Below the pieces are notes generated by a model. That model did not search any database and was not told where the DNA came from. It saw only the letters and a list, made by a program, of their open reading frames with translations. The translations under genes were made by a program, and so were the position numbers. This document shows, in pieces, positions 1 to 29,167 of a stretch of DNA of 29,167 nt. Source of the stretch: a virus. Within the stretch, counting starts at the first letter, position 1. Every line of letters begins with the position of its first letter. The stretch covers positions 1-29,167 of IMG/VR virus record IMGVR_UViG_3300048672_001631; one strand, 5' to 3'.

Positions 1-32
1 GGCTTAGATTCTTGGGGCTCACGATCTAAGCC
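1..32. repeat. Inverted repeat upstream of the small terminase gene
   Basis: A perfect 9-bp inverted repeat (GGCTTAGAT at 1-9, ATCTAAGCC at 24-32) encloses a 14-nt loop 30 bp before the terS start. No T-run follows, so it does not look like an intrinsic terminator. Packaging sites often lie next to terS, so a cos/pac or TerS-binding role is possible, but this is inference only. The window edge hides what lies further upstream. Confidence 0.4.
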
Positions 33-44
33 TCTGCCAAAATT

Positions 45-55
45 GGGAGGAGGGG
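45..55 (+). promoter_or_regulatory. Purine-rich Shine-Dalgarno-like site for terS
   Basis: GGGAGGAGGGG ends 7 nt before the ATG at 63. This is an unusually strong ribosome-binding-like sequence for this window, where most genes have A-rich leaders or overlapping starts. It supports the ATG at 63 as the true start. Confidence 0.45.
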
Positions 56-62
56 TATTAAA

Positions 63-539
63 ATGACTAAAGGAAGACTACCAAAGTTAAGGGAGATGAA
101 GGCTCTCCAGGGAACAGATCGGAAGGACCGGCAGGTTGACCCTATTGAGTTTACTATTATCAATATTGTTCCTAAACCTGAGGTGTGGCTCGATGCTAAA
201 GCAAAAAAATATTTTAAGAATTTCTGCAGGCTTCTTATTGAGAAGCAGCTGCTGACTAACGCCAATATAGGACATGTAGTAATTATGGCTCAGGAGTTCT
301 CCACTTATGAGAAAGCAAACAGGGAGCTGCAGAAAAAAGAGAATGGCGAAGTTATCACAACCAACACCGGATACAAACAACCATCTCCCTGGATAGCCAT
401 CCGGAATAATGCCCAGCAAAATTACAGAAACATTGCTTCGTTGTTCGGGCTGGATCCTGTCTCGGCAATGAAAGTGGGCGGAGCGAAAAAAGCGCCTAAG
501 GATCCTTTTGAAGAAATGCAAAATAAGTACAACCAATAA
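63..539 (+). CDS. terS: Phage terminase small subunit, P27-like
   Basis: 158 aa. Predicted small terminase, which recognises phage DNA and hands it to the large subunit for packaging. The layout fits the P27 family: an N-terminal basic segment with GTDRKDR, a helical region beginning around WLDAKAKKYFKNF, a central helix (VVIMAQEFSTYEKANREL), a G-x-x-x-P hinge (TGYKQPSPW) and a C-terminal helix ending in FGLDPVSAMKV. Length is normal for P27. It is normally adjacent to terL, but here terL starts 7.5 kb downstream with the DGR and sugar genes in between. The start is supported by the strong purine-rich site 8 nt upstream. Confidence 0.85.
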   Translation: MTKGRLPKLREMKALQGTDRKDRQVDPIEFTIINIVPKPEVWLDAKAKKYFKNFCRLLIEKQLLTNANIGHVVIMAQEFSTYEKANRELQKKENGEVITTNTGYKQPSPWIAIRNNAQQNYRNIASLFGLDPVSAMKVGGAKKAPKDPFEEMQNKYNQ

Positions 540-549
540 ATCTTAAACT

Positions 550-996
550 ATGAAAATCGAAATGCAATTAGCAAAGAAACTTTATCCCGAGGCACCAGCA
601 TGGTTCCAAAGGGAATTAGAGGATTCGTTTGGCAAAAAATATTTTAGAAAGAGAGACTTCACTGAAATTAAATGCTTCGAAGACGCCTGTGAGGAGTTGG
701 GAATATCAACCGAACAATTCTCGGGCGTAGAAACATCAGACGAAGAAGCCTATAAGAAACTTAAAATTGTAATCCAGGCGATCAACCAGGGATGGACTCC
801 GGACTGGACCAATAGCAATGAGAAGAAATGGTGGCCATATTTTAATTTGTCTTCCGGGTTCGGTTTTTCGTGTACGTATTACTACTACGATTACCCGGGT
901 TCGTATGTCGGTTCGCGCCTTTGCTTTGAATCTCAGGAAAAGGCCGCATATGCAGGAAGGCAATTTCTGAATTTATACAAAGAGTTTTTAACCTAA
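550..996 (+). CDS. DGR target protein 1 with variable repeat
   Basis: 148 aa, a diversified target of the adjacent retroelement. The N-terminal half is helical with a FEDACEELGI segment (about 38-47), then a Trp/Tyr-rich stretch (INQGWTPDWTNSNEKKWWPYF). The variable repeat encodes residues about 99-125. In it, codons that are AAY or other A-bearing codons in the template have become Cys, Tyr, Tyr, Tyr, Pro, Gly, Ser and Tyr, while the framework (SSGFGFS, VGSRLC) is shared with the second target. About 23 residues follow the VR, so the variable patch is internal, unlike the C-terminal VRs of classical targets such as Mtd. No signal peptide or membrane segment is seen. Proteins of this look occur in Bacteroidetes phages (recollection, not searched). 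Its binding partner and location are unknown. Confidence 0.85.
   Translation: MKIEMQLAKKLYPEAPAWFQRELEDSFGKKYFRKRDFTEIKCFEDACEELGISTEQFSGVETSDEEAYKKLKIVIQAINQGWTPDWTNSNEKKWWPYFNLSSGFGFSCTYYYYDYPGSYVGSRLCFESQEKAAYAGRQFLNLYKEFLT
846..924 (+). repeat. DGR variable repeat VR1
   Basis: This 79-bp stretch aligns without gaps to the template repeat 1460-1538. There are 15 mismatches and all 15 are at template adenines (8 to other than G, 7 to G). All 56 non-A template positions are identical. This is the signature of adenine-specific mutagenic retrohoming. Confidence 0.95.
946..953. repeat. Palindrome downstream of VR1
   Basis: GCATATGC is centred 25.5 nt after the end of VR1, the same offset as the hairpin after VR2 (1362-1377). 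It may be a weak equivalent of the target-site hairpin of known DGRs. An 8-bp palindrome alone is poor evidence. Confidence 0.3.
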
Positions 997-1008
997 TACA
1001 TTAATCTC

Positions 1009-1425
1009 ATGGTAACTAAAACAAAAAAATCAGTAAAAAAAGAGAAGGGATTTAATTACAAGACAATTAAAACATTTGAGGATGCTTGTAAAAAACTGGG
1101 AGTAGATCCCACAAAACTTCCTGATGTCTCTGGTATCCTGGAAGAGTTTGCAAAACCGATTATTGCTGCTTATAAACTGATGATAATTTTTAAGGCAATT
1201 AATAACGGATGGAAACCAAATTGGAGTAATTGGCAACAATATAAATATTATCCATGGCTTGAAATTTTGTCTTCCGGGTTCGGTTTTTCGGTTACGTATT
1301 ACGGCTACGGTAACACGGATACGGTTGTCGGTTCGCGCCTTTGCACCGATACTTCTGAGAAGGCTATGTATATAGCCACGCAGTTTGAGGATCTGTACCA
1401 GGATTATTTTCTTTATTCCGAATAA
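1009..1425 (+). CDS. DGR target protein 2 with variable repeat
   Basis: 138 aa, a paralogue of the preceding gene. It shares FEDACKKLGV, the segment AINNGWKPNW, a Tyr/Trp-rich stretch and the SSGFGFS...VGSRLC framework. It has a more basic N-terminus (KTKKSVKKEKGF). VR2 encodes residues about 87-112. The diversified positions read Val, Tyr, Gly, Gly, Asn, Thr, Asp, Thr and Val, different from VR1, so both targets have been rewritten from one template. The gene starts 12 nt after the first target and ends just before the template repeat. The tandem pair probably arose by duplication. No secretion signal is seen, and its function beyond being a variable binding protein is not known. Confidence 0.85.
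   Translation: MVTKTKKSVKKEKGFNYKTIKTFEDACKKLGVDPTKLPDVSGILEEFAKPIIAAYKLMIIFKAINNGWKPNWSNWQQYKYYPWLEILSSGFGFSVTYYGYGNTDTVVGSRLCTDTSEKAMYIATQFEDLYQDYFLYSE
1266..1344 (+). repeat. DGR variable repeat VR2
   Basis: This 79-bp stretch aligns without gaps to the template 1460-1538. There are 14 mismatches, all at template adenines, including three (1498, 1504, 1519) that are unchanged in VR1. Confidence 0.95.
1362..1377. repeat. Hairpin downstream of VR2
   Basis: GGCTAT / ATAGCC form a perfect 6-bp stem around a GTAT loop, extendable to 8 bp with a wobble pair. It begins 18 nt after VR2. Hairpins just downstream of the VR are known in some DGRs to promote homing to the target; this one lies further away than in Bordetella phage. 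The template repeat has no matching hairpin at the same offset. Confidence 0.4.
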
Positions 1426-1439
1426 TTAATACCGGTTGT

Positions 1440-1636
1440 ATGCTGAGAGAGCTGTCAGTTTTGTCTTCCAGGTTCAGTTTTTCGAATACGAATTACAACT
1501 ACGATAACACGAATACGAATGTCAGTTCGCACCTATGCAATAACTGCAGTATAAACCCTGCCCACACGGCAAAAAATAAACTAATAAACGAGAGCGCTGG
1601 TACCTTAAGGGAAGGCGATCTTTTGCAAGCAAAGGC
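1440..1636 (+). ncRNA. DGR template RNA region (TR plus spacer)
   Basis: This is the non-coding interval between the second target gene and the reverse transcriptase. It contains the template repeat at 1460-1538 followed by about 98 nt of spacer. In studied DGRs, the TR and the adjacent spacer are transcribed as one RNA that the reverse transcriptase copies with errors at A. An open frame (1440-1640) runs through it, but its TR part is the Asn-rich template reading, so it is not called a gene. The ends of the RNA are inferred. Confidence 0.7.
1460..1538 (+). repeat. DGR template repeat (TR)
   Basis: 79 bp with 23 adenines. In the reading frame of the targets it has AAT/AAC codons at six sites (1485, 1491, 1497, 1506, 1512, 1518). 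AAY codons are typical of DGR templates because A-mutagenesis of them reaches many amino acids without stops. It differs from VR1 and VR2 only at adenines. Confidence 0.95.
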
Positions 1637-2596
1637 ATGAAGAGATTAAATAATTTATACGAGCGGATCTGCAGCATCGAAAACCTTATGTTGGCAGATT
1701 CTATTGCCCGGAAAGGTAAGTTAACTCAGCCCGGGATTCTGAAGCATGACCAGAACCGCGAGAAGAATATTCAGGATCTGCATATTATGCTAAAGAATAA
1801 AACCTATAAAACATCTGCATATACAACCTTCACAATCTATGAACCAAAGGAAAGACTCATATTCAGGCTTCCATATTATCCAGATCGCATCGTTCATCAT
1901 GCTGTAATGAATGTTCTGGAACCAATCTTTGTATCGGTGTTTACCGTAGATACTTACAGTTGCATTAAAAAACGGGGTATTCATGCAGCTGCGAGAGCTG
2001 TAAAACAAGCATTAAAGGATATTCCTGGTACCCAATACTGCCTGAAGCTCGACATTAAAAAGTTCTATCCGAATGTGGACCATAAGATACTTAAGCAGCT
2101 TCTGAGAAAAAAGATTAAAGATAAGGACCTATTATGGCTGCTCGATGGAATAATTGACAGTGCGGATGGCCTCCCCATCGGGAACTACCTGAGCCAGTAC
2201 CTGGCTAACTTCTACCTGACATATTTTGACCACTGGATGAAAGAGAACCGGCATGTGAAATATTATTTCCGGTATGCCGACGACCTGGTAATATTATCGG
2301 ACAGCAAGCCATATTTACACCAGCTGCTCTCGGAGATCCGCAAGTACCTGCAGAATAATCTCAACCTGATTGTTAAAGATAACTACCAGGTATTCCCAGT
2401 CGATAGCAGGGGGATTGATTTTGTTGGATATGTTTTTCGGCATTCACATATTCTTCTCCGAAAAAGCATTAAACAAAGTTTTGCCAGGGCGATTGCACGG
2501 AATAATAACCCTCAATCCATTGCATCCTACACTGGCTGGGCAAAGCATTGCGACAGTAAAAACTTATTAAACAAATTATTACATGAACCGGTTTAG
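1637..2596 (+). CDS. DGR reverse transcriptase
   Basis: 319 aa, a typical DGR-RT length. It copies the template RNA into adenine-mutagenised cDNA used to overwrite the variable repeats. Visible motifs: motif A LKLDIKKFYPNVDH (136-149, Asp139); motif B GLPIGNYLSQYLAN (178-191), with the Ser-Gln pair characteristic of DGR enzymes; catalytic YADD (213-216); then FVGYVF (262-267) and a thumb segment SYTGW. There is no maturase or endonuclease domain, which argues against a group II intron. The order VR1-VR2-TR-RT on one strand completes the element. No recognisable avd gene lies between the targets and the RT. The gene overlaps the next by 14 nt, suggesting translational coupling. Confidence 0.95.
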   Translation: MKRLNNLYERICSIENLMLADSIARKGKLTQPGILKHDQNREKNIQDLHIMLKNKTYKTSAYTTFTIYEPKERLIFRLPYYPDRIVHHAVMNVLEPIFVSVFTVDTYSCIKKRGIHAAARAVKQALKDIPGTQYCLKLDIKKFYPNVDHKILKQLLRKKIKDKDLLWLLDGIIDSADGLPIGNYLSQYLANFYLTYFDHWMKENRHVKYYFRYADDLVILSDSKPYLHQLLSEIRKYLQNNLNLIVKDNYQVFPVDSRGIDFVGYVFRHSHILLRKSIKQSFARAIARNNNPQSIASYTGWAKHCDSKNLLNKLLHEPV

Positions 2597-2894
2597 TCAA
2601 TTTAATATAAAACCTGCGGCCAAAGGCTTCGAGGGAGATAAGGTTAAGATGGCGAAGATACTTAACAGGGAGATTACAGTTCATGCATTTAAGATTGAGG
2701 AATCGAAAGTAACGGCATTTAAGGAGAAAGGATCCAATAAATGCTTACACCTACAGATCTCTTTTAACGACGAAATGCATATCGTTTTCACTTCATCGGT
2801 CGGGCTCATTGAAACCATTCAGCAGGTACTGATTAATAAGTTTCCATTTACCACGACAATTATTGAAGAAAACGATAGATATCTATTCACTTAA
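2583..2894 (+). CDS. Hypothetical protein coupled to the DGR RT
   Basis: 103 aa, starting inside the last codons of the RT gene (14-nt overlap). No named family is recognised. The sequence looks like a small mixed alpha/beta domain: an N-terminal GFEGDKVKM segment, a basic strand-rich middle (ITVHAFKIEESKVTAFKEKG, then CLHLQISFNDEMHIVF), and a C-terminal FPFTTTI. Predicted strands rather than long helices argue against the four-helix accessory protein Avd. Because it overlaps the RT it could still be a cofactor of the element. It could equally be a general phage gene that happens to lie here. Confidence 0.7.
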   Translation: MNRFSQFNIKPAAKGFEGDKVKMAKILNREITVHAFKIEESKVTAFKEKGSNKCLHLQISFNDEMHIVFTSSVGLIETIQQVLINKFPFTTTIIEENDRYLFT

Positions 2895-2905
2895 TAACCA
2901 CTACC

Positions 2906-3196
2906 ATGAAACAGTATTGTTATTTCAGTAGAATTACAGCGGACCACTGGACTTCTAAAAACAGGTTAGAAGATGCTGCTCATAAACTTGCGCAGAAAAT
3001 GGATCGTAAGATTCTTACCGATTCCGAAGTGCCTTCATTTAAAAAGGAATTTCAACAAGCGATCGATGAGCTTAACCAAGAATATAAAAGATGCAAGCCA
3101 TTAAGATTTAGCATTTCTAATTGCTTAAGTAAGAGTGGAGATATTATAATTTATTGCGATGGTGTATTTCACATGAGTTTATTCCTGGCGAAATGA
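2906..3196 (+). CDS. Hypothetical small helical protein
   Basis: 96 aa, no family recognised. The middle (about 20-66) reads as two or three charged helices (RLEDAAHKLAQKMDRKI, then FKKEFQQAIDELNQEYKRC). The C-terminal third is short strands with three Cys. It follows the previous gene by 11 nt and its stop overlaps the start of the next gene (ATGA), so it belongs to the same transcription unit. If this DGR has a helical Avd-like accessory protein, this is the better candidate of the two, but there is no direct evidence. Confidence 0.6.
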   Translation: MKQYCYFSRITADHWTSKNRLEDAAHKLAQKMDRKILTDSEVPSFKKEFQQAIDELNQEYKRCKPLRFSISNCLSKSGDIIIYCDGVFHMSLFLAK

Positions 3197-3471
3197 AGTG
3201 TAAGAAATCAGATTATAATTGTGTTTATCATGCCTGTATGTCAAATGACTGTCAGAAAACGGAGGTATTAAAATCAACTTCTCACTGGGGCCCGGGAAGG
3301 TGTGAGAAACAATTCTACACTCTTAAAACATCGGGTTATTCTTTCATCTGCCCGGCATGTTCTTCACAAGTAAGAAAGGGAGATATCTATTATGAAAATA
3401 CCGAGGGCGCTAAGTTCTGCCTGTGTCAACTTCCGGCGAGAAGATTAAAAAAATTATCAATCACACCATAA
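3193..3471 (+). CDS. Cysteine-rich zinc-ribbon-like protein
   Basis: 92 aa. The start at 3193 is chosen because it makes an ATGA overlap with the upstream stop; an in-frame ATG at 3154 would overlap the upstream gene by 43 nt. It contains nine Cys, including a CPAC pair (near 55-58) and FCLC toward the end, plus C-x-C spacing in the N-terminal part. This suggests one or two zinc sites. It has a basic C-terminus (ARRLKKL). Small zinc-ribbon proteins are common next to phage HNH and terminase genes, but no specific function can be named. Confidence 0.6.
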   Translation: MKCKKSDYNCVYHACMSNDCQKTEVLKSTSHWGPGRCEKQFYTLKTSGYSFICPACSSQVRKGDIYYENTEGAKFCLCQLPARRLKKLSITP

Positions 3472-3490
3472 TACCAGGTAAAAGAATAAC

Positions 3491-3907
3491 ATGCCAATCA
3501 AAGCAGAAAATAAGAACAGGTACCCCAAAAACTGGCCAGAGATCAGGGAGAAGATTCGTATGAGAGCCAATGATAAATGCGAAACATGTGGTGTTGTGAA
3601 TCATTCCAGAATTAACAAGCTAACCAGGGAGATTTGTCTCTCAGACGAGGAAGACGCAATAAGGGTTGTTTGCACGGTTGCTCACCTGGACCATACTCCT
3701 GAAAACTGTGGGGAAGAGAATCTAAAGTTGTTATGTCAGCGCTGTCATAACAGATATGATATAAAGCATCGGAAGGAGACGCGCTTAAATACCAGAATGA
3801 AAGATCAGATGCAATTAAATTTTAACATAGGAATATTTAACGATGATCCCTTCCTGATGACAATTACTTTCTCCAGTGGCGAAATGATAAAGATTACCAA
3901 ATATTAA
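3491..3907 (+). CDS. HNH endonuclease
   Basis: 138 aa. Zinc Cys pairs are at C30/C33 (CETC) and C82/C85 (CQRC). Between them are H65-x-D67-H68 and N77 (ENLKLLC), followed by H86-N87, a complete HNH arrangement. HNH proteins next to terminase genes in HK97-like phages help the large terminase cut at packaging sites (known for that group), so a packaging role is likely. A free-standing homing nuclease is the alternative. The C-terminal 45 residues form strand-like sequence without a known motif. Confidence 0.85.
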   Translation: MPIKAENKNRYPKNWPEIREKIRMRANDKCETCGVVNHSRINKLTREICLSDEEDAIRVVCTVAHLDHTPENCGEENLKLLCQRCHNRYDIKHRKETRLNTRMKDQMQLNFNIGIFNDDPFLMTITFSSGEMIKITKY

Positions 3908-3912
3908 AAATA

Positions 3913-4569
3913 ATGAAAGGCACAAAAGTTCTGATAATAAATTATAACCGGCTGACACTCCCGAAGAATATGGCGGAATGGGTTGTTGCTCATGGATGCG
4001 ACCCGGTATTTATAGATAATGCAAGTGACTATCCGCCATTACTGGAATACTACAAGAACTCTCCATTCAAGGTAATAAGGATGAGCCGGAACCACGGGCA
4101 TACTGTTATATGGAAGATCCGCAATATCATCCGGGCGCTGAACATTACCGACAGGTTTATTATGACAGATCCGGACCTTGATCTCTCCGGGATCCCGGGA
4201 GACTTCCTTTCGGTATTAAATAACGGACTCGATAAATATGCGGGTTTTGATAAATGCGCACTGAGCCTGGAGATAGAAGATCTTCCTGATACAGCAGAGG
4301 GTAATTTTATCAGAGAGCATGAAGCCGAATACTGGACCAAGCCTCTTGATGAGGATTACTTCTATGCAGATACAGATACCACTTTCGCATTATACAGGTG
4401 GCCGCTCGGCGCTTATGGACACAGCGCCATCAGGACCAACCGGCCATACACCGCGAAGCATGTTCCCTGGTATTACAGGAACCTCAGGGATATACCTGAA
4501 GATGAGAAATATTATTTTAAGAGCGCTACGGCAAGCAGCAGCGGCAAACAAAGACTCGAACAGTTATGA
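3913..4569 (+). CDS. Glycosyltransferase-like protein, GT-A fold
   Basis: 218 aa. It begins with a nucleotide-sugar-binding strand (VLIINYNRLTLP), followed by FIDNASDYPPL and, at 85-92, the acidic motif TDPDLDLS that fills the place of the metal-binding DxD. A second acidic/Thr-rich segment (ADTDTTFALYR) resembles the acceptor side of family-2-like enzymes. It probably transfers a sugar to an unknown acceptor. It is the first of five sugar genes, and its stop overlaps the next start (ATGA), so they form one operon. No membrane segment is seen, so it should act in the cytoplasm. Confidence 0.75.
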   Translation: MKGTKVLIINYNRLTLPKNMAEWVVAHGCDPVFIDNASDYPPLLEYYKNSPFKVIRMSRNHGHTVIWKIRNIIRALNITDRFIMTDPDLDLSGIPGDFLSVLNNGLDKYAGFDKCALSLEIEDLPDTAEGNFIREHEAEYWTKPLDEDYFYADTDTTFALYRWPLGAYGHSAIRTNRPYTAKHVPWYYRNLRDIPEDEKYYFKSATASSSGKQRLEQL

Positions 4570-5285
4570 AATTAGCTATCCTTACACCATCCAGGAGCAG
4601 ACCTCATGGTTTGTATAAATTCTTCGACAGTATTAATGAAACTATTTCGGGAAAGCATTGCATCGATCTGATTATAAGGATCGATAAGGATGATCCAATG
4701 TTTAATGAATACTATGAAATGTTCCTAAGGATGCGCGGCGAAGCAAGACCAGGTCTGTCTGTGATATTTATGTATAAAGAAAGAGAACGGCTTGCAGTGA
4801 TATGGAACTCTATGATCCCGCTTACAGATGCAGACTGGTTTGTTTGTGGTAACGACGATGAGATCTACCTGACCCCGGAGTGGGATGTGATATTTTTTAA
4901 CAAGGTTTCGCAATATACTCACCCTTATCACATGTTCTGGTTCGACGATGGGTTGCAGCATGGTAATCATGCAGCCTTCCCGATTGTGTCGAAAGAGTGG
5001 ATCGCTGCCCTGGGATATTACTTCCCTGAGATCTTCATTCATAATTACGTGGATAACTGGGTGCTTGATATTGCTTACCGGCTGGGAACCGCTGTTTATG
5101 TTCCCGAGGTAAAGCACCAGCACCTGCATTATTCATTAAACCTCACAGAGTTCGACAAGACTTATGCCGACGGACAGGCAAATGATTCGAATGGCAGAGA
5201 CAGAGCTCTTTATATAAACACCGAGAGGGAGCGCATTAAATGTGTAGAAATCTTAAAACAAAAAATATGGGATCTGGAGCATTAA
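4566..5285 (+). CDS. Glycosyltransferase-like protein, GT-A fold
   Basis: 239 aa. It has an N-terminal MKLAILTPSRSRP strand, IIRIDKDDP at about 36-44, and GNDDEI at 95-100 in the DxD position, followed by LTPEWD. The C-terminal half is rich in His/Trp/Tyr (HNYVDNWVLDIAYRLG, then HQHLHYS), which could form the acceptor pocket. It differs clearly from the preceding enzyme, so the two are not a simple duplication. It overlaps both neighbours, consistent with coupled translation. The transferred sugar and the acceptor cannot be read from sequence. Confidence 0.72.
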   Translation: MKLAILTPSRSRPHGLYKFFDSINETISGKHCIDLIIRIDKDDPMFNEYYEMFLRMRGEARPGLSVIFMYKERERLAVIWNSMIPLTDADWFVCGNDDEIYLTPEWDVIFFNKVSQYTHPYHMFWFDDGLQHGNHAAFPIVSKEWIAALGYYFPEIFIHNYVDNWVLDIAYRLGTAVYVPEVKHQHLHYSLNLTEFDKTYADGQANDSNGRDRALYINTERERIKCVEILKQKIWDLEH

Positions 5286-6583
5286 TAACACTGGGTAAAA
5301 TTTATATAAGCGAGTTCCTGCCGGCAGGCGCCCATCCGAGTTACGAACCGCACGACCTCGTTCTTGAAATGGATAAGGATGGAGCTGCACATCTTTCTGA
5401 ACATGTGCCGGTAAATAAGATGTTCGGTAAATACTGGTACAGGTCCGGCACAAACGAAAGTATGCGCAGGGCTCTCGAGGATGTGGTAAGGAGCATTACC
5501 AGTCTCCCCGAGCGCAGATCCGGAGTGTGGCTCGATATAGCCAGCAACGACGGGACCCTTTTGAGTTTTGTTCCTGAATCATTCGAGCGCATTGGCATAG
5601 ATCCCTGCGAAGTTAGTTTTCTCGAGGAAGCCAGAAAGCATGGTACCATTATCCAGGATTATTTCAGCGCAGATTCTTATGCCAGAGCTACTAAAAAGAA
5701 AGCAAACGTAATTACAAGCATTGCCATGTTTTACGATGTGGTTGACCGCGAGCAGTTTCTTGAAGATATTTACGATACTCTTGCCGATAATGGGCTTTGG
5801 GTATTGCAACTTAGTTATACTCCGCTAATGCTGCGCCAGCTCGCATTCGATAATATCTGCCATGAGCATTACTATTACTACTCGTTAAAAAACATTAAGA
5901 GACTTTTTGAGAGATATGGCTTTAAGATAATGGATTGTGTGCTTAACGATGTTAATGGGGGAAGCTTCAGGTTATATGTTATGAAATCAAGTGCGAACAA
6001 TGAGGCTTTTGCCGGGAAGCCATACAGGGATGTTTGCGATATGAGAATTGATTCACTTCTCGAACTTGAGGAAACGATAAAGCCTGATGCTCCTTTTACC
6101 TGGCTGGTATTTCTGAAAGACATTCTTAAGCTTGGGCGGGAATTAAAAGATTTTATTGTAGCGCAAAAGGCTATGGGAAAGACAATTTGGGGTTATGGCG
6201 CATCGACAAAAGGCAATACACTCCTGCAATACTTCGATATAAATTCCGGACATCTGGACGCCATCGCGGATCGGAGCCCGTACAAGCAGGGACTTTATAC
6301 AGTGGGTACCAACATTCCAATAAAAAGCGAGGAGGAGATGCGCCAGGCGGATCCCGACTATCTTTTTATTCTCCCGTGGCATTTTATTGATGAGTTTGTT
6401 GAACGCGAAAAGGAATACCTGTTTAAGGGCGGCGCCTTTATTGTGCCCTGCCCGAAACTTAAAATAATAAGCCGGCAGGCAACCGACGGGGAAATTGAGA
6501 GCTGGGTTTATTCGAACACATACCAGGAGACGAGCCCTGAGATTGAGGCTTATATAAGGAAACTCAAAAACTGCAGAAAATGA
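5267..6583 (+). CDS. SAM-dependent sugar C-methyltransferase-like protein
   Basis: About 438 aa from the ATG at 5267; an in-frame ATG at 5240 would add nine residues. 5267 is preferred for its A-rich leader and smaller overlap (19 nt). The SAM-binding motif is VWLDIASNDGTLL (near 87-99). The C-terminal half carries WGYGASTKGNTLL and DPDYLFILPWHF, hallmarks of the C-terminal domain of deoxysugar C-methyltransferases. Family members usually start with a Cys-rich zinc-binding domain; here that region (ITLGKIYISEFLP) has lost its cysteines. It probably methylates a nucleotide sugar used by the neighbouring glycosyltransferases. The stop overlaps the next start (ATGA). Confidence 0.85.
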   Translation: MGSGALITLGKIYISEFLPAGAHPSYEPHDLVLEMDKDGAAHLSEHVPVNKMFGKYWYRSGTNESMRRALEDVVRSITSLPERRSGVWLDIASNDGTLLSFVPESFERIGIDPCEVSFLEEARKHGTIIQDYFSADSYARATKKKANVITSIAMFYDVVDREQFLEDIYDTLADNGLWVLQLSYTPLMLRQLAFDNICHEHYYYYSLKNIKRLFERYGFKIMDCVLNDVNGGSFRLYVMKSSANNEAFAGKPYRDVCDMRIDSLLELEETIKPDAPFTWLVFLKDILKLGRELKDFIVAQKAMGKTIWGYGASTKGNTLLQYFDINSGHLDAIADRSPYKQGLYTVGTNIPIKSEEEMRQADPDYLFILPWHFIDEFVEREKEYLFKGGAFIVPCPKLKIISRQATDGEIESWVYSNTYQETSPEIEAYIRKLKNCRK

Positions 6584-7263
6584 CAGGGATAACAGTGGTA
6601 TATAACACAGCTGATCTTTTTGAGATTGCATATAACAGCTTCAGAAAGTTTTATCCAACCATGAGGCTTATGATAATCGACGGGAGTGAAAAGAATAACG
6701 CCTGTCATAATTATATTGCCGGGCTAAGAAATAATGCGAACAATGTATGTATCCAGTTTAACTACAATATCGGGCACGGACGAGGGATGAATTACGCACT
6801 GCGGAAATGCGGAACAAAACGGGCCCTGGTATTTGACAGCGATATTGAAATACTCCAGGATCCTCTCCCTGAAATGGAGAAGCTGATGACTCCTGATACC
6901 TATGGCACCGGATGGGTTTATGAGATCGGGCGCGATGGGTACGATTACGGCACTCCCGGCTTTAACCATAAGGAGCCGATACCATACATGCACCCTTATT
7001 TTATGCTTCTGAATGTTGAGCAGTATTTTAAGTATTACAGGTTTGTTCACCACGGAGCTCCATGTTATAAGGCAATGGTGGACCTGTACGATAAAGGGCA
7101 ATCGTGGAGGGTTGTTTCCTGCCCTATACTTACCGGACATACGAGCGGAGAAGGGATGAACTGGAAGGGAAAGCCTAATCCTTATGTTAAGCATGACTTC
7201 GGGGGAACGCGGATGAGCAACAAGAAACAGGGCAAGGGAGAAATAGAAGGAACCTGGGAATAA
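6580..7263 (+). CDS. Family-2-like glycosyltransferase
   Basis: 227 aa, GT-A fold. It opens with MTGITVVYNT and then MIIDGSE, and has NIGHGRGMNYAL (63-74), the GT2 segment that precedes the metal site. The metal-binding motif VFDSDIE lies at 84-90. The middle contains GTGWVYEIGRDG and PYMHPYFML. The absence of membrane helices suggests a cytoplasmic enzyme acting on a soluble or virion acceptor rather than a polysaccharide synthase. It ends 10 nt before the next glycosyltransferase. Confidence 0.85.
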   Translation: MTGITVVYNTADLFEIAYNSFRKFYPTMRLMIIDGSEKNNACHNYIAGLRNNANNVCIQFNYNIGHGRGMNYALRKCGTKRALVFDSDIEILQDPLPEMEKLMTPDTYGTGWVYEIGRDGYDYGTPGFNHKEPIPYMHPYFMLLNVEQYFKYYRFVHHGAPCYKAMVDLYDKGQSWRVVSCPILTGHTSGEGMNWKGKPNPYVKHDFGGTRMSNKKQGKGEIEGTWE

Positions 7264-7273
7264 AACAAACATT

Positions 7274-7858
7274 ATGAAACTTCACATTATAGCAACGGCA
7301 TTCAACAGACCACTTGAGCTCCAGAGACTGGTTTATGATTTACTTCTTCAGACTGATCCGAACTGGACGCTCCATATTATCCACGACGGACCGGTGCTTA
7401 AGAAAGTAGTGGATTCGATAAATTCCCTGAAGGATCCACGGATTGAGTTTATAATTACTCCGAAGGTGAATGGGTTCTGGGGGCACCCTAACCGGAGCAG
7501 GATGCTTAAAGAGATACAGGGCGATCCTGATGATTATGTTCTTATTACGAATGATGATAATCAGTACATTAAAATATTTGTGGAAACATTCTTATCGTTT
7601 GGTTCTCCGAGTGTTGGGATAATCTATTGCAATACGATTCATAACTATATCGACTATGAGATACTTTATACCAGGATAAAGGTCGGACATATAGACATGG
7701 GTTCTTTTGTAGTGAAGCTCGATGTTGCAAAGAAGGTTGGCTTCAAGCATACTGTTGAGGTTGCTGACGGGATGTACGCGGAAGAATGTGCGCTGTTCTG
7801 TAAGAAGAATAAAATGAGGATAAAGGGAATTAATAAGGCACTCTTCATTCATAATTAG
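7274..7858 (+). CDS. Family-2-like glycosyltransferase, short
   Basis: 194 aa. It begins with LHIIATAFNRPLELQRLV and IIHDGP, a typical GT2 start, and has ITNDDNQY at 91-98 for metal and sugar-nucleotide binding. A later segment GHIDMGSFVVK is like the acceptor-side motif of small glycosyltransferases. It is shorter than most free-standing GT2 enzymes, lacking a long C-terminal region, but has no internal break. It is the last sugar gene before the terminase. Acceptor unknown. Confidence 0.82.
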   Translation: MKLHIIATAFNRPLELQRLVYDLLLQTDPNWTLHIIHDGPVLKKVVDSINSLKDPRIEFIITPKVNGFWGHPNRSRMLKEIQGDPDDYVLITNDDNQYIKIFVETFLSFGSPSVGIIYCNTIHNYIDYEILYTRIKVGHIDMGSFVVKLDVAKKVGFKHTVEVADGMYAEECALFCKKNKMRIKGINKALFIHN

Positions 7859-7870
7859 AAAAGGATAGTT

Positions 7871-8056
7871 ATGGGTAGGTTAATTGTAGTTTTTAAGTGT
7901 AAATGTGGATCTGATAAATGCTATAGAGAACCAGCAATGGTGGACCTGACATTTTATGAAGGACATTTTCACTGTTTAAAATGCAACCAGGAATATGATT
8001 ATTCAGACGAAGAATTACAATTAATAGAAGTGGCAGTTCAATTAACATTATTTTAA
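7871..8056 (+). CDS. Small zinc-ribbon protein
   Basis: 61 aa. Two Cys pairs (KCKCG at about 9-13 and HCLKC at about 34-38) plus an intermediate Cys suggest a single zinc ribbon. The C-terminus is acidic, then hydrophobic. The stop TAA overlaps the ATG of terL (TAATG at 8054-8058), so it is probably coupled to the large terminase. Its function is not known; a nucleic-acid-binding or structural role is a guess. Confidence 0.65.
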   Translation: MGRLIVVFKCKCGSDKCYREPAMVDLTFYEGHFHCLKCNQEYDYSDEELQLIEVAVQLTLF

Positions 8057-9735
8057 TGATCCGGTCCGCAGAGAAATATATTGCCGATGTGCTTTCGGGG
8101 AAGGTGGTTGTTTCTGAAACGACCAGGCTCACCTTTACCAGGCATGACCAGGATAAACGGGTGGCTCCTGAGAACGGCTGGTACTTTGACAAAAAGGCTG
8201 CGGAGAGGATCTTTGATTTCTGTACTCTTCTGAAACATTCTCCGGATAAGCGTTCATGGGTGAGGTTCGAGCCGGAACCGTGGCAGGCGGCGATTATGTA
8301 TATTATCTTCGGATGGAAGAAAAGAGACGGCACCCGCCGGTTTAACTATGCCTACATAGAGATCCCGAAAAAAAACGGGAAGACAACTTTTGCAGCTGTG
8401 TTCGCAAACTATCTTCTATTCTTCGACGGGGAAGAGGAAGCAGAGGTTTACCTCGCTGCAACCGTGGAGAAACAGGCGCACATCTGCTTCGATAAGGCAA
8501 AGCGCATGATAGAGAAATCGCCATCGCTGGCAGCACGTGCAAAAGCTCTTACTAATAATGTCAGTATCCAGGCAACGGGTTCGAAGATGGAACCACTCGG
8601 AAGGGACTCTGAGAGCATGGAGGGTATCAACCCATCGGGCGCTGTGATAGACGAATACCATGTGTTTACCTGGAAGAATAATTTTGTTTTTGAAAATATC
8701 CAGAGTGCCACTGTAAACAGAAAGCAGCCGCTGGTAGTAATAATTACAACATCCGGAAGGGATAAGGATCTGCCGTGCTTTGAATACCGTAATCTTTGCA
8801 TTGAAATTTTGAAAGGGATCAAACGCCAGGATGATACGTTTGCAGTAATATATACCCTCGATGATTCTGATGACTGGAAGGATCCACTGGTGTGGAAGAA
8901 GGCAAATCCCAACTGGGATATCTCCGTTCTTCCAGACCGGTTCGAGGATGAATTTAAGGGAGCTCTTAACTCGAGGACAAAAGAGGTTGCTTTTAAAACA
9001 AAGAACCTAAACCTCTGGGTTGATGCTCCGACCGTCTGGATCCCGGATGAGCGATGGATCTCCTGTACTCATGGATTAACTTATGAGGACCTGAAGGGAC
9101 AGACCTGTTATGCCGGGTTGGATCTGGCGAGTCATGTTGATATAAATGCCCTGGCATTATTCTTTCCTGATGTAAAAGGGCATCCGGCATTGAGAATGTT
9201 CTTCTGGCTGCCTGATGAGAAGATAAAAGAGAAAGAGGACCGTGTTGATTATGCTTTATGGGCGAAACAGGGTTATATAATCACCACGCCCGGGGGCATT
9301 ATTGACGTGGACCAGCAGAGCGAGGATCTTCTTGCAGCTCTACAGGGATACAGGATCGAAGGGCTCGCTTATGATCCATATATGGCACACCACGGAATAA
9401 TTCAGAATCTTCAGAAGGGTGGCTTCCCTGTTCAGCGCCTGGATCTGTATGCACAGAGTTTAAAAAATATGAGCGCTCCAACAAAAGAGTTTGAGAAGAT
9501 GGTTATGAGCGGTGTGCTCGAGCATTTTGACAATCCGGTATTAAGATGGATGCTGCGGAATGTTCAGATACTTACAGACACTAACGAAAATATTAAGCCG
9601 GATAAAAAGCGGAGCCGCGAGAAGATAGATGGTATTGTGGCGGCAATAACGGCTATTGGAGAATATATAACACTGACCACCGGGGAACCGGAACATAAGG
9701 AGATTTATAAAGACCATTCATTAAGATTTTTGTAA
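8056..9735 (+). CDS. terL: Phage terminase large subunit
   Basis: 559 aa, full length for HK97-like large terminases. It powers DNA translocation into the prohead and cuts the concatemer. ATPase domain: Walker A IPKKNGKT (103-110), Walker B GAVIDEYH (195-202, Asp199/Glu200), coupling motif TTSG (231-234). Nuclease domain with RNase-H-like acidic residues: GLDLAS (Asp356), LAYDPY (Asp440) and KIDGIVA (Asp525). The TAATG overlap with the small zinc-ribbon gene fixes the start. It is separated from terS by the DGR and sugar island. Confidence 0.97.
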   Translation: MIRSAEKYIADVLSGKVVVSETTRLTFTRHDQDKRVAPENGWYFDKKAAERIFDFCTLLKHSPDKRSWVRFEPEPWQAAIMYIIFGWKKRDGTRRFNYAYIEIPKKNGKTTFAAVFANYLLFFDGEEEAEVYLAATVEKQAHICFDKAKRMIEKSPSLAARAKALTNNVSIQATGSKMEPLGRDSESMEGINPSGAVIDEYHVFTWKNNFVFENIQSATVNRKQPLVVIITTSGRDKDLPCFEYRNLCIEILKGIKRQDDTFAVIYTLDDSDDWKDPLVWKKANPNWDISVLPDRFEDEFKGALNSRTKEVAFKTKNLNLWVDAPTVWIPDERWISCTHGLTYEDLKGQTCYAGLDLASHVDINALALFFPDVKGHPALRMFFWLPDEKIKEKEDRVDYALWAKQGYIITTPGGIIDVDQQSEDLLAALQGYRIEGLAYDPYMAHHGIIQNLQKGGFPVQRLDLYAQSLKNMSAPTKEFEKMVMSGVLEHFDNPVLRWMLRNVQILTDTNENIKPDKKRSREKIDGIVAAITAIGEYITLTTGEPEHKEIYKDHSLRFL

Positions 9736-9737
9736 AA

Positions 9738-9800
9738 GAAACAACCCCCTCGCCGCTAACGCGGCACTCCCCCTGAAGGGGGAGGAAACGAGGGTAATAG
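9738..9800 (+). repeat. Two-hairpin intergenic repeat, copy 1
   Basis: It fills the gap between terL and the next gene. Hairpin 1 is GCCGC/GCGGC (9752-9756, 9761-9765). Hairpin 2 is CTCCCCC/GGGGGAG (9767-9773, 9778-9784) with a TGAA loop. An outer CCCTC/GAGGG pairing (9747-9751, 9790-9794) would close a three-way junction. It ends in GGGTAATAG, 8 nt before the downstream ATG. Nearly identical to the copy at 17480-17537. Confidence 0.85.
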
Positions 9801-9808
9801 ATAGTGAT

Positions 9809-10048
9809 ATGAAGACATATACCAAGCCTGAAGTAAAGAAAATTGAGATTGATGCCGACGTTATTCGGATGTTAACAAAACAGGGTTTTGTAGATCTGTT
9901 CTGGGAACGGCTTTGCGAAGCGCGTAAGATCGAGCCATCTACTACCCAGGAGGCGGTGTTCGATGCTATGAACGAAAAGTACTATAATGCCATTGGGTGT
10001 ACCAGGTATTCGTGTTATGATTCTTTCAGACAGAGACTAAATAAATAA
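9809..10048 (+). CDS. Hypothetical small protein
   Basis: 79 aa, not recognised. It is highly charged with two likely helices (DADVIRMLTKQGFVDLFWERLCEARKI in segments, then TQEAVFDAMNEKYYNA) and three Cys. It lies between terL and portal, where phages often carry small accessory genes. It begins 8 nt after a two-hairpin repeat, which likely sits in its 5' leader. No function is proposed. Confidence 0.55.
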   Translation: MKTYTKPEVKKIEIDADVIRMLTKQGFVDLFWERLCEARKIEPSTTQEAVFDAMNEKYYNAIGCTRYSCYDSFRQRLNK

Positions 10049-10052
10049 ATTG

Positions 10053-10060
10053 TAAATTTG
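10053..10060 (+). promoter_or_regulatory. Possible Bacteroidetes -7 promoter element
   Basis: TAAATTTG matches the Bacteroidetes -7 consensus TAnnTTTG exactly and lies 16 nt before the ATG at 10076. No TTTG -33 box is seen at the usual distance, so the call is weak. Confidence 0.25.
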
Positions 10061-10075
10061 TAAAAATCGTAACCT

Positions 10076-10339
10076 ATGAAGATTGAATTTAAAAAAGAAT
10101 GTAAAGACAGTTATACCGTTAAAGCAAACGACAAGGATTATTCTGTTTATCTTGAGCCACATAATGTTGATGATAAAATAGATACATATATAGTCTATGT
10201 AAGAGACTTTGAGTTTTGTTGCTCCATATTTTATTCGGAGATGGTAATCAGACAATTAGAAACAAATTTAAAAATATTCGAAATACTAATCGGAGAATTT
10301 GAGATAATTAAGAGTAAAACTCCACGGCCACAAAAATAA
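10076..10339 (+). CDS. Hypothetical small protein
   Basis: 87 aa, no family recognised. It alternates charged and hydrophobic residues in the first 60 residues (YTVKANDKDYSVYLEP, then TYIVYVRDFEFCCSIFY), suggesting a beta-rich domain followed by a helix (QLETNLKIFEILIGEFE). Composition is more AT-rich than terL and portal. It is bounded by a possible promoter upstream and a strong terminator downstream, so it may be an independent cargo-like unit in the packaging region. Confidence 0.55.
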   Translation: MKIEFKKECKDSYTVKANDKDYSVYLEPHNVDDKIDTYIVYVRDFEFCCSIFYSEMVIRQLETNLKIFEILIGEFEIIKSKTPRPQK

Positions 10340-10354
10340 GAACATCCCCACTTG

Positions 10355-10370
10355 CCCCCTTCGAAGGGGG
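10355..10370. repeat. Perfect G/C-run palindrome
   Basis: CCCCCTTCGAAGGGGG is a 16-bp perfect palindrome. It resembles hairpin 2 of the intergenic repeat family and may be a degenerate copy that has lost hairpin 1. It lies just before the intrinsic terminator. Confidence 0.5.
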
Positions 10371-10386
10371 AATTGAAAACCCCCAT

Positions 10387-10417
10387 CCCGCCTGGCATTC
10401 AGGCGGGTTTTTTATTT
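10387..10417 (+). terminator. Rho-independent terminator
   Basis: CCCGCCTG (10387-10394) pairs perfectly with CAGGCGGG (10400-10407) around a GCATT loop, followed at once by TTTTTTATTTT. This is the clearest intrinsic terminator in the window and would separate the terminase-side transcription unit from the portal operon. Confidence 0.85.
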
Positions 10418-10524
10418 TAGTAAACAATGTTCCAGTGATTAGTCATTTTGCCAGTCGAACTTTGTAGTTGCAGGTTGATCTGGAATTTCAGATAGTTTAA
10501 AGACAGCGATGAAATGAAAAGAAG
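10418..10524 (+). promoter_or_regulatory. Leader of the portal operon (inferred promoter region)
   Basis: About 107 nt without a gene lie between the strong terminator and the portal start, so a promoter for the head genes is expected here. Isolated TTTG boxes (10447-10450, 10461-10464) and a TAGTTT (10493-10498) are visible, but no pair has the spacing of a standard Bacteroidetes promoter. The call rests on context. Confidence 0.3.
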
Positions 10525-11766
10525 ATGAAGTTAAAATTACGTGATCGCCTTTCTGTAGCAGCTAATATAATAAGACGCGGCACTTTCGTAATGCCGGTTT
10601 CGGAACACAAAGCCGAATTTCCTTTTGGCGGTATCACCAATGCAGGAGTAAGCGTAAACGCAACCAGCGCTCAAAAGTTTTCTGCGGTTTTTGCCTGTGT
10701 AAGAACTTACGAGCAGGTAATGGCTTCGCTGCCGATAAGGATAACCGGAAAAATAGACGGAAAGATTTCTGATATAAAAGAAGGGGAACTTTATAATCTT
10801 CTCCAGTATCCCAATAAATATTTAAACAGATTTTCATTCATGGGGTTAATGAACGCCCGCGTTCAGTTACATGGAAACGCAGTGGCGGTAATTATATTTG
10901 ATAAAAAAGGAAACCCTGTTGAATTAATCCCTGTTGAGTGGAGTTCGGTAAATATAAGACTTATAAAGAATCAGCCCGTTTATGTTATAAATGATCCCGA
11001 GACGGGCATAGTTGGTCCGTATTTATACTGGCAGGTTATTCATTTTAAAATAAATACCAGAAACGGTTGGATTGGAATGAGTCCGATTTCGGCAGCCAGG
11101 GAAGCTATTGGGCTTGGGCTCGCTGCCGAAAGCTTTGGCAGTGATTTCTTTCAGAAGGGAGGTAATGTTAAGGGCGTACTGGAAACAGAGGGACATATTC
11201 CGGATAAGGAATTTGACGCATGGAAAAAAAGGTATGATAAATATTATACCGGAGCCGCCGGCGACCATACTACTCCAGTCCTTGAATATGGGATGAAGTA
11301 TAAACAACTGGGTATTGCGCAGAACGATGCGCAGTTCCTGGAAACTCGAGTTCACCAGATTCAGGACGTTGCAAGATTCTTTGGATTGCCCCCCAGTGTA
11401 ATAGGCGAGAACTCGAGGAATACATTCACCAACGGGGAACAGCAGGATATTCAGTTTGTGAAATACGGTCTCTCGCCTTTATGCAAAAGCGAAGAAACAG
11501 AGCTTGAGTTTAAGCTTTTAACAAGAGATAACCAGGAGAAATTTGATATCAAATTCAATCTAAACGGATTGCTGCGTGGTGATATGATAACACGTGCAAG
11601 GTTTGGCCAGATAATGGTTCAAAGCGGAACATATACGCGCAATGAGGTTCGGGAGATTGAAGATATGGCTCCGCTTGATGGTCTTGATAAGCCACTGGAG
11701 CCAGCATTTCTGACTGGAAAAACAAATAATCAGAATTTAAATACAGATACAAATGCCCAAAAATAA
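10525..11766 (+). CDS. Phage portal protein, HK97 family
   Basis: 413 aa, normal for HK97 gp3-type portals. It forms the ring at the capsid vertex through which DNA enters and to which the tail attaches. Recognisable segments: KFSAVFACVRTYEQVMASLPI near 50-70 (read in parts), the LLQYPNKYLNRFSF region, LHGNAVAVIIFDKKGNPVEL, VIHFKI...GMSPISAAREAIGLGLAAE, and the late RFFGLPPSVIGE motif typical of this family. The 3' end overlaps the protease start by 14 nt. It is the first gene after the terminator at 10387-10417. Confidence 0.95.
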   Translation: MKLKLRDRLSVAANIIRRGTFVMPVSEHKAEFPFGGITNAGVSVNATSAQKFSAVFACVRTYEQVMASLPIRITGKIDGKISDIKEGELYNLLQYPNKYLNRFSFMGLMNARVQLHGNAVAVIIFDKKGNPVELIPVEWSSVNIRLIKNQPVYVINDPETGIVGPYLYWQVIHFKINTRNGWIGMSPISAAREAIGLGLAAESFGSDFFQKGGNVKGVLETEGHIPDKEFDAWKKRYDKYYTGAAGDHTTPVLEYGMKYKQLGIAQNDAQFLETRVHQIQDVARFFGLPPSVIGENSRNTFTNGEQQDIQFVKYGLSPLCKSEETELEFKLLTRDNQEKFDIKFNLNGLLRGDMITRARFGQIMVQSGTYTRNEVREIEDMAPLDGLDKPLEPAFLTGKTNNQNLNTDTNAQK

Positions 11767-12538
11767 AAAATTAACATTTGGCCAGGTGAGGGATATACCG
11801 GCAGGTGCAGAAGAATCGAGAATAATCCCGGTTATTCTGAGTACGCCACAGAGAGACAGGCACCATACTGTATTAAACCAGGAGAAATGGATGCTCGACA
11901 GTTTCAGGACTAATCCTGTAGTAGGATATATGCATAATCTGTATGGGGATATGTGTAATGCCCCGGATCCGGACGATGTAATTGGCCAGGATAAAGGGTT
12001 AAATCTTGAGATGGTTAATGATATGCTTTCCCTTACTGGAAGTACGATGTTTGATCCGGCGTCTATTAATCTTAAGGCTGAAAAAATATTCAGGAAAATG
12101 ATATTAGGATCCCTCAGGGCTATATCGGTTGGATTTATGGACATCGGGATGGGGAACTGGGGCTCTGGCGATGAAGCCGAAGGAAGAGATAATGAGACAT
12201 TTTATTTTGGAGGTCAGGAATTACTTGAATATTCTGTAGTTAATATTCCATCCAATTCAGGAGCGGGGAAGCGTGATCTCGGATTTCTTAGGGATCAGAC
12301 TCATGCAGCAATTATGTACGCTTTCAGGGAATTAGGAAAAAACTTCAGGCTTTCTCAAATTGAAAATATGCGTGTAAGAGACATATTGGATCTTCTGGAT
12401 GGGAAAGATATTGAATTACTGGAAACAGATCCTGATAAAGTCAGAAAAATATTACAGGAAGAGGAAGCGAAAAAAGCCGCCAACTCGATAATTGATGAAC
12501 AAATAAAAAGATTTAAAAGCGGAAACAGGCCTTCTTAG
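11753..12538 (+). CDS. Prohead maturation protease, S78-like
   Basis: 261 aa. It cleaves the scaffold (delta) part of the capsid protein during maturation. The family pattern is clear: PVVGYMHN with the catalytic His61, LRAISVGF with the catalytic Ser125, and the trailing QELLEYSVVNIPSNSGA. The C-terminal 80 residues are charged and helical, as expected for the self-cleaved tail. It overlaps the portal gene, and the major capsid gene follows after 32 nt, the standard HK97 order. Confidence 0.93.
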   Translation: MPKNKKLTFGQVRDIPAGAEESRIIPVILSTPQRDRHHTVLNQEKWMLDSFRTNPVVGYMHNLYGDMCNAPDPDDVIGQDKGLNLEMVNDMLSLTGSTMFDPASINLKAEKIFRKMILGSLRAISVGFMDIGMGNWGSGDEAEGRDNETFYFGGQELLEYSVVNIPSNSGAGKRDLGFLRDQTHAAIMYAFRELGKNFRLSQIENMRVRDILDLLDGKDIELLETDPDKVRKILQEEEAKKAANSIIDEQIKRFKSGNRPS

Positions 12539-12570
12539 GCATTTATCAATAATTAATAACTAAAACAAAA

Positions 12571-13854
12571 ATGAACAGCAAAGAATTAAGACTGAAGCTG
12601 GAGGCCCTTAAAAAGGAGCTTGAGACAATAGCTAATAAGAAGGCCTCTGAAATCACCGACGAAGATCGCGGTGCATGGATTGCAAAAAGAACTGAGTACG
12701 ACGAAATTGCAACACAGTTGCGTGTCGAGCTCGAGCGGGAAGAATTTACAAAATCCCAGGCTGGCGCCGGTAATGGCATCAGTGTAAAAGACCAGGCAGA
12801 TCTGCAACGTTTCTCGTTCCGCAAGGTAATTCTTGCAGGACTTGGCCACGCTAAACTTGAGGGCATTGAACTTGAAATGCACCAGGAGGCGATAAGAGAA
12901 GCCCAAGGAGAAAACAGAATTGTACGCGGGATTGGTATTCCGTATTTATTGCTTTCAAAGAGAGCAATGAAACGCGCGTCAACCGGTCAGAACGTAACCA
13001 CGGCTGCCGATGGTGGATACCTGGTACAGGAAGAACCTCTGTTGTATTATCAGGCTCTCAGGGATAAATTACTGCTTCCAGGAATGGGTGCAAAATTTCT
13101 GACCGGTCTGGTTGGGGATCTTCCTCTGATCGAAGGGGGTTCGTTTACAGCAAGCTGGCTTGAAGAAGATGGAACCGATACCGCTGCAAAAGCAACCTTT
13201 GATGAATTTCTCATGCAGCCTAAAAGGCTTTCAGCAACCGGCGCTCTCTCTCTCCAGCTTTTGAGACAGACTTCAGTTGATGTTGAAAGAATGATCGAAG
13301 AAGACCTTATTGCAGCTCATGCGCTTGGTTTACAGGAAGCAGCAATTAATGGATCAGGCACAGCTCCTGAACCCCGTGGAATACTTAACAAAGTAGGAAT
13401 CGGTTCGGTTGTTGGCGGATCTAATGGTGCATCTCCCACATTTAAGCATATGGTTGATCTGGAAACAGCTGTTGCTATAGACAACGCCGATGGATCTGCA
13501 ATGGCATATCTTACGAACGCAAAAGTACGTGGCATTCTTAAACAGACAGAAAAAACATCAGCTAACGCATTATATATATGGGATAAGAATGAAGTAAATG
13601 GCTATCCTGCATTCGTCACTAATGCTGTTCCCAGCAATCTTACAAAAGGGAATCAATCTGAATTATGCTCCGCAGTGATCTTTGGAGATTTCAGTAAGCT
13701 TCATATAGGACAGTGGGGAAACCTTGATATCATAGTAGATCCATATTCGTTGAAGAAAAAGGCAGAGGTTGAAGTGACTGTAATCTCTTATGGAGATATA
13801 GGAATAATCCAGCCTGAGGCTTTTGCTGCAATGAAAGACGCAAAGACAGAATAG
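12571..13854 (+). CDS. Major capsid protein, HK97 family
   Basis: 427 aa. Residues 1-100 form a charged helical coiled-coil region (LRLKLEALKKELETI and onward) matching the delta scaffold domain. The capsid fold starts around ATTAADGGYLVQEE-like sequence (here TTAADGGYLVQEEP), a hallmark of gp5-like proteins. Later motifs include PLIEGG, the E-loop/P-domain region LSATGALSLQLLRQ, and NGSGTAPEPRGIL, another family signature. Length and order (portal, protease, capsid) support it. The delta cleavage site cannot be placed from sequence alone. Confidence 0.95.
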   Translation: MNSKELRLKLEALKKELETIANKKASEITDEDRGAWIAKRTEYDEIATQLRVELEREEFTKSQAGAGNGISVKDQADLQRFSFRKVILAGLGHAKLEGIELEMHQEAIREAQGENRIVRGIGIPYLLLSKRAMKRASTGQNVTTAADGGYLVQEEPLLYYQALRDKLLLPGMGAKFLTGLVGDLPLIEGGSFTASWLEEDGTDTAAKATFDEFLMQPKRLSATGALSLQLLRQTSVDVERMIEEDLIAAHALGLQEAAINGSGTAPEPRGILNKVGIGSVVGGSNGASPTFKHMVDLETAVAIDNADGSAMAYLTNAKVRGILKQTEKTSANALYIWDKNEVNGYPAFVTNAVPSNLTKGNQSELCSAVIFGDFSKLHIGQWGNLDIIVDPYSLKKKAEVEVTVISYGDIGIIQPEAFAAMKDAKTE

Positions 13855-13880
13855 TTTTTTCATAGGTTAGGTAATTTGGT

Positions 13881-13913
13881 AAAGGGGCGCTCCGCTTAGC
13901 GCTGCGCCCTTTT
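13881..13913 (+). terminator. Hairpin after the major capsid gene
   Basis: AAAGGGGCGC pairs with GCGCCCTTTT (one G-T wobble), followed by an A/T-rich stretch. It sits in an 81-nt gap after the highly expressed capsid gene. It could be a partial terminator or a 3' mRNA-stabilising hairpin; the T-run belongs partly to the stem. Confidence 0.55.
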
Positions 13914-13935
13914 AAAAATTTTAAAACAGAAGGCA

Positions 13936-14271
13936 ATGGTTACAGTAAAATTCTTAAAGCCACATAGTTCATTTTCCTATTTCGCAGGAGATATCGGAGA
14001 GGTGACTCCGGAGTCAGCTGCAAAATTACTGGCAGGTGGATTTATTATTCCAGTCCCTGATGAAATAAAAAGTGAAGAGTTTGAATTAAAGGGCCCTGTT
14101 AATCCACTTCCTGAGGATCTTCCGGCAAGAGCTGTATTATTCGAATCGGGATTCACGACAATACTTCAGATTAAAGAGGCTGGTGATTCGCTGCTCGATG
14201 CAGGAATAAGCAAGGCTACTTTGAAGAAAGTTTCAAAGTATATAAAAGATAATTACTCGTTCGGCGAATAG
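13936..14271 (+). CDS. Head accessory protein with helix-hairpin-helix-like end
   Basis: 111 aa. The N-terminal 40 residues (VTVKFLKPHSSFSYFAGDIG, then ESAAKLLAGGFI) match a small domain seen in phage head proteins placed just after the capsid gene. The C-terminal 45 residues (LPARAVLFESGFTTILQI, then ISKATLKKVSKYI) have the helix-hairpin-helix-like pattern of DNA-contacting proteins. Position between capsid and connector suggests a role in head completion. Exact role uncertain. Confidence 0.65.
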   Translation: MVTVKFLKPHSSFSYFAGDIGEVTPESAAKLLAGGFIIPVPDEIKSEEFELKGPVNPLPEDLPARAVLFESGFTTILQIKEAGDSLLDAGISKATLKKVSKYIKDNYSFGE

Positions 14272-14272
14272 A

Positions 14273-14333
14273 GAAACAACCCCTTTCCCGCTAAAGTGGG
14301 ATTCCCCCTGAAGGGGGACAAAACGAAGGTACT
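14273..14333 (+). repeat. Two-hairpin intergenic repeat, copy 2
   Basis: It spans the gap up to the next ATG. Hairpin 1 is CCCGC/GTGGG (one G-T pair) around TAAA; hairpin 2 is TCCCCC/GGGGGA around TGAA. Bases differ from copy 1 in both stems but pairing is kept. Confidence 0.8.
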
Positions 14334-14939
14334 ATGGAAATGAGATATAAGTTAAAGACGGCACCAACACTTTACCCGGCATCGCTGGCGGACCTAAAGC
14401 GGAACCTTCGTATTCCGACCACGGATACAGATACCGACCGGGACGCTTTGCTGCAGGACCTGCTTTATGAGGCTATTATTGCTTCGCAGAATGCAACCGG
14501 CAGGCAGTACTGTCCGGCGACTTATACTCTTTACCTGGATGCGTATCCGCTGAACGACGAAATTGAAATATCCCTGGGCCCGGTTGATTCTATAACATCA
14601 GTAAAATATTATGCACCAGGCGATACAGAGTTAACGGAACTTGATGAGGATAATTACCAGCTCGATAACTCTGAGCTTACTGCCAGGCTTCGCTTTCTCG
14701 AATCGTTCGAGGTTGACCAGGAGAGAATGAATGTTATTGAGATTGAATTTATAAATGGCTTCGCTGCTCCCATTGGCAACCAGGCTCCGGCAGTTCCGGT
14801 GGATCTGAAACAGGCAATTATCCTCAGGGCAACGGAAGCTTACCTTCGGCCGGAGAATGCGATTCAGAACTTTGGTTTTAGTGTGGCCACTAAGGCTGCG
14901 GAGCAGAAGGAGCGGAATTACAGGGTGCAACGATACTAA
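14334..14939 (+). CDS. Head-tail connector protein, gp6-like
   Basis: 201 aa. It starts with YKLKTAPTLYPASLADLKRNLRI and continues with DALLQDLLYEAIIASQNATGRQYCPATYTLYLDAYP in the usual connector pattern: three N-terminal helices followed by a strand region (IEISLGPVDSITSVKYY) and a C-terminal helix (VPVDLKQAIILRATEAYL). HK97 gp6-like proteins form a ring under the portal. Gene order fits. The start ATG lies immediately after the repeat at 14273-14333. Confidence 0.85.
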   Translation: MEMRYKLKTAPTLYPASLADLKRNLRIPTTDTDTDRDALLQDLLYEAIIASQNATGRQYCPATYTLYLDAYPLNDEIEISLGPVDSITSVKYYAPGDTELTELDEDNYQLDNSELTARLRFLESFEVDQERMNVIEIEFINGFAAPIGNQAPAVPVDLKQAIILRATEAYLRPENAIQNFGFSVATKAAEQKERNYRVQRY

Positions 14940-14941
14940 AA

Positions 14942-15000
14942 GAAACGACCCCCTGCCCTTCGGGCTGTCCCCCCATGGGGGGACTAAAGTAAGGTAGTAG
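14942..15000 (+). repeat. Two-hairpin intergenic repeat, copy 3
   Basis: Hairpin 1 is GCCC/GGGC around a TTC loop; hairpin 2 is GTCCCCCC/GGGGGGAC around AT. This is the most diverged copy, with both stems rewritten yet fully paired. It ends in AAGGTAGTAG, 9 nt before the next ATG. Confidence 0.75.
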
Positions 15001-15009
15001 ATAAATTAT

Positions 15010-15345
15010 ATGGCACAGGGAATTGACATAGGAAAATTTGACAGGCCGGTTACTATACAGAGTAAAACGGAAACAAAAGACAGCTTTGGGAAACCGACTG
15101 TTACTCTGGCTGAATATAAAAAAGCCTATGCCAGTATTGAGCCATCAGAGAATACTGAACAATATTCGACTGACAGGCAGACGGTTTTTTCAACTTTCAA
15201 AGTACAGATGCACTACTTAAGTGGCATTACAAATGATATGGTTCTTTATACCCGCGACACACTGGAGTCTTTTGATATAAAATCGGTGATGCCGGTGGAT
15301 CGCAGGATGTTCATTGAAATGATTGTCCAGAAAATTATAACCTGA
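15010..15345 (+). CDS. Head-tail adaptor (head closure) protein
   Basis: 111 aa. The sequence FDRPVTIQSKTETKDSFGKP near residues 9-28 is the opening of phage head-tail joining proteins, followed by YKKAYASIEPSENTEQY and TFKVQMHYLSGI. Proteins of this family (SPP1 gp16 and HK97 gp7 neighbours) seal the portal-connector channel. The stop overlaps the next start (TGATG), so it is coupled to the following gene. Confidence 0.85.
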   Translation: MAQGIDIGKFDRPVTIQSKTETKDSFGKPTVTLAEYKKAYASIEPSENTEQYSTDRQTVFSTFKVQMHYLSGITNDMVLYTRDTLESFDIKSVMPVDRRMFIEMIVQKIIT

Positions 15346-15908
15346 TGGCAGTTTATAAATGGAAGGGATATGAGCTGAACCTTGAACTGCAGGGTTTTGA
15401 TAAGCTTGCCCAGATGTTTAAGACACTCCCTGAGAAATTCTCAAATAAAGTAATTATTAAGACTTTACGAAAAGGAGGAACCCTGGTTAATAATGAGATT
15501 AAAAAGCAGATTCCGGGGAACATTAAAGGGATTGCCGGAGCATTAAACACAGCTGCACTCGATAATAAAGATAACCCGGCAATAATTGCAGGCTTTTTCC
15601 GCAGGCAGAGATACTTTTCGAATAAGACAGGGAAAAAGAGGAAAGCAGATCTGAAACAGAAAGGATCGGCAAAGATGGATGCAGCTACCATTGCTTACTG
15701 GTTTAATTATGGAACCATGTCGAACCGGACAGGGGTTTACAGGTTCAGGACTCCGAGGAAGGCAAAAACTGCAGGGCATAAGGGCGGGATCCGCGCGCAG
15801 CTCTTTTTTCAGAAAGGAACTGCAGCTGCACTGAAACCAGCTAACGAGGTAGTAACAAAAGAACTGGATAATATATTTCAAAAGGAATTTGAGAAGTTAA
15901 ACAAATAA
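15345..15908 (+). CDS. Tail completion protein, HK97 gp10-like
   Basis: 187 aa. The helix LQGFDKLAQMFKTLPEKFSNKVIIKTLRKGG (about 15-45, read in parts) followed by VNNEIKKQIP is the hallmark of HK97 gp10-like proteins. Later YWFNYGTMSNR corresponds to the conserved aromatic-glycine segment, and a basic stretch surrounds KTGKKRKADLKQKG. In these phages the protein joins head to tail. Somewhat longer than the usual 120-150 aa because of the C-terminal helix. Confidence 0.85.
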   Translation: MAVYKWKGYELNLELQGFDKLAQMFKTLPEKFSNKVIIKTLRKGGTLVNNEIKKQIPGNIKGIAGALNTAALDNKDNPAIIAGFFRRQRYFSNKTGKKRKADLKQKGSAKMDAATIAYWFNYGTMSNRTGVYRFRTPRKAKTAGHKGGIRAQLFFQKGTAAALKPANEVVTKELDNIFQKEFEKLNK

Positions 15909-15969
15909 GAAACAACCCCCTCGGCCTGGCGGCCACTCCCCCTAAAGGGGGAGGAAGCGTGGGTAATAG
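15909..15969 (+). repeat. Two-hairpin intergenic repeat, copy 4
   Basis: Hairpin 1 is GGCC/GGCC around TGGC; hairpin 2 is CTCCCCC/GGGGGAG with a TAAA loop. It ends in GGGTAATAG, 7 nt before the ATG at 15977. Its 3' end contains a GTG (15959) that could be mistaken for the gene start. Confidence 0.85.
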
Positions 15970-15976
15970 GAAGACG

Positions 15977-16348
15977 ATGATAACAGAAGCAGTACAGGAA
16001 AAATTGGTGGCAGTTCTTTCAAACTGTTACTCACAGGTCGCTCCAGAAAGCGCTACGGCTCCTTTTATCCTTCATATTGAACGAGGCGAACCGATCAGGG
16101 CAAAGGGACCACAGGGATTGATCGGTTATAATTATGAGGTTACCGTAATTATTATTGCTCTCGATCCGGCTACCAGGGAGACTTATGTTAAGAGTTGCAT
16201 CGATGCACTTGAAGCAATGACCGGAACAACAGTTAAGGGCACGGAGATCCTTGAATGCTTATATCAATCGGATACTCCGCTTTATGACGAAGAGACAGAC
16301 CTATATGGCACAAATATAATATTCAATGCAATTAGTACTAACAGATAA
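15977..16348 (+). CDS. Tail terminator/completion protein, DUF3168-like
   Basis: 123 aa from ATG 15977. An upstream GTG (15959) is rejected because it lies inside the repeat whose other copies end before the ATG. The sequence has an N-terminal helix (AVQEKLVAVLSNC), then FILHIERGEP and strands GYNYEVTVIIIAL, a helix ESYVKSCIDALEAM-like (TYVKSCIDALEAM) and a final strand YGTNIIFNAI. This alternation matches the tail-completion family found between gp10-like and tail-tube genes. Assignment leans on position as much as sequence. Confidence 0.7.
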   Translation: MITEAVQEKLVAVLSNCYSQVAPESATAPFILHIERGEPIRAKGPQGLIGYNYEVTVIIIALDPATRETYVKSCIDALEAMTGTTVKGTEILECLYQSDTPLYDEETDLYGTNIIFNAISTNR

Positions 16349-16359
16349 TAATTAATGAG

Positions 16360-16806
16360 ATGAGCGACAAGACACGTGCTTATAATTTTGTAATGAAGGT
16401 AGGAGCTCCGGGAGCGCAGTCTGCAAGCCTGCTTATTGCCGGACATACCGATGCGGGATATGATATTACTCCCGAGATGGAGGAAACCCTTATAAAAGCA
16501 AATTTAGGGGTGAAACAGCTTGAGGTGATCGGAACCGATGAGCAGTTCACTGTGGATAACCTGCAGATGATAAAGGCAACAGGCGAGAGTGCTTCGCACT
16601 ACGACTTTGTTGATATCCGTAAGGCTGCCAGGGCAGGATCTCTTCTTCCATTCAGTTATGGCTGGCATTCTTCAGGTAAACCAATTTGCACCGGAACGGT
16701 GATGATTTTGAAGTATAACGAGAAAAATGGTGCGAGTGGAATCGGAACCTGGTCGGTAACGGTTAAGGTTATTGGTTCTGTAACCGATACAACCTTCAGC
16801 TCATAA
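16360..16806 (+). CDS. Major tail (tube) protein
   Basis: 148 aa, short for a tube protein but in the right place. It is strand-rich with YNFVMKVG, the VIGTDEQFTV region, FVDIRKAARAG and a final WSVTVKVIGSVTDTTF. Phages of this type build the tail shaft from hexameric rings of such a protein. It is followed after 1 nt by the frameshifted chaperone genes, the diagnostic neighbour of tube proteins. Confidence 0.78.
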   Translation: MSDKTRAYNFVMKVGAPGAQSASLLIAGHTDAGYDITPEMEETLIKANLGVKQLEVIGTDEQFTVDNLQMIKATGESASHYDFVDIRKAARAGSLLPFSYGWHSSGKPICTGTVMILKYNEKNGASGIGTWSVTVKVIGSVTDTTFSS

Positions 16807-16807
16807 C

Positions 16808-17164
16808 ATGACCGCCCGTTATATTGATATTGCCGGCCGTAAGATCCGGATCGAGTTCTGCTGGAACACGGTGATTGATTTCCTTGATTATACAGGAATG
16901 GATCTCGATAAGTTCATAGGACTGGCGGCAGGCAATGGGATTAATCCACGTATGATAAGACAACTTGCCTGGAGCGGAGCTATTGAGGGGGAGAGACTTG
17001 AGGGAAGGGAACTCGGCATGAATGAGATTGAGTTCGGGGCGTTATTGCACCCACAAGAGATACAGGAGATAATGGCAATCTTCGCCGAGCAATTTTCAGG
17101 GATAGAGGCAGAAAAAAAAAAGAAGGGGAGGAATCCGTTGGTACACTTCCGCCTTTTTCGATAG
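16808..17164 (+). CDS. Tail assembly chaperone, G-like (frame 0 product)
   Basis: 118 aa. Helical: FCWNTVIDFLDYTGMDLDKF, then MIRQLAWSGAIEGERL and PQEIQEIMAIFAEQFSG. It sits between tube and tape-measure genes, where tail chaperones always lie. The 3' end carries the A10-G slippery run at 17112-17122; the last residues (KKKKGRNPLVHFRLFR) are the unshifted tail. See the frameshift site entry for the longer product. Confidence 0.85.
   Translation: MTARYIDIAGRKIRIEFCWNTVIDFLDYTGMDLDKFIGLAAGNGINPRMIRQLAWSGAIEGERLEGRELGMNEIEFGALLHPQEIQEIMAIFAEQFSGIEAEKKKKGRNPLVHFRLFR
17116..17122 (+). promoter_or_regulatory. Programmed -1 frameshift site (A AAA AAG)
   Basis: In frame 0 the codons read GAA AAA AAA AAG AAG, giving the classic heptamer A AAA AAG at 17116-17122 within ten A's. 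Shifting back one base opens a frame that runs without stop through 17481. A 7-bp inverted repeat (CCGCCTT 17149-17155, AAGGCGG 17173-17179) lies downstream, farther than the usual 5-9 nt, so its stimulatory role is uncertain. Confidence 0.85.
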
Positions 17165-17481
17165 GCTATTTTAAGGCGGTTGCTTACGGGCAGATGGGAT
17201 TGAGGCCTGAGGAGTTCCTGGTGATGCGCCCGGCAGATTTCTGGCTGAAGGTTCAGGGATACAGGGAAACCAGGGAGGAGGATTTTAAAGTGGATGCGGA
17301 GCTTACCAGGATGCAGACGACCGAGTTGATAAACATACAGCTTGAACCATATAAAAGATTGAAGCCGGAACAACTCTGGAAGTTCCCCTGGGATAAGAAA
17401 AACGAAGATGAACCTGAGTTTGTTACACAGGAAGAGAATGAGGAGAATTTGAGATCGTTAATTGATTCGTTACCTGAATAA
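17122..17481 (+). CDS. Tail assembly chaperone, T-like extension (-1 frame)
   Basis: 119 aa added by the -1 shift to the 105 residues of frame 0, giving a 224-aa G-T fusion (16808-17122 joined to 17122-17481). The extension reads SVGTLPPFSIGYFKAVAYGQ then MGLRPEEFLVMRPADFWLK, the typical start of phage T-domains. An internal ATG (17194) would give only 95 aa and would cut this conserved opening, so the frameshift reading is preferred. In lambda-like phages the ratio of G to G-T controls tail assembly on the tape measure. Confidence 0.85.
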   Translation, partial: EGEESVGTLPPFSIGYFKAVAYGQMGLRPEEFLVMRPADFWLKVQGYRETREEDFKVDAELTRMQTTELINIQLEPYKRLKPEQLWKFPWDKKNEDEPEFVTQEENEENLRSLIDSLPE

Positions 17482-17537
17482 CCCCCTCGCCGCTAAAGCG
17501 GCACTCCCCCTGAAGGGGGAGGAAACGAGGGTAATAG
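17480..17537 (+). repeat. Two-hairpin intergenic repeat, copy 5
   Basis: Almost identical to copy 1: hairpin 1 GCCGC/GCGGC around TAAA, hairpin 2 CTCCCCC/GGGGGAG around TGAA, ending in GAGGGTAATAG. It begins at the stop codon of the chaperone and ends 9 nt before the tape-measure ATG. Confidence 0.85.
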
Positions 17538-17546
17538 TAAAGAGAT

Positions 17547-19130
17547 ATGGCGGGAACAGTACAAACATTTCTGAAGGTCCTTATAGGAGCAAGCACAAAA
17601 GGCTTCAAAAAGGATATGGACGATGGCGAAAAGGCTGTTCAGAAATTTGCCTCTGAGACAAAGTCTGCCCTGGATAAGTTTGCTGAAGTCTTTGGCGTGG
17701 ACCTGGATGAAGCCAGGAAGAAAACAAAGGCTCTCGGCGAAGGGTTGAGCACTCTTGGTAAGGGATTCACTGCATCAGCTGTTGGAACCACAGGATTAAC
17801 GAAAGCACTTCAAATACTTAAAATGGCTCTAATTTCTACTGGAGTTGGAGCTTTAGTCGTCGCATTGGCAGGACTTGCAGCATATTTTACTCAAACAGAA
17901 AAAGGTGCAAAACAATTATCTACAGCCTTAGCGCAGATAAAAGCTGTAGCGCATACTGTTTTAAATAACTTGCTTGCCGTTGGAGAAGGCGTTATTAAAG
18001 TAATGGTATGGAAATTCAAAGATGGATGGGGGAAAATAAAAGAAGGATTTAAAGGATTTGGAAGAGATATTCTTGATGCAGCAGAGGGCGCTAAAAGACT
18101 TTCAAAAGCAATGTATGAGCTTGCAGAAATAGAGAGAAATTATAACATTTATGCTTCTGAACAAAATATATTACTTGAGGAATATCGTCTTAAAGCCCGA
18201 GATATTGATCTGTCAGCACAGGAAAGACTTAATTCCCTGCTTGCAGCTGCGAAAATTGAAAAGAAAATTAACGAAGAAGGATTAAATATTGCAGCAGAGA
18301 AAATAGCAAACGCCCAGCTTGCATTGAGTTTAGATTCAGATCTCAAAGAAAATAAGGACGCACTTGCTGCAGCATATATCAACTATAATAATCTTATAGC
18401 TCAGTCAATCATCTTCGACAGAACTCTTACCAGAGAAAAAAACACTTTAATAAAAGAGATTAAGGCAGAACTTGCAGCATTAAAAGAAGCCAATGAGATA
18501 ACCAAGATAGGGGGTGTTGGCTTCTCGATTGCAAAGCCTGACACATCAAAACTTTTAGGTGCCGCCGGCCAGATGCAGGGAGCGACAAAACAAATAGGCG
18601 AAATAACATCCGGGCTTAGCGGGGCGAATGATGAACTCCGGGCAATGAACGCCACCATTGAAGATTCAATAGGTAATCTCGCATCGGGATTTGGGGAATG
18701 GATGGGGGCTTTCTCTGCAGGGCTTGCAAACTTCAGGGACGCCAGGCAGCTCGTTGGAAGCGCTTTTGGCGATATGCTTATTCAGTTGGGACAGATCTCA
18801 ATAAAGGCGGGGATTGGAATTGAGGCAATAAAGATGGCTTTCTCGAGTCTGGGTGGTGTTGGCGCCATTGCAATAGGAACAGCGCTTATTGCTTTCGGAT
18901 CCTCTATTAAAGGATCTATTGCACAAATAAATAATGCAAGATCGGCAGCATCGGCTGGTTACGGATCGGCATCCTCGATGGCAACTGGAGGTGGTTCTCT
19001 GTTTTATAATAATTCAACGCAGTCACGGACTAAACTGGTAATAGACGGAACTGTAACTCTTAAGCTTGCAGGGGCAGATTTGCTGGCGATTCTAAATAGC
19101 GAGAATACGAGAATTGAAATTGTAACATAA
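17547..19130 (+). CDS. Tail tape measure protein
   Basis: 527 aa. It opens with VLIGASTKGFKKDMDDGEKA (11-30), the usual tape-measure start, then GLSTLGKGFTASAVGTTGLT. One hydrophobic segment is at 92-114 and a second near 418-455. The middle (about 190-310) is long charged helix, where the reverse-strand frames are also open. If the common rule of about 0.15 nm per residue holds, the tail would be near 80 nm, so short for a siphovirus. The stop overlaps the next start (TAATG). Confidence 0.88.
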   Translation: MAGTVQTFLKVLIGASTKGFKKDMDDGEKAVQKFASETKSALDKFAEVFGVDLDEARKKTKALGEGLSTLGKGFTASAVGTTGLTKALQILKMALISTGVGALVVALAGLAAYFTQTEKGAKQLSTALAQIKAVAHTVLNNLLAVGEGVIKVMVWKFKDGWGKIKEGFKGFGRDILDAAEGAKRLSKAMYELAEIERNYNIYASEQNILLEEYRLKARDIDLSAQERLNSLLAAAKIEKKINEEGLNIAAEKIANAQLALSLDSDLKENKDALAAAYINYNNLIAQSIIFDRTLTREKNTLIKEIKAELAALKEANEITKIGGVGFSIAKPDTSKLLGAAGQMQGATKQIGEITSGLSGANDELRAMNATIEDSIGNLASGFGEWMGAFSAGLANFRDARQLVGSAFGDMLIQLGQISIKAGIGIEAIKMAFSSLGGVGAIAIGTALIAFGSSIKGSIAQINNARSAASAGYGSASSMATGGGSLFYNNSTQSRTKLVIDGTVTLKLAGADLLAILNSENTRIEIVT

Positions 19131-21646
19131 TGGCATACGGTTTAAAATATACATTGCTTTGTACAACGCGTAAAGGAAATCTTTACAAGGCGAAGCTTTA
19201 TTTTAATGGTTATACAGGAGCGGAAATTGACCGGGATGTGCCGGTAAGACCATTCAGGCTTCGCAAGGATAAGGCTTCTGTTGTGAGGGGTACTTCGTTT
19301 GAATTTTCAATAAGGGAGAGAACTGATTTTGAATTTCTTGAGTTTTATAGCAATAACTTAAAGAACGTAAAGGTTGAGTTTTGTGATTCATCTGATAATG
19401 TTCTCTGGACCGGCTATAACCTTCCCCAACAATACCAGGTTCCTTATACACCTGCTCCGACAAATGTTACTTTCACGGCATCGGACGGGTTGGGATTGCT
19501 TAAGAACGAATCTTTCAGCCTGACGGGCAGGAAATCGCAAATGGAAATCATCTGCTATTGTATTGATAAGATAGGGCTTGATCTTGGTTATTCGATTGCC
19601 ATTACTTTATTTGAATCGCAATTTACAGAAGACCGGTCTCCCCTGGAACAGACTTATGAGAATACAAGTATTTTCAGTGAATTGAATTGCTATGAGGTTA
19701 TCGAGAATATATTAAAAAAATACAATGCCGAGATTACTCAATGCCGGGGAAGATGGGCAATAACCAGGAAGGCTGACAAAAAAAGCACCAGGATGCTTTA
19801 TACCCATGAGGGTGTTTATGATACCACTGAAGCTGCTCCGGCAACTCTTAATATGGGGAAAATGGGAGACAGTGGCGTTGTGGTATGGCCGCGGGGTAGT
19901 TTACAGTTGAGTATTGAACCAGGTGCAAAACAAGTAAGGATCCGCCATGCTTACGGAAGCAAAGGATCTTATTTTACAAACCCTGCTTTCGGGTGGGATG
20001 TAGATGGGGTATTTACTCCTGAGTGCAGATTTAACAGCAATGGGGCTTATGCTTTCCTTCCGGGGAAAAATAATACAGAGCAGTGGATTTATAAGACTAT
20101 TGCCATTGATAATGCCACGGGAATGGACTTTGTATTTTCAGTGAAAAGTGCGGCGATGGGATCAAAGTCTTATGGCGGACTAAGAGTAAGCGTTCCGATG
20201 GCTGTTACGTTTAAGGTAATATTAACGGATGGGGTGGATACTTATTACCTTACCGAAGCCGGATGGACAGAGACAGCATCTTCAATAACAAAGATCACAG
20301 CATCAAGACCAAGTGGTGATCCAAAATTTAATGAGCTTACAATAGTTACTCCGGAAATTCCTATAAGCGGCAATATGACCGTTTACCTGGGGAGATACCA
20401 TTCTATGCACGAGATTAATGATTCGGCATGGGATGTACCAGGGATTGCGTGGGCAGATGTTAATGCTGCTTTTATTGAAGATGGACAGCTTGCAGTTAAC
20501 GGGCTTGATGTTCTTGCTTCTTTTACAAACAGCACCGAGCCAGGGATACTACCTGACCAGGTGTTAATTTCCGGAGATGCTCCCGCAGATATTCCAAACA
20601 GTGACCTATTATTTGACAATATTACTTACAGAGCTGATGGTTCGGTAACAACAGGATGGAAATCTTTATTATTATATCTGATGCTTGCATACGATCTTGC
20701 AAGTGATAACAGGGTTGGAAAACAAAAACTCACTGGTGAAATTAAGGGAACAGGAATAAATTTTGACAGTATAATAAGTGATGTTTACAGTTCCAGAGAT
20801 TTCGAAATATCTGAAGGTACATGGGAGGTTTATGATGAGGTATTTTCAGTAACACTACTGGAACTTCTTGCCTGGAGTAATGAGAATGTAACATTTACAA
20901 ATATTACCGGAGAAGGATCCACTTCCTCTTCACCATCAACTTCATCGGCAGGGCTCCAGACAGGGACAATACTTATGACCGGAGCTCAGATACTTGCGGA
21001 GCTTCTCGAGTCTGACGGTACAGGATCGGGACTGGATGCAGATCTACTGGATGGAAATCATGCAACGGCATTTTCTTTAACAGGACATAACCATAATGAT
21101 CTTTACCCGGGGATAGCAACGTATAATAATTCTGACTGGGATGAGGCGCACAGCTGGGGGGATTGGGCAAGTAATTTTGGAACTACTACCGGAACCATAA
21201 CTCAAGGGAATGACTCAAGAGTATTAAACGGACAAACGGCTTTTGGATGGGGTAATCACGCAAATGGAGGATATGCAGTAAAAGCCTCCAATGAAACTAT
21301 TACAGGTAACTGGACATTTGATAGTGTTACGGATCCATGTATAATAATGAAAAATGATGTAAGATGGGAAGAGGGAATGTGGGCAATATTTGGAACGAGT
21401 GATGAATCATATATTTCTTATGGGTCTGGTGGTTCTTTAATCTTTAATCTTACAGCACATAATAAATTTTTCCACTTCAGGGGAGAAGATGCCGTAGGTA
21501 CTTTAAGAGATGTAATAAAAGCCTATCCAAACAGTGCAGTAGAATTATACTATAATGGAAGTAAGAAAATTGAAACAACAAATACAGGTGCTTCAACTAT
21601 TGGCACACATATAGCGACAGGAGATATAATTGCTTATTCCACTTAG
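19130..21646 (+). CDS. Tail tip/baseplate protein with fibre-like C-terminus
   Basis: 838 aa. The first 290 residues (GLKYTLLCTTRKGNLYKAKL; FYSNNLKNVKVEF; ASDGLGLLKNESF) fit the hub or distal tail region that follows the tape measure in Bacteroidetes siphoviruses. A strand-rich middle follows. A Ser/Thr linker at about 590-605 leads to a C-terminal fibre: LDADLLDGNHATAFSLTGHN and NHNDLYPG are repeats typical of tail fibres, and SDWDEAHSWGDWAS follows. The design suggests one polypeptide that anchors at the tail tip and carries a fibre. The exact boundary of the hub part is uncertain. Confidence 0.8.
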   Translation: MAYGLKYTLLCTTRKGNLYKAKLYFNGYTGAEIDRDVPVRPFRLRKDKASVVRGTSFEFSIRERTDFEFLEFYSNNLKNVKVEFCDSSDNVLWTGYNLPQQYQVPYTPAPTNVTFTASDGLGLLKNESFSLTGRKSQMEIICYCIDKIGLDLGYSIAITLFESQFTEDRSPLEQTYENTSIFSELNCYEVIENILKKYNAEITQCRGRWAITRKADKKSTRMLYTHEGVYDTTEAAPATLNMGKMGDSGVVVWPRGSLQLSIEPGAKQVRIRHAYGSKGSYFTNPAFGWDVDGVFTPECRFNSNGAYAFLPGKNNTEQWIYKTIAIDNATGMDFVFSVKSAAMGSKSYGGLRVSVPMAVTFKVILTDGVDTYYLTEAGWTETASSITKITASRPSGDPKFNELTIVTPEIPISGNMTVYLGRYHSMHEINDSAWDVPGIAWADVNAAFIEDGQLAVNGLDVLASFTNSTEPGILPDQVLISGDAPADIPNSDLLFDNITYRADGSVTTGWKSLLLYLMLAYDLASDNRVGKQKLTGEIKGTGINFDSIISDVYSSRDFEISEGTWEVYDEVFSVTLLELLAWSNENVTFTNITGEGSTSSSPSTSSAGLQTGTILMTGAQILAELLESDGTGSGLDADLLDGNHATAFSLTGHNHNDLYPGIATYNNSDWDEAHSWGDWASNFGTTTGTITQGNDSRVLNGQTAFGWGNHANGGYAVKASNETITGNWTFDSVTDPCIIMKNDVRWEEGMWAIFGTSDESYISYGSGGSLIFNLTAHNKFFHFRGEDAVGTLRDVIKAYPNSAVELYYNGSKKIETTNTGASTIGTHIATGDIIAYST

Positions 21647-21648
21647 AA

Positions 21649-22599
21649 ATGGCTTTAGCAACAACAAATATCAGCACTACGTTAGTAAGAAACGAATTAT
21701 CTGAGGATAATAACAATGTCTTTAGTTTGTGTACTTCATCACTTATTAACAAGTGGAGCAGGTATAAACCGGTAAGAGACGCGGGAACGGGTCCGAACAG
21801 ACCATTTGGAAATGAAACACAAAGATGTGGCTTTGATCTGTATAATGAAACGGCTCCATCGTGGGAATATTTACATCCAAGAGGAGGAAGCCCCGGGGGT
21901 GAGATAGACGAACCTGGAAGGCTTGGAGATTTCAGAGGATATAAGCATGGCGCACTTCCTCCGTTTGAATTGATTGGGCATCCCTCTGCCACTCAACTTA
22001 ATAACGATTCGTTCGGCTTTGCTTTAGATGTGAATGAAGATGATATAACGGTTGAGGATCTTCTGTTAGATGATTGGTATTTCGGTGTGCTTGTGGATTC
22101 TACTTTTTATAGCGCGGCACACCCTCTGGGTGACAGGGGAACGGAAATAGAGGCAGTATCAATTCAGACAGGTGTGTTAAGTGCAGGGTCGCACGACTGG
22201 GCGGCTTATATAACTCAATTCCCTACATCTGCAGGTGAAACTCCCGACACAATTATTCCGCTTCCCGAATATACGGGTTATCATATAAGCGGTACTTGTG
22301 AAATTACATTAGAGCCCCCAGAAGTTGAGCTTGTAAACAATTCCAGTATTGTTCCAACAAGAGGAAATATTACATGTTTGTCAGGTGTAACATACGTTAC
22401 ATTCATAGCCTTAAACAGAGGTTTAGCTCAGGCAGTAGAGTTCTTTAATGATGACGCAGAAGGAGCTTCTGTTGGATGGTTTGTGATTACTGAGGGAGAT
22501 TCTGAAACCGGTCTTCCTGAAACAACTGGTATCTTAACTGTACCGAAGCCAGAAGGGTATGGTTCTGTATTACATCTTAGGGTAGAAGATTCTGTATAA
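21649..22599 (+). CDS. Hypothetical tail or fibre protein
   Basis: 316 aa, starting 2 nt after the previous stop. The N-terminus (MALATTNISTTLVRNELSED then SLINKWSRYKPVR) is Thr/Asn-rich with a basic patch, as in proteins that dock on the tail tip. The rest is acidic and strand-rich with no catalytic motif found. Placement between the tail-tip gene and the adhesin supports a virion role. No signal peptide. Family not recognised with certainty. Confidence 0.65.
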   Translation: MALATTNISTTLVRNELSEDNNNVFSLCTSSLINKWSRYKPVRDAGTGPNRPFGNETQRCGFDLYNETAPSWEYLHPRGGSPGGEIDEPGRLGDFRGYKHGALPPFELIGHPSATQLNNDSFGFALDVNEDDITVEDLLLDDWYFGVLVDSTFYSAAHPLGDRGTEIEAVSIQTGVLSAGSHDWAAYITQFPTSAGETPDTIIPLPEYTGYHISGTCEITLEPPEVELVNNSSIVPTRGNITCLSGVTYVTFIALNRGLAQAVEFFNDDAEGASVGWFVITEGDSETGLPETTGILTVPKPEGYGSVLHLRVEDSV

Positions 22600-22618
22600 A
22601 TAATTTAAATTAAAGACA

Positions 22619-22783
22619 ATGGGGAAAATAGTTTTGGTAGTATTAACAGTAGTAGTTGTATCTGGAATAGGATATTATATTTTTAAATTACTACAGAAGC
22701 CCAAACGCGAGGGCGGCAATGGTGGTTATGACGGCGACAGCGGCTCTAATGATGAGGATGTAATAACCAACAGCAGAAGGTAA
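22619..22783 (+). CDS. Small membrane protein
   Basis: 54 aa. It starts at ATG 22619 and ends at TAA 22783. Residues 3-23 form one hydrophobic helix (KIVLVVLTVVVVSGIGYYIF), followed by a basic patch (KPKRE) and a Gly/Asp/Ser-rich tail (GGNGGYDGDSGSNDED). This shape suits a single-pass inner-membrane protein with a cytoplasmic tail. Its role is not known; it lies away from the lysis genes, so holin is only one possibility. Confidence 0.6.
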   Translation: MGKIVLVVLTVVVVSGIGYYIFKLLQKPKREGGNGGYDGDSGSNDEDVITNSRR

Positions 22784-22787
22784 CGCA

Positions 22788-22949
22788 ATGCCGAAGAAGG
22801 TAATTATGGATCCGGAGGACTTCAGCAAGCTGGTAGATTATATTATTCATCAGCCAGTAAGGTTTGAACAGGCGGGGAAGGCTGTTGAGATCAAAGCCAC
22901 TATTGAGAAGGCAGTTTTAATGGAGATTGAGATCAAGGAAGAGAAATGA
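22788..22949 (+). CDS. Small acidic hypothetical protein
   Basis: 53 aa from ATG 22788 to TGA 22949, four nt after the membrane protein. It is helical and charged (PEDFSKLVDYIIHQP, then AVEIKATIEKAVLMEIEIKE). The stop overlaps the start of the next glycosyltransferase (ATGA), which is good evidence that it is translated. No function recognised. Confidence 0.6.
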   Translation: MPKKVIMDPEDFSKLVDYIIHQPVRFEQAGKAVEIKATIEKAVLMEIEIKEEK

Positions 22950-23704
22950 AGATAAGCATTATCACTCCGACACATGATACCAGGTTCCTGAGGGAACTTG
23001 AGGAATCTATCCTGGCAAACAGTTACCCGGATTGGGAGTGGATTGTGCTTAAAAATGGTGCGGGGTGCGGGGTGCGAGGTGTGGGGGAAGATCCCAGGAT
23101 AAAGGTGTTTGATTGCCCTTTTGAATCGGAGTCGATTGGAAGATTAAAAAAATATGCCTGCTCCCTGGCAACAGGAGAAGTTATTGCTGAAGTGGATCAT
23201 GATGATATGATTACACCGGACTGCCTGGAGGAATTATCAAAAGCTTTCGGAGATCCGGAGACGGGATTTGTTTATTCGGATAACGCAAAGCTTCCGATGA
23301 AGGAAAGGTTTGTTCCTTACCGTGCGGAATACGGATGGACCTACCGGACATTTAAATGGAAGGGCAAAAACCTGTATGCAATGAGGAGTCTGCCACTGGA
23401 TCCGGAGAGGCTCGGACATATCTGGTTTGCCCCGGACCATATAAGGGCATGGAGAAAAGATATTTATGACAGCATAGGAGGACATAATGAAGATCTCGCT
23501 GTATGTGATGACCTGGACCTGATGCACAGGCTTTACCTGGTAACTAAATTTCTCTTCATCCCAAAGGTGCTTTATATATACAGGATCACAGGAGGAAATA
23601 CCTGGCTTAAAAAGTGTGACCTTATTGAGCAGGAGGATAAAAGGTTATATGATAAAAATATAAGCTCCCTGACGGAGCGGTTTGCACAGATTAATAACGT
23701 TTAA
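22946..23704 (+). CDS. Family-2 glycosyltransferase in the tail region
   Basis: 252 aa. Opening ISIITPTHDTRFLRELEESI and the motif VIAEVDHDDMITPDCLEEL (79-97, DHDD at 84-87) mark a GT2 enzyme. Later CDDLDLMHRL is the acceptor-side motif (about 189-198). It is separate from the 3913-7858 cluster and lies within tail-fibre genes, so it may glycosylate a tail protein or work with them. Residues 38-47 are encoded by a 7-bp tandem repeat (see 23057-23084). It overlaps the preceding small gene by an ATGA. Sugar and acceptor unknown. Confidence 0.88.
   Translation: MKISIITPTHDTRFLRELEESILANSYPDWEWIVLKNGAGCGVRGVGEDPRIKVFDCPFESESIGRLKKYACSLATGEVIAEVDHDDMITPDCLEELSKAFGDPETGFVYSDNAKLPMKERFVPYRAEYGWTYRTFKWKGKNLYAMRSLPLDPERLGHIWFAPDHIRAWRKDIYDSIGGHNEDLAVCDDLDLMHRLYLVTKFLFIPKVLYIYRITGGNTWLKKCDLIEQEDKRLYDKNISSLTERFAQINNV
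23057..23084 (+). repeat. 7-bp tandem repeat inside the glycosyltransferase gene
   Basis: Four units GGTGCGG, GGTGCGG, GGTGCGA and GGTGTGG lie head to tail in the 5' part of the gene. Since 7 is not a multiple of 3, gain or loss of one unit would shift the frame, as in slipped-strand phase variation. Only two units are identical, which lowers the expected mutation rate. Confidence 0.6.
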
Positions 23705-23715
23705 TACTTATAAAA

Positions 23716-24012
23716 ATGGACCACGAATTAAACCACTCGAGATTACTCGGCCAGCTTGCCGGAGAAGAAGGTGATTATTATATCGGCACAGATGCAGTTA
23801 CCGATAAGAAATTCTCACACGTCATTATCGGACCCGATGGGGCAACAGTATCTGTTCTGAAGGTAATGGGAACCGATGTGTGTACAGCCAGGAACTATGA
23901 TGTGCTCCCGGCCGGTTATGTAATATGTGCCGGCGGTCGTAATTACATCGATGCAGTAACCCTTACAGCAGGAAATGCAGAAGGGATATTGTATGCAGAA
24001 ACAGATGTTTAA
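23716..24012 (+). CDS. Hypothetical small structural protein
   Basis: 98 aa. It is Gly/Thr/Val-rich and strand-like (YYIGTDAVTDKKFSHVIIGP, TVSVLKVMGTD, GYVICAGGRNYIDAVTL), ending in GILYAETDV. The residue balance and position before the adhesin suggest a virion decoration or fibre-attachment protein. No family is recognised. Confidence 0.6.
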   Translation: MDHELNHSRLLGQLAGEEGDYYIGTDAVTDKKFSHVIIGPDGATVSVLKVMGTDVCTARNYDVLPAGYVICAGGRNYIDAVTLTAGNAEGILYAETDV

Positions 24013-24030
24013 CTCTTAAAAAAGAAGGCT

Positions 24031-25884
24031 ATGAGATTTAGTCCTTTGGGCAGATTCAACCATGTTGGAGCTGCTGTAAATTCGTTAAAAAGTTACTGGA
24101 CGCAACAAATAGGAACTATCATCACAGATGATTTTGCAAGAGAATCTCTTGGTGCGAATTGGGATATAACTTCTTTATCTACGGTTAGTGCTGCTTGTGA
24201 TGGAAGTAAATTAATTTTATCACATACAGGCGCAAATACATCAGAAGAAGCGGTACTGTGGAAAGATTTGATGTCGTTAGAAAATTGGGAGTGTGAGATT
24301 ATAGTAAAACCGAGTGAAAAAAGTGCTAATTCATACGGGTCCGCAATAAGATTCAGTTCTTCTGACACAGTAAATAAATTTAATATGTCAGTTACGTTAA
24401 ACATGACAACTGACGCTACATACGGAGGTTTATTGTTTATTTCAAATAATGATAATACAGGAATACTTTATCAATGTCCTACAAAAGTTACAATAACAAA
24501 TGGGTGTTCTTATTCTATTTATGCAAAAAGAGAAAAGAATGTTTTTACAATAAGAGCAGAAAATTTAACTGATCATTCCTCTGCAAGTGGTTCTTATACT
24601 TATCCTACATTCTACTCAACCCCTGATAAAAGTTTTCTTATAAATCAGGGGAAGTTAGGATTTCAATCAGTAAGCGGAGCAATAAACATGACTTATGAAG
24701 TTACTTATTGTAATATAAACTCGGTTGCGTTATTGCATCCTAAAACAAATGTTATCGGTGATTCAATTTCTGCCGGAGGTTATGTTTCTAATTCAATAGA
24801 AGACAGGTATTATGATAGGTTATTCGGCAATACTATTACTTATTATAATCTAATGGCTACCGGAGGAGCAAAGATTGCAGATTTAGTATTAAGAGAAGCA
24901 GAAGTAGTAAGATATAAGCCTAAGTATGCTTTGGTAATGGTGGGTGCAAATGACTCTTCCACAAATCATACAGAGTGGCAGACTTCATACGAAACCTATC
25001 TTGATTACTTAATTACAAATGGAATTACACCGATTGTTTGTTATCCGACACCACAAACAAATGATATAACATGGATGAATACTGTTATAGATTCAATTTG
25101 TGCAGCAAGATCAGTAAAGGTTATAAATACATTTACACCTTTAAAAGCTGTTGCAAATAATACATTACACGCAGATTATAATGGAGGTGATGGATTGCAT
25201 CCTAATTCGGCAGGGCATACATTAATTTCAAGCACAATAATTACAGCCGCACCGGAATTATTAAAAGGAACTGTACTTCATACTGAAGTAAAAGATGCTG
25301 ATGGTAATACCTATACTCCGGTTGTGATAGGCACTCAAACATGGTTACAGCAATCATTAAAAACTACAAAATATAATAACGGTGATGCAATACCAAATGA
25401 AACTGTCGGTGCTACATGGGCAGGACTTACAACGGGTGCATATTGTTGGTACAATAATGACAAGGCGACTTACGGGGATGAGTATGGTGTTTTATATAAC
25501 GGATATGTTGTAAAAGATGCGAGAGGTGTTGCTCCTGCTGGTTATCATATTGCAACGGCAGCAGACTGGGCAACTCTTTCAACATATTTAGGAGGCAATG
25601 CAGTTTCAGGAGGTAAGTTAAAAGAAATAGGAACAGAACATTGGCAGAATAATGCTGCATTAGGTTCAAATGAAGTAAGGTTTTTAGGAATTGGAAACGG
25701 GCAAAGACTTGTCACTTCTGGGAATTTTGGATATGTTCATCAATATAACCCCTACTGGACTTCAACTATTTTTGATGCGACACATAATACAAGGTATTAT
25801 TTAGCTTATGATTCACTTGGAATAGGAACAGATGATACAAGTCATCTTTCATGTGGTCATCTTATAAGATGTGTAAAGGATTAG
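24031..25884 (+). CDS. Tail adhesin with SGNH esterase and FISUMP domain
   Basis: 617 aa in three parts. Residues 30-230 are strand-rich and resemble a concanavalin-type sugar-binding domain. Residues 237-410 are an SGNH hydrolase: GDS with the nucleophile Ser245, GAND with Asn307 and the catalytic DGLH (Asp387/His390). Residues 415-617 form a FISUMP domain (DADGNTYTPVVIGTQTWLQQ, PAGYHIATAADW, ending LIRCVKD), a C-type-lectin-like fold typical of Bacteroidetes. It is clearly richer in A and T than its neighbours, suggesting separate acquisition. It likely binds and deacetylates host surface polysaccharide. The C-terminus is not related to the DGR template found here. Confidence 0.85.
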   Translation: MRFSPLGRFNHVGAAVNSLKSYWTQQIGTIITDDFARESLGANWDITSLSTVSAACDGSKLILSHTGANTSEEAVLWKDLMSLENWECEIIVKPSEKSANSYGSAIRFSSSDTVNKFNMSVTLNMTTDATYGGLLFISNNDNTGILYQCPTKVTITNGCSYSIYAKREKNVFTIRAENLTDHSSASGSYTYPTFYSTPDKSFLINQGKLGFQSVSGAINMTYEVTYCNINSVALLHPKTNVIGDSISAGGYVSNSIEDRYYDRLFGNTITYYNLMATGGAKIADLVLREAEVVRYKPKYALVMVGANDSSTNHTEWQTSYETYLDYLITNGITPIVCYPTPQTNDITWMNTVIDSICAARSVKVINTFTPLKAVANNTLHADYNGGDGLHPNSAGHTLISSTIITAAPELLKGTVLHTEVKDADGNTYTPVVIGTQTWLQQSLKTTKYNNGDAIPNETVGATWAGLTTGAYCWYNNDKATYGDEYGVLYNGYVVKDARGVAPAGYHIATAADWATLSTYLGGNAVSGGKLKEIGTEHWQNNAALGSNEVRFLGIGNGQRLVTSGNFGYVHQYNPYWTSTIFDATHNTRYYLAYDSLGIGTDDTSHLSCGHLIRCVKD

Positions 25885-25985
25885 TTAAATCGGAGATAAG
25901 AACACGAAATGATATAACAATTCAACAAATTAGTGATTTAGGTCTTCAAGTAAACGAAATAGATGGATTTATTCAGACGATATAA
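25869..25985 (+). CDS. Possible 38-aa bridging protein
   Basis: An ORF from ATG 25869 to TAA 25985 overlaps the end of the adhesin by 16 nt and the start of the integrase by 23 nt. Residues include a long soluble helix-like stretch (NDITIQQISDLGLQVNEIDG). It fills the 78-nt gap that would otherwise be non-coding, in the pattern of coupled translation used across this phage. It is short, so it may be a chance frame. Confidence 0.35.
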   Translation: MCKGLVKSEIRTRNDITIQQISDLGLQVNEIDGFIQTI

Positions 25986-26877
25986 GACAGTTGAGGAGCT
26001 CGCTCCAGGGTTTATCCTGGAACATGAGATTGCTAATGGCAGAAATACTAAGCTGGCATACATGAATCACGTCAGGGTGTTTACTGATTGGCTTGAAGAA
26101 AAGAAGATCCTTCGTCAGCCGATGAAGAAAATAACTTCCGATAATATTTCAGACTTCTTTCTATTCCTGGCAGGTAAAGGACTGGATAAACCTACTGTGG
26201 AGAAGTATTTTCTGCATCTCAGGCTTTTCTGGAAGTATGCCGAGTTAAGGGGAGAAGTTGACAACATTCCTTTTGATAATGTTGTGTTCCCCAAAAAGAA
26301 AAAGGATCAGGCAGCTGATGTTATTCAACATGTTCATCTCAAACCGCTCCTGGAGGAAATAAAGAGGGTGGATTCACAGCTGTTCCTGGCGTGTATGATA
26401 CAGTATTACTGTTTTATTCGTCCAGGGAAAGAACTCCGGTTAATGAAGATCGGCGATATAGACCTGGAGGTCGGACTTATTGTGATCCAGCAGGATCATG
26501 CAAAGAACGGTCATCGCCAAATTGTAACAATGCCCCAGCAACTTATTGATATTTGCATTGAATATGGAATAGATACTGCGGATAAGTCTCTGTATATATT
26601 CGGAAAGAAAAAGAAGTTCGGCACCAAGCCCATCTCTGTGAATATGCTCAGGTGGAGGTTCAATAAAGTTCGAGACAAAATGAATCTTCCAAAGGGATAT
26701 AAATTTTACAGTTTTAAACATACAGGTGCATCAAATCTTCACATGTCAGGGATCTCTATGAGGGAGCTGATGGACCAGCTCAGACATACCAAACTCGATG
26801 CAACACAACACTACTTAAAGAAACATTGCGGAATTATTAATAACAGGATAAGGGATAATTTCCCGAGTCCATATTAA
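25963..26877 (+). CDS. Tyrosine recombinase/integrase, divergent box II
   Basis: 304 aa. It has an N-terminal SAM-like DNA-binding region (11-110; LAYMNHVRVFTDWLEEK) and a C-terminal catalytic domain with Arg153 (FIRPGKEL), a Lys in the strand hairpin (KNGHRQIVTMP), Tyr249-Ser-Phe-Lys252-His253 where the family has His-x-x-Arg-His, Arg274-His275 and nucleophile Tyr284. All functional positions are present, but box II is substituted (His to Tyr, Arg to Lys). A TAG directly precedes the ATG, which fixes the start. It sits between tail and lysis genes, not near an att site in this window, so it could serve integration or a local DNA inversion. Confidence 0.88.
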   Translation: MDLFRRYKTVEELAPGFILEHEIANGRNTKLAYMNHVRVFTDWLEEKKILRQPMKKITSDNISDFFLFLAGKGLDKPTVEKYFLHLRLFWKYAELRGEVDNIPFDNVVFPKKKKDQAADVIQHVHLKPLLEEIKRVDSQLFLACMIQYYCFIRPGKELRLMKIGDIDLEVGLIVIQQDHAKNGHRQIVTMPQQLIDICIEYGIDTADKSLYIFGKKKKFGTKPISVNMLRWRFNKVRDKMNLPKGYKFYSFKHTGASNLHMSGISMRELMDQLRHTKLDATQHYLKKHCGIINNRIRDNFPSPY

Positions 26878-26887
26878 ACTTATAGAT

Positions 26888-27304
26888 ATGGCAGAACATG
26901 AATGCAAGCAGGAAGCTATCTTCCATGATATTAAGGAAAATATCGAAAAGACAGTTAAAAACCTTAAACAGACAGTACAATGGGTTTTGGGAATATCTGT
27001 TGCATTTATATTGCTCCTGGTTGTGGGAGTTACTGAAACGAGATTCAGACAATCTACCATAGAGGAACAGGTCCGTAAGATTAATGACGATTATACTCCT
27101 CTTTTTATTATGCGTGGTATAACGGGGAGTAATGATAGGCTCATTGATGTAATCAGGTCCCTTCCTGATAGCACAAAGGATGACAGAAGATACCTGGATG
27201 CTATAAAAAGCAGGGATGATTTTCAGAGGGAGATACTTGAAATGGCTTCGTCGGCGAAACGGAGCGGCGGATCCAGCTCTCCCGGTTCAGCTAATTCTCA
27301 ATAA
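26888..27304 (+). CDS. Single-pass membrane protein of the lysis region
   Basis: 138 aa. An N-terminal amphipathic helix (CKQEAIFHDIKENIEKTVKN) precedes one membrane helix (about 32-48, VLGISVAFILLLVVGV), then a charged helical tail and a Gly/Ser-rich end (GGSSSPGSAN). The helix-plus-membrane start resembles hemolysin XhlA-type phage proteins, but the C-terminal 85 residues are longer than in that family. It is followed after 2 nt by the amidase. A holin partner is plausible, not shown. Confidence 0.65.
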   Translation: MAEHECKQEAIFHDIKENIEKTVKNLKQTVQWVLGISVAFILLLVVGVTETRFRQSTIEEQVRKINDDYTPLFIMRGITGSNDRLIDVIRSLPDSTKDDRRYLDAIKSRDDFQREILEMASSAKRSGGSSSPGSANSQ

Positions 27305-27306
27305 TT

Positions 27307-27747
27307 ATGGATATAATTATTCATTGTTCAGACTCGGGGTGGGGAAATGCAGTAACCATCGACAGCTGGCACAGGCAAAAAGGATGGTCGATGATAGGCT
27401 ATCACTTTGTAATTCTTAACGGGCAGATCTCGCCCAAAAGACACAATTCTTATTTTGATGGGAGGGTTGAGACAGGCAGGCCGTGTGATATGGATAACCT
27501 GATAGATCCGGATGAGGTTGGAGCTCATGCCCTGGGATATAACACCAAGTCGATTGGGATCTGCCTGATCGGTCTTTCGGGGCAGTTCACGGGATCTCAG
27601 ATAAGGAGCCTGATAGATCTGCTTCATTTTATTAAAGACAAAATGGACGCAATAACTATTTTACAGCACTCTGACGTAGATCCGGTTAACCGGCCATATT
27701 GTGCCGGTCTTACTAAATCGCAAATGACAATTCTTAAAAATATCTGA
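27307..27747 (+). CDS. Endolysin, N-acetylmuramoyl-L-alanine amidase
   Basis: 146 aa, about the size of T7 lysozyme. It cleaves the amide bond between muramic acid and the peptide in peptidoglycan. Zinc ligands are His6 (IIIHCSD), His121 (LQHSDVDP) and Cys132 (RPYCAGL); IGYHFVI (His33) and VGAHALGYNTKSIGICLIG are conserved in Amidase_2 enzymes. There is no signal peptide, so it depends on a holin to reach the periplasm. The neighbours (membrane proteins and a candidate spanin) complete a lysis cassette. Confidence 0.93.
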   Translation: MDIIIHCSDSGWGNAVTIDSWHRQKGWSMIGYHFVILNGQISPKRHNSYFDGRVETGRPCDMDNLIDPDEVGAHALGYNTKSIGICLIGLSGQFTGSQIRSLIDLLHFIKDKMDAITILQHSDVDPVNRPYCAGLTKSQMTILKNI

Positions 27748-27748
27748 T

Positions 27749-27988
27749 ATGGAAATAATTAAGGGGTATGACATTCATCCTGATAATTATCTTAAGCCTA
27801 CTCCAAAGTGGTTAAGAATTACAGCAGATGTTCTGGTGTTTATTGTAATGGCTTACGATTTCTTTAATGTATTTCTAAATACGATGCCTGATTTCCCAAA
27901 TAAAGAGTGGGTTTTATGGTTGATATCCGGGGTGATCTTGCTGTTTAAGTTTCTCACAAAGCTTATAACTGAAAAGAAAACAACATAA
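27749..27988 (+). CDS. Candidate holin, two membrane segments
   Basis: 79 aa, directly after the amidase (1 nt gap). Two hydrophobic segments (about 22-43, LRITADVLVFIVMAYDFFNV; and 56-73, VLWLISGVILLFKFLTKL) are separated by a short polar loop, with a basic C-terminus (EKKTT). Size, topology and position fit a class II holin that opens the inner membrane for the endolysin. No family name is claimed. Confidence 0.7.
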   Translation: MEIIKGYDIHPDNYLKPTPKWLRITADVLVFIVMAYDFFNVFLNTMPDFPNKEWVLWLISGVILLFKFLTKLITEKKTT

Positions 27989-27998
27989 TACCGATCTT

Positions 27999-28152
27999 AT
28001 GGATAGTAAAATAAAGGGTAATATAGCTAAAAAATATTTAGAGACATATCCTAAAATTCCGGAAAACAGAGGAGGATATAGAAGAATATTTCTGCGATGA
28101 ATGTGCCAACCACATCCATGAGGTAATTGTTTATAATCTTCATTTAAATTAA
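27999..28152 (+). pseudogene. Frameshifted small gene remnant
   Basis: Frame 1 from ATG 27999 reads MDSKIKGNIAKKYLETYPKI and then loses sense, ending at TGA 28100. From about 28070 the +1 frame reads TEEDIEEYFCDECANHIHEV and ends at TAA 28152, just before the next gene. Neither part is complete, and the second part has no start codon; together they would make about a 50-aa protein with a Cys pair (CDEC). The switch lies in an A-run (near 28063-28070), so a single inserted base or a sequencing error explains it. Confidence 0.5.
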
Positions 28153-28153
28153 T

Positions 28154-28666
28154 ATGAAAACAAAAATTATTATAGGTATTTTCTTAATTGCTTTTTCTTC
28201 CTGTGTAACACAGAAGAAATGCAATGAGAAATTCCCGTCTGCATCCGATACAGTAAGGATTGTCCAGGTGAGGGACTCTGTTGTTTATAAAGACAAGATA
28301 GTAGAGATAAAGATCCCGGGAGAGCTGCGGATCGATTCGGTTGTTATTCCCTGCTCCCCGCCAAAGGCAAGCTATATCCCGGACACCGCCAGAGCAGAGA
28401 CTTCTCTTGCCAAGGCAAAAGCCTGGTGGAGCTACCCTGCCATTAAACTAAAGCTGGAGCAAAAGGATACTACCATTGAAAAAAGACTCGACGATGCCAT
28501 AATGGAAGCTTATCACTGGAGGACGGAATACGAAAAGATTGTTATGGTTAAGGAGACAAAATATGTACCGAAGATCTATAAAGATGCCCTGGCAATTTGT
28601 ATAATTATATTTGTATTAGCAGCGGTATTGCTGGGATGGAAGCTGTATGGGTTTATAAAAAAATAA
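28154..28666 (+). CDS. Candidate one-piece spanin lipoprotein (u-spanin)
   Basis: 170 aa. The N-terminus (KTKIIIGIFLIAFSSC) is a lipoprotein signal with lipobox FSSC, lipidated Cys17. The middle is charged and helical with a Pro-rich stretch (IPCSPPKASYIPD). The C-terminus is one membrane helix (about 146-165, ALAICIIIFVLAAVLLGW) followed by a basic tail. A lipid anchor at one end and a membrane helix at the other is the defining layout of unimolecular spanins such as T1 gp11, which disrupt the outer membrane after the endolysin acts. Position in the lysis cassette supports this. No sequence family is claimed. Confidence 0.7.
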   Translation: MKTKIIIGIFLIAFSSCVTQKKCNEKFPSASDTVRIVQVRDSVVYKDKIVEIKIPGELRIDSVVIPCSPPKASYIPDTARAETSLAKAKAWWSYPAIKLKLEQKDTTIEKRLDDAIMEAYHWRTEYEKIVMVKETKYVPKIYKDALAICIIIFVLAAVLLGWKLYGFIKK

Positions 28667-28690
28667 CGAACGTAATCAATTTTATATCTG

Positions 28691-29167
28691 TTATTTATAT
28701 ATTATTTGAATGCTTGATGCTTCAGCAAACTGAGCTGCTTTAGCAAAGGCAATATTCGGTTTGTCGTACTGTTTTGTCCATTTGGCATTATTCCAATCGG
28801 ATGTAATATTGGTTCCTGAAAAAGAAGATGCCATAAGAGTGGAGTTCATCCCAGGTTTCCATTCGCAGGTTATTAAAATCTGATTATCTGAGCAAACAAT
28901 ATTTAAGCGTACATTGGTGTCTCCAACATCCATTTTTGAGGCTAAAATATAACCCATTTCCTTATTGTCGCTTTCGATTTTATAATCATTTGAAAGGAGA
29001 TATTTGTAACTATCATTGTAATTAGTAATACCTGGCTTATTATTAATTGCTATAATTTTACTCGAATTAATTGGTATCTCATCAATAGTTTTTTGAGGGA
29101 TGATCGTTAACATGTTTTTCGAGCTGGCACATGAAGTAATAATTAACAGGATAGCTGAGAGAATACT
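28691..29167 (-). CDS. Lipoprotein, 5' end outside the window
   Basis: Minus strand. The frame from the first in-window ATG (29113) is 140 aa, but it stays open upstream to the window edge (29167) and there reads SILSAILLIITSCASSKN, a lipoprotein signal with lipobox ITSC. The true start is therefore beyond position 29167 and the mature protein starts near Cys at 29131-29129. The rest is Asn/Ser/Lys-rich (YLLSNDYKIESDNKEMGYIL, then CEWKPGMNSTLMASSF). Function unknown. It converges on the lysis cassette and could be a moron gene or host flank. Confidence 0.75.
   Translation of the reverse strand, partial: SILSAILLIITSCASSKNMLTIIPQKTIDEIPINSSKIIAINNKPGITNYNDSYKYLLSNDYKIESDNKEMGYILASKMDVGDTNVRLNIVCSDNQILITCEWKPGMNSTLMASSFSGTNITSDWNNAKWTKQYDKPNIAFAKAAQFAEASSIQIIYK

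Follow-up and report, generated by a model that had tools for sequence, protein, structure and literature searches.

Avd is essential in the diversity-generating retroelements (DGRs) that have been studied at the bench. In BPP-1, IMH and IMH* marks set the direction of transfer (PMC3240598) and the spacer recruits RT-Avd (PMC12875486), and in the DUSEL4 DGRs IMH* and IMH are told apart by an A-to-G marking, TGGAAT/TGGGGT (PMC4372165). Lineage 3 DGRs have been described as avd-less, with SRLC/A cited as a motif of CLec3/lineage 3 VRs (PMC7290462). Multi-VR cassettes have been reported too, and the G2/G4 set is said to cluster in one RT clade (PMC6642488).

The locus described here lies in a window of 29,167 nt, the whole stretch of DNA that was analysed, from virus record IMGVR_UViG_3300048672_001631; the virus carrying it is a phage of the Bacteroidota group. 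The features of the cassette are these:

550-996, + strand: target gene A (TR-distal), 148 aa, phrog_11581-like (4e-23)
846-924, + strand: VR1, 15 mismatches to TR, 15 at TR adenines, five being fixed edge sites
1009-1425, + strand: target gene B (TR-proximal), 138 aa, phrog_11581 (1.7e-30), paralogue of A
1266-1344, + strand: VR2, 14 mismatches to TR, 14 at TR adenines, five being fixed edge sites
907-924 and 1327-1344, + strand: proposed IMH (VR side), with GGT, CGC and CTT codons
1460-1538, + strand: TR, 23 A in 79 nt, 18 of them inner (1485-1519) and five edge marks
1470, 1476, 1524, 1531 and 1535, + strand: TR edge marks, at which VR and TR differ in nearly all relatives
1521-1538, + strand: proposed IMH* (TR side), with AGT, CAC and CTA codons
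1554-1632, + strand: TR-RT spacer, predicted structured RNA, probable relative of Rfam RT-17 (RF03020)
1637-2596, + strand: RT of DGR type, 319 aa, Pfam RVT_1 (1.3e-19), phrog_1423 Reverse transcriptase (1.9e-123)
2583-2894, + strand: phrog_19665 protein of 103 aa with an OB-like model, proposed RT partner; its start codon falls within the RT gene

Cassette Layout

An earlier note on this DNA had called a complete DGR in a phage, one template serving two target genes, and recomputation of the TR and VRs upholds that call. The mismatches are confined to template adenines in both VRs (15/15 and 14/14, none elsewhere, as the note had it), a pattern with a hypergeometric chance of 9e-11 for VR1 and 7e-10 for VR2. 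The RT adjoining the TR has a YxDD motif and SQ in motif B (GNYLSQ and YADD, both intact and both read correctly before), and the VRs lie in the C-terminal part of the target ORFs, ending 23 residues before the end of the 148-aa protein and 26 before that of the 138-aa one. The two targets are indeed tandem paralogues, 46% identical over residues 16-134. The order is target A, target B, TR, RT and then the ORF at 2583-2894. This last ORF overlaps the RT stop and belongs to the cassette too, and the span of 550-2596 given earlier falls short at its end; the structured spacer RNA, the RT partner gene and the fixed edge sites had also been overlooked. A search of both strands of the 29,167-nt window gave no further VR-like place, and nothing resembling avd turned up when the ORFs of the cassette and those next to it were scanned against Pfam and PHROGs.

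In a Pfam scan, a terminase small subunit lies at 63-539 of the window. Downstream of the cassette there is an HNH-like ORF (3491-3907), which in some relatives has homologues behind the cassette, more or less far from it, and between this gene and the large terminase runs a set of ORFs resembling glycosyltransferases and a methyltransferase (3913-7858). The Fib_succ_major domain has been reported as a DGR target in other systems; in this window it occurs together with a GDSL lipase domain in the protein at 24031-25884, from which a VR of TR 1460-1538 is absent.

The spacer between TR and RT (1554-1632) matches RT-17 over the full model at 27.5 bits (E 0.018), the gathering threshold being 40.4 bits, and the spacers of two relatives score above it (L083, 44.0; L062, 43.2). 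An alignment of 62 spacers contains compensatory changes in seven of the eight predicted pairs. Judged from these sequences, the spacer forms a covarying RNA that is probably a relative of Rfam RT-17, in line with BPP-1, where RT-Avd is recruited by the spacer.

Recent Change in Relatives

A custom TR/VR finder was run on RT relatives from 80 IMG/VR loci and 80 loci of bacterial genomes. The two-VR layout recurs in nearly all IMG/VR relatives in which the upstream region is present, some having three VRs, and the arrangement of two (sometimes three or four) targets, TR and RT is kept in more than 100 Bacteroidota phages and prophages, the cassette recurring in the 80 IMG/VR loci and in dozens of genomes of Bacteroidota; orthologues of target A occupy the same place in relatives. 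In the RT tree, the RTs of small-target cassettes form essentially one clade, together with a small second one.

Contigs of other samples that are about 99% or more identical elsewhere show 9-12 VR differences at TR adenines and identical TRs, and the second VR is often identical. For example, L004 or L008 compared with L009 has one difference outside the repeats and 12 within the 78 positions of the VR, every one of them opposite a TR adenine; L018/L020 and L019/L023 have nine VR differences, all at TR adenines, and the other VR is the same in both. Because the relatives differ almost only inside VRs at TR adenines, the DGR class is active, and because one VR has changed with the other often identical, the two targets have been rewritten independently and recently in nature. 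By these sequence comparisons, activity is established for relatives of the phage. The earlier note had found the system working-looking and had named as signs to the contrary an inactivated RT motif or VRs that differ as often at non-A positions as at adenines; the near-identical relatives differ at TR adenines and the RT motifs are intact, so for the family its description holds. A decayed DGR carrying old VR differences would be compatible with the fact that the A-specific variation, and hence the activity data, come from close relatives, none directly from the phage itself; with intact RT motifs, zero non-A mismatches in both VRs and recent VR-only divergence in the relatives, we consider such decay highly improbable.

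Edge Adenines

The earlier counts of 15 and 14 adenine mismatches stand, but the reading of all of them as products of mutagenesis does not, as five per VR are fixed across the family. Among 177 VR/TR pairs, all four bases are seen in the VRs at the inner TR adenines (1485-1519 here). Where the TR has A, the VR has G at site 1524 in 148/148 cases and at site 1531 in 144/144, and T at site 1535 in 125/131; at sites 1470 and 1476, the VR almost always has G. With the five edge differences fixed family-wide, the diversified positions therefore number 10 in VR1 and 9 in VR2, out of 18. The 18 diversifiable adenines give 4^18, or about 7e10, DNA variants.

One could see in the edge differences (1470, 1476, 1524, 1531, 1535) nothing but ordinary adenine mutagenesis, kept by selection for Gly or Arg: four of the five changes result in one of these residues, and G121 and R123 are invariant across the target family. 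Site 1535, however, falls on the third position of a codon for Leu, at which CTA to CTT is synonymous, and protein selection therefore offers no explanation for the fixed T; the VR has CTT even opposite a TR with CTG or CTC. As an A-to-G marking of IMH* versus IMH is also known from the DUSEL4 DGRs (TGGAAT/TGGGGT; PMC4372165), we find selection for Gly and Arg a rather unlikely account of the pattern. By analogy with the known marks, the three 3′ sites (1524, 1531 and 1535) look like IMH/IMH* differences that would set the direction of transfer, and the two 5′ sites (1470 and 1476) may be structural Gly. A conserved hairpin, the BPP-1-type feature, was not found within 60 nt after the VR.

Target Proteins

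The target family, which could not be named earlier, now has a name, phrog_11581, and still no functional annotation: Pfam, PHROGs, PADLOC and PDB sequence searches returned this function-less family only, and it may be among the 24 clusters of Roux et al. 2021. The AF2 model of target A is helical (pLDDT 86), with low confidence in the VR loop; its fold found no match in PDB and, in BFVD, matched uncharacterized phage proteins, several of them crAss-like. Pfam and PDB likewise gave no match to a C-lectin fold around the VR, in a region where the loop is modelled with low confidence. The VR ends in (V)GSRLC and resembles CLec3 VRs in motif only; because this end contains SRLC, a reduced C-lectin identity is conceivable, and on the strength of that motif the targets may be reduced C-lectins.

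The genes around target cassettes are methyltransferases, terminases, primases and recombination genes, with one tail-gene match in a Pfam scan of 109 neighbours, and no more than three of 134 targets have a hydrophobic segment (a 19-residue stretch above 1.6 hydropathy). The VRs of 13 near-complete contigs all fall in the small target family, and a tail-protein VR was sought in these relatives and not found. The contig of L028 has a remote gene, about 40 kb away, that fuses two target domains and carries a VR, and the contig of L036 has an extra copy of the small target. A 326-aa frame at L098:15494-16252 (G011:C1:55494-56252) consists of two fused target domains with the TR about 40 kb away, and both its VRs are A-only, with 15 and 16 mismatches and none elsewhere.

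LoVEphage and Versailles each have a homologue that is a second, remote DGR target in a DNA-metabolism region. In LoVEphage, there are zero non-A mismatches in 60-nt windows, and the TR is beside the RT with the target remote; in Versailles (L086:4875-5456), 14 of 15 mismatches are at A and the TR is about 44 kb away. The Versailles gene, with its remote second VR, encodes a small protein beside recombination genes and is annotated 'tail protein'. This annotation would agree with the targets being receptor-binding or other virion proteins, as those of most phage DGRs are, with genes that simply sit outside the tail module. The (V)GSRLC end would agree with it too, given the citing of SRLC/A for CLec3/lineage 3 VRs (PMC7290462), as would the fact that in clades 1, 4 and 6 tail proteins make up most of the known viral DGR targets (PMC8144416). 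We doubt it nonetheless, in view of the small size of the proteins (148 and 138 aa), their mostly helical model without a PDB fold match, the DNA-processing neighbours with a single tail gene among 109, and the place of the LoVEphage and Versailles homologues as second, remote targets. Going by the neighbourhood, the targets are probably non-structural proteins encoded among DNA-processing genes, nearly all of them without a hydrophobic segment, with a smaller chance of being virion or injected proteins; what is said below of their function, site of action and ligand we infer.

Proposed RT Partner

The protein at 2583-2894 matches phrog_19665 only. Its AF2 model (pLDDT 87) has an OB-like strand order, and against PDB it gave weak matches (best E 0.09), many of them OB domains; as modelled, the fold is OB-like. 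All small-target loci that could be assessed have the gene (106/106), as do 35 of 55 loci with other RTs, in some of which it lies between target and TR; in some RT relatives it was not detected. With tblastn, the protein was found in a phage collection only in ANMV-1 and vir525, both archaeal viruses, directly after a DGR RT. Five loci (L068, L143, L177, L229 and L230) have the RT and the OB-like protein fused, and the three fusions placed in the RT tree sit on separate branches. The fusion at L229:514-1824 involves a divergent RT (SIGLRSSQG, YCDD) and was recovered by the OB search alone. The 14 cassette-bearing whole genomes have exactly one OB copy each. When 1,189 Bacteroidota genomes, taken in three draws with some overlap (399, 395 and 395), were searched in an RT-blind way, all 11 new confident matches were beside or fused to an RT; one marginal, interrupted match (L234) was away from it.

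Small OB proteins are common in phages, and a protein with an OB-like model could be an unrelated single-strand-binding protein that hitch-hikes beside the RT. Such a passenger would hardly be expected to co-occur in 106/106 loci, to be fused to the RT in five, to be found almost never away from it (11/11 confident RT-blind matches, one copy per genome) and to keep this company as its position relative to the RT varies, one of the positions being between target and TR, and we hold it to be quite improbable. As this DGR branch has been described as avd-less (PMC7290462), we propose an Avd-like role for the OB-like protein: it would stand in for the missing Avd and act in cDNA synthesis or homing. 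A literature search on DGRs, OB folds and accessory proteins gave no such DGR partner in the accessible parts of the texts, and a mention in the lineage-defining work of Wu et al. is possible. The broader view, to which we give an even chance, is that phrog_19665 is a dedicated nucleic-acid-binding RT partner, replacing Avd in a large avd-less branch of Bacteroidota phages and archaeal viruses, and that in the small-target clade the machinery serves a non-structural family, so that the phage would evolve an intracellular binder and not its tail.

Discussion

Overall, we think it very likely that the cassette is a working avd-less (lineage 3) phage DGR in which RT, folded spacer and OB protein copy the TR and IMH-guided homing rewrites two non-structural paralogues, the VR loop binding a changing partner. 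A transcript running from the TR through the folded, RT-17-like spacer would be copied by the RT, which would misread template adenines; the OB-like protein (2583-2894), translated together with the RT, would help it. The cDNA would then replace the inner part of either VR, with the VR-specific edge sequences (IMH) being recognised; these differ from those of the TR (IMH*) at fixed adenines, and the TR would therefore be spared. Each homing event would rewrite one of the two small paralogues independently. With the VR loop these proteins would bind a partner that itself changes fast; a host factor, for instance a defence protein, is the likeliest candidate.

For a lineage described as avd-less, an OB-like protein that is conserved and fused to the RT would fill a gap and provide a second, testable way of achieving targeted mutagenesis. 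Should the small targets have an intracellular role, the use of DGRs by phages goes beyond host-range switching. The small pair of proteins (319 + 103 aa), with about 100 nt of spacer RNA, would be attractive for laboratory directed evolution.

Compared with BPP-1 (mtd-avd-TR-brt), the locus shares A-only TR/VR changes, a DGR-type RT, VRs near the C-terminus, a proposed IMH/IMH* difference and a structured TR-RT spacer. Unlike BPP-1, which has Avd, it has a linked OB-like protein and no avd that we could find; its targets are two small, probably non-tail proteins with 23-26 residues after the VR, and the hairpin after the VR is not conserved. With the avd-less lineage 3 (crAssphage LMMB and others; PMC7290462), it has in common the target-TR-RT order, the absence of avd and the SRLC of the VR, the lineage being assigned by these features. 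RTs of crAss-like phages are 50-59% identical to RT 1637-2596; the target of the crAss DGR, in contrast, is a 486-aa tail-collar fibre, and the OB gene was not detected in the crAss cr52_1 locus.

The G2/G4 cassettes, as far as their accessible description goes, similarly use one TR for several VRs in several target genes, whereas the target family, RT partner and edge marks do not appear in that part of the description (PMC6642488). The second target of Quimbyvirus (Benler et al., PMC8008677) resembles ours in that a hypervariable protein is encoded away from the structural module, with methyltransferases and a tRNA ligase close by; in LoVEphage the homologue, a verified VR, has the same context as this non-structural target, a context that suggests LoVEphage to be Quimbyvirus-like. 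Quimbyvirus differs in having one structural and one non-structural target, whereas in our case the small family accounts for all the VRs found. Tentaclin DGRs also have two targets each (PMC10743442), but these are C-lectin proteins that differ from each other, target 1 having 569-579 aa, and not two small paralogues. Set against these systems, the DGR is ordinary in mechanism, and both the two-target design and a non-structural target have precedents; within the literature and databases that could be searched, the new parts are the RT-linked OB-like protein and a whole clade dedicated to small non-tail targets.
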